The position numbers and the translations under genes were made by a program. This document shows, piece by piece, positions 1 through 64,000 of a stretch of DNA of 64,000 nt. A model generated the notes under the pieces. That model was not told the origin of the DNA. It did no database searches and saw only the letters and a program-made list of their open reading frames with translations. Each line of letters begins with the position of its first letter. Position 1 is the stretch's first letter. The stretch is from NCBI GenBank assembly GCA_003054495.1, contig CP028514.1, forward strand, positions 2,124,001 through 2,188,000, in the 5' to 3' direction. The stretch is from Carboxydocella thermautotrophica. GTDB taxonomy: Bacteria; Bacillota; GCA-003054495; Carboxydocellales; Carboxydocellaceae.

Positions 1-504
1 TTGCTTGGCTTCAATCTGTTCCACCAGCTGCCCGTCCTGCTGGATAATGGCCTGCATGTAGTCAACTCTGGTTAAAAAGTCAGAGAAATCCTCAGCGGAT
101 AGTAGCACTTCCAGATAGCTGACCGCCCCGTTTTCATAAAGGTCCCGCAAGCGGTTGTTAAGCTGTTCCACCTGTTCATTCAGTTCCTGGTTGGCCTGAG
201 CCAGCTCCTCTTCCGCTGCCGCTATCTGCTCTTCCAACGTCCGGATAGTCTTCTCCTTGGCCTGAATATCTTCCTGGAGATTATCTATTTCCGATTTAAC
301 CCGGTCGATAGCATCGGCCAGGCGTTTGATTTCTTCTTCAGTGGCATCCTTTCTCTTTTCTAATGTCTTTTTCTGGGCCCTGATTTTATTAAGTTCCTTG
401 ATGGCCTTTTGCTCCCGACTGCGGCTGCTGTCAGCCCCAAAAGCACTGCTTACCGTAGTAAGAGTCAGTACGGATATTAGCAGTAACGAAACCAGACGAC
501 GCAA
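1..504 (-). CDS. Murein hydrolase activator, EnvC-like (partial, N-terminal part)
   Basis: The visible 168 codons start at a TTG at 504, placed just after a GGGAGGG ribosome site. A short basic N-terminus and a hydrophobic stretch (RRLVSLLLISVLTLTT) ending near AFGA look like a signal peptide. After that comes a long charged coiled coil rich in K, E, L and Q, running to the window edge. This matches the N-terminal half of EnvC/M23-type murein hydrolase activators; the LytM peptidase-like domain would lie outside the window and is not seen. It sits 16 bases downstream of ftsX on the same strand. EnvC-like proteins are known partners of the FtsEX complex in septal or peripheral peptidoglycan hydrolysis, so the role is inferred from coiled coil plus context. 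Confidence 0.8.
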   Translation of the reverse strand, partial: MRRLVSLLLISVLTLTTVSSAFGADSSRSREQKAIKELNKIRAQKKTLEKRKDATEEEIKRLADAIDRVKSEIDNLQEDIQAKEKTIRTLEEQIAAAEEELAQANQELNEQVEQLNNRLRDLYENGAVSYLEVLLSAEDFSDFLTRVDYMQAIIQQDGQLVEQIEAKQ

Positions 505-520
505 TTTAATCCCTCCCCCA

Positions 521-1408
521 TCAGACATGTAGATAGCGGCGAACAGCTATAAAGCTACCTGACACCCCCAGTAAAACCCCTGCTCCCAGCAGGCCCTCAA
601 ACACCAGGGCCAGCTGCCGCCAGTCCCGGGTCAGGGGCAAGGTGGGCAGGGAAACAGTTACCGTTTCCAGCAAAGAGGTATAGGAAAAATAAAGAATTCC
701 CACAGCTACTCCGGCCCCAATCAGCCCGATTACCAGCCCTTCCAGAACAAATGGCAATTTGATAAACCAGTTGGTTGCCCCCAGGTATTTCATGATATTG
801 ATTTCCTTGCGGCGGGCGAAAACAGTCAACCGAATAGTAGTGTAAATCAGAAAGACTGACGCCAGGGACAGGAGTCCGATCAAGACTGAACCGGCCACTC
901 GAACCCAGTTAGTAATAGCAAACAGCTTTTCTACTACACCCTGGCCATATTTAACCTTGTCCACTCCAAACATGGTCTCTATCTCCTGGGCCGCTGGCTT
1001 AACCTGCTCGGGTTTTTGCATCTTCACCCGATAAACATCAGGCAAAGGATTTTGTCCCTTGATCGCTTCCAGCACCCCGCGGCGATCGGAGAAATTTTCT
1101 TTAATCTTCTCCAGGGCCTGTTCCTTGGAAACAAAATCCACTTCCTTGACTCCCGCCAAATTTCGTAATCGCGTCCCCAGTTCTTCCACCTGTTCCCGGG
1201 GTAAATCTTTTTTGACAATTACCGAAATTTCCACCTGAGATTCCAGATGGGTGGCCACCGAATTGGTATTCAACACAACCAGCAGAGCCGCCCCTAAAAT
1301 CAGCAAAGCGATAGCAACCGTACCGGCAGAAGCCGCTGCCAGCCAGGCGTTACGGCGCAGGGAGACCATGGCTTCCCCGGCCAGGTAGCCCATGGTCCTA
1401 ATCTTCAT
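521..1408 (-). CDS. ftsX: Cell division ABC transporter permease FtsX
   Basis: Membrane subunit of FtsEX, which controls cell-wall hydrolases rather than moving a solute. The protein has the FtsX plan: a cytoplasmic N-terminus with SLRRNAW, a first membrane segment near residues 20-45, an extracellular domain of about 120 residues, then three membrane segments in the C-terminal half including the conserved MKYLGATNWFIKLPF stretch. I chose the ATG at 1408 (MKIRTMGYL) because AAAGGAG lies 9 bases upstream; an ATG at 1414 is the alternative. The start overlaps the end of ftsE by about 11 bases, which implies translational coupling. About 295 residues is normal for the family. Confidence 0.95.
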   Translation of the reverse strand: MKIRTMGYLAGEAMVSLRRNAWLAAASAGTVAIALLILGAALLVVLNTNSVATHLESQVEISVIVKKDLPREQVEELGTRLRNLAGVKEVDFVSKEQALEKIKENFSDRRGVLEAIKGQNPLPDVYRVKMQKPEQVKPAAQEIETMFGVDKVKYGQGVVEKLFAITNWVRVAGSVLIGLLSLASVFLIYTTIRLTVFARRKEINIMKYLGATNWFIKLPFVLEGLVIGLIGAGVAVGILYFSYTSLLETVTVSLPTLPLTRDWRQLALVFEGLLGAGVLLGVSGSFIAVRRYLHV

Positions 1409-2084
1409 AGCCATATACTCCTTTCTCCTCATCGCGGACAATCTGCCCGTTTTCCAGAGCCACCACCCGTTTTTGCATCATATTTACCATTTCTTTATCA
1501 TGGGTGGCCATGAGAATGGTTGTCCCCAGTTTGTTGATATCAGCCAGCAGTTTCATAATCCCCAGCGATGTATCGGGGTCCAGGTTACCGGTAGGCTCGT
1601 CTGCAATAACCATCAGGGGGTTGTTGACCATGGCCCGGGCAATAGCTACCCGTTGCTGTTCTCCACCGGACAATTCCCGGGGAAAGGAATTTTCTTTTCC
1701 CTTCAGGCCCACCAGTTCCAGCATGCCTGGTACCAGCCGCTTGATTTCTTTTCCGGACGCCTCCGCCACCCGCAAGGCAAAGGCCACATTTTCAAAAACC
1801 GTTTTATCCTGTAACAGGCGGAAATCCTGAAAAACCACCCCGATTTTCCGCCGCAAATAAGGCACCTCACTGTTTTTCATGCGCACAATGTTTTTACCAT
1901 TGATATAGATCTGGCCCCTGGTGGGATTTTCCTCTCTGGTCAACAGTTTCAGTAAAGTGGATTTCCCCGCCCCGCTGGGTCCGACCAGAAACACAAACTC
2001 CCCTCTGCCGATTTTAAGGGTCAGATCATGCAGGGCTTTGACACCATTAGGATAAATTTTGGATATATTGTAAAGTTCAATCAC
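1398..2084 (-). CDS. ftsE: Cell division ATP-binding protein FtsE
   Basis: ABC ATPase partner of FtsX. Visible motifs are Walker A GPSGAGKSTLL (about residue 36), the signature [14 protein letters not shown] (about 138) and Walker B VIADEPTGNLDP. Length is 228 residues, as usual. The start is GTG at 2084 with AGGAGGG about 10 bases upstream. The order ftsE-ftsX-hydrolase activator on the minus strand forms one operon. Its promoter should lie in the AT-rich gap shared with the divergent sensor kinase gene. Confidence 0.96.
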   Translation of the reverse strand: MIELYNISKIYPNGVKALHDLTLKIGRGEFVFLVGPSGAGKSTLLKLLTREENPTRGQIYINGKNIVRMKNSEVPYLRRKIGVVFQDFRLLQDKTVFENVAFALRVAEASGKEIKRLVPGMLELVGLKGKENSFPRELSGGEQQRVAIARAMVNNPLMVIADEPTGNLDPDTSLGIMKLLADINKLGTTILMATHDKEMVNMMQKRVVALENGQIVRDEEKGVYGYED

Positions 2085-2120
2085 CTAATTTCCCTCCTAC
2101 AGGCATTCCCTGAAAAATAT

Positions 2121-2155
2121 TCGACACCGGGTAGCAAATTCCTTCCCGGTGTCGA
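2121..2155. repeat. Perfect 11-bp inverted repeat in the ftsE / sensor-kinase divergent gap
   Basis: TCGACACCGGG at 2121-2131 pairs with CCCGGTGTCGA at 2145-2155 around a 13-base loop. Read on the minus strand it is followed by ATATTTTTCA, so it could act as a terminator or attenuator in the ftsE leader. The outer edges also contain TGTCGA/TCGACA, resembling the core of Spo0A boxes. Which role is real cannot be decided from sequence. Confidence 0.6.
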
Positions 2156-2232
2156 TGAAATAAATTTCCTGTGTTATAATGATATTATTATAATTAATAT
2201 TTTCAATTAAGATGTTCAGGAGTGGTCGAACT

Positions 2233-3966
2233 TTGCTGCAATCCAACCGTTCCATCAAAATACTGGCATTGCTTTATTTTATAATTGGTATTATTTTTCT
2301 GACCCAGCATCTGTCCTTCTGGTACCAGCCCCTGAGCAACGAATTGCTCCTATTATTCCTGGCTGCAGGAATTACCACTTATTTATCAGCCCTTAATCTG
2401 GGGGTAACATTCAACCTGGTGAGCGGTCTGGATTTTATCTGTTTTTACTTTTTCGGTCCGGCAGCCCTGGTCTGGCTGGGAACAGCAGAAGTTGTTATTG
2501 ACAATATCAGCCGCAGGGATGGCTGGGTCAAACTGTTGTTCAATCTGGGACAGACGGCAATCTTCCTGACCCTGACAACTACCATCCTGCAAACCCTGAA
2601 TCAACCTTTCCTATTACCGATATTCATTAACTTTCTATTCTTTTATTTAATCTCTACTGTATTAAATGGACTGCTTTACCTGCCATTGCTTTTACTAAGC
2701 GGGCAATATTATTCTTCCTTGCTCGGGAATATTAGCTCAACTTTGTTATTTTCCTTACCCTTTTATTATCTGATTTTTGCTGCCTATCAGGCCGGTCCTA
2801 CGGAAACCCTGATCCTGGTACCTGCTTTCCTTTATCTGATCAAAAAACTGTTACAACCCACTTTGCCTACAACTCAGCCTGAAGTTCTGGATAATAATGT
2901 ACTCCTTTATTCACGAAAACACTTATTCTATACTCTGGCCCAATTAGCCCAGAAGAAGCAGTCTTCCCACTGGATTACCCTGCTGGAATTGCCGGACTAC
3001 AGGGATATTGAAGAAATCCACGGCAGTCTAGCCGCTGAAGATGGATTGCGCCAGTTTGTCCGCTCCCTGTATAAGTCCAATACCAGAATAACTGTCTACC
3101 GCTATACCAGCAATCAGCTGGCTATTTTGAGTATGGACCAAATAAAACAACCAGCTGCTGAGCCTCCTTGTCTGGTAGCCACGTTAGCTTTCACTCCCGC
3201 TTTGATTTCAGTAGAGGAAATTCTGGATCAGCTGGAACAAAAGCTGGGGGAGTTGCGTCAGGAATATCAGCAGGAAAAAGAAAAACAATTGCAACAGTCC
3301 ATTCGCCTGGCCACTATTGGCCAGCTGGCCGCCGGTATTGCCCATGAAATCCGTAATCCTCTGACCACTGTCAGCGGCTTTTTGCAGTTACTGGAATGGG
3401 GCAGGGAATTACCTGTTGATACGATTAAGATGATGGAGGAAGAACTAGACCGCGTTAACCAGCTGGTTACAGGGTTACTTTATTTATCCAATCCATCCCT
3501 GGAACATAAACAAAGGGAAAAGCTGAATTTGAATGAGCTAGTGACCTCAACAGTAGAACTGGTTAAGCCGGAACTTTTACTGCGGGAAATCGAATTGAAA
3601 ATAGAACTGGATCCCGGTCTGCCTGAGCTTTATCTAAATGCTGCCCAAATTCGGCAGCTGCTTATCAATTTGCTGCAAAATAGCTACCTGGCTGTGGAAA
3701 GTAAAGGCTGGATTAAAGTGAAAACCGGTCAGGACCAGGCCCATGTTTTTCTGACCGTACAGGATAGCGGACCTGGCATTGAGCCTGATAAGCGGGAGCT
3801 GGTTTTCCAGCCATTCTTTACAACCAGGCCCAATGCGATTGGACTGGGCCTGACTATTTGCCAGCAAATTGCCGCCAATCATAATGGTCAACTGGAACTG
3901 GCATCTGAAAGTGACTATACTACATTTATCCTTAAGTTGCCACTGTTTTTAAACATTGTTAGCTAG
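2233..3966 (+). CDS. Membrane sensor histidine kinase (orphan)
   Basis: The N-terminal 220 residues are very hydrophobic with about seven to eight membrane segments. A linker of about 120 residues follows, then a HisKA domain with the phospho-acceptor in AGIAHEIRNPL (3343-3345) and a HATPase_c domain with N box NLLQNSYLAVE, DSGPGI and GLGLTI. No response regulator is adjacent, as for sporulation-type orphan kinases that feed Spo0F or Spo0A (inference). The long frame opens at an ATG at 2212 that lacks a ribosome site. TTG at 2233 has AGGAG 10 bases upstream and makes the N-terminus line up with the next kinase, so I prefer it. The membrane domain resembles those of the kinase at 3983 and the HD-GYP protein at 14660. 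Confidence 0.88.
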   Translation: MLQSNRSIKILALLYFIIGIIFLTQHLSFWYQPLSNELLLLFLAAGITTYLSALNLGVTFNLVSGLDFICFYFFGPAALVWLGTAEVVIDNISRRDGWVKLLFNLGQTAIFLTLTTTILQTLNQPFLLPIFINFLFFYLISTVLNGLLYLPLLLLSGQYYSSLLGNISSTLLFSLPFYYLIFAAYQAGPTETLILVPAFLYLIKKLLQPTLPTTQPEVLDNNVLLYSRKHLFYTLAQLAQKKQSSHWITLLELPDYRDIEEIHGSLAAEDGLRQFVRSLYKSNTRITVYRYTSNQLAILSMDQIKQPAAEPPCLVATLAFTPALISVEEILDQLEQKLGELRQEYQQEKEKQLQQSIRLATIGQLAAGIAHEIRNPLTTVSGFLQLLEWGRELPVDTIKMMEEELDRVNQLVTGLLYLSNPSLEHKQREKLNLNELVTSTVELVKPELLLREIELKIELDPGLPELYLNAAQIRQLLINLLQNSYLAVESKGWIKVKTGQDQAHVFLTVQDSGPGIEPDKRELVFQPFFTTRPNAIGLGLTICQQIAANHNGQLELASESDYTTFILKLPLFLNIVS

Positions 3967-3982
3967 TGGAGGCTATTTAGCG

Positions 3983-4450
3983 ATGAAATTAGCCTGGTAT
4001 GCCAAGTTGTATATTTTAATGTTGTTTTTTGCCGGAATACTTTCATTTTTTTACAACTTAAAGCCATTTCATATAGATTTTAATTTTGTAGCATTGTTTT
4101 TTTCAGCTATTGTAGTCTCATATATTGGTGTTTTGCCTTTAAAAAATTCAATTAATTTAGTTTCTATACTCTTTCCAGTAATATATTTTAACTATGGAAT
4201 TATCCCGGTAATAATTCTAGATATAGTTTCAATATTTTTGGATAAATTGATTAATCGTTCAGTATACGTTATCTTTTTTAATATAGGCCAGCTTATTATT
4301 TCTAATTTAGGAACTGATTTTTTATACAAGTTAATGAAAGTCTATTTACCAAATTTTGAGCTATTTCACATTATATTTTTTATTAGTGTTTATATAATTA
4401 TTAATAATATATTAGTTATTTCTATTCTTTGCTGCAGATATTTTCCATAA
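3983..4450 (+). CDS. N-terminal membrane part of a second sensor kinase (separated by frameshift)
   Basis: Starts at ATG 3983, 9 bases after GGAGG, 16 bases beyond the stop of the first kinase. It encodes about five membrane segments that align with the first kinase: FFNIGQLIIS here, FNLGQTAIF there. The frame ends at TAA 4448-4450, just where the homologous membrane domain should continue. Frame 0 is open from 4416 and carries the continuation (AADIFHK..., then MPIYIIIF), matching the first kinase's PFYYLIF. A one-base excess around CTTTG at 4427-4431 would explain the break. This part is extremely AT-rich: the 60 bases from 4381 contain only 10 G or C. It is either a real disrupted gene or a sequencing slip. 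Confidence 0.75.
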   Translation: MKLAWYAKLYILMLFFAGILSFFYNLKPFHIDFNFVALFFSAIVVSYIGVLPLKNSINLVSILFPVIYFNYGIIPVIILDIVSIFLDKLINRSVYVIFFNIGQLIISNLGTDFLYKLMKVYLPNFELFHIIFFISVYIIINNILVISILCCRYFP

Positions 4451-4490
4451 AAATTTAATTACTGAGTTAGCTACAATTTATAGTCTCTGT

Positions 4491-5663
4491 ATGCCAATCT
4501 ACATCATTATTTTTTATTCATATAAGTCAAGCCCTTTAATTACGATAATTCTATTCCCATTAATACTTTTTTTCGCAAAAAAAATGTTTCTCAAAAAAAT
4601 TAAAATCGTTTTTGAAAATGAACTATTGGAAAGTAGATCTTTTCTCTATTCGCGGCAATTCATTTTTCAATTTTTTGTAGACGATAACAACACAGTAAAT
4701 ACTTATTGGTTATACTTAATCGAAGAAATTCCTTCAAAAAATCCACCATCTCAACAAATTAATAATAATTTTATTAAAAATTTACGTAATATTTGTGGTC
4801 CACAAATTTATTGTCGTTATACTAATAATCGAATCTTAATAATAAGTAAATTTTCCTTATCGGAAAAATTAATTAATGCTAACTTACAATTTATAGAAAT
4901 GATACTGGATAAAAGAAAAAATAATCTTGAAAACACTTTAAATGACATGGAACAAAAACTAAACCAGCTTACCAGAAAATCCGCCAAACAACGGGAAATT
5001 GCTCTCAGCAATTCAGTGCGCCTGGCCACCATCGGGCAGCTGGCTGCTGGCCTGGCCCATGAAATTCGCAACCCCCTTACTGCTGTTAAAGGCTTTCTAC
5101 AGCTTTATAGCCTGGGCAACAAACTGGATACTGAAACTATACAGCTAATGAAAACCGAACTCAATCGTATCAACCAGCTGGTCACTGACCTGCTTTATCT
5201 TTCCGCTCCTCTCACTGAGCCAAAAAATAAGGAGCAGCATGACCTCAACCAGCTGGTCTGTGAGGTAGCTGAGTTGCTTAAGCCGGAACTCAAGACAGGT
5301 GTCCAGTTGAAATTACAGCTTGCTACCCTGCCGCCGGTAGCCATGGATTGCAACCAGATCAAACAGGTCATTCTCAACCTGGTTCAGAATGCCCTTCATG
5401 CCGTTTCTAACAGCCAGGGCGAAGTGCTTCTGGAAACTGTTCGGAACGGTCCACAGGTTATAGTGCGGGTAAGAGACAACGGTCCTGGTATTCCTCCTGA
5501 CTTGCAGGAGCGCATTTTTGACCCTTTCTATACCACCAAAGAATACGGTACCGGTCTGGGACTCACCATCTGTCGCCAGCTGATAAACGCTCATGGCGGT
5601 CAAATCCGGATAGATAGCCATCCTGGCCGGACGCTAGTGGAATTTACTCTCCCTCTAAGCTGA
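4491..5663 (+). CDS. C-terminal part of the second sensor histidine kinase
   Basis: Continues the membrane domain of the preceding frame, then gives a linker, a HisKA domain (RLATIGQLAAGLAHEIRNPL, with the phospho-histidine) and HATPase_c motifs (NLVQNALHAVS, DNGPGI, GTGLGLTI). ATG 4491 is simply the first in-frame methionine; the natural protein very probably began at 3983, giving about 560 residues like its neighbour. Base composition changes sharply at about 4950: the kinase domain is near genome average (32 of 60 G/C from 5041) while the part before is very AT-rich. This is consistent with a mosaic gene made by swapping the sensor or the kinase half. Confidence 0.82.
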   Translation: MPIYIIIFYSYKSSPLITIILFPLILFFAKKMFLKKIKIVFENELLESRSFLYSRQFIFQFFVDDNNTVNTYWLYLIEEIPSKNPPSQQINNNFIKNLRNICGPQIYCRYTNNRILIISKFSLSEKLINANLQFIEMILDKRKNNLENTLNDMEQKLNQLTRKSAKQREIALSNSVRLATIGQLAAGLAHEIRNPLTAVKGFLQLYSLGNKLDTETIQLMKTELNRINQLVTDLLYLSAPLTEPKNKEQHDLNQLVCEVAELLKPELKTGVQLKLQLATLPPVAMDCNQIKQVILNLVQNALHAVSNSQGEVLLETVRNGPQVIVRVRDNGPGIPPDLQERIFDPFYTTKEYGTGLGLTICRQLINAHGGQIRIDSHPGRTLVEFTLPLS

Positions 5664-5664
5664 A

Positions 5665-5699
5665 AAGGCTCCTCCTGCATAGCAGGAAGAGCCTTTTTT
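5665..5699 (+). terminator. Rho-independent terminator after the sensor kinases
   Basis: The stem AGGCTCcTCCTGC / GCAGGAaGAGCCT around a short ATA loop is followed by TTTTTT. It lies immediately after the kinase stop and touches the convergent Gfo/Idh gene end, so it may work in both directions. Confidence 0.88.
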
Positions 5700-6690
5700 A
5701 TAAGTGAACCACCTGTTCCTGTTGTAGAGAAGCAAAGCAGGCTTCCAGTAATCGAGCCTGTTCGATCAGCCGGGACATTGCAGCCCCGTCATTGTCCTCT
5801 GTTCGCAAGTTAGCATGATAAACCTGTAGCTGCAACAGATAGGGATCGCCTTGATAGACTTCCTCTTGTTGTTTGCCCCCGGCATCAGTGAACAGGATGA
5901 TACCCTGGCCGCCGGCTTTATCGGGGCGAAAGGCCCGGGGTAACGTGATCGTTCCCCGTTCGCCGAAAATCTCACAATAATCGCTAAAGGGCTGTTGAAA
6001 GCTGAATTGTAATTGGGCTAGAATACCCTTTTCCAGCTTCAAATTGACAGCCGCTGCTATGTCTATTTTGTACTCAGGGTGAAAGACTCCAGTAGCATAA
6101 ATCTCCTCAGGTTTCATCCCGAGTAGGAAATTCAAGGCATCGAGACAATAGCAACCGATATCAAACAGACAGCCTCCGCCCAATTGTGGATCTAAACGGA
6201 TATTTTTCTTTTCCCAATTCATAAGATAGCTGAAACCAGCGCGAAAGTATTTGACCTCTCCAATCACACCCTGGGCCAGAAGCATCTTTACCCTCTGAAG
6301 CTGCGGATGGTAGCGATACATAAAAGCCTCTGCCAGAAAAACCCCATTCCGTTTACAGACTGAAACCATCTCCTCGGCATCAGCAGCTGTTAAAGCCAGG
6401 GGTTTTTCACACAGGATATGTTTTTTCGCTGCTGCGGCCCGAATTACCCACTCTTTATGCAGAGCGTTAGGCAGGGGTATATAGACTGCATCTATTTCGG
6501 GGTCCTGCAGTAGTTCCTCATAACTGGAATATACCCTCTTACTGCCCAGCTGCCGGGCCTGTGCCTGCCCTTGTTGACTGGAGCTAGCAACTGCCAGAAG
6601 TTCACCATCCTCAGTAACGTGCAAAGCAGGAATGAATTTTTCCCTGGCAATACGGGCCATGCCCAGGATACCCCAGCGAATTCTTTTTAT
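5698..6690 (-). CDS. Gfo/Idh/MocA-family NAD(P)-dependent oxidoreductase
   Basis: An N-terminal Rossmann fold is followed by the family's CEKPLA motif and an alpha/beta C-terminal domain; the substrate (a sugar or polyol) is not predictable. The first ATG, at 6660, falls inside the dinucleotide-binding motif: the in-frame codons upstream read IKRIRWGILG-MARIA, with the Gly-rich loop split by that ATG. Extending the frame reaches ATA 6690-6688, which overlaps the transketolase stop (AATAA) and lies a few bases after GGAGGGAAGG. The homologous start would be exactly this codon, so the gene appears to use a non-ATG start (ATA, or ATT at 6681) or to carry an ATG to ATA change. It ends the transketolase operon. 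Confidence 0.85.
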   Translation of the reverse strand: MKRIRWGILGMARIAREKFIPALHVTEDGELLAVASSSQQGQAQARQLGSKRVYSSYEELLQDPEIDAVYIPLPNALHKEWVIRAAAAKKHILCEKPLALTAADAEEMVSVCKRNGVFLAEAFMYRYHPQLQRVKMLLAQGVIGEVKYFRAGFSYLMNWEKKNIRLDPQLGGGCLFDIGCYCLDALNFLLGMKPEEIYATGVFHPEYKIDIAAAVNLKLEKGILAQLQFSFQQPFSDYCEIFGERGTITLPRAFRPDKAGGQGIILFTDAGGKQQEEVYQGDPYLLQLQVYHANLRTEDNDGAAMSRLIEQARLLEACFASLQQEQVVHL

Positions 6691-7631
6691 TTTCCTTCCC
6701 TCCGTTTCAGGACCCGGAATGCTGCTGCTCTTATAGCTTCTGCAGTCAAACCATATTTTTGCAGAAGTTCGGCCGGTTGTCCCGACTCGCCAAAAGTATC
6801 TTTAATCCCTACCCTTTCCACCGGGACAGGATAATGCTCAGCCAGGGCCTCGGTAATAGCGCTGCCCAGACCACCAATGATACTGTGCTCTTCTGCAGTT
6901 ACTACCGCTCCTGTTAACCGGGCAGCCTGAACCACAGCCTCAGCATCCAGCGGCTTAATGGTGGGCACATTGATGACCTGGGCCTCAATACCGTCAGCTG
7001 CCAGGTTTTCTGCAGCATTCAGGGCTTCGGCGACCATGATACCACAGGCAAAAATGGTTACATCCCGACCTGGGCGCAGTTCATAGATTTTGCCGATTTC
7101 AAAGCGATAGTTATCCGCATTGACCTGAGGTACTGCCGAGCGGCCAAAGCGGAGATAAACCGGGCCCTGATGGACAGCAGCTGCAAATACTGCCTGCTCC
7201 GCTTCTATGCCATCAGCAGGTACAATCACTGTCATTCCTGGTAATACCCGCATCAGGGCTATGTCCTCCACCGTCTGGTGGGAACCCCCGTCCTCGCCAA
7301 CGGTGATCCCTGCATGAGTAGCGGCAATCTTAACATTCAGCCTGGGATAGGCGATGGAGTTACGAATCTGTTCAAAGGCTCTGCCGGTAGCAAACATAGC
7401 GAAAGTACTGGCAAAAGGAATTTTTCCGGCAGCGGCCAGACCGGCGGCAATACCCATGAGATTTTGTTCAGCTATACCAACATTGAAAAAACGTTCCGGA
7501 AACACTTTGGCAAAGTCTGCTGTCTTGGTGGATTTAGACAAATCAGCGTCCAGGACCACTACCGCAGGATTCTGGGCTCCCAGCTGGGCCAGCGCTTTCC
7601 CATAAGCTTCTCTCGTAGCAATTTTACTCAT
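6687..7631 (-). CDS. Transketolase, C-terminal (pyrimidine-binding) subunit
   Basis: Second half of a split transketolase, which moves two-carbon ketol units in the pentose phosphate pathway. The sequence opens with SKIATREAYGKAL and contains the pyrimidine-binding-domain signature FFNVGIAEQNLMGIAAGLA, with the catalytic Glu in GIAEQN, and a C-terminal transketolase domain (EEHSIIGGLGSA). Length 314 is standard for the split form. It lies 15 bases after the N-terminal subunit and overlaps the oxidoreductase gene downstream, so the three are cotranscribed. Confidence 0.94.
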   Translation of the reverse strand: MSKIATREAYGKALAQLGAQNPAVVVLDADLSKSTKTADFAKVFPERFFNVGIAEQNLMGIAAGLAAAGKIPFASTFAMFATGRAFEQIRNSIAYPRLNVKIAATHAGITVGEDGGSHQTVEDIALMRVLPGMTVIVPADGIEAEQAVFAAAVHQGPVYLRFGRSAVPQVNADNYRFEIGKIYELRPGRDVTIFACGIMVAEALNAAENLAADGIEAQVINVPTIKPLDAEAVVQAARLTGAVVTAEEHSIIGGLGSAITEALAEHYPVPVERVGIKDTFGESGQPAELLQKYGLTAEAIRAAAFRVLKRREGK

Positions 7632-7646
7632 CTGTCTTCCTCCTCA

Positions 7647-8474
7647 TCAAGCCAATTCAGCCAGTGCTGCTTCAACTTGTTCCGGTTTGGGAGCAGTACC
7701 ATGCCAGCCTACCTGGTTTTCCATGAAGGAAACCCCTTTACCCTTAATGGTTCTGGCTATGATAATTGTCGGCTGCCCCTTGGTCTGCCGGGCCTGAGCC
7801 AGGGCCCCGATTATGGCCGTAATATCATGGCCATCAATCTCCAGGACGTGCCAGCCAAAAGCCCGCCACTTCTCGGCAACTGGTTCGGAATTCATCACTT
7901 CGCAGCAGGGCCCATCTATCTGCAGACCGTTATAGTCCAGAATAGCGCACAAATTATCCAGCTTGTAATGAGCAGCAGCCATGGCCGCTTCCCAGACCTG
8001 TCCTTCCTGGATTTCTCCGTCACCTAGCAGGGCATAGACCCGCCAGGCAGCCTGATCCAGTCTTGCCGCCAGAGCCATGCCTACGCTGACTGAAAGTCCC
8101 TGTCCCAGAGAGCCAGTAGACATTTCTACTCCGGGCAGTTTTTTCATATCAGGGTGACCCTGTAAGCGGGAATTAATGCGACGCAGGGTTAACAGCTCTT
8201 CTTTGGGGAAGAAGCCCTTTTCCGCTAGAGCCGCATAGAGAACCGGGGCAGCGTGGCCTTTACACAGTACAAACCTGTCTCGTTCTGGCCAGTGAGGTTG
8301 GGCCGGGTCTACCCGCATTTCATGGAAATAAAGGGTAGCCACGATATCCGCAGCCGAAAGGGAGCCGCCGGGGTGTCCGGACTGGGCCGCTCCGATCATA
8401 CGGATTATTTGACGGCGCATTTCTTTGGCTTTTTCCGCTATCAACCTGACATCTGCCTCTACCATTGTCATCAT
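7647..8474 (-). CDS. Transketolase, N-terminal (TPP diphosphate-binding) subunit
   Basis: Carries the TPP motif GDGEIQEGQVWEA ... DYNGLQ and the conserved HPGGSLSAADI and GHAAPVLYAAL stretches of the transketolase N-terminal half. I chose ATG 8474 (MMTMVEAD) because GGAGGG lies 6 bases upstream; the longer open frame to 8540 would run into the YitT gene. Together with the next gene it forms a complete transketolase split in two chains, a common arrangement in Clostridia and archaea. Confidence 0.94.
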   Translation of the reverse strand: MMTMVEADVRLIAEKAKEMRRQIIRMIGAAQSGHPGGSLSAADIVATLYFHEMRVDPAQPHWPERDRFVLCKGHAAPVLYAALAEKGFFPKEELLTLRRINSRLQGHPDMKKLPGVEMSTGSLGQGLSVSVGMALAARLDQAAWRVYALLGDGEIQEGQVWEAAMAAAHYKLDNLCAILDYNGLQIDGPCCEVMNSEPVAEKWRAFGWHVLEIDGHDITAIIGALAQARQTKGQPTIIIARTIKGKGVSFMENQVGWHGTAPKPEQVEAALAELA

Positions 8475-8487
8475 GCAAAGCCCTCCA

Positions 8488-9339
8488 TTAGTTGAATTTT
8501 TTAAATCCTTCGCCCAGAACTTCGTGTACATCTGTAACAATCACAAATGCCTGCGGGTCGGTTTCATAGACCACCTCTTTCAGCCGGCTGACCTCGGATT
8601 GACTGACAACAGATAAAAGGACATGCCGACTGATGCCCGTATAGGCTCCTTTACCAGCCAGAGAAGTTACGCCCCTGTCCAGGCGGGTCATAATGTTGCA
8701 GGCAATTTCCTCACTGTGATCTGAAATAATAAAAGCTGCTTTCGCCGAGATTATTCCTTCCTGGACCAGATCAATTACCCGGGCTGCCACAAAAACCGTA
8801 ATCAGCGCATAAAGGGCTTTTTCTACCCCAAAAACCAGGGTCGCCCCCAGGATAACCAGCCCATCAATAAACAACAGAATCTGCCCCAGCGGTAAACCTA
8901 CAAATTTATGTAATAAGGCCGCCAGTTCATCGGTACCACCGGTACTGCCCTTGCTGCGAAAAACCAGACCAATCCCCGCCCCGGTTACCACTCCGCCATA
9001 AAGGCTGGCCAGAAGCAAATTGCTGGTTGCCGGCTGAAGATAGGGAGTAAGCAAATCAACAAAAATAGGCAGGGTAAGGGCACCCAGGAATGTGCGAGCT
9101 GCAAAACCCCAGCCCAGAGCCAGCGTACTGGCAATAAACAGGGGAATTTCCATGGCCAGCATCGAGCGGCCAACCGGAAAACCAAACAGCTTATTGAGGA
9201 TAATGGCGATCCCGCTCACACCTCCGGCTGCAATCTGGTTGGGGGCCAAAAACCAGACTATCCCGGCAGCAGTGATCAGAGAGCCCAGCAGGGTGCCAAG
9301 GGATTGCAATATGAATTTGCTTTTTCTCCAGGTTGTCAA
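8488..9339 (-). CDS. YitT family membrane protein (DUF161 + DUF2179)
   Basis: About five membrane segments in the first 190 residues (including GGVSGIAIILNKLFG and GSTGGTDELAALLHKF) are followed by a soluble C-terminal DUF2179 domain (AFIISDHSEEIA ... GYTDVHE-type end). This two-domain layout is typical of YitT/YpjC proteins, whose function is unknown. Start is TTG at 9339 with GAGGTGA about 6 bases upstream. It is separated from prfB by a strong terminator and lies 13 bases before the transketolase start, so it may head that operon. Confidence 0.88.
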   Translation of the reverse strand: MTTWRKSKFILQSLGTLLGSLITAAGIVWFLAPNQIAAGGVSGIAIILNKLFGFPVGRSMLAMEIPLFIASTLALGWGFAARTFLGALTLPIFVDLLTPYLQPATSNLLLASLYGGVVTGAGIGLVFRSKGSTGGTDELAALLHKFVGLPLGQILLFIDGLVILGATLVFGVEKALYALITVFVAARVIDLVQEGIISAKAAFIISDHSEEIACNIMTRLDRGVTSLAGKGAYTGISRHVLLSVVSQSEVSRLKEVVYETDPQAFVIVTDVHEVLGEGFKKFN

Positions 9340-9367
9340 GTTATCACCTCATTTAATGTTATCCCCC

Positions 9368-9400
9368 AAAAGGAAAGGGGAAATGCACTTTCCCCTTTCC
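9368..9400 (-). terminator. Rho-independent terminator of secA-prfB
   Basis: GGAAAGGGGAAA (9372-9383) and TTTCCCCTTTCC (9389-9400) form a perfect 12-bp stem with a 5-base loop. On the minus strand it is followed by TTTT, just after the prfB stop. Confidence 0.9.
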
Positions 9401-9407
9401 CCTCTCT

Positions 9408-10518
9408 CTATTCCTTGCGCTGGCGGGCCTGTTGAATAAGATAAGCACTGATAAATTCATCGATTTCTCCATCCATTACTGCCTCAACATTGCCGATTTC
9501 CACATTGGTTCGATGATCTTTAACCAGACGATAGGGTTGAAAAACATAGGAACGAATCTGACTCCCCCAGGCGATATCCTGTTGCTCTCCCCGTAAGGCT
9601 GCCAGTTTGGCTTCCTGTTCCTTCAGTTTCAGGTCCAGGAGTTTGGCCTTTAGCATTTTCATTGCCTTGGTGCGGTTGCTGATCTGACTGCGCTCGCTCT
9701 GGCACTGTACCACGATGCCAGTAGGAATATGGGTAATTCGCACAGCCGAGTCGGTTTTATTGACATGCTGTCCCCCCGCTCCCCCGGACCGGTAAGTATC
9801 GATGCGCAGATCCTCAGGGTTAATTTCAACCTCAACTTCATCTTCCACTTCCGGTATGACATCCACAGAAGCGAAAGAGGTATGCCTGCGCCCGGAGGCA
9901 TCAAAGGGGGAGATGCGCACCAGGCGGTGCACCCCTTTTTCTGCCTTTAGATAACCATAAGCATGAGGGCCACTGATTTCCAGGGTAGCACTTTTGATAC
10001 CCGCTTCATCTCCCGGCAATAAATCCAAAACCTCCACTTTATATCCCCGGTTTTCGGCCCAGCGGGTATACATCCTGAGCAGCATCTGACACCAGTCCTG
10101 GGCCTCTGTACCACCGGCACCGGCATGCAGACTGAGCAGAGCATCATTCTGATCATAGGGTCCGGAGAGCAAAACCTCCAGCTCTTTCTTTTCCACCGCC
10201 CGGGTCAGCTGCCGGACAGCCTGGGCTACTTCTGCCTCCATCTCTTCCAGGTCTTCTTCCGTTGCCAGCTGGTAGAGGGTCCAGGCATCTTCCCATTCCC
10301 GGTATAAGTCCTGGAATTCCCGAATTTGTTCCTGTAAGGAAGTAATCTGTTGCATCAGTTTTTGCGCTTCCTCCGGCTGGTCCCAGAAATCCGGAGCCAT
10401 TGTTTTCGGTTCCAGTTCCTTCAAACGAGCTTCTTTACCAGCCAGGTCAAAGAGAAACCCTCATTTCTTCCAGTCTTTCCTGCAATTCTTCCAGTGGGCG
10501 CTTCCAGTCACCCAGCAT
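9408..10518 (-). CDS. prfB: Peptide chain release factor 2 (programmed +1 frameshift)
   Basis: Terminates translation at UGA and UAA. Visible are the recognition tripeptide SPF (ISPFDASGRR) and the catalytic GGQ loop (SGGAGGQHVNKTDSAV). Translation begins at ATG 10518 (MLGDWKRPLEEL...), one base after the secA stop (TAACATG) with GGAAGGAG upstream. A short frame of 23 sense codons ends in CTT TGA C at 10452-10446; shifting +1 there continues with DLAGKEARLKELEPK into the long frame. An internal AGGG a few bases before CTT acts as the stimulatory Shine-Dalgarno-like element. This is the classic RF2 autoregulatory frameshift: low RF2 favours the shift. Coding joins 10518-10450 and 10448-9408. 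Confidence 0.97.
10446..10460 (-). other. prfB recoding site
   Basis: On the minus strand the order is AGGG, three bases, then CTT TGA C. The UGA stop is slow to be read when RF2 is scarce, the peptidyl-tRNA-Leu slips from CTT to TTT, and synthesis continues in the +1 frame. The arrangement matches the conserved bacterial prfB site. Confidence 0.95.
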
Positions 10519-10519
10519 G

Positions 10520-13189
10520 TTATGCACTCCTTCCACAGCAGCGTTTATATTTCTTGCCACTGCCACAGGGGCAGGGATCATTGCGGCCTACTGTCTTTTC
10601 ACCTCTTACCGGTGCTTTGGGCTGGTCCTGGTAGAGATTTTCCTGGACATCCTGGCGTTCCTCCGGTTCCTCTACCACGGTAAGGCGATAAACATAGCGG
10701 ACCACATCTTCTTTAATGCTTTCAATCATGTTCTGGAACATTTCATAGCCTTCAAACTTGTACTCAACCAGCGGGTCTTTTTGACCATAGGCTCTGAGAC
10801 CAATGCCCTGGCGCAGCTGGTCCATGGCATCTAAGTGGTCCATCCATTTTTCGTCTACAACCCGCAGCATGATAATGCGTTCCAGCTCCCGCATGGTCTC
10901 CTGGCCCAATGCCTTTTCCTTGTTTTCATAATAAGCCAGGGCCGCTTCCAGCAGCTGGCGGCGGATTTCTTCCCGCCCAACATCCTGCAGAGCTTCCACA
11001 GTCAGATTATGCTCTGGCAGATAGAATTGCTCACTGTAGCGTAACAACCCGGCCAGATCCCACTCTTCCGGATGGACACCGGCATTGCAGTAGATATCCA
11101 GGGCCCGGTCGATCAGGTCCTCCACCATGCCCAGCACTGTTTCCCGCAGGTTTTCCCCGAACAGCACCCGGCGCCGCTGTTCATAAATCACTTCCCGCTG
11201 CTGGTTCATAACATCATCATATTCCAGCACGTGTTTACGAATTTCGAAGTTACGGGCTTCCACCCGCTTCTGTGCTGTTTCCAGGGAACGGGTGACCAGA
11301 GGATGTTCGATAGGTACATCTTCTTCCATCCCCAGCTTGTCCATTAAGCCAGCTATATTATCTGAACCGAATTTACGCATTAAGTCATCTTCCAGAGACA
11401 GATAAAAGCGGCTGCTCCCCGGGTCTCCCTGCCGGCCAGCCCGTCCCCGCAGCTGGTTATCGATTCGGCGGCTCTCATGCCTTTCTGTCCCGATAATATG
11501 CAGGCCACCTAACGCCACTACCTTTTCCTGTTCGGCATCGGTTTCCCGTTTGGCTTCCTCATACAGCCTTAAGAAATGCTCTCTGGCCTCCAGCACTTCG
11601 GGAATATTGGGCGGCACCTTTTCCGCTGCCAGATGGACGATTCTTTCATCATAACCCATTTGCCGCAGGCGCTGTTTAGCCAGAAACTCCGGGTTACCCC
11701 CCAGCAAAATGTCGGTACCCCGACCAGCCATATTGGTTGCAATCGTTACCGCCCCCAAACGACCGGCCTGAGCTACTATCTCTGCCTCTTTTTCATGGTA
11801 TTTGGCATTCAGCACCTGATGCGGTACTCCGCGCTTGCGCAGCATCTCACTCAGCATTTCCGATTTTTCAATGGAAGTAGTACCAACCAGAACTGGCTGT
11901 CCGGTACGGTGGCGTTCCACTATTTCCTCAACAACAGCCTTGTATTTGGCCTTTTCAGTTTTAAAAATCAAATCCGGCAAATCCACCCGGCGGTTGGGCC
12001 GGTTGGTGGGTATGACCACTACATCCAGGTTGTAGATCTTGCGGAATTCCATTTCTTCCGTTGCCGCTGTACCGGTCATACCCGCCAGCTTTTTGTACAT
12101 GCGGAAATAGTTCTGGAAGGTAATGGTAGCCAGTGTCTGGCTTTCTCGCTCTATTTTTACCCCTTCCTTGGCCTCAATGGCCTGGTGCAGGCCATCACTG
12201 TAGCGGCGGCCAAACATCAGGCGCCCGGTAAATTCATCCACGATGATGACTTCCCCATCTTTTACCACATAATCCCGGTCCCGCTTCATCAAGGCCTTGG
12301 CCTTGACGGCATTGTGCAGGTGGTGGGTTAACTCCGTATGGTCATCTTCGTAGAGGTTATCCACTCCCAGCATTTTCTCTACTTTCTCGATGCCTTTTTC
12401 CGTCATGGCAATAGTATGAGCCTTTTCATCTACGGTATAGTCTTCATTTTCCACCAGCTTTTCGGCAATGCGGGCAAAAACATAGTAGAGGTCAGTTGCC
12501 TTGTCCCCGGCTCCGGAAATGATCAGGGGCGTCCTGGCCTCATCTATCAAAATGGAGTCCACCTCATCCACAATGGCATAATTCAAGGGCCGCTGTACCA
12601 TATGGTCAGCGTGCATAACCATATTATCCCTTAGATAGTCAAAACCGAATTCATTATTGGTACCATAAGTAATATCCGCAGCATAGGCTCGCTTCCGTTC
12701 CGCATAATCCAGGCCGTGAACAATCAAGCCAACTTCCAATCCCAGGAAACGATAAACCTGACCCATCCATTCCGAGTCCCGCCTGGCCAGATAGTCGTTT
12801 ACAGTGACTACATGAACCCCCTTGCCCTCCAGGGCATTGAGATAGGCAGGTAAAGTAGCAACCAGGGTTTTTCCTTCCCCGGTTCGCATCTCCGCAATCT
12901 TCCCTTGATGCAATACCATACCGCCGATAAGCTGCACATCAAAATGGCGCATCCCCAGAACCCGTTTGGACGCTTCGCGAACAACCGCAAAAGCCTCTGG
13001 TAAAAGGTCATCCAGACTGGCCCCACTGGCCAGCCGTTGTTTAAATTCACCAGTCCTGGCCGCCAGTTCTTGATCAGACAGTTTTTCCATTTCCGGCTCC
13101 AAACCGTTAATTACATCCACCACTTTGCGCAATTTCTTAATCTCTCTGGCATTATCGTCTAGTAAGTTTTTTAAAAAATTTAATACCAC
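10520..13189 (-). CDS. secA: Preprotein translocase ATPase SecA
   Basis: Motor of the Sec pathway. Seen are Walker A in [11 protein letters not shown] (about residue 100), the DEVD box, the preprotein cross-linking and scaffold regions ([30 protein letters not shown]) and a C-terminal zinc site [13 protein letters not shown] that binds SecB or ribosomes. Length 889 is slightly longer than Bacillus SecA. Start is GTG at 13189 with AGGGGG 8 bases upstream. The leader contains a small stem (13216-13222 with 13227-13233). The downstream prfB start follows the stop by one base, so the two are translated together. Confidence 0.97.
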
Positions 13190-13259
13190 TCCGTTTGCCC
13201 CCTTATAATAACGAAGGAACCCACAAGGGTCCCTTTTGCCTGAACTCTTGCAATATATA

Positions 13260-13288
13260 ATTTTATCATTACCTCAGGATTGACGCAA
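13260..13288 (-). promoter_or_regulatory. Probable sigma-A promoter of secA-prfB
   Basis: TTGCGT (13288-13283), a 17-base spacer and TAAAAT (13265-13260) lie about 70 bases upstream of the secA GTG. Confidence 0.55.
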
Positions 13289-13291
13289 CTT

Positions 13292-13834
13292 TCAGCTGCT
13301 TTTTTTCCGGCCACTGCCCACCATTCCTTCAGCAATAATCCAGAAAAGACCTACCGCCAGCAAGACATCACCAATGCTGAAAACTTCATTCAATCCGGGA
13401 ATATAAAAAATGTCTCCCAGAAAAGGCAGGGCATCATCTACCTGCAACAGACGGTGGGTACCATCTTCATAGAGGGCCAGCCTCTCCTTGACATGGGCCG
13501 GTAAAAAGCGGCCACTGACCGGCATATAACCACCATTAAACAGAATCACCAGGAAGTTAAGAAACAAGCCCAGTCCCAGTATTCTGACCCCAATCAAATG
13601 CCGGTTAAGATAGAGCCAGTAGAAAAGAAAAAAATAACTGACCACATGGACCCAGCCCCCCCAGAGAATAACAGGATAAAATCGGGCCCGGGCCAGAATA
13701 TCCAGCAGAAATTGCAGGGCGAAGGCAATCACCACCAGCATCAATCCCCGTAATTCCAGTTCACCCAGTCTGGCCAGGCTGCCCCGGCGCAGCCAGCCAA
13801 AAATCAAGGCAGCCACCAGTGCCATCCAGAACAC
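13292..13834 (-). CDS. DUF5317 family membrane protein
   Basis: Small integral membrane protein of about 180 residues with five or so hydrophobic segments. It carries the family's conserved stretch NGGYMPVSG and a late PGLNEVFSIGDVLLAVGLF. Function is unknown. I chose the GTG at 13834, 7 bases after GGAGGGAGG; the open frame continues to 13855 but would overlap the HD gene. It follows the HD-domain gene by two bases, so the pair is cotranscribed. Confidence 0.8.
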   Translation of the reverse strand: MFWMALVAALIFGWLRRGSLARLGELELRGLMLVVIAFALQFLLDILARARFYPVILWGGWVHVVSYFFLFYWLYLNRHLIGVRILGLGLFLNFLVILFNGGYMPVSGRFLPAHVKERLALYEDGTHRLLQVDDALPFLGDIFYIPGLNEVFSIGDVLLAVGLFWIIAEGMVGSGRKKSS

Positions 13835-13836
13835 TT

Positions 13837-14577
13837 TTATTCCTCCCTCCACCACCCGGAAATAATCAGGTCCACCAGTTTGGGGTCAATCAGCTTGCCT
13901 TTCTCCGAGGCGAGGATTTGTTTAATTTCCTCTCTGTTTTTACCCTGAACTAACAATGTATCAACAAAATCAGCTACATGCAAGATGCGTGCAGCTAATT
14001 CAATTTTCTCTCCCTGTAAACTAAAGTAACAGTTAGCCCCATCATAGCGCAGATGGTGCATCCCTACCCAGCGGCTGACATCAACCAGAAAAGGAATGCG
14101 CTCCAGTATGCGCTGGCCAGCCAGCGCATGCGCATCCTGATCCAGCTCATCGCCTCTTAGAACCAGTTTACCGATATCGTGGTAGAGAGCAGCCCTCCGT
14201 AGCTTTTTGCGCTCCGGTTCTGTCATTCCCTTTTGTAAAGCCAGCCAGTCCGCCAGTTGGGCGACCCGCTGGTTATGGCCTTCCTTGCCGTCTACTGTGC
14301 GCTCGGTTATAGATGCCAGTACTTCCAGGGTCTGCAGCAACTGAACTTTCATGCGCCGGTAGCTGTAATAGGCATAGCCAGCCAGTGCGAGAGGAATTAG
14401 ATAAAAACTAAGAAGCATCATCCCTTGTGTTATGCTGGTTTGCCATTTAACTGAGAGTAGAGCAATTGCAAGAAAACTGAATGATATTAAAAGCAAAGTT
14501 TCTCTATTTTTCGACAACAGATACCATAGAAAAAAGCCCTTCCCGTTGGCTTGGGACGGCTTTCTGCCTGATTGCAT
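13837..14577 (-). CDS. HD-domain membrane protein (reduced HD-GYP relative)
   Basis: Two N-terminal membrane segments (about residues 27-45 and 53-72) are followed by an HD phosphohydrolase domain: EGHNQRVAQLADWLA, the metal-binding YHDIGKLVL, then MHHLRYDG where full HD-GYP proteins have HHE...GYP, and ILHVADFVDTL. The GYP signature is absent and the domain is short, so activity on cyclic-di-GMP is doubtful. The start is uncertain: ATG 14577 has AAGGAG 11 bases upstream, but codons 5-15 overlap a strong terminator-like hairpin (14534-14562). A TTG at about 14517 (LSKNRETLLL) would start just after it. Confidence 0.7.
   Translation of the reverse strand: MQSGRKPSQANGKGFFLWYLLSKNRETLLLISFSFLAIALLSVKWQTSITQGMMLLSFYLIPLALAGYAYYSYRRMKVQLLQTLEVLASITERTVDGKEGHNQRVAQLADWLALQKGMTEPERKKLRRAALYHDIGKLVLRGDELDQDAHALAGQRILERIPFLVDVSRWVGMHHLRYDGANCYFSLQGEKIELAARILHVADFVDTLLVQGKNREEIKQILASEKGKLIDPKLVDLIISGWWREE
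14534..14562 (-). terminator. Terminator-like hairpin inside the 5' end of the HD gene
   Basis: On the minus strand AAGCCgTCCC and GGGAaGGGCTT form a nine-pair stem with one mismatch and an 8-base loop, followed directly by TTTTTT. It lies 100 bases after the HD-GYP stop, so it may end that transcript. It also lies within the first 15 codons of the annotated HD gene, so it may act as an attenuator. Confidence 0.65.
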
Positions 14578-14659
14578 ATAGCCTTACTCTCCTTGTTTCG
14601 CATTTAGCTCACTCCACTGTAAGGCTTTCTATGTACCGCATCTCAATTTATGTAAATGT

Positions 14660-15970
14660 CTATTCTTCCGCTTGTGCTGCTGCTATTTCACCCCTGGCTG
14701 CACCGGTTTCTATTTCCGTTAGTATTTGTTTTTCCCACTTCGGGGCTAACCGCTTTTCCCAGGCCTGCACAAATGCCTGAACCACCTGGCTGTCCAGTTC
14801 AGCACCACCGCATTTTTGCAGTTCCTGAATGGCCTCCCGGGGAGACCGTCCAGCCCGATAGACCCGGTTAGAAGTCATGGCATCAAAGCAATCTGCCACT
14901 GCAATGATTCTGGCACCCATGGGAATTTCCTCACCTTTTAGTCCATCAGGATAGCCGGAGCCATCCATGCGTTCATGGTGGTGGCGGACCATAAGATAAG
15001 CATCTCCCAGATTTTTGACCTGTTTGATAATCTCTGCCCATACTACGGCGTGGTCCTTGATGCGATTATATTCCTGGGGGCTAAGACGGGTGCTTTTGTT
15101 AAGGATAACATCAGGAATGGCAATTTTGCCAATATCATGGAGCAAAGCCATATAGCGCAAAGTCTCAATTTTATGTTCCGGCCAATCCAGTTCCCGGGCG
15201 GTTTCCACTGCAAATTCAGCTACTCGCTCGGAATGTCCTTTGGTATAGAGATCCTTGGCCTCAATAGCGGTAACCAGGGCCTGGACTGTGTCCAGGTACA
15301 TTTGCCGGGTGTCCATGTAGAGTTTGAAGGAATGACGGGCCAGCATGAGGGGCAGGATGAAAAGAATTATCCCCACTGCCCCCCATGTTTCATAGATCTT
15401 GGCCATTAATATCCCCATAGGTGTAAGGGCTATAAAATTAGGTGCCACCCATTTAAAATTCAACATCCATATACCATATGGTTTCGCATTTTGGCTTAAT
15501 GCTAAAACTATCGTAACCAGCGATAAATTGATAATAACATGACAAAAAGCAGCAATTATTGTCGCATATACTGCACCAAGCTTAATTAATCCAATTTTAA
15601 TAATGCCTGAGAATGTTATTGAAATTATTAATTGACTAAAGTTAAAAAAAGTCTTAATTATTTTTTTGTTCTTTGATTTGAGGTGAATCAAGCATTCGCC
15701 TATAAAAACGGTAAAAATAGCAACGGGTAAATCAAATAAATATAAAATAGCAACAGTAAGAGCTATACTTACAGATACACTGCCACCTCTAGGCAAATGT
15801 ACCGGAAACAACTCAATTATGAAATAAATCAGAGAAAAAATAATAGTATTAATTATTGTTTTCTGGCTGAAATTGATGCTATTAAGTGTATATAAAAGAA
15901 TGACACCCGTTACTATACTCAAAATTACCACATACCAGTTTAAAAGCTTCGCTTTTATAGGCTCTTGCAT
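14660..15970 (-). CDS. HD-GYP domain membrane protein, putative cyclic-di-GMP phosphodiesterase
   Basis: About seven membrane segments occupy residues 10-220, with ELFPVHLPRGGSVSVS and FFNFSQLIIS, similar to the sensor domains of the two kinases at 2-5 kb. A full HD-GYP domain follows: TKGHSERVAEFA, LLHDIGKIAIPD, HHHERMDGSGYPDGLKGEEIP, RIIAVADCFDAMTSNRVYR. All expected metal ligands and the GYP motif are present. The start at 15970 has GAGGTG 5 bases upstream. The 5' third is AT-rich (12 G/C of 60 from 15601), unlike the HD-GYP part (33 of 60 from 14941). A 24-codon peptide gene precedes it by 27 bases. Confidence 0.88.
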   Translation of the reverse strand: MQEPIKAKLLNWYVVILSIVTGVILLYTLNSINFSQKTIINTIIFSLIYFIIELFPVHLPRGGSVSVSIALTVAILYLFDLPVAIFTVFIGECLIHLKSKNKKIIKTFFNFSQLIISITFSGIIKIGLIKLGAVYATIIAAFCHVIINLSLVTIVLALSQNAKPYGIWMLNFKWVAPNFIALTPMGILMAKIYETWGAVGIILFILPLMLARHSFKLYMDTRQMYLDTVQALVTAIEAKDLYTKGHSERVAEFAVETARELDWPEHKIETLRYMALLHDIGKIAIPDVILNKSTRLSPQEYNRIKDHAVVWAEIIKQVKNLGDAYLMVRHHHERMDGSGYPDGLKGEEIPMGARIIAVADCFDAMTSNRVYRAGRSPREAIQELQKCGGAELDSQVVQAFVQAWEKRLAPKWEKQILTEIETGAARGEIAAAQAEE

Positions 15971-15997
15971 AAACTCACCTCAATCGGTTCTAAAGAG

Positions 15998-16072
15998 TTA
16001 CCATCTCGCGTTTGCCCCACCTACCAGTACAACAGCGATCAGAGCCAATACAACTTTCAGTACTTTTTGCAT
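15998..16072 (-). CDS. 24-residue hydrophobic peptide, possible leader or signal peptide
   Basis: ATG 16072 follows a strong AGGAGGTG site by 7 bases. The peptide has lysines at positions 3 and 6 (MQKVLK), a hydrophobic core of Val, Leu, Ala and Ile, and ends in VGGANARW before TAA. This is the shape of a signal peptide with an A-N-A cleavage site, or of a single-span membrane peptide. It lies 27 bases upstream of the HD-GYP membrane sensor and was too short for ordinary gene calling. It could be a leader peptide, a peptide ligand for the sensor domain, or a membrane partner. Only the translation signals and the shape are seen; the function is open. Confidence 0.6.
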   Translation of the reverse strand: MQKVLKVVLALIAVVLVGGANARW

Positions 16073-16132
16073 CGCGGTACACCTCCTTCTGTTTTTTTAT
16101 TTCAGGTGACCGCTCCTCTCACTCTCATTTAT

Positions 16133-16162
16133 GCCATGTCTCCCATCAAGGAGACGAATGGC
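16133..16162 (-). terminator. Hairpin after the unknown gene at 16168
   Basis: GCCAT GTCTCC at 16133-16143 pairs with GGAGAC (16150-16155) and ATGGC (16158-16162), with a two-base bulge and a six-base loop. There is no good U-run, so this is a weak terminator or a structured spacer. Confidence 0.45.
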
Positions 16163-16167
16163 CCTGT

Positions 16168-16812
16168 TTAGGGTTTAACCAGCAATGACAGACGCCGGTT
16201 TACGGCATTGAGGGTAGCCTTTACCACAGTCTCCCACTCATCAACCCGGACGTAGGCGGAACCAATCAAGGCCTCTTCCTCTTCCGGGGTAACCAGGGTC
16301 ACAGCTACCACTGCGGCTTGCTTGCGTCCCAGATGAATGATGGCTACATCATCCACCGCGAAGGTGCAATTGCCGCGCAGATAGCGCTCCAGCGCATCCA
16401 GAGTGGCCTGAGCCACCAGGCGCAGTTTATTGTTATAGGCTCCCGGGCCCTGGGCTCGACCAAACATGGTATCATCACCGAGCTGAAGTTCCACTTCCGC
16501 CTTGGCTTGTACCCCTTCAGTAAACAGCTCAGCCCGTATCAGTTTGGGGCGAACCTCGGTGACGGGAATCTCTTCTTCATTAGCCATTTGAGCTACGGAA
16601 ATTTTCTTGTGGTCCAGGGCCACGCCAAACTGGGCCATCACCGCCGATTCTATATCCCGCACCAGTTGTTTGGGGCTGCGGTTTTGCTTGGCCAGAACAT
16701 GGACTTCCTGAACTTCACCGTATTCATTGGAAACTATTTTAGCAGAAACTACATCCTTTATCTGGCGAATAATAGCTTCAAATTCTCTGATCATTTCCGG
16801 AGTTACACCCAT
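16168..16812 (-). CDS. Conserved-looking hypothetical protein, 214 residues
   Basis: No family recognised. The protein is soluble, acidic and looks like two alpha/beta repeats. The N-terminal 90 residues (EFEAIIRQIKDVVSAKIV, EVHVLAKQNRSPKQLVRDIES) resemble a ferredoxin-like strand-helix pattern. The C-terminal half (RLVAQATLDALERYL, VDDVAIIHLGRKQAAVVAVTLV, VKATLNAVNRRLSLL) looks like a second alpha/beta unit. No signal peptide or membrane segment is seen. The start is ATG 16812. It lies between hpf and the HD-GYP peptide gene on the same strand, each separated by a hairpin. Confidence 0.7.
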   Translation of the reverse strand: MGVTPEMIREFEAIIRQIKDVVSAKIVSNEYGEVQEVHVLAKQNRSPKQLVRDIESAVMAQFGVALDHKKISVAQMANEEEIPVTEVRPKLIRAELFTEGVQAKAEVELQLGDDTMFGRAQGPGAYNNKLRLVAQATLDALERYLRGNCTFAVDDVAIIHLGRKQAAVVAVTLVTPEEEEALIGSAYVRVDEWETVVKATLNAVNRRLSLLVKP

Positions 16813-16920
16813 TTTCTATCATCCGTCCTCTCCTGGTATTCTCGCTCACTCTCGATTAGTGTAATATTTTCTACAAAATTTCAATTTTTCCTGCTTGTTA
16901 ATTCAAAAAATACAACTTTT

Positions 16921-16950
16921 TTAAAAAAGGCCAGTCCCTGTGGACCGGCC
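16921..16950 (-). terminator. Rho-independent terminator of hpf
   Basis: On the minus strand GGCCGGTCC, loop ACAG and GGACTGGCC are followed by TTTTTT, 22 bases after the hpf stop. Confidence 0.92.
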
Positions 16951-16971
16951 TATTTCCTTACTGCCAAAACT

Positions 16972-17496
16972 TTAAAATTCAGGTTCGATCAGACCATATT
17001 TGCCATCGCGCCGCCGGTAAACCACATTCACCTCATTGGTATCTGCATTACGGAAAACGTAGAAGGAATGACCTACCAGATTCATTTGCAAAATGGCTTC
17101 CTCGACAGGCATCGGTTTGACCGCAAAGCGTTTGGTCTTGACCACACTGTCATCAATATCGGCTGTCTCCACATCAGCTGCCACTGGCTCCAGGGAAGCC
17201 AGGTTGCGCAGCTTTTTGCTGAGGCGGGCGCGATATTTTTGAACCTGACGTTCCAGCTTTTCCACCACCAGGTCGATAGAAGCATACATATCATTGCTGG
17301 CTTCCTCGCCGCGGATAATCATACCTTCAACGGGAATGGTCACTTCTACCCGATGCATGTTCTTTTCCACTACCAGAGTTACCTGCACATTCGTTATTTC
17401 ACCCAGATATTTCTCCAGCTTACCAATCCGCTTTTCCACATAATCTCTGAGTGCGTCCGTTACTTCAATGTTTTTCCCCCGTACAACAAACTTCAT
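16972..17496 (-). CDS. hpf: Ribosome hibernation promoting factor, long form
   Basis: Binds 30S subunits and drives 100S dimer formation in stationary phase. The N-terminal S30AE/YfiA domain (KFVVRGKNIEVTDALRDYVEKRIGKLEKYL) is followed by a linker and the C-terminal dimerisation domain (PMPVEEAILQMNLVGHSFYVFRNA split here at the usual place, then EVNVVYRRRDGKYGLIEP). At about 174 residues it is the long form typical of Firmicutes. I chose ATG 17496 because AAAGGAG lies 8 bases upstream. A sigma-H-like promoter precedes it. Confidence 0.96.
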   Translation of the reverse strand: MKFVVRGKNIEVTDALRDYVEKRIGKLEKYLGEITNVQVTLVVEKNMHRVEVTIPVEGMIIRGEEASNDMYASIDLVVEKLERQVQKYRARLSKKLRNLASLEPVAADVETADIDDSVVKTKRFAVKPMPVEEAILQMNLVGHSFYVFRNADTNEVNVVYRRRDGKYGLIEPEF

Positions 17497-17529
17497 AACA
17501 GTCACTCCTTTCTCGTCTGTAAGTATAAT

Positions 17530-17559
17530 ATTTTCTGTTTGCCTGTTAAAAAATCCTGC
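17530..17559 (-). promoter_or_regulatory. Sigma-H-like promoter of hpf
   Basis: Minus strand GCAGGATTT (17559-17551), 12 bases, then ACAGAAAAT (17538-17530). The B. subtilis sigma-H consensus is RNAGGAWWW, 11-12 bases, RNNGAATWW; the first element matches fully and the second 8 of 9. Bacillus hpf (yvyD) is known to use sigma-H and sigma-B. A nearby TATACT could also serve sigma-A. Confidence 0.5.
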
Positions 17560-17589
17560 TAATTTAAAACAGAAAGTAGAAAATTTTTC

Positions 17590-18309
17590 TTACAGAACTT
17601 TGCTGAGAAAAGAGCGAGTCCGTTCCTGCTGGGGGTTCTGGAAAATCTGTTCCGGGGTTCCTTCTTCCACTATCCGCCCTTCATCCATAAAGATGACCCG
17701 GTCACCCACTTCCCGGGCAAACCCCATTTCATGGGTAACCACCACCATGGTCATCCCTTCCCGGGCCAGATCCTTCATTACGTTCAGTACCTCACCCACC
17801 ATCTCCGGGTCAAGCGCAGAAGTGGGCTCATCAAAAAGCATTACTTTGGGCCGCATGGCCAGGGCCCGGGCAATCGCCACCCGCTGCTGCTGACCGCCGG
17901 AAAGCTGGTCCGGATAGGAATCGGCTTTGTCGGAAAGGCCGACTTTAGCCAGCAGTTCCCGGGCGATTTTTTCCGCTTCTGCCTTACTCTGCTTCCGAAC
18001 CTGAATGGGCGCCAGGGTAATGTTCTGCAAAGCGGTCATATGGGGAAAAAGATTGAAGCGCTGAAAAACCATGCCCACTTCCTGGCGAATGGCATTGATG
18101 TTGGCCTTGGAGGTGAGAGGAATATTGTCCACGATAATTTCACCAGCAGTAGCTTCTTCCAGTTTATTGATACAACGCAACATGGTGCTTTTGCCGGAAC
18201 CGGAAGGACCGATAACCACCACCACTTCCCCCTCCCGGACATGGAGGTTGATGTCCTTTAACACTTCCAGGTCACCGAAGCGTTTATAGAGGTTTTTAAT
18301 GACGATCAC
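17590..18309 (-). CDS. Polar amino acid ABC transporter, ATP-binding protein (GlnQ type)
   Basis: Energises uptake of a polar amino acid. Motifs: Walker [14 protein letters not shown] (residue about 34), [11 protein letters not shown]-loop, signature [14 protein letters not shown], Walker [15 protein letters not shown] and the switch His in VVTHEMGFA. It is 239 residues and overlaps the permease gene by 14 bases, so it is translationally coupled. The substrate (Gln, Glu, Arg or other) cannot be read from sequence. Confidence 0.95.
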
Positions 18310-18979
18310 TGACCCTCAACCTCCTTTCCATATAGGCCACCCACCGGGAAATGGTCATGGTCATGATAAGATAGATCACAGCAACTGCAATATAGATTTC
18401 AAAGAACTTGTATTCCCGGCCAGCTACGTTCTTGGCCTGCATCATCAATTCCGGCAAAGCGATGACGGAAACCAGGGATGAGTCCTTGAGCAAAGCTATA
18501 AATTCATTGCCCAATGGCGGAATTACCCGTTTAAAAGCCTGAGGAAGGATAACAAAACGCATTGCCTGGCCATAGGACATGCCCAGGGAGCGGGCTGCTT
18601 CCATTTGCCCTTTATCAATAGACTGAATACCGGCCCGGAAGATTTCCGCCACATAGGCACCGCTATTGAGGGTAAAGGCAAGAATACCGGAAAGAAAAGG
18701 ATTAGGAACATATTCCCAGGAAGTTCCCTGGACCAGCTGGGGTATACCGTAATGGATGATCAAGATCTGTACCAGCAAAGGAGTTCCGCGGAAAAAGTCC
18801 ACATAGGCAGCAGCTCCCCAGGACAGGACCCGCCAGTGAGACAGGCGACAGAGGGCCAGGAACAGGCCCAGGAAAGTGCCGAGGAACACTGAAACAATGG
18901 TCAATTCCAGCGTCAACCAGGTGCCCTGCAGCAAAACCGGCAGGTTACGCAGGGCAATGCCAAAATCCAAATCCAGCAT
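18296..18979 (-). CDS. Polar amino acid ABC transporter, permease
   Basis: 227 residues with about five membrane segments of the HisM/GlnP family. The cytoplasmic EAA loop reads [20 protein letters not shown], the contact site for the ATPase. The N-terminus has the usual [12 protein letters not shown] stretch. The start at 18979 has GGAGG about 7 bases upstream. It is separated from the binding-protein gene by a terminator-like hairpin, probably for lower expression. Confidence 0.95.
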
Positions 18980-18998
18980 ACTTTTTCCTCCATCGATG

Positions 18999-19025
18999 AA
19001 AAAAGCAGGGAAATCCCTGCTTTTT
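18999..19025 (-). terminator. Intercistronic hairpin between binding-protein and permease genes
   Basis: AAAAAGCAGGG and CCCTGCTTTTT form a perfect 11-bp stem with a 4-base loop and a U-run on the minus strand. Its place inside the operon suggests partial termination, giving more binding protein than membrane components. Confidence 0.85.
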
Positions 19026-19033
19026 ATTTATTT

Positions 19034-19831
19034 TTAAACGCCAAAGTATTTTTTATACAGTTCGTCATATTTGCCGCTTTCTTTTACCTTCTTCAAACCT
19101 TCGTTGATTTTGTTCAACAGCTCGGTGTTTTCCTTTTTAACCGCAATACCATAGTTGTCTTCCTGCGGAAATTTGGGGTCAAAGTAAGTCACTTTAGCAT
19201 TGGGGTTCTTTTTGATGAACTCCAGCACCACCGGGCTATCAGCCACTACAGCCTCAACCCCGCCATTAACCAGCTCAGTCAAAGCGGCCGGGGTAGTATC
19301 AAAAGTACGGATATCAGCCTTGTTCACACCGGGAATTTTTTCAGCAGCAAAATGACCGGTGGTATTGAGCTGAACCCCGATTTTTTTACCTACCAGGTCT
19401 TCAGGCTTGCTGTAAGGAGCCCCTTCCCTAATGGCAATATACTGAACAGCCTTGAAGTAAGAGTCAGAGAAGGAAACTTCCCTGGCTCTTTCCTCGGTAA
19501 TGGTCATGGCTGAAATGACAGCATCAACACTACCACTCTTTAACCCGGGAATCAGGCCATCCCAGCCTATGTTTTTCATTTCCACTTCCAGACCAACGGC
19601 TTCACCAATGGCCTGCATTAATTCGGCATCGAAACCGACGATTTTGCCAGTACCTTCTTCTACATATTCGAATGGAGCATAAGCTGCATCAGTACCGACA
19701 ACAATTTTCTGCTTGCCACCTTCATTTCCTTGTTTTTTCTCCTGGGTAGCCTGTCCGCCGCCACAACCGGCCAGAGTCAGCACCAGGCTGGCTGCAAGCA
19801 ACATGGAAGCCAGCTTTTTGTAAAATACCAT
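19034..19831 (-). CDS. Polar amino acid ABC transporter, substrate-binding lipoprotein
   Basis: Signal peptide and lipobox LTLAGC give a membrane-anchored lipoprotein, followed by a Gln/Lys-rich tether and a type II periplasmic-binding fold (GTDAAYAPFEYVEEGTGKIVG, FDAELMQAIGEAVG, MTITEERA). These are family-3 solute-binding signatures, specific for polar amino acids. I chose ATG 19831 because GGAGG sits 9 bases upstream; the frame extends to 19885. A consensus promoter lies about 50 bases upstream. First gene of the three-gene operon. Confidence 0.95.
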   Translation of the reverse strand: MVFYKKLASMLLAASLVLTLAGCGGGQATQEKKQGNEGGKQKIVVGTDAAYAPFEYVEEGTGKIVGFDAELMQAIGEAVGLEVEMKNIGWDGLIPGLKSGSVDAVISAMTITEERAREVSFSDSYFKAVQYIAIREGAPYSKPEDLVGKKIGVQLNTTGHFAAEKIPGVNKADIRTFDTTPAALTELVNGGVEAVVADSPVVLEFIKKNPNAKVTYFDPKFPQEDNYGIAVKKENTELLNKINEGLKKVKESGKYDELYKKYFGV

Positions 19832-19876
19832 GTTATCAGTCCTCCAAAGCCTTGTATTTATTCTGTACGTTTTATA

Positions 19877-19905
19877 ATTATACATCTGCCGTGCACAAAA
19901 ATCAA
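19877..19905 (-). promoter_or_regulatory. Sigma-A promoter of the amino acid transporter operon
   Basis: TTGATT (19905-19900), 17 bases, TATAAT (19882-19877). Confidence 0.8.
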
Positions 19906-19954
19906 TAAAATTTTATGTTTATTCATCCCAAAAAGACAACCTTTGACCCTGCAA

Positions 19955-20476
19955 TTATTGCCAGTAAGCGAAAAATACCAGCAAATTCCACGAAGTGTGC
20001 GCCAACCAGGGGTAAAAAATCGCCCTTTCCCTGTAAAAAAGCCAGAACAGGACCATCCCAGCCAGGGTAAAAGGCAAAAGCAACCAGCCACCACCATGAA
20101 AAGCGGCAAAAATCAGCCCATTCCCACAGGCTGCCGGCCAGAATGAGAACCGGTTTAGCAAAAAATTGCCCAGCAGACCGCGAAAGAAAATTTCTTCCAC
20201 CAGTGGTCCCAGGCCAATCAAAGCCAGTGCCGGCCAGTACCAGTTTGTACTCAATCCCAGTTGTTCCACTGCTTGCTGGCGAGGAAAATAGGGAGCCAGC
20301 CAGAGCATCCCCTGGCCAATGAGTAAACCGCTTAATACCGCAATCATTCCCAGTTTAGCCCTGAAACCCTGAGTGGGAAAAAATTTTATTCTTTTTTTGC
20401 TGATAAGCTGCAATATAATTAAAAAAAACAGCCATAATATTTGTTGGTTAAACATTTCCTGCCAGTAATTTTTCAT
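19955..20476 (-). CDS. CPBP family intramembrane metalloprotease (CAAX-protease-like)
   Basis: 173 residues with about five membrane segments and the three motifs of the family: EEIFFRGLLG (motif 1, Glu-Glu and Arg), FAAFHGG (motif 2 His) and HTSWNLLVF (motif 3 His/Asn). Bacterial members act as intramembrane proteases, often in bacteriocin immunity or housekeeping; the target here is unknown. It is a single gene, divergent from the glucan cluster. Confidence 0.88.
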   Translation of the reverse strand: MKNYWQEMFNQQILWLFFLIILQLISKKRIKFFPTQGFRAKLGMIAVLSGLLIGQGMLWLAPYFPRQQAVEQLGLSTNWYWPALALIGLGPLVEEIFFRGLLGNFLLNRFSFWPAACGNGLIFAAFHGGGWLLLPFTLAGMVLFWLFYRERAIFYPWLAHTSWNLLVFFAYWQ

Positions 20477-20588
20477 CTTACTATCCCTTCCTTCAGCTTC
20501 CTCCTGACTGCAGACATAATGGACTTTGAGCGGGGCAATACTAAATAAAGCTTAAGAATGGCAAATTTGCAGCAAAGGAGGATGCGGG

Positions 20589-21224
20589 GTGACTACCATC
20601 GATTGGTTGATTTTTTTCACCGGCCTGCTGGCTCTAGTGGCTCTTTTGTATTATCTTTTCATCCCCACCTGGCCCAGGCCAGCGCCCAAACCTGAACGGC
20701 AGGACCAGGAGTTCGCCAGTGAACTGGCCCCAGCCTTCCCGGTCAAAGAAATTGTAACAGATTTGCCCACCTATTACCAGGGAGATAATCGGCTAGTAGC
20801 TGTGGCCCGCGACCCGGAAACTATTTTTGTCTACTGGCAGCTGGATCCGGTTTACCTGGAAAGCCTGGAGGCGGAATTACCAGCCCTGAAAAGCGGCATA
20901 ACCCAGCTTCGTCTTTATCGATATGATGAAACTACCGGGCAATGGCTGCTGGAAGATTGTAAAAACCTGACCAGTTTTGTGACCAGTTTTTATTTCCATC
21001 TGGCCCGCCCCGATGCCAGATATAAGGTGGAGTTAGGGCGATTGCTCAACAATCAACTCTTTTATTGCTTGCTGGTTAGCAATGAAGTAGTTACACCCAG
21101 AGCTTATTTTTCAGCTCTGATTGATGAGAACTGGCCCCCCTTGCTGCCTTTATATCAACAATTACCGCAGAAAGAAAGGATGATTGGCTCCTATGTCCAT
21201 TTCACAATTGCCCCAGATGTATGA
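20589..21224 (+). CDS. DUF4912 protein with N-terminal membrane anchor
   Basis: Starts at GTG 20589 with AAAGGAGG about 8 bases upstream. An N-terminal membrane segment (residues 5-25) and a basic Pro-rich linker lead to a DUF4912 domain: LVAVARDPETIFVYWQL, LRLYRYDE and, near the end, PRAYFSALIDENWPPLLP. The domain is of unknown function and is often found near glycogen or trehalose genes. The start of the second DUF4912 gene overlaps its 3' end in another frame. First gene of the plus-strand glucan operon. Confidence 0.85.
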   Translation: MTTIDWLIFFTGLLALVALLYYLFIPTWPRPAPKPERQDQEFASELAPAFPVKEIVTDLPTYYQGDNRLVAVARDPETIFVYWQLDPVYLESLEAELPALKSGITQLRLYRYDETTGQWLLEDCKNLTSFVTSFYFHLARPDARYKVELGRLLNNQLFYCLLVSNEVVTPRAYFSALIDENWPPLLPLYQQLPQKERMIGSYVHFTIAPDV

Positions 21225-21630
21225 GGAGAACCGTCTGGTCCTGTTAACCCGGGATCCCTGGTGGCTGTTTGCCTACTGGGACCTGCGCCATCCTATCGGG
21301 CCGCCTGATTTGCCCCGGTTTATTCGCCTTTATCGCGGGGGCTTGAACGGCCCCCATTTTGATTATCCGGTACATCCCATGGCCAACAATTATTACCTGC
21401 GGGTTCCGGCCGCTAACTCCACATATGTCGCCCAGCTGGGGCATCTGGAACAGGGGCAGTTTGTACCCTGGCTTACCTCCAATCCCGCCCTGACCCCGCG
21501 GGCAGAAGCCTCCGGCCGCTGGGATCCCGACTGGCCCCCTCTGGGCGTAGGGCCGGAAATTAAAGCCGGTACAGCTTCAGGCTGGGGAACTTCGCCCGGT
21601 TTCTGGAAAGCAGGTGAAAAACATGCCTAA
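21193..21630 (+). CDS. Second DUF4912 protein, short and soluble
   Basis: A DUF4912 domain without the membrane anchor: LVLLTRDPWWLFAYWDLR, a strand region HFDYPVHPMANNYYLRV, AQLGHLEQGQF and a Pro/Gly-rich tail. It overlaps the previous gene by 32 bases in a different frame, which points to coupling; ATG 21193 and TTG 21184 are both possible starts. The tandem pair looks like an ancient duplication. It overlaps the branching-enzyme start by a few bases. Confidence 0.8.
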   Translation: MSISQLPQMYEENRLVLLTRDPWWLFAYWDLRHPIGPPDLPRFIRLYRGGLNGPHFDYPVHPMANNYYLRVPAANSTYVAQLGHLEQGQFVPWLTSNPALTPRAEASGRWDPDWPPLGVGPEIKAGTASGWGTSPGFWKAGEKHA

Positions 21631-23242
21631 AGGCTATTTGGCTTTAGTGTTACATGCCCATTTACCCTATGTCCGGCATCCGGAAGATCCTGATGCTCTG
21701 GAAGAACGCTGGCTGTTTGAAGGCATCACTGAAACTTATATACCTTTACTGGCCAAATTTGAAAAACTGGTGGAGGATGGGGTGGATTTTCGGCTGACCA
21801 TGTCTTTCAGCCCCACCCTGACCTCCATGCTCCTGGATCCTCTGTTGCAAGAAAGGTATTATGTTTATTTAAGCAAATTAAGAGAGCTTATCTACAAAGA
21901 ACTGGACCGTACCTATGGCGATCCTCGTTTCCATCGCCTGGCTCAGATGTATCATTATCTGGTTAACCAGTGTTTTTATTATTTCTTTGAAAAATATGCC
22001 GGTAATTTATTAACCGGCTATCGTCGCTTACAGGAAGCCGGACGATTGGAATTGATCACCTGTGGTGCTACCCATGCCTATTTCCCTTTAAATGGTTTGA
22101 CCCGTCAGGCTGTACGGGCCCAGGTGGCTCTGGCCGTAGAAAACCACTGGCGGGTGTTTGGCAGTCAACCCCAGGGGATGTGGTTGCCAGAGTGTGCCTA
22201 TCATCCCGGAGATGATGAATTTCTGGCGGAATTCGGCATTAGATACTTTTTCCTGGATACCCATGGTGTATTGTTTGCTTCCACCCGACCCCGTTACGGG
22301 GTCTATGCTCCCATTGTCACTCCCGCCGGGGTAGCAGCTTTCGGACGGGATGTGGAATCTTCCAAACAGGTCTGGAGTGCCGATGAAGGTTATCCCGGCG
22401 ATTTCGATTACCGGGAATTCTACCGGGACATCGGTTATGATTTGGATTATGACTATATCAAGGACTATATTCACCCCTCCGGTATCCGCTTACATACCGG
22501 CATCAAATATTACCGGATTACGGGCAAGAAGAGCGAATGGAAAGAACCCTATGTGCCCGAGTGGGCTACAGAAAAGGCAGCCATCCACGCCGGCAACTTC
22601 ATGTTCAACCGGGAACGCCAGGTTGAATACCTGGCGTCCCTGATGGACCGTAAACCCATTGTGGTAGCTCCCTATGATGCGGAATTGTTCGGTCACTGGT
22701 GGTTTGAAGGGCCTCAGTTCCTGGATTTTCTCTTGCGTAAAATCCATTATGATTCCAAAATCCTGAAAACTGCTACCCCTTCTGACTATCTGGCCGAATA
22801 TCCCCGTAATCAGGTTACCGAACCCTGCATCTCTTCCTGGGGCCATAAAGGATACCATGAAGTGTGGCTGGAAGGCAGTAATGACTGGATTTATCGGCAT
22901 TTACACAAAGCCGCCGAACGGATGACCGAATTGGCCCGCCGGTTTACTAATCCTACGGCAGAACAGGAACGGGCCCTCAACCAGGCCGCTCGTGAACTCT
23001 TACTGGCTCAGGCTAGTGACTGGGCCTTTATTATGAAAACAGGCACCATGGTGAATTATGCCATCAGACGTACCAAAAATCATATCCATAATTTCACCAG
23101 ACTTTATGAACAATTGTTGCAAAACCAGCTGGATCTCCACTGGCTTCAAGAACTGGAAACTAATAACAATCTTTTCCCCTGGCTCAATTACCGCATTTAT
23201 GCCTGGGAAGCTCCTCCTCAAAAAGCGAGGGCGTCGGTTTAA
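21623..23242 (+). CDS. GH57 family 1,4-alpha-glucan branching enzyme (DUF1957 type)
   Basis: Makes alpha-1,6 branches in glycogen-like glucans. The N-terminal (beta/alpha)7 barrel starts with [16 protein letters not shown]. The nucleophile lies in [12 protein letters not shown] and the acid in [17 protein letters not shown]; a C-terminal helical domain follows ([17 protein letters not shown]). Length about 540 fits GH57 branching enzymes. I chose ATG 21623 with AGGTG 6 bases before; GTG 21614 is the alternative. It overlaps the DUF4912 gene upstream and ends in the bidirectional terminator. Confidence 0.92.
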
Positions 23243-23257
23243 CCGACACCCTCGCTT
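23222..23257 (+). terminator. Bidirectional terminator between convergent glucan genes
   Basis: AAAGCGAGGGcGTCGGTT and AACCGACaCCCTCGCTTT form a long stem with one mismatch. Both stop codons lie inside it, and it has U-runs in both directions. Confidence 0.9.
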
Positions 23258-25656
23258 TCTTTCTGGATTTCCGTAATTTTTTGCAGCAACTGCTCAGTCA
23301 AGCTTTCTGCTATTTCCATGTCAGGTCCTTCCGCATAAATACGGCAAACGGGTTCCTCCGAATCGGGCAAAACCAGGGCCCAGGCGCCATTGTCCCAGAG
23401 CTTGATGCCATCCAGCAACTCCAGCTCCCGATCCTGCAATTCTTCCATCAAGCGACGCATGACCAGGCCCTTGGCTTCCCAGGGACAGGCAGTGGATTTA
23501 GCAACCCAGTTAAAGTCAGGCAGCTCCTGTAACAGCCTTTCCAGCCCTTGCTCTTCCGCCTGCCTGAGCAGAACCAGCAGGGTATAGAGATCATCGGCCA
23601 GCAGGTAGAACCCCTCTTCATCCTGCGCCCACTGATTCTGAATCAGGCCGGGATTAGTCTTGACCGGCTGAATCACCGCCCCCCGCTCCTGCAGGCGGCG
23701 GGCCAGGGCCTGGGGCCAGTGAACAGGATAGGGAATAACAGCTTGCTCTTTCCTTTGGGCATAGAGCCAGGTTTTCAGTATCTGAACCTGAGCGGGAGCC
23801 AAATACATTCCCCCGGGCAGAACCAGGGACAATCGTTCCCCTTCTTCCCCAAACCAGAGCCCCAGGTCCAATCTTTCTGTTTGTACCAGACTGATCAGCT
23901 GTTCCAGCTGCTGTTCCCCGTCCTGGAGATAGATGAGACGAAAACCGGTATCCTGAAAGATCCGGGGTAAAATCTGGGCCAGAGCCGGAGTCAGGGCCCC
24001 TACCCCAATTCGCCATTGATAATTTTGTCCCCGCGGACGGAAATTGAGCAAAAAGCCGGTATATTCATCCAGTCCACTGGGCAAAGGCATAACCCGCCCC
24101 AGATGTCCGGCAGCTGTGCGCCGCATCCCTTCCCGTCCCAGCAGATTTTCCACCTTGCGTTCTTCTGCCGGAGTTAAGCTGGCTCCCTGCTGATTGAGGA
24201 GCAAAACCCGGGCCCGGTTGCCCTGCCCGCTGCCCTGAATATGCACCCCGCCACTGGCAGCCAGACTGCGAATCAAGTAGCGGCTGGCACCACCGGTCAG
24301 AATGCCGGCATCCCAGACCACCATCCCTGCTCCCAGCAATCCCGCCAGAACAGCATGTTTCAGCATTGCTGCCGCCGGAGAATGGTCAGTGCTGACTAAC
24401 AGGGCAGTTTCCGGCTGGAATAGAGTGGCAAAAGCAGCCGCCACTTTCACCGCCTGTTCCGGAGTCAGTTCCCGGTTAATTTCTCCCACAATCCCCTCGC
24501 GCCCGAAGAGCGTACGGGGCTGGCGTTCTCCCCAAACCAGGTTTTCCCGCAGGCGGGCTCCGCTTTCCACCCGTTTCTGGGGCCAGATTTTTACCCCGGC
24601 ATCTACATAAACCCGTTCGCCCAGTACCGTACCATCTCCGATCACCGCACCTTGATAAATCCGGCTCCCCTGACCCACCTTTACCTGACGGCAGAGGATA
24701 GCCCCGCGGATTTCTGCTCCGGCACCTATATTTACCCCTTCCCAGAGAACAGCCCGTTTAAGGCTGGCTTTGCTGCCGAGATGACAATTGCGGCCAATCA
24801 CCGTAAAAGGCCCCACATAGGCCTCCGCATCAATAACGGTATCCGCTCCGATAAAAGCCGGCCCTTCCAGATAGGCCCGGGGATGGATTTTTGCCTCTGC
24901 CTCAGCCCAGACCCCCGGAGCTACCTGTTGACCGCCCAGTTCCAGCTGCACCCCACCGGCCAGCACGGCATAATGGGCTTCTGCATATTGTTGCAAATTG
25001 CCGATATCACACCAGTACCCCGCCAGGATACAGCCGAAGAGCGGTCTCCCTTCCGCCAGCAAGCGGGGAAAGAGATCTTTACTGAAATCAAACTGCTGAC
25101 CTGCCGGAATATATTGCAATACCCGGGGTTCCAGGATATAGATCCCGGTATTGACCGTATCACTGAAAACCTCACTCCAGCTGGGTTTTTCCAGGAAACG
25201 ATAGATACTGCCATTTTTATCAGTCATCACTACCCCGTATTCCAGAGGTGTCTGGACCCGGGTCAAAACCAGGGTTGCCCAGGCACCCTTTTGCCGATGA
25301 AACTCAATGGCCCGGCTCAGGTCAAAATCCGTCAGCGCATCACCACTGATAACAATAAAAGGTTCATCCAAAAATTCTTCTGCATTTTTGACACTGCCAG
25401 CAGTGCCCAGGGGAGTTTCCTCCAGAAAATAGCGCATTTCCACCCCCCAGTCACTGCCATCGCCAAAATATTCCATAATGGCCTCCGGCAGATACTGCAA
25501 GGTAACCCCAATCTGACGGATGCCATGTTTTTTCAGGAGATTGACAATGTGTTCCATCACCGGCCGGTTCAGTAAAGGCGTCAGAGGTTTGGGCCGGTCA
25601 CAGGTTAATGGTCTCAGTCGGGAACCTTCCCCTCCCGCCATAATAATGGCTTTCAT
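23239..25656 (-). CDS. Nucleotidyltransferase / degenerate phosphohexomutase fusion protein
   Basis: The N-terminal 230 residues are a sugar-phosphate nucleotidyltransferase ([31 protein letters not shown]), followed by a left-handed beta-helix of hexapeptide repeats (about 240-370) and a phosphoglucomutase/phosphomannomutase-like C-terminal half. The mutase half has lost its key motifs: the phosphoserine loop (usually TASHNP) reads [12 protein letters not shown], and the metal loop (usually DGDGDR) reads WFGEEGERL, so it is probably non-catalytic. The family is usually annotated mannose-1-phosphate guanylyltransferase, but here, next to a GT4 synthase and branching enzyme, an ADP- or UDP-glucose role is equally likely. 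Confidence 0.88.
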
Positions 25657-25676
25657 AGCCAGACCTCCGTTCTCTA

Positions 25677-26855
25677 TTATTGTTCTGCCAGAATTTCTTC
25701 ATAAACTGCTACCGTAGTGCGGGCAATTTTGTCCCAGTTATAGATTTCCAGCACCTCCCGGTAGGCCCTTTCTTCCACCTGCCGGGCAAAGGGCGGATCA
25801 CAGAGAATTTTCAGCACATTATCGGCCAGGGAATCAGGAGAACCTACATAGCATTTCAAACCATTTACGCCATGTTTAATAATTTCCCCCAGTCCACCGG
25901 TATCACTGACTACCACTGGCGTCCGGGCCGCCATAGCTTCCAGGGCCACAATACCAAAAGGTTCATACAGGCTGGGAAAAACCGCAACGGAAGCAGAACG
26001 GTACAGTTTATTACGGGTCACATCATCGATATAACCGGTAAAATAAATTCTCTCTGTCACGCCCATCTCCCAGGCCTTTTGCCGCAAATAACCTTCCGCC
26101 GGCCCTCGACCGGCGATAACGAACTTGGTCTGGGGATGGTAATGGAGAATTTTCGGAATGGCATCCAGCAAGACATGCGCCCCTTTTTCATGCACCAGCC
26201 GTCCTACGAAAAAGACGATTTTTTCGGTAGGATGGGCATATCGATTGCGAAAATCCGGTTCAGGTTCGGTTTGAAAATCCTCCGGCCTTACGCCGTTCGG
26301 TATGATACGGATTTTGTCTTCCGGCAGAGAGAATATGTATCTCACCTCATTATGCATATATTGACTGCAAACAATCACCCGCCAGGCTTCATAAGTCAGC
26401 CACCACTCCACATCACTGATATAGCGCTGGTTATCATCATGCAGCCCCCAGTTGCGCCCGAATTCAGTGGCATGAATGGTAGCTACCAGTGGAATGTTCT
26501 GAGCGTGTTTAACCGCCCGGCTGACATATGCAGTTAACCAGTCATGGCAGTGAACAATATCCCAGGGGGCTGATTGGCTATCCCGCAAAGTCATGGTGAA
26601 TTCCAGCATGGCCAGGTTCAACTGCAAAATCCAGGTGCGAAAATCCGGAGCCCGCAAATGATATGGCTGGACGCGATAAACCTCCACCCCCTCTATATTT
26701 TCATAGGCAGGCAGGTTATCTCCCCCGCAGGTGACAACCTGAATTTCATGGCCCTGTTTGGCCGTGGCCAGAGTCAAATCATGCACATGCCGGGCCAGAC
26801 CGCCTACGCTTTTGGGCGGAAACTCCCAGGAATACATTAATATACGCACTGTCAT
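25677..26855 (-). CDS. GT4 family glycosyltransferase, glycogen/starch synthase-like
   Basis: GT-B fold retaining transferase. The N-terminus [21 protein letters not shown] holds the nucleotide-sugar Gly-rich loop, VHCHDWLTA follows, and the C-terminal E-x7-E site reads EPFGIVALE. The first residues match archaeal-type glycogen synthases of GT4. It starts 20 bases upstream of the nucleotidyltransferase (same operon) and is downstream of three CBM genes separated by a terminator. Confidence 0.88.
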
Positions 26856-26913
26856 CCCCCTTTCGTTCTGGATTTACTTGATTAGTTTATCCAGCGGGAC
26901 GGAAAAATATGAT

Positions 26914-26944
26914 AAAAAAAGGGCATGGTTTACACCATGCGCCC
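26914..26944 (-). terminator. Rho-independent terminator of the CBM genes
   Basis: On the minus strand GGGCgCATGGT, loop GTAA and ACCATGCCC are followed by TTTTTTT. The stop of the last CBM gene lies inside the stem. Confidence 0.88.
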
Positions 26945-27310
26945 ATTGTGAACAATAAAGGACCAGTTATTGCCATTGTTATTATCCCAGTTATTGGCAC
27001 TGTCCTTGAAGCAGAAATTAAGCCTGGTCCCTTCGGCCACGGTTATGGTTTTTTCCCAGCCATGGCCGGTAAAATACATGGGATAGTCGGTTACCATCTG
27101 CCAGTTGTCATTGGAACCATACCCTACATGCAGGTAGATTTGCTGGGCTCCGCTTTTAGCCAGCAGGCCGTTATACAGGATTGTCACTTCCTGACCAGCC
27201 GTAATCGGGGTAGGATCCACAGTCACACCGCCCTGTAGCTGGCTTCCTGCCATCTCCTTCAAGCGGTGATCACTATCGCGGAAATTGGTGTGTTTCATTT
27301 CCACCATCAT
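26930..27310 (-). CDS. CBM25-like carbohydrate-binding protein, copy 3
   Basis: A single carbohydrate-binding module of the CBM25 type: TILYNGLLAKSGAQQIYLH, a WQMVTDYPM strand and the signature NFCFKDSANNWDNNNGNNW. Trp and Asn residues of this kind bind starch or glycogen. No signal peptide, so it is cytoplasmic. A 40-residue N-terminal extension distinguishes it from its neighbours. Start ATG 27310 (or 27307) with AGGAGGTG just before. Third of three tandem paralogs. Confidence 0.82.
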   Translation of the reverse strand: MMVEMKHTNFRDSDHRLKEMAGSQLQGGVTVDPTPITAGQEVTILYNGLLAKSGAQQIYLHVGYGSNDNWQMVTDYPMYFTGHGWEKTITVAEGTRLNFCFKDSANNWDNNNGNNWSFIVHNGRMV

Positions 27311-27319
27311 TTCACCTCC

Positions 27320-27643
27320 TCAGGAGATAACTTCCAGCCGCCAATTGTGGCCATTGTTGTTATCCCAGTTATTGGCCGCATCCCGGAAGCAAAAATTCAA
27401 TTCATGGACATCCTGGACCTGGATGGTATTTTCCCAGCCCCGGGCAGTCCGCACCATAGGCATGTCCAGGGAATCATGCCAGTCCGGACCATAGCCGGCA
27501 TGCAAATATACCTGGCTAGCACCGCTATTGGCCAGGAGGCCATTGTAGATAATGGTCACTGAACCCCCGCGGGCTACCGGCAGGGGCCCGGCTACTACAC
27601 CATTGACCAGGTGCCCTGTGCCCTCAATGGCGATATGATGCAC
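27320..27643 (-). CDS. CBM25-like carbohydrate-binding protein, copy 2
   Basis: Same module as its neighbours: TIIYNGLLANSGASQVYLH, MPMVRTARGWENTI and NFCFRDAANNWDNNNGHNW. No secretion signal. GTG 27643 has GGAGGTG 6 bases upstream; an ATG at 27658 overlaps the previous stop (TAATG) but would bury that ribosome site, so I prefer the GTG. One module forms the whole protein. Confidence 0.82.
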   Translation of the reverse strand: MHHIAIEGTGHLVNGVVAGPLPVARGGSVTIIYNGLLANSGASQVYLHAGYGPDWHDSLDMPMVRTARGWENTIQVQDVHELNFCFRDAANNWDNNNGHNWRLEVIS

Positions 27644-27657
27644 CGTCTTCACCTCCA

Positions 27658-27969
27658 TTAGGCTCGCAAATTGTTGTTGATAGCTACTGACCAGTTGAGG
27701 CCATTATTGTTATCCCAGTTATTGGCACTGTCCTTGAAGCAGAAATTGAGGCTGCCGGGATGTTCTACTGACAGCACCTTCTGCCAGCCATTGGCCGTTT
27801 TCTGCATGGGGTAATCACAAACATATTCCCATTTATCCCCATAACCCACATGCAAGTACACCTGGTCAGCTCCCGACCGGGCCAGTAAGCCATTGTACTG
27901 AATCCGGACCAGATCACCCGCCTTGATAATGTCCGGAGTAACCTCAATTCCCTGTTGTTCAATCCGCAT
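27658..27969 (-). CDS. CBM25-like carbohydrate-binding protein, copy 1
   Basis: First of the three: RIQYNGLLARSGADQVYLH, WEYVCDYPMQKTANGW and NFCFKDSANNWDNNNGLNW. ATG 27969 has GGAGGTGAT 4-8 bases upstream; the frame extends to 27987. About 103 residues, one cytoplasmic module, no enzyme domain. The three copies are packed head to tail with overlaps or 10-base gaps, so they are one transcript. A role in holding glucan or recruiting the GH57/GT4 enzymes is inferred from the context. Confidence 0.82.
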   Translation of the reverse strand: MRIEQQGIEVTPDIIKAGDLVRIQYNGLLARSGADQVYLHVGYGDKWEYVCDYPMQKTANGWQKVLSVEHPGSLNFCFKDSANNWDNNNGLNWSVAINNNLRA

Positions 27970-28018
27970 ATAAATCACCTCCGGCATTAGTATGATACCA
28001 GCAGGGCAAATCTATGCT

Positions 28019-28052
28019 AAAAAAATAGCCCTCGGTTTAACCGAGGGCAAAA
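28019..28052 (-). terminator. Rho-independent terminator of sdhCAB
   Basis: GCCCTCGGTT and AACCGAGGGC form a perfect stem, followed on the minus strand by TATTTTTTT, directly after the sdhB stop. Confidence 0.93.
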
Positions 28053-28058
28053 AACTGG

Positions 28059-28811
28059 CTATTTTCTTAACCAGCGTTTAATGGCATATTTTACCGTTTC
28101 TTTATTCATATCCGCAATGGAGGTAGTCAGGGGAATCTGTTTGGGACAAACCCGCACACAGTTCTGGGAATTACCACAATCCGTAATCCCCCCATCTCCC
28201 ATAATGGCTTCCAACCGCTCTTCCTTGTTCATTTCCCCGGTCGGATGAGTGTTGAACAAGCGCACCTGGGAGATAGCTGCCGGACCGATGAATTTGGATT
28301 TGCTGTTCACCTGGGGACAGGCTTCCATGCAGCAACCACAGGTCATACAGCGGGATAATTCATAGGCCCATTCCTGGGTTTTGGCCGCCAGTTTGGGCCC
28401 TGGCCCCAGATCATAGGTACCATCGATAGGAATCCATGCTTTGACTTTTTTCAGATTTTCAAACATGATGCTGCGGTCTACCATCAAATCGCGAATCAGG
28501 GGAAACTTGGTCAGAGGTCTCAATTCAACAGGCTGTTGTAACTGGTCAATCAAAGCCGAGCAAGCCTGTCTGGGAACCCCGTTTATTAGCATTGTACAGG
28601 CCCCGCAAACTTCTTCCAGACAATTGCATTCCCACACTACCGGCGTAGTTTTTTCCCCCTGGGCATTGACGGGATTTTTTTGAATTTCCATCAAGGCGGA
28701 AATTACATTCATATTGGGCTTATACGGGATTTTAAACTCTTCCCAGTAGGGTTTGGCCTGGGGACTTTCCTGCCGCCGTACCCGCAGGTGAATGTATTTT
28801 TGTTCAGCCAT
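28059..28811 (-). CDS. sdhB: Succinate dehydrogenase/fumarate reductase iron-sulfur subunit
   Basis: Passes electrons between the flavin subunit and the membrane quinone. Cysteines for [2Fe-2S] lie in CNCLEEVCGACTM, for [4Fe-4S] in CMTCGCCMEACP and for [3Fe-4S] in CGNSQNCVRVCP. 250 residues. The start at 28811 overlaps the sdhA stop. The direction (succinate oxidation or fumarate reduction) cannot be decided from sequence. Confidence 0.95.
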   Translation of the reverse strand: MAEQKYIHLRVRRQESPQAKPYWEEFKIPYKPNMNVISALMEIQKNPVNAQGEKTTPVVWECNCLEEVCGACTMLINGVPRQACSALIDQLQQPVELRPLTKFPLIRDLMVDRSIMFENLKKVKAWIPIDGTYDLGPGPKLAAKTQEWAYELSRCMTCGCCMEACPQVNSKSKFIGPAAISQVRLFNTHPTGEMNKEERLEAIMGDGGITDCGNSQNCVRVCPKQIPLTTSIADMNKETVKYAIKRWLRK

Positions 28812-30571
28812 CAGGCCTTCACCTCCGATTTATCCACATCGTATTTGCGCGGCCGGGGCTTGATCAGGGAGACATCCACCGGCTCATATTCCAGCCGTGG
28901 CCCAGCGGGAGTATAGAAGGCCTTGGTGGTCTTCAGCCAGTTTTCATCATCCCGGTTGGGAAACTCCGGCTTATAATGGGCACCCCGGCTTTCATTGCGG
29001 GCAATAGCCCCTCTGGTAATCACCCGGGCCAGCTGCAGCATACCCCAGAGATGGCGCACAAACATCACACTCTGGTTGGACCAGCGGCCGGTATCCGCCA
29101 GATTGATATTCTGGTAGCGCTCCATCAATTCCTGAATTTTGGCATCGGTTTTTTCCATCCGGTCATTATAGCGCACTACCGTGACATTATCGGTCATCCA
29201 TTTACCCAGCTCTTCATGAAGCAGATAGGGATTTTCCTTGCCATTCATCCGGTAAATGGCTTCCACCTTTTCCTCCTGCCGTTTGCGCTCCTGTTCAAAC
29301 AGCCTTTCCTCCAGAGCAAAGGCCGACTTGCTCAAACCGCTGGCATAGGCCACTGCTGCCGGTCCCACTATCATGCCACTATAAATGGCAGAAAGCAGGG
29401 AGTTGGCACCCAGGCGGTTAGCACCATGGTACTGGTAGTCACATTCCCCGGCAGCAAACAATCCGGGAATATTGGTCATATGATTGTAATCCACCCAGAG
29501 CCCGCCCATGGAATAGTGGACACCCGGGAATATCTTCATCGGCACTTTGCGGGGATCTTCCCCAACAAATTTTTCATAGATCTCCAGAATCCCGCCCAGC
29601 TTGCGGTCCAGCACTTTAGGATCTATATGGGAAACATCCAGATAAACCATGTTCTGACCATTTATCCCCAGTTTCAAATCCACACAGACATGGAAAATCT
29701 CCCGGGTAGCGATATCCCGCGGTACCAGGTTCCCATAGGCCGGATATTTTTCTTCCAGGAAATACCATGGTTTACCATCCTTGTAAGTCCAGACCCGACC
29801 GCCTTCACCGCGGGCCGATTCGGACATCAAACGCAATTTATCCTCTCCTGGAATAGCAGTAGGATGGATCTGAATAAACTCCCCGTTGGCATAGCAGGCG
29901 CCTTGCATGTAAACTGCCGCCGCCGCCCAGCCGGTATTGATAGTGGAGTTGGTACTCTTGCCAAAGATCATGCCCGGGCCACCGGTGGCCATAATCACCG
30001 CTTCACCCCGGAAGGCCCTGATTTCCATGCTAGCCAGGTTCTGGGCGGTAATCCCCCGGCAAATCCCCTGCTCATCCAGCACAATGGAAAGGAAATCCCA
30101 GCCCTCATACTTTTGCACCAGACCAGCTGCTTCCCAGCGCCGTACCTGTTCATCACAGGCATAAAGTAATTGCTGGCCGGTGGTCGCTCCAGCAAAAGCG
30201 GTACGATGGTGTTTGGTACCACCAAAACGCCGGAAATCCAGATGTCCTTCCGGTGTGCGGTTGAACATTACTCCCATCCGGTCCATCAGATGGATAATTC
30301 CAGGTGCCGCTTCACACATTTTCAGCACCGGTGGTTGATTGGCCAGAAAGTCCCCGCCATAAATGGTATCATCAAAATGCTCCCAGGGAGAATCCCCTTC
30401 CCCCTTGGTGTTAACGGCACCATTAATCCCCCCCTGGGCACAAACGGAGTGACTGCGTTTTACCGGTACCAGAGAGAAAAGATCAACCTTGAAGCCAGCC
30501 TCTGCTGCCTTAATGGTAGCCATCAGGCCGGCCAGGCCGCCACCAACAACGATAATCTTCTTTTCCGCCAT
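28811..30571 (-). CDS. sdhA: Succinate dehydrogenase/fumarate reductase flavoprotein subunit
   Basis: N-terminal FAD site IIVVGGGLAGLMA; RSHSVCAQGGIN contains the His that binds FAD covalently; the catalytic region (HPTAIPG, SESARGEGGRVW) and the capping and helical domains follow (GANRLGANSLLSA). About 586 residues from ATG 30571, chosen as the first Met of MAEKKII with purine-rich AAGGAAG before it; the frame extends to 30616. Confidence 0.95.
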   Translation of the reverse strand: MAEKKIIVVGGGLAGLMATIKAAEAGFKVDLFSLVPVKRSHSVCAQGGINGAVNTKGEGDSPWEHFDDTIYGGDFLANQPPVLKMCEAAPGIIHLMDRMGVMFNRTPEGHLDFRRFGGTKHHRTAFAGATTGQQLLYACDEQVRRWEAAGLVQKYEGWDFLSIVLDEQGICRGITAQNLASMEIRAFRGEAVIMATGGPGMIFGKSTNSTINTGWAAAAVYMQGACYANGEFIQIHPTAIPGEDKLRLMSESARGEGGRVWTYKDGKPWYFLEEKYPAYGNLVPRDIATREIFHVCVDLKLGINGQNMVYLDVSHIDPKVLDRKLGGILEIYEKFVGEDPRKVPMKIFPGVHYSMGGLWVDYNHMTNIPGLFAAGECDYQYHGANRLGANSLLSAIYSGMIVGPAAVAYASGLSKSAFALEERLFEQERKRQEEKVEAIYRMNGKENPYLLHEELGKWMTDNVTVVRYNDRMEKTDAKIQELMERYQNINLADTGRWSNQSVMFVRHLWGMLQLARVITRGAIARNESRGAHYKPEFPNRDDENWLKTTKAFYTPAGPRLEYEPVDVSLIKPRPRKYDVDKSEVKA

Positions 30572-30587
30572 CTTCCTTCTCACCCCT

Positions 30588-31202
30588 TTAGCCTCTGATA
30601 AAGCCGAACAGCGCATTCAAGCCTACAGCAGTAATAACGATAAAGAATATGCTCCAGATGATAGTACTGGTTCTCTGAGCTTTAGGCCCAATGGTAATCC
30701 CCCAGGAAACCAGAAAAGCCCACATGCCATTGGCAAAATGGAAAGTAGCAGCAATCAACCCGATAGCATAAAGAACAGCATTAACTGGATTGGAAAGCAA
30801 ATTATGCATAAACTCAAAACTCATTTCAGTGCCAAAGAACAGGGTTTGCAAACGGGTATTCCAGACATGCCAGATGACAAAAATTAAAGTGATGATACCG
30901 GAAAGCCGCTGAATCCAGTAAAACCAGTTACGATAATACCGGTATTGAAAAACATTGCTCTCTCCCGTCAGAACAATCCAGGTCCCGTAAATACCATGGA
31001 ACAGAAGCGGCAAAAAAATCAGGAGTAACTCAATGAAGATAAGATAAGGAATACTCTGAAAAAACTCCACCTTTTCATTAAAGGCTTGTGCCCCTTTCAG
31101 GGCAAAGGAATTGGTAAACAAATGCTCCAGCAGGAACAAACCAACTGGAATCACCCCCAGAAGGGAATGGAGCTTGCGGATGAAAAAATGATTATCCGCC
31201 AT
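30588..31202 (-). CDS. sdhC: Succinate dehydrogenase cytochrome b558 subunit
   Basis: Membrane anchor with five membrane segments and haem-ligand histidines in LHSLLGVIP, LEHLF, LFHGIYG, WHVWNT and HFANGMW. This is the B. subtilis/Wolinella type B arrangement with two b haems. Menaquinone is the expected partner. ATG 31202 is about 10 bases after GGAGGAGG. First gene of the operon sdhC-A-B. Confidence 0.93.
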   Translation of the reverse strand: MADNHFFIRKLHSLLGVIPVGLFLLEHLFTNSFALKGAQAFNEKVEFFQSIPYLIFIELLLIFLPLLFHGIYGTWIVLTGESNVFQYRYYRNWFYWIQRLSGIITLIFVIWHVWNTRLQTLFFGTEMSFEFMHNLLSNPVNAVLYAIGLIAATFHFANGMWAFLVSWGITIGPKAQRTSTIIWSIFFIVITAVGLNALFGFIRG

Positions 31203-31412
31203 AAAGCCAAAACCTCCTCCCATGATGATTGCTTTTCAGTGATATCGTTTACTTGCAAAAAGCATGCCATAAAAAAATTAGACAGGTTAAGCCTCAGACT
31301 CACCGGCCTTTATTCTTATTTCTTGTTTTTATAAAAATGTGGCTAATGAATCGTCTTTTCTTTTCTATTTTCTAAAATTTTTAACCTATGCTGCTTGTTC
31401 CTGATTAAGGTA

Positions 31413-31441
31413 TTGACTTCTGCCACCGCCTTTGCTATAAT
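31413..31441 (+). promoter_or_regulatory. Sigma-A promoter of the tRNA pair
   Basis: TTGACT, 17 bases, TATAAT; the tRNA-Pro begins 12 bases after the -10 box. Confidence 0.92.
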
Positions 31442-31453
31442 AACCTTTGTCTG

Positions 31454-31530
31454 CGGGGCGTAGCGCAGTTTGGTAGCGCGCCACATTCGGGATGTGGAGG
31501 CCGCAGGTTCGAATCCTGTCGCCCCGACCA
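31454..31530 (+). tRNA. tRNA-Pro (anticodon CGG)
   Basis: Cloverleaf: acceptor CGGGGCG / CGCCCCG, D arm GCGCAGTTTGGTAGCGC, anticodon stem CCACA / TGTGG with loop TTCGGGA, T arm GCAGGTTCGAATCCTGT, and encoded CCA. Reads CCG. Confidence 0.97.
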
Positions 31531-31536
31531 GTGCCT

Positions 31537-31623
31537 GCGGACATGGCGGAATTGGCAGACGCGCTAGATTCAGGTTCTAGTGGGCTTACGCCCGTGGAGG
31601 TTCAAGTCCTCTTGTCCGCACCA
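31537..31623 (+). tRNA. tRNA-Leu (anticodon CAG)
   Basis: Acceptor GCGGACA / TGTCCGC, anticodon stem CTAGA / TCTAG with loop TTCAGGT, a long variable arm (GGGCTTACGCCC) as in class II tRNA, T loop GTTCAAGTC and encoded CCA. Reads CTG. Confidence 0.97.
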
Positions 31624-31633
31624 AATCCCACGC

Positions 31634-31666
31634 AAAAAACCGTTGCCGAAAAGCAACGGTTTTTTA
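31634..31666 (+). terminator. Rho-independent terminator after the tRNAs
   Basis: AAAAAACCGTTGC, loop CGAAAA, GCAACGGTTTTTT. Between here and the Hsp20 terminator (31829) only AT-rich sequence with isolated TATAAT-like hexamers is seen. Confidence 0.93.
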
Positions 31667-31828
31667 TATTTTTAGATTTAACATAATCGTGCTATAATCC
31701 AGTAAATCAACCAGGTGTTTGTCTATAATTTGCTGAACTTAATTTCTTTTTCACCCAGGCCTTGCATTTCTCATCCCTCACTAATCTGCTTATATCCATA
31801 TTTTACCCTATTTCCCGCCAAAACAAAA

Positions 31829-31856
31829 GAAAAAGGCCGGTAGTAACCGACCTTTT
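31829..31856 (-). terminator. Rho-independent terminator of hsp20
   Basis: On the minus strand AAAAGGTCGGT, loop TACT, ACCGGCCTTTT and then TCTTTT, touching the hsp20 stop. Confidence 0.85.
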
Positions 31857-32275
31857 CAGTTAATATCCACTTTGATGCTGCGTCCTCGTCCCGCTTTGGG
31901 GATCCGGATTTCCAGGATGCCATTGCGGTAGGATGCCCGGGCTTCTTCTGCCTTTACCGCCGCCGGCAGGGTAAAGGTGCGGGCAAAGGCGCCATAGAAC
32001 CGTTCAGCATGATGGTAGTCTTCATCTCTGGTTTCCGCACTGCGCTTGATTTCTCCCCGGATGGTAACCGCATCTTCGGTAACCCGCACATCCAGATCCT
32101 CCCTGGACTCAAGGCCGGGGATTTCCGCTACCACCACCACTTCATTTTCCGTCTGATAGATGTCCACCCGTGGCCCCGCTACCTGATAGCCCAGAAAGCC
32201 CTCCCGGCTGCGGCCTACCGCTTCCTGGACAAAGCGGTTGAACTCGCGAAAAGGGTCAAAGGGTATAAGGGTCAT
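31856..32275 (-). CDS. Small heat shock protein, Hsp20/alpha-crystallin family
   Basis: ATP-independent chaperone. N-terminal PFDPFREFNRFVQEA, then an alpha-crystallin domain (PRVDIYQTENEVVVVAEIPG to ARASYRNGILEIRIPK), about 139 residues. ATG 32275 has GGGGAGGTG 8 bases upstream. The gene follows cydB with a 53-base gap and no clear terminator, so it may be read from cyd as well as from a local promoter. Confidence 0.93.
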   Translation of the reverse strand: MTLIPFDPFREFNRFVQEAVGRSREGFLGYQVAGPRVDIYQTENEVVVVAEIPGLESREDLDVRVTEDAVTIRGEIKRSAETRDEDYHHAERFYGAFARTFTLPAAVKAEEARASYRNGILEIRIPKAGRGRSIKVDIN

Positions 32276-32328
32276 CTTCATCACCTCCCCTTATACTCTT
32301 TTCCCGTGACGGGCAGAATTATGCAGAT

Positions 32329-33345
32329 TTAATAACCTTGAGCATCAGGTTTAACTTTTCCACGGAACAGCCAGTGGACAAAAACGGTATAACCCAGAAC
32401 AATCGGCACGCCACAAAGGGCGATAATCAGCATGACCTTAAGGGTTAGGGGCGAAGAAGATGCATTATAGATAGTCAGACTGCGGGCCGGATCCAGGGCG
32501 GGAACCAGATTGGGATAAAGACCAGCAGCGGCGATCAGCACCAGACCAGCCATAGTAAGAGATGAAGCCAGAAAAGCGGATGTTCCCTGACCCCGGCGTC
32601 CAAAATAGATTACAGCTCCCATCGCCAACCAGGTCAGAAGCGGCAATATCCACAACCAGGGATATTTGCTGAAATTGGTAAAAAGATGGGGCGCAACCAG
32701 CCAGCTGAAGAGGGTAACCGCCAGATAGAGTGCAACCACTCCGCCCCAGATACCAGGCAGGAGCTGCCGGGCCCGCCCTGCCAGCGGCTCTCCTGTTTTC
32801 ATCATCACATAGGTTGCCCCTTGCTGCAGGAAAGCTGCCAGTCCCAGCACCCCTACCAGCAAGGCAAAAGGATTAAGTAAACCGAAAAAGCCACCTGTAT
32901 AATATTGCTGGCTATCGAGAGGCAGGCCTTTGAGTACATTGCCCAGAGCTACCCCGAAGAGAAGAGCTGGTAAAGCACTGCCCAGGAAAAAGGCCCTATC
33001 CCATAAATTATGCCAGGCCGGACTTTCATCCTTATTCCGAAACTCGATGGCTACAGCCCGGAAGATAAGGGCAAACAAAACCAGCATCAGGGCCAGGTAA
33101 AATCCGCTGAAGACGGTAGCATAAACCAGGGGAAAGGCGGCAAAAAGAGCTCCACCACCGGTTAACAGCCAAACCTCATTGGCATCCCAGAAAGGACCAA
33201 TAGCATTGAGAAGCTGGCGCTTTTCGTCATCATTTTTGGCCAGCAGATAATAGATGGTACCTACCCCCAGATCAAACCCATCCAGAATGGCATAACCAAC
33301 GATCAGTATCCCTACCAGCAAAAACCAGGCAGTGTTGAGGTCCAT
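32329..33345 (-). CDS. cydB: Cytochrome bd ubiquinol/menaquinol oxidase subunit II
   Basis: Eight to nine membrane segments in 338 residues with CydB features (LDGFDLGVGTIYYLL, DANEVWLLTGGGALFAAFP, ATFRA-type AIEFRNK). Supports assembly of the CydA haems. It starts one base after the cydA stop (TAGGATG). Confidence 0.94.
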   Translation of the reverse strand: MDLNTAWFLLVGILIVGYAILDGFDLGVGTIYYLLAKNDDEKRQLLNAIGPFWDANEVWLLTGGGALFAAFPLVYATVFSGFYLALMLVLFALIFRAVAIEFRNKDESPAWHNLWDRAFFLGSALPALLFGVALGNVLKGLPLDSQQYYTGGFFGLLNPFALLVGVLGLAAFLQQGATYVMMKTGEPLAGRARQLLPGIWGGVVALYLAVTLFSWLVAPHLFTNFSKYPWLWILPLLTWLAMGAVIYFGRRGQGTSAFLASSLTMAGLVLIAAAGLYPNLVPALDPARSLTIYNASSSPLTLKVMLIIALCGVPIVLGYTVFVHWLFRGKVKPDAQGY

Positions 33346-33346
33346 C

Positions 33347-34669
33347 CTACTTCACCTCCTGTACATCTTCAGCCATGGCCTTGTTAATGATGCGGCGAAT
33401 CAGATATACCAGCATCCCGAAAAGGAAGGAATAGATGAGCACAAAGGCCAGGATGGTCAGCAATATCTGTCCCGCCGGCAATGGAGAAGCAGCAGCTTGA
33501 GTTTTTAACAAACCATAAACAATCCAGGGCTGCCGCCCAATTTCTGCCGCCATCCAGCCCAGCTCATTGGCCAGAAAGGGCAGGGGCAAAGACCAGAGTA
33601 AAGCTTTCAGGGTAAAAGTATGTTCATAGAGTTTGCCCCGATACAGCAGCCAGAGAGCCCAGAGCAGAAGTACAGCGAAAAAGCTGCCTAACACCACCAT
33701 CAGACGGAAGGAATAGAAACTGGCAGCCACCGGCGGCCGTTCTTCGCGGGGAAAATCCTTCAAGCCTTTTACTTCCGCCTGAGGATCCCCAAAGGCCAGC
33801 CAGCTCAGCGCCCCGGGCACACCAATTTCCAGCAAATTGCGCTCCTGGGACGGGGCAGGAATACCTATCAGCAACAGTGGTGCCTGTTTTTTGGTCTCCC
33901 ATAACCCTTCAAAAGCGGCCAGTTTGGCCGGTTGCGTTTCCGCCACCTGCTTGGCGTGAATGTCACCCAGAAATACCTGGAGCAAGCTGGCTACTAGTGC
34001 CACTACCAAAGCCAGTTTCAAGGAGTGCCGGGCCAATTCCACCCGTTTCTTTTTCAGCAGGAGATAGGCACTGATTGCCATCATGAAAAAGGCACCGGTG
34101 ATATAAGCCCCATCCAGAGTGTGTAGATAGCGGGGGATAGTGGATGGGTTGAAGACAGCAGCAGCAAAATCGGTAAGAATGGCCCGCCCGCCTTCCACTT
34201 TGAAACCAGCAGGGGTTTGCTGCCAGGAGTTAGCTACAATAATCCAGAAAGCTGACAGACTGCTGCCCAGAGCTACCATCAGAGCCGCAAAGAAACGCAA
34301 GCCAGCAGAGATTCGTTCCCGGCCAAAGATGAGCAGAGCAATAAAGGTGGATTCCAGGAAAAAGGCAAAGACCCCTTCCGCTGCCAGCGGAGCACCAAAA
34401 ATATCCCCCACGAATTTAGAGTATTCCGACCAGTTGGTGCCGAACTGAAACTCCATCGTGATGCCAGAAGCTACCCCAACGGCAAAACAGGCCACAAACA
34501 ATTTGGTCCAGAAGCGGGACATTTCATCATAAACTTTTTTCCCTGTGCGCCAGTGTTTGTACTCAATAAAGGCCAGCAGGGCCGCCAGACCGATGGTCAA
34601 AGGCGGAAAAAAGAAGTGAAAAAAGGCGGTCAGACCAAACTGAATCCGCGAAAGCAAAACAGCATCCAT
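33347..34669 (-). CDS. cydA: Cytochrome bd quinol oxidase subunit I
   Basis: Haem-bearing subunit that oxidises quinol and reduces oxygen with high affinity. Features: LSRIQFGLTAFFHFFFPPL with the haem ligand His, FWTKLFVACFAVGVASGI, EFQFGTNWSEYSKFVGDIFG and GRQPWIVYGLL. A short Q-loop, as in Firmicutes, gives about 440 residues. ATG 34669 has GGAGGGG upstream. An Rrf2-type operator lies 24-42 bases before the start, so oxygen- or NO-linked control is likely. Confidence 0.95.
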   Translation of the reverse strand: MDAVLLSRIQFGLTAFFHFFFPPLTIGLAALLAFIEYKHWRTGKKVYDEMSRFWTKLFVACFAVGVASGITMEFQFGTNWSEYSKFVGDIFGAPLAAEGVFAFFLESTFIALLIFGRERISAGLRFFAALMVALGSSLSAFWIIVANSWQQTPAGFKVEGGRAILTDFAAAVFNPSTIPRYLHTLDGAYITGAFFMMAISAYLLLKKKRVELARHSLKLALVVALVASLLQVFLGDIHAKQVAETQPAKLAAFEGLWETKKQAPLLLIGIPAPSQERNLLEIGVPGALSWLAFGDPQAEVKGLKDFPREERPPVAASFYSFRLMVVLGSFFAVLLLWALWLLYRGKLYEHTFTLKALLWSLPLPFLANELGWMAAEIGRQPWIVYGLLKTQAAASPLPAGQILLTILAFVLIYSFLFGMLVYLIRRIINKAMAEDVQEVK

Positions 34670-34692
34670 CAAAACCCCTCCTTGTCGCTATT

Positions 34693-34711
34693 GTATACTA
34701 AATTAGTGAAG
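34693..34711 (-). promoter_or_regulatory. Putative Rrf2 operator before cydA
   Basis: GTATACTAAATTAGTGAAG matches the palindrome in front of the Rrf2 gene at 14 of 19 positions and contains its own palindrome ACTAAATTAGT (34697-34707). It lies where the cydA -10 region (TATACAAT on the minus strand) should be. Confidence 0.55.
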
Positions 34712-34739
34712 TTTATGCTCAAAAAGAAGCGCCCGCAGG

Positions 34740-35135
34740 CTAAAGGTTGGCAAAGTTCTGCTCCCTCAATGCCTCCACCAGTTTCCCCTGGATCCTGGCC
34801 AGAGCCTGGTGAATGGAACAGGCAGGCGCTCCTTTTTTATTGCAGGCAGCATAATCCAGTAAACACTTATTGATGGCCAGCGGCCCCTCGATGGCTTCCA
34901 CTACCTCCAGAAAGGTAATTTCTTTCGGCTTTTTGGCCAGCTGGTAGCCTCCACCCGCCCCGCGGATAGATCGGACAATTCCAGCTTTGATCAAGGAAGG
35001 CATGATTTTCAGCAAAAAGCGCATCGGGATCACTTCCTCTCTGGCTATTTGCTGGGCCTCCACTTTTTCCCCCTGGTGCCGGACCAGACAGGCTACAGCC
35101 CGTAAAGCGTAATCGGTGGCCTGATTGAGTACCAT
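34740..35135 (-). CDS. Rrf2 family transcriptional regulator with likely Fe-S cluster
   Basis: N-terminal winged helix (LNQATDYALRAVACL, IPMRFLLKIMPSLIKAGIVRSIRGAGGGYQL), the Rrf2 signature. Three cysteines follow in KCLLDYAACNKKGAPACSIH, the spacing seen in IscR/NsrR/RsrR-type sensors that bind a cluster. 131 residues from ATG 35135, with GGAG 8 bases upstream; the frame extends to 35153. It sits directly upstream of cydAB on the same strand and has a palindromic operator over its own start site. It probably senses NO, oxygen or redox state and represses itself and cydAB. Confidence 0.9.
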   Translation of the reverse strand: MVLNQATDYALRAVACLVRHQGEKVEAQQIAREEVIPMRFLLKIMPSLIKAGIVRSIRGAGGGYQLAKKPKEITFLEVVEAIEGPLAINKCLLDYAACNKKGAPACSIHQALARIQGKLVEALREQNFANL

Positions 35136-35154
35136 AACCCATTCTCCGTTCATT

Positions 35155-35173
35155 GTTTACTATATCAGTAAAC
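35155..35173 (-). promoter_or_regulatory. Palindromic operator of the Rrf2 gene
   Basis: GTTTACTATATCAGTAAAC: 7-bp arms around a 5-base centre. It covers the expected transcription start, 12 bases after the -10 box. Confidence 0.75.
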
Positions 35174-35184
35174 TTTCTGGTTAA

Positions 35185-35213
35185 ATAATACCACTTTTCC
35201 AGCCTTCTGTCAA
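35185..35213 (-). promoter_or_regulatory. Sigma-A promoter of the Rrf2 gene
   Basis: TTGACA (35213-35208), 17 bases, TATTAT (35190-35185). Confidence 0.85.
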
Positions 35214-35218
35214 GATGC

Positions 35219-35251
35219 AAAAAAAAAAAAAAAAGAGACCCGGAGGGTCTC
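35219..35251 (-). terminator. Rho-independent terminator of the GNAT gene
   Basis: On the minus strand GAGACCC, loop TCC, GGGTCTC, then an unbroken run of about 16 T. Confidence 0.95.
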
Positions 35252-35261
35252 GTGCAGGCTG

Positions 35262-35828
35262 TTAGTGCCAGAGGGTGCGGGCCAGTACCCGAAAGAATCT
35301 CATCAGCATCTCCCGGTCCAGCTGTAAATCCTGCTGAAAAGGATGTATCATCAACACCAGACCGGATTCCTTGAGTTTGGCCGGCACATCCATTGATTGC
35401 AAATCAATCAGGGAAGCTCCCAGTCTCTGAAAGAACCGACAACGGCGGTCAAAATCATCATCAGTGCTCTTCACTTCCATTATCAGTCCCTGTGCCTCAG
35501 GATGCTGTTGCCGGATTTCCTGCAGCATAGCCTGATAAAGTCGGGCTCCATAACCCTGACTCTGAAAGGCAGGCAAAATGCCGATATAATCCAGAAAGGC
35601 CAGCTGCAAATCCTGGAGATAATAGTAGACAGCATAGCCTACCAGTTCTTCATCCTCTTTCAGGACCAGGTAATGCATCTCATTGGGGGCAATCAGGGAA
35701 TGATCCAGCAGTTTCTGGGTAATTTCCCTGACCTCATAGTTGGACAGGTCAAACATCAACTGGCAATAACGGATGGATTCCAGATAATCCACAGTCTGTG
35801 GACTTTTCACTTCTCTCACGCGCAACAT
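35262..35828 (-). CDS. GNAT family N-acetyltransferase
   Basis: An acetyl-CoA-dependent acetyltransferase fold: YAVYYYLQDLQLAFLDYIGI (strand 4), FQSQGYGARLYQAML (the pyrophosphate-binding Q-x2-GxG/A loop) and QRLGASLIDLQ. Substrate unknown. I chose ATG 35828 (MLRVREVKS), preceded by GGGGTGGGGG. Three 20-21-bp direct repeats lie upstream and suggest specific regulation. Confidence 0.82.
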   Translation of the reverse strand: MLRVREVKSPQTVDYLESIRYCQLMFDLSNYEVREITQKLLDHSLIAPNEMHYLVLKEDEELVGYAVYYYLQDLQLAFLDYIGILPAFQSQGYGARLYQAMLQEIRQQHPEAQGLIMEVKSTDDDFDRRCRFFQRLGASLIDLQSMDVPAKLKESGLVLMIHPFQQDLQLDREMLMRFFRVLARTLWH

Positions 35829-35853
35829 AGCCCCCACCCCTGATCGCTGAATA

Positions 35854-35903
35854 ACCATTCACACTAAAATATATACCGTTCACTTATAATATATACCATT
35901 CAC
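35854..35903 (-). repeat. Three direct repeats upstream of the GNAT gene
   Basis: ACCATTCAC (35854-35862), ACCGTTCAC (35875-35883) and ACCATTCAC (35895-35903), the last two followed or preceded by AATATAT. Spacing of 21 and 20 bases is about two helical turns, as for cooperative regulator binding. Confidence 0.7.
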
Positions 35904-35924
35904 CTGCAAAAGCGCAATAGGGCA

Positions 35925-35952
35925 CAAAAAATTAGGACGGAAAAACCGTCCC
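35925..35952 (-). terminator. Rho-independent terminator of the aminotransferase gene
   Basis: On the minus strand GGACGG, loop TTTTT, CCGTCC, TAATTTTTT. Confidence 0.85.
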
Positions 35953-35963
35953 ATTTTTTTGTA

Positions 35964-37157
35964 TTATTTAACTTCCGATATTAATTGCCCAATCCGCCTG
36001 ATGCCCTCCTCCAGTACTTCCAGACTAACGGCATAGGAAAGGCGCATGGTTCCCGGTTGACCAAAAGCCTCCCCGGGTACAGCAGCCACCTGGACCTCTT
36101 CCAGTAACAGTTCAGCCAGCTGAGCGCTGCTCTCTATTGGCCGCCCCTGCCAGCTTTTGCCCAGAACGCCACTGACATCGGGGAACAGGTAAAAAGCACC
36201 AGCTGGCCGAGAGCAGTAGATTCCGGGGATTTGCTGCAACAGTTCCCAGCCCCGCTGCCGCCGTCGGTCAAAAGCTGCCACCATCTCCTGCAAGGGCTGC
36301 TGGGGCCCGGTTAAAGCAGCCAGAGCCGCCGCCTGGGCGATAGAAGTGGGGTTGCTGGTACAATGGCTCTGTAAGTCCGCCATTGCTTTGGCCCAGGGCA
36401 AAGGAGCAGCTGCATAACCGATCCGCCATCCGGTCATGGCATAGGCTTTGGACACCCCGTTGATAACAATGGCCTGCCCGCTCAATTCCGGCACTACTGC
36501 CACGATGCTGTGATGCTGGTTACCATCATAAACCAGTTTCTCATAGATTTCATCAGAAATCACCGCCAAACCCCGTTCCAGCAGCCATTTTCCGATACTT
36601 TCCAGTTCTTCCCGACTGTACACTGCTCCTGTAGGGTTATTGGGGCTGTTTAATATCAAGGCTTTCGTTCGTCCAGTTATTGCCCTTTCCAGGTCTTCCA
36701 CCCTGACTTTATAATTATTTTCCCGGCTGGCTGGCACCGGTACCGGTACCCCACCGGCCAGCTTGATCTGTTCCTCATAACTCACCCAGTAAGGTACAGG
36801 CATCAGCACCTCATCCCCGGGGTTAATTATAACCTGCAGGGCATTATACAAACTGTGTTTGGCCCCACAGGAAACTACTACCTGGGCCGGACTATATAAA
36901 AGGCCATTCTCCTGAGCCAGTTTGGTCACAATCGCTTCCTTCAGTTCTTCTATCCCTGCTACTGCGGTATATTTGGTCATCCCCCGCTCTATGGCCCGCA
37001 TGGCCGCAGTCTTGATGTGTTCAGGGGTATCAAAATCCGGTTCTCCAACCCCGAAATTGATCACCTTTGCCCCGGCTCTGGCCATTGCCTTGGCTTTACT
37101 ATCCAGCGCCAGGGTAGGTGATGGAGAAATTCTCAGCGCCCGTTCTGCCAGTTCCAT
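35964..37157 (-). CDS. Pyridoxal-phosphate aspartate aminotransferase, class I (AspB type)
   Basis: Transfers amino groups from aspartate or related amino acids. GVGEPDFDTP and the PLP-lysine in GVSKAYAMTGWRIGY are visible, as is LNSPNNPTGAVY. 397 residues, typical of the Bacillus/Thermus AspB subgroup. It lies 16 bases after the second STAS gene with no terminator between, so it is probably the last gene of that operon, although its function seems unrelated. Confidence 0.93.
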   Translation of the reverse strand: MELAERALRISPSPTLALDSKAKAMARAGAKVINFGVGEPDFDTPEHIKTAAMRAIERGMTKYTAVAGIEELKEAIVTKLAQENGLLYSPAQVVVSCGAKHSLYNALQVIINPGDEVLMPVPYWVSYEEQIKLAGGVPVPVPASRENNYKVRVEDLERAITGRTKALILNSPNNPTGAVYSREELESIGKWLLERGLAVISDEIYEKLVYDGNQHHSIVAVVPELSGQAIVINGVSKAYAMTGWRIGYAAAPLPWAKAMADLQSHCTSNPTSIAQAAALAALTGPQQPLQEMVAAFDRRRQRGWELLQQIPGIYCSRPAGAFYLFPDVSGVLGKSWQGRPIESSAQLAELLLEEVQVAAVPGEAFGQPGTMRLSYAVSLEVLEEGIRRIGQLISEVK

Positions 37158-37173
37158 GAAAGTACCTCCCGTT

Positions 37174-37581
37174 TTATGTATTCACAAGAAGGTCTTTCGA
37201 CAGCGATTGGCGTTTTCCTTTCTCTTCAGCGAATGTATGCAAAAAACTTAAAGCAATGGGCCGTTGCAAACCTTCCGGAGCCAGGAAGATGCGGCCATCT
37301 ACCAGTACAATCAACCCCATGTCAAATAGCAAACGGAAGGTATCCTCTCCTAAAAGACAGGAACTGGCATAGATCTGCTGTTGCTGCAATTCCAGCAGCC
37401 ATTCCAGCAAAATATTAATCCCTGAACTGTCGGTAAAAGTAACATGGCTTAAGTCCAGACTAAACTCCGGCTGCAGCTGATATTTTTTCTCATTTCCCAG
37501 ATTTTCAGCCAGCAGCAAATCCATTTCTCCCTCCAGACTAACTTTCTTGCCTTCCTGTTCTACTAAAACTTTAATACTCAT
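37174..37581 (-). CDS. STAS-domain anti-sigma factor antagonist-like protein, copy 2
   Basis: SpoIIAA/RsbV fold: IKVLVEQEGKKVSLEGEMD, a first helix, then SLDLSHVTFTDSSGINILLEW. The Ser of DSSG is the usual phosphorylation site in partner switching. A 40-residue C-terminal extension is unusual. The start ATG 37581 overlaps the HD-GYP/kinase stop as ATGA, so the two are coupled. It is a likely substrate of that kinase domain. Confidence 0.85.
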   Translation of the reverse strand: MSIKVLVEQEGKKVSLEGEMDLLLAENLGNEKKYQLQPEFSLDLSHVTFTDSSGINILLEWLLELQQQQIYASSCLLGEDTFRLLFDMGLIVLVDGRIFLAPEGLQRPIALSFLHTFAEEKGKRQSLSKDLLVNT

Positions 37582-39737
37582 AAGGTACCAGTAACCTCCA
37601 TCCTGCTCTTCCCGCACTCCACCATTACGATAGAACCGGTACTATCTGTAGCCAGATAGACTTTGTTGCAGTGTTCCAGTATTACCGAGAAACCATACCC
37701 AAGGGATTTCTTGGTAGAAAACCCCTTGACCAGCAAGGACTGGGGCAGTTTTTCCACTTCAAAACCGCTCCCTTCGTCCCTGACGACAATATAGAGATTA
37801 TCTCGATCATCCAGCCCCCAGTTAACCTGCCCGCCCCGGGCATGCTTGAGGGCATTGGTGGCCAGCTCAGAGAGAATCAGCAGCAGTTCCTTGCTGCGTT
37901 TCTCCGGATACTGACGCACCTGTAACCAGATCTGGAAATGTTCCCGCAGCTGGCCCAGATCCCGGGCCTCCTTAACCTCCAGCCACTCTCCCAAATTTAA
38001 TTTATGCCAGAAATCCAGCATTTCTTCCTTTTCAGCAAGATGCAGTTTGGATTGAGTGACACTGGCCAGAATATCGCGGTAGATGCGGCGGGTGAACTTC
38101 AATTTCCAGTTAACCACCGATTTTTTGTTCGTACGCTCCCACCAGTTGAGGAAAACATCCACTATTTGCGGGTCCCACTGGGCCCCTGCTCCCCGGACCA
38201 GCTCCTCTAAGGCCTGTTCAGCCGTCCGCCCCTTCTGATAAATCCGGTCACTGGTCATGGCATCAAAGGCATCGGCGACAGCGATAATACGAGCCCCCAG
38301 GTCAATGTCCTCTCCGGCTATGCCAGCAGGATAACCCAGGCCATCCCAGCGCTCATGATGTTGTTCCACCGCCTGCAGGATCCCCTGCATTTCCGGGATG
38401 GCTTCCAGAATACGCCGGGATGTTACAGGATGCTGTCTGATCACCACCCGTTCCTCTTCCGTCAGCCGGCCCGGTTTATTCAAAATCAGCTCCGGCACCC
38501 CGATTTTACCGATATCATGCAACAAACCGGCCAGATAAATATTTTCCTTTTGCTGTGCCGTCAACCCCATTTCCTCAGCAATAATACGAGCATAGCGGGC
38601 CACATTCTCGGAATGACCTTTGGTATAGCGGTCCCGGGCCTCCAGAGCCTGTACCAGAGCCTGGATGGTAGCCAGAAAACGGGCTTTAATGGCCTGGTGC
38701 ATCAGTTCGTGTTTGAGGATAGCTCCCATTTTTTCCGCAATTAAAGTAGCCACCATCACTATCTCCGGAGGATAGGGTCTCTTGCTGTCTTCCGCTTTTA
38801 CCCGGTTGCCTATAAGCAAAGCTCCCCGGGTAGTACCATCAATGCGGATGGGAACCACCAGAATATCGCTGTATTCCGGGGAAAGCAAATCCAGTTGCAC
38901 AGTTTGGGACGCAGTCCCCAGATTCAGTGTTTCCCCGGAAGCGCAGACCAGGGAAAGCAGCCCGACAGTCTGGCGGCTCAGGCTGGCTTCCTCCCCCAGC
39001 CCCCAGTGGGCCAGCAGGCGAAAGCCTTCTTCTCCTTCTTCCCTGACCACCACCGTCCCTATCTGGCTGCCGGACATTAGCATTAGAAACAATAAACCCA
39101 GCAAATAGGCCTGTTCTGCCTGTAATACAGGAGTGATAATTCCGGCTTGTAAAAACCTTCGTAGATTCTGGCGAAAATGATTAGCCAGTTCGGAATCATC
39201 CAGCAGACATTTTTGCCGGCAGCAGATATTTACCAGTAACAAGTCCCCGTAGCAGGAAGCATATAACTTATTCCAGCCCAGGGGAATAGGCTCAGAAAGA
39301 TAACGATAATCTCCCTCTGCCCTTTTCAGCCTGCGGATTGCTTCCTGGATTGCCGGGCTAAAGCGGCTGGCTATTTGTCGATCACCGGCAATAATTTGCC
39401 ACTCATACTCGTCATCAAACTTTATTATGGCAGCTGCCCAGGAACCCACCAGGTTTTTCTGAAAGCGGACAAAGATTTCCCAGGCTTCTTCAGCCATAAC
39501 CTGCCCGTCCATAATTTTTAACACCAGCCGCACCAGCTCCGCCTGCTCCCAGCGCTGCTGCCACCAGGTTTTTTGTTGCTGAAATAATAGATAGTAAACA
39601 CCGCCTAGAGCCAAAAGCAGCAAAAAGGTCAGTAACCATACAGAGGCCAGTCGATGACCATCATAATACAGCAGGGCCAGTAACAAAGAAAAAAGTATGA
39701 TATAGAGGGTAGTAACCAGCCAGAAGCGGTTTTTCAC
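37578..39737 (-). CDS. HD-GYP phosphodiesterase fused to an RsbW/RsbT-type serine kinase domain
   Basis: 719 residues. Two N-terminal membrane segments (7-47); a GAF-like region from about 210 to 330; then a complete HD-GYP domain (TKGHSENVARYA, LLHDIGKIGVPE, HHERWDGLGYPAGIAGED, RIIAVADAFDAMTSDRIYQ). After about 100 residues of linker comes a HATPase_c_2 domain with N box LSELATNALKHA, the G1-like DEGSGF and GYGFSVI. This last part is like the RsbW/SpoIIAB/RsbT kinases that phosphorylate STAS proteins. Start is GTG 39737, overlapping the upstream STAS stop as GTGA. Flanked by STAS genes on both sides. It joins cyclic-di-GMP hydrolysis with partner switching in one chain. Confidence 0.9.
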   Translation of the reverse strand: MKNRFWLVTTLYIILFSLLLALLYYDGHRLASVWLLTFLLLLALGGVYYLLFQQQKTWWQQRWEQAELVRLVLKIMDGQVMAEEAWEIFVRFQKNLVGSWAAAIIKFDDEYEWQIIAGDRQIASRFSPAIQEAIRRLKRAEGDYRYLSEPIPLGWNKLYASCYGDLLLVNICCRQKCLLDDSELANHFRQNLRRFLQAGIITPVLQAEQAYLLGLLFLMLMSGSQIGTVVVREEGEEGFRLLAHWGLGEEASLSRQTVGLLSLVCASGETLNLGTASQTVQLDLLSPEYSDILVVPIRIDGTTRGALLIGNRVKAEDSKRPYPPEIVMVATLIAEKMGAILKHELMHQAIKARFLATIQALVQALEARDRYTKGHSENVARYARIIAEEMGLTAQQKENIYLAGLLHDIGKIGVPELILNKPGRLTEEERVVIRQHPVTSRRILEAIPEMQGILQAVEQHHERWDGLGYPAGIAGEDIDLGARIIAVADAFDAMTSDRIYQKGRTAEQALEELVRGAGAQWDPQIVDVFLNWWERTNKKSVVNWKLKFTRRIYRDILASVTQSKLHLAEKEEMLDFWHKLNLGEWLEVKEARDLGQLREHFQIWLQVRQYPEKRSKELLLILSELATNALKHARGGQVNWGLDDRDNLYIVVRDEGSGFEVEKLPQSLLVKGFSTKKSLGYGFSVILEHCNKVYLATDSTGSIVMVECGKSRMEVTGTL

Positions 39738-40096
39738 TGCTGATCACGGCAAACCAGTGCCAGAGGTATCTCCTTGTCTGCCGCTTTCAGTACCCAGCCG
39801 TTCTCAGCCGGCACCACCATTCCCAGTAATTGCAGGATCTCAAACAAGGTCGGCCCGATTTCCCAGCCCGTAACGGTTACTCCCAGCAAAGTCAGTTCTT
39901 CCAGAAAGTCCAGCACCGCCCCCATCCCGGTGGAATCAATAAACTTAACTCCACAAAAATTGAATACTACTTCAGTTTCCCCCAGCAACAGGGGTACCAG
40001 CTGCTGCTTAAAGGCATCCGCCGTACCCAGGTCCAGCGCTCCGCTAATTTTTATTAAAGCCCGTTCACCCAGCCGCTCTTTTTCCACCTGTAACAT
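39734..40096 (-). CDS. STAS-domain anti-sigma factor antagonist-like protein, copy 1
   Basis: A canonical RsbV/SpoIIAA shape: ALIKISGALDLGTADAFKQQL, then VVFNFCGVKFIDSTGMGAVLDFL with the DSTG phosphorylation loop, and a C-terminal extension. ATG 40096 has GGAGG 6 bases before it; the overlapping ATGA at the FapA stop is an alternative start (40111). It ends by overlapping the HD-GYP/kinase start, so the stoichiometry is coupled. Confidence 0.87.
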   Translation of the reverse strand: MLQVEKERLGERALIKISGALDLGTADAFKQQLVPLLLGETEVVFNFCGVKFIDSTGMGAVLDFLEELTLLGVTVTGWEIGPTLFEILQLLGMVVPAENGWVLKAADKEIPLALVCRDQQ

Positions 40097-40107
40097 ATTC
40101 TTCCTCC

Positions 40108-42111
40108 TCATTGCAAGTGTTCTTTATACAGGTAATCCACCCGTAAAATCCCCTGTTCATCTACTGCTACCCGAACGTCTTGCAGACCTTCCTGGACCTT
40201 GAACAGCTGACGACCGACCCGGAAGCTGACCCCGGGATAGACCCGGTTAACCAGAATGCGGCGGCCGAAAACAAATTCCACCATCGTGGGAGTGGCCATG
40301 GGGCTCCCCAGTTCATTCAATACGGCATTACCGGTCACAATCAAACGCCCACCGCGAAAAATGCTGTCTTTTTTCTCCGCCAGCACATCGCCCCCGGCAC
40401 TTACCTGACACATATAGGCACCCTGGCCGGTAAAGACTATCTTACCGCTGGCCTCCAGTTTACTGTTATGGGCATAAGCCAGCTTAATATCAGAAGCGGA
40501 ATTGATGGTGGCCTCCAGGTCAATAATCTCCTTTTCCAGCCGCAAAATGGCTTCCTGAATTTCCAGCTCATCAGCCACTTCCAGTACACCTAATCCCACA
40601 AACTTGCGAGCCACCAGGCGGATGATTTCGTTCAAACTGTCACTGGGGCTCTGGTTTTGTAACATCTGAACAATTTGTAAAATCAGTTTCGGTAAAGTAG
40701 CAAATTTCTGATCCAGCAAAATGCGCAGCAAACGTCCTAAGCCATAGCGAGCCAGGTCTTCACTGCCAAAGGCCGGATGCTGTTTGAGCTGTACTACTGC
40801 CAGCAAGAGGGATTCCAGTTCCCCCTTGATTTCCCGCAGACGGTAGATAATTTCACTGTTAATGGCATCCATACCCCCTGCCACCAGGGTTGCCCCGACC
40901 ACGTTCTTATGGACGGTGATATTGCCTCTGGCCTGCACTGAACCCTGGGTGACACTGCCATGGATTTCCACATCGCCTCCGGCGATGACACTGGCACCAT
41001 CCATGACATTGCCCCAAACTACTACGTGGCCATCAAAGCGCACATTGCCGGAAGCCAGGTTAACATCCCCCTGCACCGTGTAGATGGGTAAAACACTGAT
41101 GACCGAGTTTTTCAAAATCGGCCGTCCAGCCGTTACCGCTACCGCCACCTGGCCATCTTCCATCAACGTGGCCCCCTGCTTCACCAGCAGCTGTGGTTCT
41201 TTGTATTCCGGCACAGGAATAATTTCCCCGGTTACTGTCATCCCGGGCCGCCCCGGCCTGGCCGGATATTTGCGGGCCAGAATCTCCCCGGCTTCCACAC
41301 TGGGAATGGTCCGGTGTTCATAGAAGTTAATCCGCTGCTCCTCTTCCATCTCATCCAGTCGTGCCTGCTGGGTTTCATCCAGAAAATAATACTCGATTTT
41401 TCCAGCCTCGCCTGGAACCATGGGGCGTCCCCGGGCCACCAGATAGCGACCCCCATTGATACGGGCCTGCTCCACCGCCTGGATATCCACTCCATATACA
41501 ACCCCATGCTCCTTGAGGATGTTTACCAGCTCGGTAGTGGTGAAAGGAACCGGTTCAAGGATCTGAACTGCTTCGGCCCTGACAGTCAAACGGGTTTGGG
41601 GCGGTTGGTCTGGAATTTTCATTTTCGCCCCTGAAGCGTAAGTGATGGCCAGATAGGCCTCCAGTTTGTCCGGGGTCAGCTGCACTTCCGCCAGACGTAA
41701 AGGTGGCCTGTCCTCGGCACTGACCACCACCCGGTCCCGGGGACTGACCATGGTTTCCTTCTGAATCAGCTGGCCATTGACCATTACCCTGGTCTCGGGT
41801 CCCGGTGTGATACTGGGATAGCGTCCCCCTTTTACCGGTGCCCGTACCACCACCTGACCATTGCTGATAGCCACAGTGCCATCCTGGGTCTTTTCTTCCA
41901 GTACCGATTCTACCAGTTCCGCCAGCTGATGTTCATCCAGTTCTGTCTTCCCTTCCGGCAACTTCACCTTGATTTTTACCAGCTCATCCTGTTCATTCTG
42001 AACCAGCACCTGCACTTCCAGTTCCTCCGGGTGCCGGCCCAGTTCCACTGCCGCCCGGGCTATTGCCGCTTCTATTGTCCTGTCCTGAAAAATCCATTCC
42101 CTGACTGCCAT
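40108..42111 (-). CDS. FapA family polymer-forming protein (DUF342) with N-terminal Jag-like domain
   Basis: The N-terminal 50 residues (IEAAIARAAVELGRHPEELEV) look like a Jag_N/KH-linked module. The core is a DUF342/FapA beta-helix with repeated short strands (VQGDVNLASGNVRFDGHVVVWGN is the clearest stretch, read in parts), then a helical segment of about 110 residues and a final beta-helix (KIVFTGQGAYMCQVSAGGD). Related FapA proteins affect flagellar placement or cell-surface assembly. ATG 42111 has GGAGG 8 bases before. The upstream HD-GYP frame runs 119 bases into it in another frame. Confidence 0.85.
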   Translation of the reverse strand: MAVREWIFQDRTIEAAIARAAVELGRHPEELEVQVLVQNEQDELVKIKVKLPEGKTELDEHQLAELVESVLEEKTQDGTVAISNGQVVVRAPVKGGRYPSITPGPETRVMVNGQLIQKETMVSPRDRVVVSAEDRPPLRLAEVQLTPDKLEAYLAITYASGAKMKIPDQPPQTRLTVRAEAVQILEPVPFTTTELVNILKEHGVVYGVDIQAVEQARINGGRYLVARGRPMVPGEAGKIEYYFLDETQQARLDEMEEEQRINFYEHRTIPSVEAGEILARKYPARPGRPGMTVTGEIIPVPEYKEPQLLVKQGATLMEDGQVAVAVTAGRPILKNSVISVLPIYTVQGDVNLASGNVRFDGHVVVWGNVMDGASVIAGGDVEIHGSVTQGSVQARGNITVHKNVVGATLVAGGMDAINSEIIYRLREIKGELESLLLAVVQLKQHPAFGSEDLARYGLGRLLRILLDQKFATLPKLILQIVQMLQNQSPSDSLNEIIRLVARKFVGLGVLEVADELEIQEAILRLEKEIIDLEATINSASDIKLAYAHNSKLEASGKIVFTGQGAYMCQVSAGGDVLAEKKDSIFRGGRLIVTGNAVLNELGSPMATPTMVEFVFGRRILVNRVYPGVSFRVGRQLFKVQEGLQDVRVAVDEQGILRVDYLYKEHLQ

Positions 42112-44230
42112 CTCTATCACCTCCGCTTAGCCAGGAAGCGGCCACGGCTGCTTCCTGGGCCAGTTCCTGTACCCAGCGCAAGTCTCGCATCAGGTCATTG
42201 CCTTTGTGTTGTTCTTCATTAATAATAATAATAATAATTAAAACATCCACCAGCAAGGGGTCAAATTGCTGACCGGCTTCCCGCATCAGCTCTTCCAGAG
42301 CCTCCACCAAACTGCGGGGAGGCTGGTAATGCCGGAAATTGAGGATGGCATCAAAAGCTTCCGCCACCGCCAGGATTCGCGCCCCCAGGGAAATTTCATC
42401 CCCCTTCAGACCAGCAGGATAGCCCCGGCCGTCCCAGCGCTCATGGTGTTGTTCAACCATTTCCAGGATTTCTTTATCCACCATCTTCTGGCCCTGTAAA
42501 ATCTTGCGAGCATACTTGACATGGTCCTGAACCAGATTTTTTTCCAGAAAACTGAGGGGACCCGGTTTGGTCAGCAGCTGGCGCTCTATGGCCAGCATTC
42601 CGATATCGTGGATCAATCCCGCCCGCCAGATTTTGCGGGCCTGATCCGTCGGCAAGCCCAGGGCCAGGGCTATTTTTTCTGCCAAATCGGCAGTACGATG
42701 CAAATGGCCACCCAGAAAGGAGACATAGGCCTGGCAGGCAGAGGCCAGTAATCGGTAGGCATCATCCTGTTTTTGCAACAAGCTGGCCACAAAATTTTTG
42801 ATACCCAGATTGAGCCCCAGGCTGCGGGCCACGGTCCCCCCCAGCTGCCATTCTTCTTCAGTGAAAGGATGATACCCCCACTTGTTTTGCAACACCAGAT
42901 AACCCTGAACTTCATTGTTGGACAATAAGGGATAGACCATGATGTTGTGCAGGGAATCTTCCTGTTCTCTGGACCATAGTCCTAACACGGCCAGGTTATT
43001 TACCAGCAAGCCCTCCTCCCGGCTTTGAGCCAGCAGCAACAGGGCCTCCAGGGTCTGGTCCAGACAGATAATGGGCAATTCATGTTCTTCATCTACCGCC
43101 ACAGTCACCTGGTTCCTGGCAATGATAAAAGCCTGTCTGGCCCCGGTAGCAGCAGTTAAAAATCTGAGGACCATGCGGGGCAAAGCCAGCTCCAGTTCTC
43201 TTTCGATCCTGATGGGAGCGCCTGCTTCCCCCGGACCGGCAATCCCCGTGATATAAGCCCTGTTAGCCGCCTTTAAAACTGGTCCCTGCTGCCATAACTC
43301 TATCACCCGGGCCAGCCGCCAGCCTGTCTCCGGTGCCAGGGTTTCCGGCACCTGGTTGATATTCACCAGGGGAGCAAAAGCATATTTTTCTTTTTTTCCC
43401 TTGAATTTAACAGGCAGTTCCTGTAATTCCCCTAGCAAATAAGGAATATGTTCAATCCTGATGGTCCTGATCCCCCGGGGCAAAGGAAGCAGTTCCTGCT
43501 GCCCCCGGACTGCTACCCCGAAAGCCAGGTAAAGCTCCCAGGTTCCCTGTTCCTGGCGGCGAAAAACCGCACCGCCCGGCAAGCCGCATAATAATTCCAG
43601 CATTTCCTGCAACAGGTCTTTATACTCATTTTCAGTCAGCTGATGCTGTAACAGCCGGGTAGAATGATCGGCCAGACGCAAAGCCAGGCGCTGATAGTTT
43701 CTCTTCGCTGCCCAGAACTGGCGCTCCCTGATGATTTTATCCCATTGCCAGAAATTAGCCCCGGCCACAAACAGCAAACCCAGCAGATAGCGGGCGAGAA
43801 ATTCTCCTGAAATCCAGCCTGAGTAATAAGCAATCAAAACTACCCCTTGATGAACCATAAACATCAAGGCCGCTTCCAGCTGTTCATAGGCCAGCAGAAT
43901 GGTAAGAAGATGGAGATAATAAAAAATAATCAGGGCGCCAGCCTGTCCGGAATGATGAGCTGTTAGCCAGACCAGGTAACCCAGTTCTCCCAGAAAAACC
44001 ATCCACATCATGGGCCCATGCAGAGGAGCCCGCAGGTAGCGGAGATACTGCAAACCCAGCAAAACCAACCAGCCCAGCAAGGCCAGCTGCCACCAGCCTT
44101 CGCTTTTATCCATTGCAGTTAGATAAAGAAACCCGCCATAACCCAGCCAGCGCAACCAGGCCATGGACATGGCCCAGAACCGTTTGTTGCGGGTTTTCAG
44201 CCATTGCCAGACTGGTTCGAACATTTTCAT
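41993..44230 (-). CDS. HD-GYP domain membrane protein with overlapping C-terminal end
   Basis: Seven or so N-terminal membrane segments, a central region of about 330 residues (GAF-like), then HD-GYP: HLHRTADLAEKIA, LIHDIGMLAIER, HHERWDGRGYPAGLKGDEIS, RILAVAEAFDAI. A paralog of the 666-residue protein at 44931. The paralog ends with a short tail (AGEAEVAVNSRRQ); here the homologous tail (LAQEAAVAASWLS) runs on for about 40 residues of Gly/Ser-rich sequence inside fapA, suggesting a lost stop or a one-base shift near 42130. An (ATT)6 run gives six isoleucines at 42221-42238. Start ATG 44230 or 44224. Confidence 0.83.
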   Translation of the reverse strand: MKMFEPVWQWLKTRNKRFWAMSMAWLRWLGYGGFLYLTAMDKSEGWWQLALLGWLVLLGLQYLRYLRAPLHGPMMWMVFLGELGYLVWLTAHHSGQAGALIIFYYLHLLTILLAYEQLEAALMFMVHQGVVLIAYYSGWISGEFLARYLLGLLFVAGANFWQWDKIIRERQFWAAKRNYQRLALRLADHSTRLLQHQLTENEYKDLLQEMLELLCGLPGGAVFRRQEQGTWELYLAFGVAVRGQQELLPLPRGIRTIRIEHIPYLLGELQELPVKFKGKKEKYAFAPLVNINQVPETLAPETGWRLARVIELWQQGPVLKAANRAYITGIAGPGEAGAPIRIERELELALPRMVLRFLTAATGARQAFIIARNQVTVAVDEEHELPIICLDQTLEALLLLAQSREEGLLVNNLAVLGLWSREQEDSLHNIMVYPLLSNNEVQGYLVLQNKWGYHPFTEEEWQLGGTVARSLGLNLGIKNFVASLLQKQDDAYRLLASACQAYVSFLGGHLHRTADLAEKIALALGLPTDQARKIWRAGLIHDIGMLAIERQLLTKPGPLSFLEKNLVQDHVKYARKILQGQKMVDKEILEMVEQHHERWDGRGYPAGLKGDEISLGARILAVAEAFDAILNFRHYQPPRSLVEALEELMREAGQQFDPLLVDVLIIIIIINEEQHKGNDLMRDLRWVQELAQEAAVAASWLSGGDRDGSQGMDFSGQDNRSGNSPGGSGTGPAPGGTGSAGAGSE
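42221..42238 (-). repeat. (ATT)6 trinucleotide repeat inside an HD-GYP gene
   Basis: Six perfect ATT codons (AAT on the plus strand) encode poly-Ile after DPLLVDVL. The paralogs have charged or mixed residues here. Slippage would change length by whole codons. Confidence 0.85.
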
Positions 44231-44273
44231 TCCACCTTTGCCGCTTACCGCTCTTTTTCCTGATTAGATAATC

Positions 44274-44280
44274 TTCGACA
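44274..44280 (-). promoter_or_regulatory. Possible single Spo0A box upstream of the HD-GYP cluster
   Basis: TTGTCGAA on the minus strand (core TGTCGAA), 44-50 bases before the HD-GYP start. A 7-base match alone is weak. Confidence 0.25.
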
Positions 44281-44302
44281 ATATGTAACAGAATTCCTGC
44301 CG

Positions 44303-44331
44303 TAGACAGCCCTTTTAAGCTAGAATAAAAT
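44303..44331 (+). promoter_or_regulatory. Probable promoter of the flavoprotein gene
   Basis: TAGACA, 17 bases, TAAAAT, then AAAGGAG and ATG 44357. Confidence 0.5.
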
Positions 44332-44356
44332 GTTAACTAGAAAGGAGAGGATAGCT

Positions 44357-44950
44357 ATGACCTCAGTTGCTGCTCTGGCCCTGCTGGGCAGCCCCCGCCA
44401 CGGCAATTCCTGGACCCTGCTCAACACCGCCTGTCAAATTCTGAGCGAACAGGGGATTAAGGTAGAAATGATAGAACTGCACCGTTTGCAGCTTCACCCT
44501 TGCCTGGGCTGCAATGCCTGTGTAACTACCACTCAATGTATCCAGCAGGATGATATGCAATCCCTCTACCCCAAACTGCTATCCTGTCAGTATCTTCTAC
44601 TGGCAGCCCCAATTTATGCCATGGGCCTCAATGCCCAGACCAAAATCCTGATCGATCGTCTGCAGCCTTTCTGGGGCAAAAAATATGTGCAAAAACAGGC
44701 AGTCATCGCCGATCCGCTTCTGGCTTCCCGTCGCCGGGCCTGGTATATCGGTGTGGCCGGCTCCAATTTGCCGGATGTGTTTCAGGGCGCAGAACAAGTA
44801 GTAAACTATGCCTTTAAGATGCTGGAAATGAAAAAATTCCCTTCTTTCCTGGTCAAACAGCTGGAAGATAAGGATGCTGTCCTGCATAGACCCGAATTGC
44901 TGGCAGAAATAAAAAAAGCGGCAGTGTCCCTTATTGCCGCCGGGAATTAA
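44357..44950 (+). CDS. NADPH-dependent FMN reductase/flavodoxin-fold protein
   Basis: Flavodoxin fold with the FMN phosphate loop GSPRHGNSWTLL at the start, CLGCNACVTTTQC (Cys-rich, as in iron-sulfur flavoproteins) and APIYAMGLNAQTKILIDRLQ. 197 residues. ATG 44357 has AAAGGAG 9 bases upstream. It is the only plus-strand gene in the region and converges with the 44931 HD-GYP gene, overlapping it by 20 bases. Its redox partner is unknown; fewer cysteines than true iron-sulfur flavoproteins. Confidence 0.87.
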   Translation: MTSVAALALLGSPRHGNSWTLLNTACQILSEQGIKVEMIELHRLQLHPCLGCNACVTTTQCIQQDDMQSLYPKLLSCQYLLLAAPIYAMGLNAQTKILIDRLQPFWGKKYVQKQAVIADPLLASRRRAWYIGVAGSNLPDVFQGAEQVVNYAFKMLEMKKFPSFLVKQLEDKDAVLHRPELLAEIKKAAVSLIAAGN

Positions 44951-46931
44951 CCGCCACCTCTGCCTCTCCTGCCAGTTTTCTAGCCCAGGGAAAGCTGCTG
45001 GCCAAATCGCGCCCGTAAGCCTTTTCTTCCTCCTCCAGCACTTCCAGAAAGGCATCCACTACCCGGGGGTCAAACTGAGCCCCAGCCTGACTGCTGATTT
45101 CTGCAACCGCTTCTTCTTTGCTTTTCGGCATACGATAGTGCCGAAAAGATGTCATAGCCGAATAGACATCGGCTACTGCCAGTATGCGGGCATATAGATG
45201 AATTTCCTCACCGTGTAATCCCCGGGGATAACCCAGTCCATTCCAGTATTCATGGTGTTGTTCCACCGCCAGCAGCACCTCCGGCGGCAGGCCGTATTTT
45301 TTCAGGATCTCACCTCCAAACAGAGGATGCTTTTTTATTTCCAACCTTTCTCCGGTGGTCAATAGGGCCGGTTTTAAAACTATATCCTGCCTGATCCCGA
45401 TCATACCGATATCATGGACCAGCGCAGCCTGAAACAATAATTCCAGTTCGCGCCCGGCCAATTTTAATTTTTCCCCTATTTTTACCGCCATTTTTGCTGT
45501 TTTTTCCAGGTGACTTTGTAAATAGGGGGCAAAGTGGCCAGCAATTTCGGTCAAAGCGAGCAAACGCTGTTTTTCCATATTGTTTAACAATACTGCAAAC
45601 TTTCGCTTATCCAGGGTCCGGCTGATGAAATTGGCTAACATTTTGCCACATTCCCAGTCCAAACTGGTAAAGGGCATATTATTTGCCTTATTGGCAGCAA
45701 TCAGATATCCGCCATTGGCAAGAGGAAACAACATTAAATTATTTATCTTGCCTGCCAGTTCCTGCAACCCGAGAATAGCGGGAGCGTTGATTACTATTCC
45801 CTCAGCATGGGTTTTCGTTAGAGCCAGTAACCCCTGAAAATAGTCCCGCTTGATAATTTCCTGGATATTGGCTGGCTCTTTGCCAGCTTCTGCTTTTGCC
45901 AGTTCCAGCTGACCGTTAGTGCTGGAAAACAACAGGATTCCGGTTTGCGCTTCAGTGCATGCCAGTAAAGTCTGAAACCAGAACTCGTCCCATGAATGGT
46001 AAAAAGCAGCTTCCAGAGTCAGCACCCGGGGAATAATACTGCTCAGGTCTTTTTCTTTTAGCCTGACCGATGACCGCAAAGTCACAAGATATAATTCTTC
46101 TGCAACAATTTCCTTAATCGGGTTTAAAGAATAATCAAATTCTGAAATTATAATCTTTTTTTCATAGCATGCTCGCTCTACACAGTCACGAATTTCCGGC
46201 CAGAAATCCTTTTCCTGTTCACTCAGAACGCCAAAAGCCAGTACAGGCTGCCAGCTACCTCCCATTTTTTTTATCACCAGTCCACCCGGACACGTTGTAA
46301 CATAAACCAAAATAGCGCTTGCAGCTTGTTTTAGGTCTTTTTCTACTCCTTCGCCTGAATACTGCTTTCTCTCTATTTCCACCAGTATACGGACAAGATT
46401 GGCAAAAGCCTGTTTATGTACAGCATGTAGATAACTGTCGACCAGATTACGCCATCGAAAAAAAATCAATCCAAAGGCCAAAATCGTAAAGATAAAGTAA
46501 AGAAGCAAAAAATTTGAACTAATTAAGCCAGTTATTTTCAGCACGACCACTAATATTTGTTGAGCAATTACTATCGGTGTAAGTTCCACAAAGTCATAAC
46601 TATATAACGCTAATAAAATAAGGGGAATCACACCATAATCAGCAAAACCATGACCATTCCACACCAGACCCAAACCGAGCAAATGCTCAATAACCAGTAC
46701 GCTCCAGAACACTGTCCCCGCCAGTCTTCGTATCCAGATCCGATATATAATAATGAACCATATTGCTAAAATAACCAGCGCTGCTACTATCCAGGTTGTG
46801 GGTTTATGGAAATATAAATATCCCGCCAAAATCATACCCAGATAAAAGCAAAAACGCAAACAGCGGATGATAGCCAGCCATACCTGTCTTTGTTTCACAT
46901 TTTGAGTAAAAAAATAGACCATAGCTGCCAC
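44931..46931 (-). CDS. HD-GYP domain membrane protein, 666 residues
   Basis: About seven membrane segments in the first 165 residues, a middle region similar in layout to the 745-residue paralog at 41993, then HD-GYP: LVHDIGMIGIRQDIVLKPALL, HHEYWNGLGYPRGLHGEEIH, RILAVADVYSAMTSFRHYR. Metal ligands and the GYP motif are kept, although Asp of the usual WDGxGYP is Asn (WNGLGYP). Upstream is an A/T tract of about 16 bases; I see no clear ribosome site. N-terminal codons are AT-rich. Predicted cyclic-di-GMP phosphodiesterase or sensor; its substrate is not shown. Confidence 0.85.
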   Translation of the reverse strand: MAAMVYFFTQNVKQRQVWLAIIRCLRFCFYLGMILAGYLYFHKPTTWIVAALVILAIWFIIIYRIWIRRLAGTVFWSVLVIEHLLGLGLVWNGHGFADYGVIPLILLALYSYDFVELTPIVIAQQILVVVLKITGLISSNFLLLYFIFTILAFGLIFFRWRNLVDSYLHAVHKQAFANLVRILVEIERKQYSGEGVEKDLKQAASAILVYVTTCPGGLVIKKMGGSWQPVLAFGVLSEQEKDFWPEIRDCVERACYEKKIIISEFDYSLNPIKEIVAEELYLVTLRSSVRLKEKDLSSIIPRVLTLEAAFYHSWDEFWFQTLLACTEAQTGILLFSSTNGQLELAKAEAGKEPANIQEIIKRDYFQGLLALTKTHAEGIVINAPAILGLQELAGKINNLMLFPLANGGYLIAANKANNMPFTSLDWECGKMLANFISRTLDKRKFAVLLNNMEKQRLLALTEIAGHFAPYLQSHLEKTAKMAVKIGEKLKLAGRELELLFQAALVHDIGMIGIRQDIVLKPALLTTGERLEIKKHPLFGGEILKKYGLPPEVLLAVEQHHEYWNGLGYPRGLHGEEIHLYARILAVADVYSAMTSFRHYRMPKSKEEAVAEISSQAGAQFDPRVVDAFLEVLEEEEKAYGRDLASSFPWARKLAGEAEVAVNSRRQ

Positions 46932-46985
46932 CTCCGCTGTTAGGTATTACCTTTTTTTTTTTTTTTGTTTTATTTTACCATTTTT

Positions 46986-47705
46986 TTATTTATTGTTCAA
47001 GATTCCCCTTTCTTTTTCTCCGCCCGTCCATACCGGCCACACCCGGTGAAAACCCTCTTTGGATAGGGCTTTCTGCAACTGTTCCTCCGTCAGGCTGAAA
47101 AAGACCCGCTCCAGAGACAGGTGCTGGGTACGGTGACATAACAGAGCCTGTTTTTTCACTTCCACCCATTCCCCGACATCCAGTACCGTTGTAACCGGCA
47201 GAGAAGGCAAAGCCTGTCTTAACTGCAAATGTTCCCGCACTCCCTGCTCCCAGGCATAATAGTAGAGACGGGCCGGCCGCTCTTCCTCCGGCAGGCTCCA
47301 GAAAGCCAGGGTGGCAAAATGACTGATGGCCCGGTGGTCAACATGGCCGCTGATGCCATCCGGCCCGAAGGTCACCAGTACTTCCGGCCTTTCTTCCTTG
47401 AGCAGTTGCACTATTTTCCCCACAATTTCGGCCGGGTTAGCCAGCAGTACCTCCTTATCCCGATAACCCAAAAACTCCACCCGGCTGATTCCTAACACCT
47501 CAGCCGCTGCCCGCAGTTCCCGTTCCCGCACTTCTCCCAATTCTTCCTGGCGACAAAGAGGTGGGTCACCGCATTTACCCGCTTCCCCGCGGGTAGCGCA
47601 CACCAGCACCACCCGGTGTCCCCGCCGGGCATAGCGGGCAATGGTGCCACCGGCCCCAAAGGATTCATCATCCGGATGGGCCAGCACAAACATTAATGTA
47701 GCCAT
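46986..47705 (-). CDS. PIG-L family deacetylase (LmbE/BshB-like)
   Basis: Zinc-dependent N-acetyl-sugar deacetylase fold. AHPDDESFGAGG gives the metal site, VDHRAISH the His motif, and FGPDGISGHVDH sits at the active site. About 240 residues. Family members deacetylate GlcNAc conjugates, including GlcNAc-malate in bacillithiol synthesis; a bacillithiol role here is only a possibility, as no bshA or bshC is seen. ATG 47705 follows GGGGTGAGG; the gene follows the EamA gene closely. Confidence 0.88.
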   Translation of the reverse strand: MATLMFVLAHPDDESFGAGGTIARYARRGHRVVLVCATRGEAGKCGDPPLCRQEELGEVRERELRAAAEVLGISRVEFLGYRDKEVLLANPAEIVGKIVQLLKEERPEVLVTFGPDGISGHVDHRAISHFATLAFWSLPEEERPARLYYYAWEQGVREHLQLRQALPSLPVTTVLDVGEWVEVKKQALLCHRTQHLSLERVFFSLTEEQLQKALSKEGFHRVWPVWTGGEKERGILNNK

Positions 47706-47710
47706 CATCC

Positions 47711-48601
47711 TCACCCCCGATTGGTAAGATAGACGCCTCCAGCTACCAGGAGGCCACCTATAAGCTGGGCCTGTTGCAAGGGCTGCTGCCAGACCAGCCA
47801 GGATAAGAGGGCAGCAAATACCGGTATCAGGTTAAGAAAAACAGCGGCCCGGGCCGGCCCCAGGCCCTGTACTCCCTTATTCCAGCCGATAAAGGCCAGC
47901 ACTGAAGCAAAAATCCCGATATAGAGGATGCCAGTAATCACCTCTGGCCGCTGCCAGGGCAGGGCCATGATATTGATTTGCCCCAGTTCCCAGCCTGCCA
48001 CCGGATAGAGCAACACAGTTCCAATAGCTGTACTCCAGGCGGTGGCACTCAATACCGGTATTTCCTTCATCACCTGGCGGCTGCTGAAAATATAGACTGT
48101 CCAGATGAACAAATCCAGCACCATGGTCAGGTCGCCCCAGTTCAAACCCAGCCGGGTCAAGCGCTGCCAGGAACCCTGGCTCACTACCCAGACCACCCCG
48201 GTGAGGGACAGGCCCAGCCCCAGCAGCTGGCGGCGGTTCAGTTTCTCCCGAAACAGGAAATAGGCCAGGGCAGCGATCACTACCGGATTAGCACTGCTGA
48301 TCAAAGCTGCATTAGTCGGAGTAGTATATTTCAAGGCCAGATACACCAGGGAGTTGAACAAAAATACCCCGCTTATCCCCATTAACAGTAAATGCTTCTG
48401 GTATTTTTTTATCTGGGGCCAGGCCAGTTTTTCCTGCCACCAGGCCCAGGGCAGCAAAATCAAGGAAGCTACTGTCCAGCGCAAAGCGGCCAGGGTCCAG
48501 GGCGGAATCATTTTAACCAGGAATTTGCCAAAAACGAAATTACCGCCCCAGAGCAGGTTGGTTAACACCAGTATCAGCATGGCCAGACGGTTTTTGTTCA
48601 A
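47711..48601 (-). CDS. EamA/DMT family transporter
   Basis: Ten membrane segments made of two EamA repeats (LTNLLWGGNFVFGKFL first, and GILYIGIFASVLAFIGWNKGVQ in the second). Drug/metabolite transporter superfamily; substrate unknown. Start is TTG 48601 with GGAGGTG 6 bases upstream. A promoter with a hairpin leader precedes it. Confidence 0.9.
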   Translation of the reverse strand: MNKNRLAMLILVLTNLLWGGNFVFGKFLVKMIPPWTLAALRWTVASLILLPWAWWQEKLAWPQIKKYQKHLLLMGISGVFLFNSLVYLALKYTTPTNAALISSANPVVIAALAYFLFREKLNRRQLLGLGLSLTGVVWVVSQGSWQRLTRLGLNWGDLTMVLDLFIWTVYIFSSRQVMKEIPVLSATAWSTAIGTVLLYPVAGWELGQINIMALPWQRPEVITGILYIGIFASVLAFIGWNKGVQGLGPARAAVFLNLIPVFAALLSWLVWQQPLQQAQLIGGLLVAGGVYLTNRG

Positions 48602-48621
48602 TGCTTACACCTCCAGTAAAG

Positions 48622-48646
48622 AAAAAAGCACCCCTGTTAGGATGCT
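48622..48646 (-). terminator. Terminator-like hairpin in the EamA leader
   Basis: On the minus strand AGCATCC, loop TAACAG, GGGTGCT and TTTTTT. It can end the upstream gene (48710) or attenuate the EamA transcript, since a promoter lies between. Confidence 0.8.
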
Positions 48647-48671
48647 ACCATGTTACCATTCTATAATAGCT

Positions 48672-48699
48672 ATTATATCATTCCCTGTACCCAGTACAA
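48672..48699 (-). promoter_or_regulatory. Promoter of the EamA gene with 16-bp palindrome over the -10 box
   Basis: TTGTAC (48699-48694), 16 bases, TATAAT (48677-48672). The -10 is part of the perfect palindrome TATAATAGCTATTATA at 48662-48677. Confidence 0.65.
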
Positions 48700-48709
48700 A
48701 ATCCTAATG

Positions 48710-49384
48710 TCATCCTTTTTCCCCGCAATAACCGCAAACCCCCATCCTGGGAGAATTGACTACAGGTAGCATCATATCCTCACCACATTCATGTTCCTCG
48801 CCACATTCAGTACAATAAAAGGCATCTTCTTTATAAATACAGCAACTGCACAATTGTACCGCCGGTCTCCCACACTCTACACAAACAAACTCAGGTGGAA
48901 GGTTGCGGGCCATTAGTATTACTTTTTCTTTGCGCTTTGCTCCTGTCTTTGTTGATATTACCTTTAATTTTAATACTGTAGTTGAGCCAAAATCATATTC
49001 ATGTATAAATTCAAGTCCTTCATACAAAACATCATTCAACTTCACTTTCATACTCTTATTTCTTCCAAACATGATATCTGGGTCAGGGTCTGAATCATAA
49101 ATTTTGCCCTCAATTCTGAATCTGCTCAAATGACCACAACACTCCAGCCACCTGTCTCTTAAAAACTGATCCAGATCCTTTAAAGAAGCTTTCGCAGACA
49201 CATCCAAATACATACAATATTCTTTCTGATAGTAACCCTGAACCTGGACCCAATAATACACCTCTTCCCCGGGCTGAGTTTTTTCTTTTCTAACCTCACA
49301 CTTCTCCAGATGCCTCTTGATGGCAACCTTTCCGAAAAGTTCCCCACAATAATTACATTTGATACCTTCATTTTTCTTCTTCAT
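48710..49384 (-). CDS. Plasmid pRiA4b ORF-3-like protein with zinc-binding ends
   Basis: The central 130 residues (YLDVSAKASLKDLDQFLRDRWL, CCGHLSRFRI, GLEFIHEYDFGSTTVLKLKVI) match the PRiA4_ORF3 domain, of unknown function. An N-terminal C2HC-like finger (CNYCGELFGKVAIKRHLEKC) and C-terminal Cys-rich ribbons (CVECGRPAVQLCSCC, CTECGEEHECG) probably bind zinc. Codon use is more AT-rich than the neighbours, suggesting acquisition. Start ATG 49384, likely followed by its own promoter region. Confidence 0.8.
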   Translation of the reverse strand: MKKKNEGIKCNYCGELFGKVAIKRHLEKCEVRKEKTQPGEEVYYWVQVQGYYQKEYCMYLDVSAKASLKDLDQFLRDRWLECCGHLSRFRIEGKIYDSDPDPDIMFGRNKSMKVKLNDVLYEGLEFIHEYDFGSTTVLKLKVISTKTGAKRKEKVILMARNLPPEFVCVECGRPAVQLCSCCIYKEDAFYCTECGEEHECGEDMMLPVVNSPRMGVCGYCGEKG

Positions 49385-49493
49385 TTTATTCCTTCCTTCT
49401 ATTTCCTTTGTGTTTACTTTTACACCTTTTTAGCAGTATTTTATCAAATTCACCTTGCCATTTCCATGGTTTATTACTCTTTTATATCATTAA

Positions 49494-49787
49494 TTACCAT
49501 TCCCAATCAACCAGTTGTACTTCAATAATATATCGTTCCCTGAGCCGCCGTATCCTGCTCTGGGGAGTGACCCCTTCCAGCACCCCTCCCTGCAGGCGAA
49601 AGGAGGAAAAAAGCAACTCTTTGGCCTGCCCCTGCCAGTAATATATGATCCGGATGCCTTTTCCTTCCTGCCAGGCCTGCTGCAACAGGCCCCTGATTTT
49701 TTCCCTGTCCGCTTCCTCCAGCCTTTTCCAGGGCGGTTTGCCTGCCTGTTCGTGAATAACCAGTTCCCGCATTTCCGGCAATAACAT
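49494..49787 (-). CDS. YolD-like family protein
   Basis: About 97 residues. The YolD-like fold is seen in KGIRIIYYWQGQAKELLFSSFRL and the ERYIIEVQLVDWE end. YolD-like genes often accompany Y-family polymerases (UvrX/DinB) in Firmicutes. ATG 49787 has GGAGGGA about 8 bases before. It follows dinB by 20 bases, so the pair is under SOS control. Confidence 0.8.
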   Translation of the reverse strand: MLLPEMRELVIHEQAGKPPWKRLEEADREKIRGLLQQAWQEGKGIRIIYYWQGQAKELLFSSFRLQGGVLEGVTPQSRIRRLRERYIIEVQLVDWEW

Positions 49788-49806
49788 GCGATGTCCCTCC
49801 CACAGC

Positions 49807-51000
49807 TTATTCCCTCTGTCCATAATGAATCCCCGCCTCAGTCAAGGTTCCTCCCCGCATGATGCTGTAACGGCCAAAGCGTTCCCGAATCAGATCACAG
49901 GTCTGGTTTAACCGCTCCAGTTTCAGCTTTTCCCCGAAAACATCCAGCTGCAAGGCGGTTTTGGGGCGCAATTTAGAAAGGCCCACTCCTACCAGCCGTA
50001 CCCTTTTCCCTTCCGGCCAGTAGCGCTCCAGCAAAGTGCAGGCCTGGCGGTAAATATCCTCGGTCAAATCCGAATATTTCCAGAGGCTGGCCGACCAGGA
50101 ATAGAAATGGAGTTCACTATCCCGCAGGGTCAGGGAAACGGTTTTGCCTTCATATCCTCCCTGACGTACCCGCCGCCCTACCATTTCCGCCAGTTCCAGA
50201 ATCGCTGCCCTCAACTCCCGGTAACTGGCATAGTCCCGGGGCAAAGTCATCTGATTGCCAATGGATTTGGCCGTTTCCAGGGACCCCGGACTGACCGGGC
50301 TGTAATCAATGCCATTGGCTGACATATGTAATACCCGCCCGATGATGCCAAACCGCCGCTCCAGCACCTCTACCGGGAAATTGGCCAGGTCACCGATGGT
50401 CTTGATGCCCATAGCCTGCAATTTCCGCTCCGTTCTGCTACCCACGCCAAAAAGCTCCCGCACCGGCAGGGGCCAAAGCCGCCGGGGCACATCTTCCCCG
50501 CGCAGCAAAGTTAAACCATCGGGTTTTTCCAGTTCTGCCGCCATTTTGGCTACCAGCTTATTGGGCCCAATCCCGACCGAACAGGTCACTCCTACTTCCT
50601 CCCGAATCCGCCGCTTCATCTCCCGGGCCACTGTAAGAACATCACCAAATAACCCCTCACACCCCTTGAGATCAACAAAGGCTTCATCAATGGAAAAGGG
50701 CTCCACCAGGGGCGAATATTCCCGGATGATTTGCAGGATGCGGCGGGAGAAAGCCAGATACTGGCCATAGTCAGGACGGACATAGATACCATGGGGCAAA
50801 AGGGTTCGGGCCTCCCAGGCAGTCATCCCCGTTTTGACCCCGTATTTTTTGGCTTCATAGGATGCTGCCAGCACAATCCCGCGCCGCTGCTCCCGGTCCC
50901 CGCATACCACCACCGGCTTACCCCGTAAGCCCGGGTCCAGGGCCTGGTGAACCGAGGCAAAAAAGGCATTCATATCAATCAGTAGAATAGTGGGCTCCAA
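49807..51000 (-). CDS. dinB: Y-family DNA polymerase IV
   Basis: Error-prone translesion polymerase. The catalytic carboxylates are in LLIDMNAFFASV and in SIDEAFVDL, with YEAKKYGVKTGM (finger) and RRLWPLPVRELFGVGSRTERKL (helix-hairpin-helix). The C-terminal little-finger domain ends near TQCDLIRERFG. TTG 51000 is chosen because GGAGG lies 7 bases upstream and an N-terminus MEPTILLIDMN fits the family; the open frame continues to 51117 through the promoter. Two LexA boxes flank the promoter. Confidence 0.93.
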   Translation of the reverse strand: MEPTILLIDMNAFFASVHQALDPGLRGKPVVVCGDREQRRGIVLAASYEAKKYGVKTGMTAWEARTLLPHGIYVRPDYGQYLAFSRRILQIIREYSPLVEPFSIDEAFVDLKGCEGLFGDVLTVAREMKRRIREEVGVTCSVGIGPNKLVAKMAAELEKPDGLTLLRGEDVPRRLWPLPVRELFGVGSRTERKLQAMGIKTIGDLANFPVEVLERRFGIIGRVLHMSANGIDYSPVSPGSLETAKSIGNQMTLPRDYASYRELRAAILELAEMVGRRVRQGGYEGKTVSLTLRDSELHFYSWSASLWKYSDLTEDIYRQACTLLERYWPEGKRVRLVGVGLSKLRPKTALQLDVFGEKLKLERLNQTCDLIRERFGRYSIMRGGTLTEAGIHYGQRE

Positions 51001-51015
51001 CGCAACCCCTCCTCT

Positions 51016-51027
51016 GAACAAATGTTC
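51016..51027 (-). promoter_or_regulatory. LexA box 1 of dinB
   Basis: GAACAAATGTTC, exact fit to the Gram-positive SOS core GAAC-N4-GTTC, just after the transcription start. Confidence 0.9.
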
Positions 51028-51039
51028 CGTTTCAGCTCT

Positions 51040-51069
51040 ATTATAATCTTTGAACATCTGTTCTGTCAA
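51040..51069 (-). promoter_or_regulatory. Promoter of dinB
   Basis: TTGACA (51069-51064), 18 bases, TATAAT (51045-51040). LexA box 2 fills the spacer. Confidence 0.85.
51052..51063 (-). promoter_or_regulatory. LexA box 2 of dinB
   Basis: GAACATCTGTTC, lying between the -35 and -10 boxes, so LexA would block polymerase directly. Confidence 0.9.
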
Positions 51070-51079
51070 GCCCAAAAAT

Positions 51080-51106
51080 AAAACAGAGGTTCGCACCTCT
51101 GTTTTA
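51080..51106 (-). terminator. Rho-independent terminator of the Moco operon
   Basis: On the minus strand AAAACAGAGGT, loop GCGA, ACCTCTGTTTT, ATTTTTG after the mogA stop. Confidence 0.9.
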
Positions 51107-51601
51107 TTGCCGGGCACACTCCCCTGTTTGTCCCTTCATAATCTCAATCCCATGGGGCAGGGCGGGCAGGATAACTTCCAGGCATTCCTGTACCGCCTTG
51201 GGACTGCCGGGAAGGTTAATGATCAGGGACCGTTTCCGCTGCCCGGCTACCGCCCGGGACAGCATGGCCCGGCTGGTTTTTTTCAGGCTTTCCATCCGCA
51301 TCACTTCTGCAATTCCAGGAACCAGGCGGTCTATTACCTGCAGGGTAGCATCGGGGGTAACATCCCGCGGCCCCAGCCCGGTGCCACCGGTGGTAAGGAT
51401 AAGATCCACTCCTCGTTCATCCACCAGCCAGAGCAGTTTTTCCTTAATTACTTCCAGCTCATCGGGAATCACCAGATATTCTGCCAGTTCTCCGCCGATT
51501 TCTTCCACCAGCTCCCGGATGACCTGGCCGCTCATATCCTGGCGCTCCCCCCGGGAGCCTTTGTCCGAGGCGGTCAACACCGCAAAGGTGAATTTAGCCA
51601 T
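51104..51601 (-). CDS. mogA: Molybdopterin adenylyltransferase, MogA/MoaB family
   Basis: Adenylylates molybdopterin before molybdenum insertion. The MoCF fold is clear in VLTASDKGSRGERQDMSG, TTGGTGLGPRDVTPDA and the C-terminal INLPGSPKAVQECLEVILPALPHGI (read in parts). 165 residues. It overlaps the MOSC gene stop by a few bases. Last gene of the Moco operon. Confidence 0.92.
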   Translation of the reverse strand: MAKFTFAVLTASDKGSRGERQDMSGQVIRELVEEIGGELAEYLVIPDELEVIKEKLLWLVDERGVDLILTTGGTGLGPRDVTPDATLQVIDRLVPGIAEVMRMESLKKTSRAMLSRAVAGQRKRSLIINLPGSPKAVQECLEVILPALPHGIEIMKGQTGECARQ

Positions 51602-52034
51602 CCTGCAGCACCTCCACCTGGTCCCCTACCTTGATGGGACCACCGGTCAGGATTTTGACAAAAATCCCCTCTTTGGGCATGACACAATCCCCCGCCTGAT
51701 AATAAATAGCGCAACGGGTGTGGCACTCTTTGCCGATCTGGGTTACCTCCGCCACAGCCTGCGGACCCAGGCGCAATTTGGTGCCCACCGGCAAGCTGAG
51801 CAGGTCAATCCCTTCTGTGGTCAGGTTTTCGGCAAAATCTCCGGGGCCTACCTCCAGTCCCAGCTGCCGCATTTTCTCAATGCTCTCCAGAGCCAGCAGG
51901 CTAACCTGGCGGTGCCAGGGTCCGCCATGGGCATCTCCGGCCAGACCGAAATCAGGCACCAGTTCCCCGGCACCCACATTTTTCTTGCGCATGCCTTTTT
52001 TCTCACTGATACACACTGCTACTATTTTCCCCAT
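51594..52034 (-). CDS. MOSC-domain protein
   Basis: About 146 residues forming a stand-alone MOSC domain: [33 protein letters not shown] and [21 protein letters not shown] with the conserved Cys. MOSC proteins deliver sulfur or handle Moco; stand-alone members are fused or linked to MogA in several bacteria. ATG 52034 overlaps the moaC end (ATGGGGAAAATAG). Confidence 0.87.
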
Positions 52035-52516
52035 TGTTCTTCCCCTTCCCGTAGATAGTGGCCGCTTTTGCCCCCCGTTTTTTCCACCAGGCGAATTTCG
52101 CCGATAACCATGTCCTTGTCCACGGCCTTGCACATATCATAGATGGTCAGAGCCGCAATGCTTACTGCCGTCAGGGCTTCCATCTCCACTCCCGTTTGCC
52201 CGGCCGTCTTGACCCGGGCCTCGATCAGCACCCGGGAATTGTTTTCATCCAGCTGAAAATCCAGGCGCGCCCCGCTGATAAAAAGAGGATGACACATGGG
52301 AATCAGGCTGGCAGTAGCCTTGGCACCCATGATGCCCGCTACCTGGGCTACAGCCAGCACATCCCCCTTGGCCATTTTCCCCTCCTTGATCAAAGCCAGG
52401 GTCCGGGGGTGCATTCGTACTTCCCCGCGGGCTACCGCCTCCCGCCGGGTCACTTCCTTGGCAGAAACATCCACCATACGCGCCCGGCCCTGGGAATCAA
52501 AATGGGTCAGTTCCAC
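52022..52516 (-). CDS. moaC: Cyclic pyranopterin monophosphate synthase MoaC
   Basis: Second step of molybdenum cofactor synthesis with MoaA. MoaC features: [39 protein letters not shown] and [21 protein letters not shown] (read in parts) with the conserved Lys/His residues. 164 residues, normal length. It starts four bases after the moaA stop. Confidence 0.95.
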
Positions 52517-52520
52517 CGCT

Positions 52521-53501
52521 TCACCCTCCTATCTGAAACATTTTGCGCTCATTTTCACCCCAGCCCGTTTCCCCCATGCTGTGGGCCTGGGGCTTCTGGC
52601 CGATGACATCCTGAAAAATTGCCACCAGTTCCTCGAACCTGGCCCCCTGCCGGAGGGGGGTTTTGATATCCACTTCCCGTCTGGCATGGAGGCAAGGTCT
52701 GAGCATCCCTTCGGCTGTCAGGCGCAGACGGTTACAGGTGCCACAGAAATGCTGGCTGATGGGGCTGATAAATCCCACCGTCCCCCGGTAACCCGGCACC
52801 TGATAATAGCGAGCCGGTCCCCAGCCGGCAACCCTGGGCCCTGGTTCTAAGGTATAGCGACGGCCCAGCTGCAAAAGAATCTCTTCCATCGTCAGACGGC
52901 GCTGATGGGCCCAGGCATCGGCCGTGCCAATAGGCATCAGCTCGATAAAGCGGACGTGCAATTCCCGCTCCCTGGTTAGTTCCACAAAATCAAACAATTC
53001 ATCATCATTGAAGCCGCGCATGACTACCATATTGAGCTTCACAGGAGTGAGACCATGCTCCAGGGCCGCCGCCAGCCCCTCCCAGACTTTTTCAATTTGT
53101 CCCCCCCTGGTCAGTTCCCGAAACCGGTCAGAGCGCAGGGTATCCAGGGAAACATTTACCCGGTTTAACCCGGCAGCTTTCAGTTCTGCTGCCAGAGGAG
53201 CCAGCAAAACCCCATTGGTGGTCAGGGCAATATCGTCTATGCCGGGAATAGCCTTGAGCTGGCGGATAAACTCCACCACACCCCGTCGGACCAGGGGCTC
53301 ACCGCCGGTAATGCGGATTTTGCTGATACCTACTGCCGCCCCGGCTCGCACTATTTCAGTGATTTCCTCCAGGCGCAAAATGTCCTCATGTTCCTTTAGC
53401 TCCACTCCGTCTGCCGGCATGCAGTAAAGGCAGCGCAAATTGCAGCGATCAGTAATGGAAATGCGTAAATAATTAATTTCCCGTTCAAAGGTGTCCTTCA
53501 T
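52521..53501 (-). CDS. moaA: GTP 3',8-cyclase MoaA (radical SAM)
   Basis: First step of Moco synthesis. Radical SAM cluster in [12 protein letters not shown], second C-terminal cluster [31 protein letters not shown] for SAM and a C-terminal Gly-Gly. 326 residues. ATG 53501, immediately after the upstream moeA-like gene. Confidence 0.97.
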
Positions 53502-53502
53502 C

Positions 53503-55155
53503 TCAGGTCCCGCCTTCCCAGCGGTCCAGCAGGAAGGCCTTTTCCGGCCGTACCAAAAGCCAGACCTGTTCCTCCTGTACCGGTTTAAATTGCAACTGAT
53601 AAAGTTCAGCCACTTCCTGACTGCACCAGGCCCTGGGCCACAGCCCCGCCATCACTGCTGCCGCACCTTTAAGGAGATGACTCTCCTCCCTGCCCGGTTC
53701 CGGGCCAGGCTCGCTCTCCCGGTAAGCCCAGCCCATCAGCCGTTTTCCCAGCAACCGGGCGGGAAAAGCAGCCGGGGGCTGTTCTCCCGCCCAGAGAGTT
53801 CCATGAACTTCCCCCCGGCTGAGGGCGAGAAAACCGGCCTGGGAGCCGGTGGGGTAATAGCCCACTTTTTGCCCTTGCTGAGCCAGTTCCAGCAACTTTT
53901 CTTCAAAGGGCTGCCAGTAAGTACCGCCAAACCACCACTGTTCCTGGATTTCCGCCAGGGGGCGGAAAAGCTGGACTTCCACTTCCGTCCCGGCTTCAAA
54001 GCCCTCACTGAGGCGCGGAACCACCAGCAAACCATCGGCCTGGACCAGGGAAGAAATGGCTCCTGCTCCCCGGCCCAGGGGCACAGCGACCAGCTCCGCT
54101 TCCTGGGCCAGCAGTTTAACCCGCACAAACTCCTCCTGGCCCAGGGGAGATACCACCTTGCGGACCAGGCGGGCCCGGGCCGTCGCCCGCCCTGGCAACT
54201 GCCCGCCCCGCAGCAGTTCCAGCACCGGTTTCACGAAAAGTTCACAGGTAAGGGCCGCGGATACGGGATAACCGGGCAGACCGATCACCGGCTTACCCTG
54301 AACCTCGCCCAGAATCACCGGTTTGCCGGGCTTGATGGCTACCCCGTGACTGACCAGGGTGCCCAGTTCCGCAATCACCCGGGCGGTAAAATCCTCGGAA
54401 CCGGCAGAAGAGCCGGCATTGATGACTACCAGGTCATAGTTTGCTGCCGCTTCCGCCACCCTGGCCTTGAGCAGCTCATAGTCGTCAGGCAGAGCGGGTT
54501 GCCGTTCTGCCACTGCATCCCATTCCTCGATCAAACCGGCCAGCAAACGGGAATTGAATTCCAGGATATCCCCAGGCTTCACTTTACTCCCTGGTTCCAC
54601 CAGTTCCGTACCGGTGGGGAAGACGGCCACCCGGGGCCGGGCCCGTACTTCTACCTCAGTTACATTGGCAGCCAGCAAAGCCGCCGCCAGATATGGAGTA
54701 ATGCGATCCCCCGGCCAGGCCAGCACTTCACCGGCAGCAATATCCTCCCCTACCAGGCGTATGTGCTGCCAGGGCGCAGCCGCCCCATTGATTTCCACAT
54801 ACTCTCCCCGGGGAGTCGCCTGTTCAATCATTACCACTGCATCATAACCGGCGGGAATCACATCCCCGGTATCCACATAAACCGCCTCCGACCCCACCAG
54901 GAGCCGGGCCGGTTTGGTCTCGCTGGCCCCAAAGGTGGTTTCCGCTCTGACCGCATACCCATCCATAGCTGAAGCCGGATAATGGGGATTGGCCAGCTGG
55001 GCCCGAATGGCCCTGGCTACCGTCCGGCCCAGGGCCTGTTCTACCGCCAGCCGCTCTGGAAGCAGCGGTCTTACCCCTGCCTGCTCCAGCTGGCTCAGAT
55101 AATTGGCCAGGGTTTCCTGCCGCGGTAAATTATCCAGATAGACTTTCTTGCCCAA
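53503..55155 (-). CDS. MoeA-type molybdotransferase with C-terminal binding-protein-like domain
   Basis: The first 390 residues are MoeA-like: ANPHYPASAMDGYAVRAE, DTGDVIPAGYDAVVMIE, INAGSSAGSEDFTARVI and LPGYPVSAALTCELF. A C-terminal segment of about 150 residues (FGGTYWQPFEEKLLELAQQG, GYYPTGSQAGFLALSRGEVHG) resembles the substrate-binding domain often fused to MoeA in Clostridia and archaea, which is thought to recognise molybdate or ligand. Inserts molybdenum into molybdopterin-AMP. Two bases before moaA; three bases after the other moeA. Confidence 0.9.
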   Translation of the reverse strand: MGKKVYLDNLPRQETLANYLSQLEQAGVRPLLPERLAVEQALGRTVARAIRAQLANPHYPASAMDGYAVRAETTFGASETKPARLLVGSEAVYVDTGDVIPAGYDAVVMIEQATPRGEYVEINGAAAPWQHIRLVGEDIAAGEVLAWPGDRITPYLAAALLAANVTEVEVRARPRVAVFPTGTELVEPGSKVKPGDILEFNSRLLAGLIEEWDAVAERQPALPDDYELLKARVAEAAANYDLVVINAGSSAGSEDFTARVIAELGTLVSHGVAIKPGKPVILGEVQGKPVIGLPGYPVSAALTCELFVKPVLELLRGGQLPGRATARARLVRKVVSPLGQEEFVRVKLLAQEAELVAVPLGRGAGAISSLVQADGLLVVPRLSEGFEAGTEVEVQLFRPLAEIQEQWWFGGTYWQPFEEKLLELAQQGQKVGYYPTGSQAGFLALSRGEVHGTLWAGEQPPAAFPARLLGKRLMGWAYRESEPGPEPGREESHLLKGAAAVMAGLWPRAWCSQEVAELYQLQFKPVQEEQVWLLVRPEKAFLLDRWEGGT

Positions 55156-55157
55156 AT

Positions 55158-56417
55158 TTAACCCTCCTCAAACAAGCCGATACTGACCAGTTCCCCGGCA
55201 CTGATGCCATCCTGTTCCAGAGGAATGCGCAAAATGCCATCGGCTTTGACCATGGTGGATAATAGGCTGGATTTGCCCAGAATGGGGACTGCCCACAATT
55301 CCCCCTCCCGCCACTCCAGGGCACAGCGCACATGATCCTCCCGGGCCGGACCGGAGAGGACATTCCGCTCCAGCCGGGCAGTGACTGTCAGTCTGCCTTC
55401 CCGGTCCCGGTAGGGAGCAGGAGCGGGTAGCCCCAGCAGAGCCCGTAAAATGGGGCGCAGGAACAGGTCAAAAGTCACCATCGCCGAAACCGGATGTCCG
55501 GGTAAACCCACCGCCAGTTTCTGGCCACAGCGGGCCAGAATAGTGGGCTTGCCCGGCCGCACCGAGATGCCGTGCACAAATACCCCCGGTTCCCCCAGGG
55601 AGGCCAGCACTTCCCCGGTAGCATCCCTGGTTCCCACCGAACTGCCCCCGGAAACGATCAGCACATCATTTTCCTCCAGGGCCTGGCGGGCCACCGCCAG
55701 CAACTGCTCTTTCTGGTCCCGGATAACACCATACAGCCGGGGTTCACCCCCCAGTTCGTCCACCAGGGCATATAGGGTATAGGAATTCATATCCCGCACC
55801 TGGCCCGGTCCCGGTTCCTGTTCAGGAGCCACAATCTCGTCTCCGGTGGAAATCAGAGCTACCCGGGGTTTGACCGCTACCGTAACCTCGGTGATGCCCA
55901 GCCCGGCCAACAGCCCCAGATCCTGGGCCCGCAGGCGCCGTCCCGCCGGCAATACCTCCTGACCAGGAGTCACATCCTCCCCCGGCCGCACCACATTTTC
56001 CCCCGGCGCTACCGGTTTCAGTACCGCCACCATTCCCGGTGCCATTTCCGTATATTCCAGCATCACAATGGCATCCGCCCCCTCAGGTAACATGCCACCG
56101 GTGCTGATGGCCATGGCACTGCCGGGCGGCAGGGGCCCGGGAGGGGCCTGTCCCATCAAGACCTCCCCCACCAGGGGCAAAAAGACCGGCAAATCCTCCG
56201 TAGCCCCGAAGGTATCCGCTCCCCGCACCGCATAACCATCCACGGTAGAACGGTAAAACCCCGGCACTGCCGTCGGACTGACTACCTTTTCTGCCAGCAC
56301 CCGGCCCCGGGCTGCCAGCAGGGGCACCCGTTCCGGGCGAGGGCGAAAGTCCTGCAAATGTTGTTCCAATCTGGCCAGTGCCTCTGGCACAGTGATTACC
56401 TTCCCGAACTCAGCCAT
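55158..56417 (-). CDS. moeA: Molybdopterin molybdotransferase MoeA
   Basis: Standard three-domain MoeA, 419 residues: FYRSTVDGYAVRGADTFGA, GGMLPEGADAIVMLEY, STGDEIVAP, DVLIVSGGSSVGTRDAT and LPGHPVSAMVTFDLF. It differs from its tandem neighbour in lacking the extra C-terminal domain. Genomes with both may use them for Mo and W (inference). Confidence 0.95.
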   Translation of the reverse strand: MAEFGKVITVPEALARLEQHLQDFRPRPERVPLLAARGRVLAEKVVSPTAVPGFYRSTVDGYAVRGADTFGATEDLPVFLPLVGEVLMGQAPPGPLPPGSAMAISTGGMLPEGADAIVMLEYTEMAPGMVAVLKPVAPGENVVRPGEDVTPGQEVLPAGRRLRAQDLGLLAGLGITEVTVAVKPRVALISTGDEIVAPEQEPGPGQVRDMNSYTLYALVDELGGEPRLYGVIRDQKEQLLAVARQALEENDVLIVSGGSSVGTRDATGEVLASLGEPGVFVHGISVRPGKPTILARCGQKLAVGLPGHPVSAMVTFDLFLRPILRALLGLPAPAPYRDREGRLTVTARLERNVLSGPAREDHVRCALEWREGELWAVPILGKSSLLSTMVKADGILRIPLEQDGISAGELVSIGLFEEG

Positions 56418-56426
56418 ATAAACCTC

Positions 56427-56603
56427 CTAGAAACAGCCCAGCTGACAGGCCTTAATACGAATTCCCAGTTCATTGCATATTTTCCCCACCAGTCCCTTTT
56501 CTACGCCCAGCTCTTCCGCCAGAGCCCAGGCCTGGGCACAGGTGATTCTGCCTTCAGGCGCAGCTTCTTTTAATAATTGCCGCAATTTTTCTACCTTGTC
56601 CAT
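56427..56603 (-). CDS. Small Cys-tailed protein heading the Moco operon
   Basis: 58 residues (MDKVEKLRQLLKEA...): a short helix-turn-helix-like fold (CAQAWALAEELGV, LVGKICNELGI) ending in RIKACQLGCF with two Cys. No named family recognised. ATG 56603 has AGGAGGG 6 bases upstream. It is the first gene after the riboswitch and the Moco operon's leader, so a molybdenum-linked role is likely. Confidence 0.75.
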   Translation of the reverse strand: MDKVEKLRQLLKEAAPEGRITCAQAWALAEELGVEKGLVGKICNELGIRIKACQLGCF

Positions 56604-56626
56604 CTTTCTCCCTCCTGTGATCAAAA

Positions 56627-56668
56627 TAAAACAGCCGGCTTCCCGGTGTCAGCCGACTGTTTTCCTTC
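56627..56668 (-). terminator. Terminator after the Moco aptamer
   Basis: On the minus strand AAAACAGTCGGCT, a ten-base loop, AGCCGGCTGTTTTATTTT. It lies between the aptamer and the first ribosome site, so ligand binding can control read-through. Confidence 0.82.
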
Positions 56669-56795
56669 CATCCACAGCAGACTGTTCCTTTCCACCGGGA
56701 GGCAAAAGGGTTTCCCCCTTTACCCTCGAGCCTCAAGCATGGCTCTGGCCAAAGGCCTTGGGCAAACAGCCTGTAGGTCCTTTGACTCGGAACAT
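56669..56795 (-). ncRNA. Moco-family riboswitch aptamer
   Basis: The RNA contains the family marks: an entry strand TCCGAG near 56793, then CAGAGCC, CTCGAGGGT, GGGGGAAACCC and the diagnostic GCCTCCCGG with GAAAGG a few bases later (56690-56706). The ends (ACAGGCTGTT and AACAGTCTGCTGT) can pair as P1. A molybdenum/tungsten cofactor operon follows, which is where this class is found. The exact edges are approximate. Confidence 0.85.
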
Positions 56796-56798
56796 AAG

Positions 56799-58133
56799 TT
56801 AAATTATGGTTGCCGCCAGCTCAGCCAGCTCTGACCTTTCCCCTTTGGTGAAGACCACATGGCCGGCGATAGGCTGGTCCTTGAATTTTTCGGCCACAAA
56901 AGTGAGGCCATTGCTATTGGAATCCAGATAAGGATGATCCACCTGGAATGGATCACCGGTTAAGACTATTTTAGTACCTTCTCCCACCCTTGTCAAAATG
57001 GTTTTAACTTCATGAGGGGTCAGGTTCTGGGCCTCATCCACAATAACAAACTGATGAGGGATGCTGCGGCCCCGAATATAGGTTATGGCTTCCAGCTCCA
57101 GCTGGCCCCTTTCCTTGAAATAGCGCAAAGTGGTTTCAATACTGGTAGGTTTGCTGTCCTTTTCCTTTTTGCCTTCTTTGACTCCACTCAGTATATATTC
57201 GATATTATCATAAATGGGACTCATCCAGGGACGCAGTTTCTCATCCTTCTCCCCGGGCAGAAAACCGATATCATTGCCCAGGGGCACGATGGGCCGGGTT
57301 ACCAGCAATTTTTTGTAATCCTCTGTTTCTACCACCTGTTCCAGACCGGCGGCAACAGCCAGCAGGGTCTTACCGGTTCCGGCCTGGCCTACCAGAGTCA
57401 CCAGTTTGATGTTAGGATCAAACAGCAATTCCATGGCAAAACGCTGTTCCTTGTTACGGGCTCTGATGCCAAAAGCATCTTTGTTGCCATAGCGCAAAGG
57501 CACAATCGCCTTTTTGCTATGGTCAAACCGTCCCAGAGCAGACTGTCCCGTCTCTTCACAGAGCAAGGTAACAAACTGGTTGGCAACCAGCTCCCCGCCG
57601 GTGAAATCAACCAGCTGTCCCTCCTGATAGAACCGATCAATCTGGTCTCCTGCTACCTTAAGGGTAGTGGTACCGGAGTACATCTCTTCCACATTGACCC
57701 GGTCGGTTTTGTAATCCTCGGTCTTGATGCCCAGGGCATCAGCCTTGATGCGCAGGTAAATATCCTTGGTCACCAGGGTAACTTCCCGTTCCGGATATTT
57801 GTCAGCATACATTTTGGCCAGAGCCAGGATGGAGTTATCCGCTTTGTGGCTTTTGATTTCCGGGATTTTGGGCAAATCGATGGCCAGTTCCACCCGCAGG
57901 AAGCCTCCACCAGGAGTGGGAATGCCTTCATGCAATTTACCGGATTGGCGCAGCTGATCCAGAGCTTTGGCAACCCGCCGGGCATTGCGCCCCACCTCAT
58001 CCATGCGTCTTTTCTGTTCATCCAGCTCCTCAATCACCAGCAGGGGTAAAACCACCTCATGCTCCTGAAAGCGAAACAGGGATTGCGGATCATGCAGCAA
58101 AACATTGGTATCCAGTATGAAGAGTTTTTTCAA
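56799..58133 (-). CDS. PIN domain + PhoH-like ATPase (YlaK type)
   Basis: The N-terminal 150 residues are a PIN nuclease domain (KLFILDTNVLLHDP, ELDEQKRRMDEVGRNARRV) with acidic active-site residues. The C-terminal half is a PhoH ATPase: Walker A GQAGTGKTLLAVA, Walker B FVIVDEAQN. 444 residues, as in Bacillus YlaK. Involved in RNA handling; precise role unknown. The gene ends just before the Moco riboswitch, which is transcribed in the same direction. Confidence 0.93.
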   Translation of the reverse strand: MKKLFILDTNVLLHDPQSLFRFQEHEVVLPLLVIEELDEQKRRMDEVGRNARRVAKALDQLRQSGKLHEGIPTPGGGFLRVELAIDLPKIPEIKSHKADNSILALAKMYADKYPEREVTLVTKDIYLRIKADALGIKTEDYKTDRVNVEEMYSGTTTLKVAGDQIDRFYQEGQLVDFTGGELVANQFVTLLCEETGQSALGRFDHSKKAIVPLRYGNKDAFGIRARNKEQRFAMELLFDPNIKLVTLVGQAGTGKTLLAVAAGLEQVVETEDYKKLLVTRPIVPLGNDIGFLPGEKDEKLRPWMSPIYDNIEYILSGVKEGKKEKDSKPTSIETTLRYFKERGQLELEAITYIRGRSIPHQFVIVDEAQNLTPHEVKTILTRVGEGTKIVLTGDPFQVDHPYLDSNSNGLTFVAEKFKDQPIAGHVVFTKGERSELAELAATII

Positions 58134-58267
58134 GCCGCCTACCCCTTTCTGTATCTATTTCCTGTTAAATTCGCCATCAGCTGCAGTTTTTCCTTCCTGC
58201 CTGAATATTATTTCTTTTTTCGCCATCTTTACGCTTATCGAAAAACAGCTTATAATATAACTGTAAA

Positions 58268-58294
58268 TACGACATCCTCGTATGGATGGTCGTA
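58268..58294. repeat. Inverted repeat upstream of the PhoH gene
   Basis: TACGACATCC and GGATgGTCGTA with one bulged base around TCGTAT. Not linked to a known function; promoter-like A/T sequence lies next to it. Confidence 0.6.
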
Positions 58295-58326
58295 AGCTGC
58301 CCTATAAGTTCTCCATGATTAAGGAC

Positions 58327-58386
58327 GTTCGAAGTTCGAGGTTGAAGATTGAAAGGGACAGTAGTAAGCTATACTACTGTCCCTTT
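58327..58386 (-). terminator. Terminator of the toxin gene with a degenerate 7-bp tandem repeat beside it
   Basis: 58352-58386: AAAGGGACAGTAGTA, loop AGCTA, TACTACTGTCCCTTT, a perfect 15-bp stem. Just left are four imperfect 7-mers (GTTCGAA, GTTCGAG, GTTGAAG, ATTGAAA; 58327-58354). Confidence 0.7.
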
Positions 58387-58579
58387 ATTTGTCTATTCTT
58401 TTCTGTGCCAGTAAGTAAACCTCATCATCTGCCCTGGCAGAAATAATAATAATCTTCATAACCTCTTTTTCTCTTACCAGCTTATATACCACTCGAAGGC
58501 CAAGCACCTGTAAGCGCTGGCTGTGGTCAAGGCGCATCAAGTCCTTGATTGCTTCTTTCAAGTATTCTACCTGCCACAT
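58385..58579 (-). CDS. RelE/ParE-type toxin remnant (internal deletion)
   Basis: The start (MWQVEYLKEAIKDLMRLD) and the end (RVVYKLVREKEVMKIIIISA, EVYLLAQKR) are those of RelE-family toxins, but the two parts join at VLGLRV. RelE proteins of this type are 90-100 residues; here 64, so about 35 codons of the middle (core strands and positively charged RNase residues) are missing. The reading frame is intact, so the gene looks like a disarmed toxin kept beside a full antitoxin. Confidence 0.72.
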   Translation of the reverse strand: MWQVEYLKEAIKDLMRLDHSQRLQVLGLRVVYKLVREKEVMKIIIISARADDEVYLLAQKRIDK

Positions 58580-58581
58580 AG

Positions 58582-58911
58582 TTATTCTATCTCCACATCT
58601 ACATTTTCTAAATCCGTGCTAATTATACCAAGATCAGATAAAACTTTTTCCTGAGGGATAAAATCATCCTCTTTGGCTTTTTCCATACGCCTTTCGGCTT
58701 CCAGCAGCAGACGGTACTCCTCTATAGCTTCAAGCATTTGTTCATACAGCTCAGGCTTTAAAAGCACGCATGCCGGAGTGTTATTTTTCACCACAATCTT
58801 AAATCCCGTTTCCCTGACCTCTTCAAAGATTTTATTAGCCTCCCCTTTATTAAACCTGGAAATTGGCACTAGAGAATTTAACACCCTGCTTACGGTGATT
58901 TTTTCAAACAT
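58582..58911 (-). CDS. Phd/YefM-family antitoxin
   Basis: MFEKITVSRVLNSLVPISRF, NKGEANKIFEEVRETGFKIV and NNTPACVLLKPELYEQMLE are the N-terminal DNA-binding parts of Phd/YefM. A C-terminal acidic tail should neutralise the toxin. 109 residues from ATG 58911 with AAAGGGG about 9 bases upstream; the longer frame reaches 59082. A consensus promoter with an overlapping palindrome precedes it. Confidence 0.87.
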   Translation of the reverse strand: MFEKITVSRVLNSLVPISRFNKGEANKIFEEVRETGFKIVVKNNTPACVLLKPELYEQMLEAIEEYRLLLEAERRMEKAKEDDFIPQEKVLSDLGIISTDLENVDVEIE

Positions 58912-58947
58912 AATATCAGCCCCTTTCATAATAGACTTCCTGAAAAT

Positions 58948-58976
58948 ATTGTATGTTTGATTGATAAATTTGTCAA
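58948..58976 (-). promoter_or_regulatory. Promoter and operator of the antitoxin gene
   Basis: TTGACA (58976-58971), 17 bases, TACAAT (58953-58948). The -35 region overlaps TTGACAAATTTATCAA, an imperfect palindrome, as expected for antitoxin autoregulation. Confidence 0.75.
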
Positions 58977-59012
58977 TATTTTTATTGATATTTCTCTCCT
59001 GCCGGAGAATAT

Positions 59013-59043
59013 AAAAATCGCCCCTGCACAGGGGGCGATTTTC
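59013..59043 (-). terminator. Rho-independent terminator of the kor operon
   Basis: AAAATCGCCCC, loop, GGGGCGATTTT and TATA on the minus strand after the korD stop. Confidence 0.9.
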
Positions 59044-59053
59044 GCTTTTCGTC

Positions 59054-59299
59054 CTATTTTTTCTTTTCCACTGACAGGGCACAATCAGGACATACGGTCT
59101 GACAAATGCCGCAGAGGATGCATTTTTCCATATCAGCCACTACGGCCGGAGTCCCATATACACCCAGGGTTTTGGACCAGGAAATACAGGAAACCGGGCA
59201 TTTTTCGATGCACAACCCACAGCCTTTGCAAAGGCGCGGAAAAATGGCCCACTGCCCTTTTTGTCCCTCGTGGATTTCAACCTTCTTCAAGTAGTCCAC
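59054..59299 (-). CDS. korD: 2-oxoacid:ferredoxin oxidoreductase delta subunit (4Fe-4S ferredoxin)
   Basis: Two CxxCxxCxxxCP clusters: CKGCGLCIEKCPVSC and CILCGICQTVCPDCA. 81 residues. Passes electrons from the TPP enzyme to ferredoxin. It is last in the operon, whereas delta is first in many others. Confidence 0.9.
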   Translation of the reverse strand: MDYLKKVEIHEGQKGQWAIFPRLCKGCGLCIEKCPVSCISWSKTLGVYGTPAVVADMEKCILCGICQTVCPDCALSVEKKK

Positions 59300-59317
59300 T
59301 GTTTTTTCCCTCCTCGG

Positions 59318-59884
59318 TTAAGCCTGCTGGGCCAGGGCATAGCCCTTCTCCAGGGCAGCGAAGTTCAAGTCTCTCAGTTTGGGGTTTTGTTCAAACTTGT
59401 AACCGAGTTTCTTTTCAATAGCATTTTTAGCCTGTTCTAAAGTTACCACCCCGGTTGCCCCGATAACTGCACCCATAATAAGGATATTGAAAACCCGGGG
59501 GTGCAACTCGTTTTTGGAAATTTCCAGAGCCGGAATGCCCATGACTTTCTTAGCATTTTTAGGGAGGTATTCTTCTACCTCTTCGATAGATGTATCATAA
59601 ACAAACAGGGTATTAGGCCCTACATATTGCTGAGTGCGAACTACTGCCCGGTCGCTCAAAGCCACTACGATATCACCTTTAACGAATTTGGGTGCAGCAA
59701 TTTTTTCATCATCGATCTGCAAAAAGGCAATGGATACGCCACCCCGTTGCTCCACGCCGAAGTTGGGAATATAGAGGGCTTCCCGCCCGGCCTGGTTGGC
59801 GGCCTCAGCGATAATTTCCGCTACGGATTGAACCCCCTGGCCCCCTTCACCGGCCAGAGCGATTTTCACCAGTTTGCTGGACAT
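59318..59884 (-). CDS. korC: 2-oxoacid:ferredoxin oxidoreductase gamma subunit
   Basis: KIALAGEGGQGVQSVAEIIAEAA start and IMGAVIGATGVVTLE; 188 residues, the POR_gamma fold that binds CoA. It lies four bases after korB (59889). Confidence 0.92.
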   Translation of the reverse strand: MSSKLVKIALAGEGGQGVQSVAEIIAEAANQAGREALYIPNFGVEQRGGVSIAFLQIDDEKIAAPKFVKGDIVVALSDRAVVRTQQYVGPNTLFVYDTSIEEVEEYLPKNAKKVMGIPALEISKNELHPRVFNILIMGAVIGATGVVTLEQAKNAIEKKLGYKFEQNPKLRDLNFAALEKGYALAQQA

Positions 59885-59888
59885 ATTC

Positions 59889-60641
59889 TTAGCCCTCCTT
59901 CTGTGCCGGGGTCTTGATTTCCCCTACTTTGAAGTACTTGGTCATTTCCTTTTCAATAAAGTTCCAGGTATCCCGGGCATTGGTCCGCCAGTTGGTGGGA
60001 CAGCCAGAGAGAGCTTCCACAAAGGAGAAACCATTGCCTTCCATCTGGTTTTGCAGGGCTTTCTTGATGAAGCCCTTCAGCTGCCGCATATTGGCTACTG
60101 TACCCCGGGCCACATAGGCTCCATCCTGTGTAATAGCTGCCACTGCCTCCGGACCCTGGGTGGGATAGCCCATGGTTTCCACATCGCGACCATAAGGAGA
60201 GGTTTCGGTTTTCTGGCCCGGCAGGGTAGTAGGAGCCATCTGACCACCGGTCATACCGTAGTTGGTGTTGTTGACCAGGATAACAGTTACATTTTCGTTG
60301 CGAGCAGCAGCATTGAAAAGGTGCTGAGAACCGATGGCATAACCGCCACCATCCCCCATATAAGCAACTACAATCCGGTCGGGGCGGGCCCGTTTGATCC
60401 CGGTCATCACCGGGGTTGTCCGGCCATGGTGGGTCTGTACACTATCTACATCAAAAAAGTCCCAGGCCAGCAGGGAGCAACCGATATCACAACCGAAAAC
60501 TACTCTATCCTGAATCCCCAGTTCATCAATAGCTTCCCCCAGAGCCTTTAACACATCACCGTGACCGCAACCGGGGCAAAACTTGTGGGGTTTGGATTCT
60601 TTCCGCCAGCATTTAGGCATACGCAACAATTCCACGGACAT
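59889..60641 (-). CDS. korB: 2-oxoacid:ferredoxin oxidoreductase beta subunit
   Basis: Holds TPP and a cluster: FCPGCGHGDVLKAL, GDGGGYAIGSQHLFNAA (TPP motif), NNTNYGMTGGQMAPTT. 250 residues. Together with korA it oxidises a 2-oxoacid to the acyl-CoA; 2-oxoglutarate is the common case, 2-oxoisovalerate possible. Confidence 0.93.
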   Translation of the reverse strand: MSVELLRMPKCWRKESKPHKFCPGCGHGDVLKALGEAIDELGIQDRVVFGCDIGCSLLAWDFFDVDSVQTHHGRTTPVMTGIKRARPDRIVVAYMGDGGGYAIGSQHLFNAAARNENVTVILVNNTNYGMTGGQMAPTTLPGQKTETSPYGRDVETMGYPTQGPEAVAAITQDGAYVARGTVANMRQLKGFIKKALQNQMEGNGFSFVEALSGCPTNWRTNARDTWNFIEKEMTKYFKVGEIKTPAQKEG

Positions 60642-60672
60642 GGCTTAACCTCCTTCCGTTATCTACCCGATC

Positions 60673-61758
60673 CTAAAGCAAAGATTTTACTTTTTCTTCC
60701 ACTTCTTCAGCAGTAATGCCCACACCGGGTTTGAACAGGCCTTCAATGGGAGTATTGATACCATAAATAGCCTGCTTGACCAGCTTATCCAGCTGACCCA
60801 GAGCGGATTCCACTACCAGCAGCTTGCCGGTTTTGGCAGCTACTTCTTTCAGCTGCTGCTCCGGGAAAGGCCGCAGGGTGATGGGCCGGAAATATCCAAC
60901 TTTATACCCGGCAGTCCGCAGGGCCTGGTAAGCCCCCAGAGCGGCCCGGGAAACTACGCCAGCGGAGACGATGACCAGATCGGCATCTTCACAATCGCGG
61001 GCATCATATTCGATGATTTCCGGTGCTACCCGGTTGTACTCCTCAGCATAGCTCATGACGATTTCATACAATTCTTCTTCGGTGTTGTAGGTATTGCGCA
61101 TATGATTGGGCTGCCGGTCAACTCCGATGGAACCTTCCTTACCTACAAACGGATAGGGTTCAACCAGCTTGATACCTCTTTCTTCGGGATCATAGAGAAC
61201 TACTGATTCCCGCATCTTGGCCTGGTAGCCATCCCCCAGCACAAAGGTGGGCCAGCGATAGGTCCAGGCAGTATTGAAGGCCTTGATGGTGTAGTCGAAC
61301 AGCTCCTGGTGAGTGGCAGGAGCATATACAATCCGGAAGCCTTCTCCGTTACCACCATATGTAGTCAGAGTGACTTCCTGCTGGGAGTAGATAACGGTAG
61401 CTGTAGACGGGCCACCCCGCTGCTGGACAATCAGGACAGTGGGAATGCGCATCATTTCTGCCATGGCCATGGGTTCCTGCATCAACACATTACCAGGGCC
61501 TGCAGTAGCGGTAAAGGCTTTTTTCCCCGCCAGCACGCCGCCAATGGTAGTAAAACCGGCAGATAATTCGTCTTCAGTTTGGAGGAATTTCTTGTCATAC
61601 TTGGGAGCAAGACGAGTCCAGTAATGCATGATTTCGTTCTGGGGAGTAATGGGGTAACCATACATGATGTCAGCTTTGGCAGCTACGGCCGCCCAGGCGA
61701 TGACCTCATTACCGGTCATAAATGCTTTCTTCTCCCCTTGAATGGGCTTTTCAGCCAT
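60673..61758 (-). CDS. korA: 2-oxoacid:ferredoxin oxidoreductase alpha subunit
   Basis: KAFMTGNEVIAWAAVAAKA (start), YPITPQNEI, ELSAGFTTIGGVLAGKKAFTATAGPG (read in parts) and SALGQLDKLV; about 361 residues. ATG 61758 has AGGAGGTG 8 bases upstream. Follows the ATPase gene by 46 bases. Confidence 0.93.
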   Translation of the reverse strand: MAEKPIQGEKKAFMTGNEVIAWAAVAAKADIMYGYPITPQNEIMHYWTRLAPKYDKKFLQTEDELSAGFTTIGGVLAGKKAFTATAGPGNVLMQEPMAMAEMMRIPTVLIVQQRGGPSTATVIYSQQEVTLTTYGGNGEGFRIVYAPATHQELFDYTIKAFNTAWTYRWPTFVLGDGYQAKMRESVVLYDPEERGIKLVEPYPFVGKEGSIGVDRQPNHMRNTYNTEEELYEIVMSYAEEYNRVAPEIIEYDARDCEDADLVIVSAGVVSRAALGAYQALRTAGYKVGYFRPITLRPFPEQQLKEVAAKTGKLLVVESALGQLDKLVKQAIYGINTPIEGLFKPGVGITAEEVEEKVKSLL

Positions 61759-61804
61759 GTAACCTACACCTCCTGTATACTTCTCCACGGGCGGGTTTAT
61801 ACCC

Positions 61805-62470
61805 TTACCACATGGCTTTCGGCATCAGTCTTCGCAAAAAACGCACGGGGTTTCCCAGAGGGTCTCTGCCTTCCGGAAAAGCAGAGCGAAATTTCTCGTC
61901 TACTGAAGTAGCAACAATGGGCATACCCAGAATTTCAGCTGCCTCAGCCACCAGCCGTAAACCTTCTACGATCACTTCCAGGGTGGTTTCATCCCCCAGA
62001 TGGGTATTATTGATCAAGCCATGAACAGTTCCCATTTCCCGGACATGCTGAACGATATCGGCTACCGCAGCAGTCATGGGTCGACTGGCATTGATCACAG
62101 CCAGTACTTGCAGCTCCTCGCTTTCCCGGGCCCCTTCCACCAGATTCAGGGTTTTGGCCCCCTCCACCCCATAACCGATGTCCAGGATAATATCTCCCGG
62201 CCGCCAGAGAGCCCAGCGCATTTCCGGTTTTATCACCGAGCCAGCCTCGCCCAGACCCATAGTTTCGGCAGTATCCCAGGCGATTACATCCACTTGCTGC
62301 TCTTTTAGCTCCTGTTTAATGGGGCGTAAAGTATAAAAGGGCTCTACCAGATCAAGGTCCACCAGTGTCACCTGCCGTCCCAGAGCCGCCAGCTCCAGAG
62401 CCCGGTTAACGGCGTTTTCCGATTTGCCACTGGCATATTCACCAATATAGGCTTCGACAATGCGCGCCAA
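61805..62470 (-). CDS. P-loop ATPase of the MinD/CobQ superfamily preceding korABCD
   Basis: GEYASGKSENAVNRALELA is a Walker A of the MinD type, VDLDLVEPFY the second motif, and IINASRPMT-like ALAVINASRPMTAAV a nucleotide contact. 221 residues. No exact family recognised; it is found in this position before 2-oxoacid oxidoreductase genes in some Clostridia (recalled, not checked), suggesting a role in cofactor or cluster loading. Start TTG/ATT region near 62470 with GGGGAGGTGG upstream; exact start is uncertain. Confidence 0.72.
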   Translation of the reverse strand: MARIVEAYIGEYASGKSENAVNRALELAALGRQVTLVDLDLVEPFYTLRPIKQELKEQQVDVIAWDTAETMGLGEAGSVIKPEMRWALWRPGDIILDIGYGVEGAKTLNLVEGARESEELQVLAVINASRPMTAAVADIVQHVREMGTVHGLINNTHLGDETTLEVIVEGLRLVAEAAEILGMPIVATSVDEKFRSAFPEGRDPLGNPVRFLRRLMPKAMW

Positions 62471-62502
62471 CGCCCCACCTCCCCGTTGTGGGTATCAAAT
62501 TT

Positions 62503-62526
62503 AGTTTGCGCAAAAAGCCGCAAACT
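62503..62526 (-). repeat. 8-bp inverted repeat in the kor leader
   Basis: AGTTTGCG and CGCAAACT around an 8-base loop, between the promoter and the ATPase gene. Could be a regulatory hairpin. Confidence 0.6.
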
Positions 62527-62601
62527 ATTAGGTTCCTGCCGGGACACTTCACGTCCCCCCATAAACATGATGGTCCCAGAGTTATTTGAACCATTAGTTT
62601 A

Positions 62602-62630
62602 AGTATAACTTTAATAATGGTCCAGGTCAA
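62602..62630 (-). promoter_or_regulatory. Sigma-A promoter of the ATPase-korABCD operon
   Basis: TTGACC (62630-62625), 17 bases, TATACT (62607-62602). It leaves a leader of about 125 bases. Confidence 0.82.
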
Positions 62631-62652
62631 GAAAGTATATGGTATACATGGG

Positions 62653-62694
62653 GCAAAAAAGAGAAGAGGACTAATGGTTAGACCATCAGTCCTC
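62653..62694 (-). terminator. Rho-independent terminator of the ssuA-like gene
   Basis: On the minus strand AGGACTgATGGT and AACCATtAGTCCT pair across a short loop, followed by CTTCTCTTTTTT. The stop codon is inside the stem. Confidence 0.85.
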
Positions 62695-63543
62695 GAAGTT
62701 TAGCTTTTTAAGTGCTTTTTGCAAAATATCAGGAGGCAATTCCGAGCCAGTTATTTCCTTGATTTTTCGCCCCACCAGCTGAACAGTTTCTTGCGGCGGC
62801 ATATTTTTGATTGCCTTCACAGCTTCTTGATGTCCTTTAACAAAATTATCTATCAAAGCTTGTTTGGCTTGATATTTTTCGGGAGTAGTTACCATAACAG
62901 CACTTACACCTTCATCCTGGTATATCACCTTTGCCAGCCCTTTTGCTTCCAGCATACTGGGCCAGGGTTCAGCCAGGAGAGCTGCATCCAGCTGTTTTTG
63001 TACAAACAACCCGCTGATGGTTGCAGGTTTTTGAGCGCGAATTTCCACGTCCCCGCCTTCATAGGTCGACTTCAGTCCTGCATCATTCAATAATTTACGC
63101 AGAATTTGATCCTGGGTATTTCCAATACCCGGGACAGCGACTTTTTTACCGGCCAGGTCTTTAATGTCCTTGATATCTACTCCCTGTCGCACCACCAGAG
63201 CCGATCCTCCCCGGGTTACTTCAGCCAGGACCTTTATCTTTAATCCTTGTTTGCTCCGTTGTTCCACCGGTCCCGGGCCTACATAGCCCAGGTCCACTTC
63301 CCCTACTGCCAGAGCATCCAGCAATTCCTGACCATGGTTAAAATATCTTTCTTCAATCTTAATATCCCGGCCTATATATTTTTGAAATAATCCTTTTTCA
63401 ATCCCTACCATGGCAGGTGCGTGAGTTATATTAGGGAAATAGCCGATCTTCAAAGTTTTCTGTTCCTCCGTTGCTTGATTGCCACAACCGACCAGTCCAA
63501 ATAAAAAGGTAACTATTCCCAGAAGAAAAACCCATTTTTTCAT
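62686..63543 (-). CDS. ABC transporter substrate-binding lipoprotein, SsuA/NrtA/TauA type
   Basis: Lipobox FGLVGCGNQ after a short signal peptide, then KIGYFPNITHAPAMVGIEKGLF, FNHGQELLDALAVGEVDLGYVG and KVAVPGIGNTQDQILRKLL, the usual PBP type 2 motifs of aliphatic sulfonate, nitrate or taurine binders. 285 residues. The exact ligand is not predictable. ATG 63543; 20 bases after the permease. Confidence 0.9.
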   Translation of the reverse strand: MKKWVFLLGIVTFLFGLVGCGNQATEEQKTLKIGYFPNITHAPAMVGIEKGLFQKYIGRDIKIEERYFNHGQELLDALAVGEVDLGYVGPGPVEQRSKQGLKIKVLAEVTRGGSALVVRQGVDIKDIKDLAGKKVAVPGIGNTQDQILRKLLNDAGLKSTYEGGDVEIRAQKPATISGLFVQKQLDAALLAEPWPSMLEAKGLAKVIYQDEGVSAVMVTTPEKYQAKQALIDNFVKGHQEAVKAIKNMPPQETVQLVGRKIKEITGSELPPDILQKALKKLNFED

Positions 63544-63563
63544 TAACCCTCACCTCCTGAAAA

Positions 63564-64000
63564 CTATGCTCGGTTTAACCCCCAGCGCATCATTACTCGT
63601 TGTTCCAGACGACGGAACAGGAGACTATCCGTTAACATTCCCAAAAGGGCAATTATCACCATAATTGCCAGTACCAGAGCCATGTTCCCCAGGTCTCTGG
63701 CCCACATCAATACCTGGCCCAATCCTGTCCCGGTGCCGATTAGCTCCCCGGCCAGCAGAGCCCGCCAGCAGAAGGCCCAGGCTAGCCGCATAGCTGTAAT
63801 TAAATGGGGAACAGAGGCTGGCAATTTCACCCGCCAGAAAAGAGGTAATCCCTTTAACCCCATGGTTTTCCCTACTCTAACCAGTAGTGGAGGAACGTTT
63901 TTAATACCAGCTACCGTACCCATAGTCATTGTCCAGACCCCGCCCAGAGTAACTACAAATAGAATGGCTCCTTCCCCCATTTTAAACCAGAGCAAAGCCA
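63564..64000 (-). CDS. ABC transporter permease, SsuC/TauC type (partial)
   Basis: The C-terminal 145 residues of a binding-protein-dependent permease; the start lies beyond the window edge. The EAA-type loop reads FWRVKLPASVPHLITAMRLA, and the membrane segments WAFCWRALLAGELIGTG and LVLAIMVIIALLGML follow. It precedes the binding-protein gene, as is usual for this transporter type. Confidence 0.88.
   Translation of the reverse strand, partial: ALLWFKMGEGAILFVVTLGGVWTMTMGTVAGIKNVPPLLVRVGKTMGLKGLPLFWRVKLPASVPHLITAMRLAWAFCWRALLAGELIGTGTGLGQVLMWARDLGNMALVLAIMVIIALLGMLTDSLLFRRLEQRVMMRWGLNRA

Follow-up and report, generated by a model that had tools for sequence, protein, structure and literature searches.

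Does the short open reading frame that lies directly before a c-di-GMP phosphodiesterase gene of Carboxydocella thermautotrophica specify a product and, if so, does that product belong with the membrane sensor of the adjoining enzyme? The window, that is, the whole stretch of 64,000 nt that was analyzed (forward positions 2,124,001–2,188,000 of contig CP028514.1, assembly GCA_003054495.1), comes from a genome of 2.74 Mb, G000 in our sets. The features concerned, in window coordinates, are:

15998–16072, minus strand: membrane micropeptide gene of 24 codons (helix, GGA, tail NARW), from sequence, conservation and selection
16080–16087, minus strand: Shine-Dalgarno sequence AGGAGGTG of the peptide gene
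14660–15970, minus strand: MASE9-type HD-GYP c-di-GMP phosphodiesterase, 436 aa (HD_5, E 1.4e-40)
15335–15970, minus strand: membrane sensor domain of this enzyme, residues 1–212, with an ECF S-component fold in the predicted models
15773–15802, minus strand: sensor hairpin VHLPRGGSVS, residues 57–66, conserved, predicted to be the strand on which the peptide tail docks
16073–16167, minus strand: leader separating the peptide from the upstream gene, Shine-Dalgarno predicted to be paired, relatives mostly with a different hairpin
16168–16812, minus strand: upstream gene, conserved, for a protein of 214 aa that matches no family above cut-off; immediately 5′ of the peptide in most loci

A sequence-only reading had proposed that 15998–16072 is an overlooked gene for a 24-residue peptide with a strong ribosome-binding site, a GGANARW end and a 27 nt gap before the HD-GYP gene, and each of these details is indeed seen in the sequence. 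The frame begins with ATG, specifies MQKVLKVVLALIAVVLVGGANARW and ends with TAA; the Shine-Dalgarno sequence lies 7 nt 5′ of the ATG, and 27 nt separate the stop from the HD-GYP ATG at 15970. A strong Shine-Dalgarno sequence precedes most of the relatives' peptides too, the starts having been chosen by a script that favors it.

By its domain matches the downstream protein is an HD-GYP c-di-GMP phosphodiesterase with a MASE9 sensor. The catalytic residues (H, HD and HHE) are invariant in alignment A3, and the HD-GYP part has structural matches to HD-GYP entries of the PDB. While the window protein matches MASE9 [PF20972] at E 0.0017 and 20.1 bits, under the cut-off of 24.3, 19 of 20 sensor domains of the family match it at E ≤ 0.01 (best 7.2e-14). 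The seven membrane segments previously ascribed to the protein agree with the models by our own helix count. To our knowledge the MASE9 domain has no known ligand. MASE1 is listed among sensor domains without discernible physiological purpose in a passage of PMC8846402.

A search with the window HD-GYP protein against 61 genomes (its own and 60 relatives) gave loci from many families. At 21 of 23 loci, the window's own counted, a peptide of the same plan lies 5′ of the HD-GYP gene; the two exceptions are one locus cut at a contig end (L018) and one with a degenerate ORF (L014). A 24th locus, with a partial match only (L030), is without the peptide. Used alone, the 24-residue query matched, in many of these and at E from 4.7e-4 upward, sites just 5′ of the same HD-GYP gene. 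A peptide profile built from 22 sequences (A1; consensus MxxxxKxLxALxxLVLAGGAxxxW) gave 92 matches in 398 genomes of the phylum at E ≤ 4.6e-4, a cut-off chosen by us. A MASE9-like sensor profile (A2) was searched in the same 398 genomes and, among the matches listed, 86 of the 92 peptides have an A2 match 37–281 nt 3′ of them, on their own strand. Four of the other six are at contig ends (G282, G026, G107, G096), one precedes a divergent HD-GYP (G182, locus L110), and one lies inside a 406-aa frame and is probably a chance match (G344). Since the 22 training sequences are all within the 92, and 21 of them had been picked beside HD-GYP genes, a fair tally is 65 of 70, obtained by leaving them out and adding L110. 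The search for similar short ORFs before HD-GYP genes, which had been suggested as a check, thereby uncovered a peptide conserved over many families of one phylum; the lack of conservation that would have counted against the proposal was not encountered. A chance ORF at 15998–16072 is ruled out by this conservation, and the 24-codon ORF is confirmed as a real gene that had been overlooked.

Between peptide stop and HD-GYP start there are 21–203 nt (91 loci, median 54); L135 was left out of this list. L117 was dropped, no start having been accepted for it. L119 was removed from the peptide set because another frame had been taken there, its actual candidate being MRNRLLIIALALLSLAMLGATWTWEI. Examined from the side of the sensor, 13 of the best 97 A2 matches are without a peptide-profile match. 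Contig edges account for three of these (G020, G283, G355). Two others are second paralogues that lack a peptide (G005, G154), while the remaining eight carry a short ORF at that position (G019, G288, G233, G190, G135, G263, G207, G304), several of these with the helix shortened or lost. Degenerate peptides of this kind, some of which retain the tail pattern, were observed at L115, L117, L118, L205, L120 and L121.

Among 30 loci from named genomes, a set which overlaps the former since several records appear to be identical contigs, a clear peptide was present in 20 and a weaker one in two; at L225 and L234 it was recognized by eye. Three loci begin at a contig edge (L218, L231, L235), and three gave no convincing peptide (L223, L228, L229). 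Named carriers include Desulfosporosinus sp. FKB, Candidatus Formimonas warabiya, Thermosediminibacter litoriperuensis, Fervidicola ferrireducens and Thermovorax subterraneus. L225, from a Candidatus Eisenbacteria MAG, has at 3658–3738 a peptide-like ORF MPKLIYTIIAALLSYITVSGGQSNWW, ending in SNWW, 5′ of a MASE9-like sensor gene.

Divergent MASE9-like proteins had the peptide at none of 20 loci, and 18 of these 20 show, in our reading, a GAF-like stretch after the sensor. The GAF-type proteins at L236–L254 also have a shorter hairpin. In tandem arrangements the second HD-GYP gene likewise has no separate peptide between it and the first.

When the 22 peptide members were scanned against Pfam and NCBIfam none rose above cut-off, the best E values being 0.022 and 0.037, respectively, from one member each. 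NprX, LptM, DUF7554 and other assignments were rejected as single weak matches. A literature search, confined mostly to open-access papers with subscription journals largely outside it, found no paper on a partner peptide of a MASE9 HD-GYP. The peptides make up a conserved protein family of about 24–30 residues, apparently unnamed.

Selection on the peptide was examined in sister pairs picked by hand (19 chosen, of which one was skipped because its handle had no peptide, leaving 18). Up to the GGA these pairs differ by 40 synonymous and 12 non-synonymous changes (pN/pS 0.12), and in the three residues after it by 10.5 and 27.5 (pN/pS 0.52); body and tail differ with a Fisher p of 2e-6. For the whole peptide the median pN/pS is 0.55 in 406 close, non-independent pairs (those of 4186 with pS 0.05–0.6). 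Selection at the level of amino acids, with the helix strongly constrained, suggests that the ORF is translated, and so far as sequence can tell it looks so. In each of the five columns of LAGGA one residue is shared by 76–86 of the 92 peptides, which by this count is more than a mere signal peptide would need. The residues after GGA often comprise an aromatic, then a basic or polar residue, and then W in 58 of 89; this tail is, to judge from the substitutions, evolving fast, within limits.

The near-exclusive adjacency, the purifying selection and the absence from divergent MASE9-like proteins together strongly support, at the level of genes, the view that the peptide belongs with the adjoining HD-GYP sensor, of which it is very probably a functional partner. 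The pair is itself part of a conserved block, in which upstream gene, peptide and HD-GYP gene follow each other at 84 of the 90 loci with at least 400 nt upstream, so that the counts overstate what can be concluded from adjacency by itself; at the six loci without an adjoining upstream gene, peptide and HD-GYP gene are still adjacent. In the window the HD-GYP gene is followed by one for a smaller membrane HD-domain protein (13837–14577), which overlaps that of a DUF5317 protein (13292–13855). With five neighbors tested, DUF5317 occurs at 74 of the 92 loci and SecA near 32; homologues of HPF or SecA are near some peptide loci.

Could the peptide touch the sensor? For AlphaFold2 the window peptide and the enzyme, which are in frame, were joined by translating through the stop, a modeling device that is not meant to suggest read-through. 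Model 1 (69 rows, 24 with the peptide) has a pLDDT of 89.7, with the peptide at about 65–71, and shows a helix at peptide residues 2–17 and a strand at 21–23. The same helix and strand appear in model 2, which comes from a different family (41% identity), has a linker of 20 residues and reaches a pLDDT of 86.3. In both models the hairpin strands 57–58 and 64–66 are the only other strands of the membrane domain, and from these DSSP assignments we infer that the tail pairs with the conserved LPRGGxVSV hairpin. Direct docking of the peptide on the sensor is the best reading of predictions in which the peptide has modest pLDDT and an artificial read-through tether was needed. Mutual information (87 loci, Neff 64) places tail columns at the top of the list, with partners which do not form one surface and which we place partly on the inner side; averaged over the hairpin, the signal of the tail is close to zero (0.08). 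The earlier suggestion is borne out in part: adjacency and selection strongly support a gene that belongs with the HD-GYP sensor, whereas for a peptide that the sensor senses, or with which it assembles, the support is prediction, from the two tethered models.

The fold of the sensor was compared using Foldseek and VIA-align, by which helical bundles can score about 13–14 from their arrangement alone. Model 1 superimposed on NikM [4m5b] with a Z of 16.9 and rmsd of 2.8 over 192 residues (model 22–234 on chain 1–214), on CbiM [5x3x] with a Z of 13.2, and on the S-components RibU and BioY with 12.8 and 12.4; model 2 gave 14.9 for NikM and 12.2 for CbiM. These models give the MASE9 sensor domain a predicted ECF-transporter S-component fold, nearest to NikM/CbiM. 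At the sequence level hhalign of the sensor with CbiM [PF01891] gave a probability of 3.8% (E 0.011), too low to establish homology, and ECF-ribofla_trS was touched by one of 20 family sensor domains (E 0.0098). In both models peptide residue 22 aligns with residue 1 of NikM and CbiM, at the ends of the aligned ranges (for CbiM in model 1, residue 22 on chain residue 1). The first residues of NikM enter its metal site. A passage of PMC5037267 calls the extra N-terminal helix of NikM crucial to metal coordination, and one of PMC7689651 has a loop of the small protein CbiN lying on the metal pocket of CbiM. The likeness to NikM and to CbiM with CbiN would consist in the sensor fold and in a small membrane partner with an outer segment at the pocket. 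Unlike CbiM, the window HD-GYP lacks the conserved HI start; unlike CbiN, the peptide has one helix, not two; and unlike ECF S-components the domain is fused to HD-GYP, its output being that enzyme. The comparison suggests that a transporter's substrate-binding fold may have been turned into an input for a c-di-GMP sensor. In Pfam the sensor belongs with MASE9 [PF20972], whereas a matching peptide family is absent from Pfam and NCBIfam.

Small proteins that regulate membrane sensors include MgrB with PhoQ and Prli42 with RsbR. A further case is DbfQ with DbfRS [PMC12714742]. Like the present peptide, each is a small protein made for a single sensor or encoded close to it. The known ones act on kinases or stressosomes; in the present case a c-di-GMP phosphodiesterase would take that place, and its gene directly adjoins that of the peptide in nearly all genomes.

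The peptide is likely to be an obligate microprotein subunit or a tethered ligand of the sensor. Its helix would insert in the membrane with the basic N-terminus inside, in our positive-inside reading, and the short tail after GGA would reach the outer face. There the tail would join the LPRGGxVSV hairpin as a beta strand over the pocket of the S-component-like domain, in the place held in NikM and CbiM by their own N-terminus. As an integral plug or a tethered ligand it might set the cytoplasmic phosphodiesterase activity, or make this activity dependent on a small ligand. We give roughly even weight to the full reading, namely a translated membrane microprotein that is the dedicated partner of the sensor and whose tail, as plug or tethered ligand, sets the activity. 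The more general proposal that MASE9-type phosphodiesterases are two-chain receptors, in which the variable tail of a dedicated micropeptide closes the pocket of the S-component-fold sensor or serves to read it, and which in most lineages have an operon-specific structured leader RNA, is tentative and we lean slightly against it. The MASE9 domain at least gains a concrete candidate partner and a predicted docking site; we know of no tethered-ligand design in c-di-GMP signaling.

The peptide might instead be the precursor of a pheromone, a signal-peptide-like pre-peptide cut after GGA to free a tail (e.g. NARW) that binds the sensor of the same or another cell. Nearly all peptides carry small residues at −3 and −1, the N-terminus is basic, and the tail changes fast and was modeled as a strand with the hairpin, all of which such a precursor would share. 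Its helix residues, however, are themselves conserved across families beyond hydrophobicity, the tail is mostly just 4–5 residues long, and none of the five neighbors tested is a constant processing or export gene, even SecA being near only the minority of loci counted above; we consider a pheromone unlikely. It is more doubtful still that an independent membrane peptide, serving for example the ribosome, secretion or division, merely travels in the HD-GYP gene block. The three-gene block and the occasional HPF and SecA homologues would fit such a passenger, but the pair persists where the upstream gene is not adjoining, and no solitary strong match was found except at cut contigs and in the one chance match.

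A regulatory leader ORF, whose translation controls that of HD-GYP by coupling and whose product is inert, has in its favor the short median gap, the structured leader that precedes the ORF in most lineages, and a window Shine-Dalgarno sequence within a predicted stem. Against it are the selection on amino acids, a gap that varies nearly tenfold among the loci, and the lack of a single-amino-acid run signaling attenuation; this explanation seems to us improbable, if not quite to the degree of the passenger. The microprotein partner remains our preferred reading.

In the window, 16040–16167 folds better than its shuffles (z −4.07), with AGGAGGTG paired to CACCT. Most lineages have a leader with GAGCGRAGCGG and a hairpin with a UAGCGG loop about 40 nt 5′ of the peptide start, as at L130:2192–2268 and L193:2672–2748; this hairpin has no match in G000, where the leader differs. 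In an alignment of 37 leaders (A9) 89.4% of cells pair and covariation is 0.617 against 0.279 when shuffled (0 of 500 shuffles), counts which favor the element because the 37 were chosen out of 72 for a candidate hairpin. All 14 hairpin matches at E ≤ 1.3e-4 in the 61 genomes fall at a peptide leader, nine of them being training sequences; the next (E 8.7e-4) lies elsewhere. A known riboswitch was rejected for the leader, since Rfam gave no match to the window, nor to the leaders of 12 loci. Near one peptide locus, on the other strand, there is a c-di-GMP-I riboswitch (L160:4330–4416, 90 bits).
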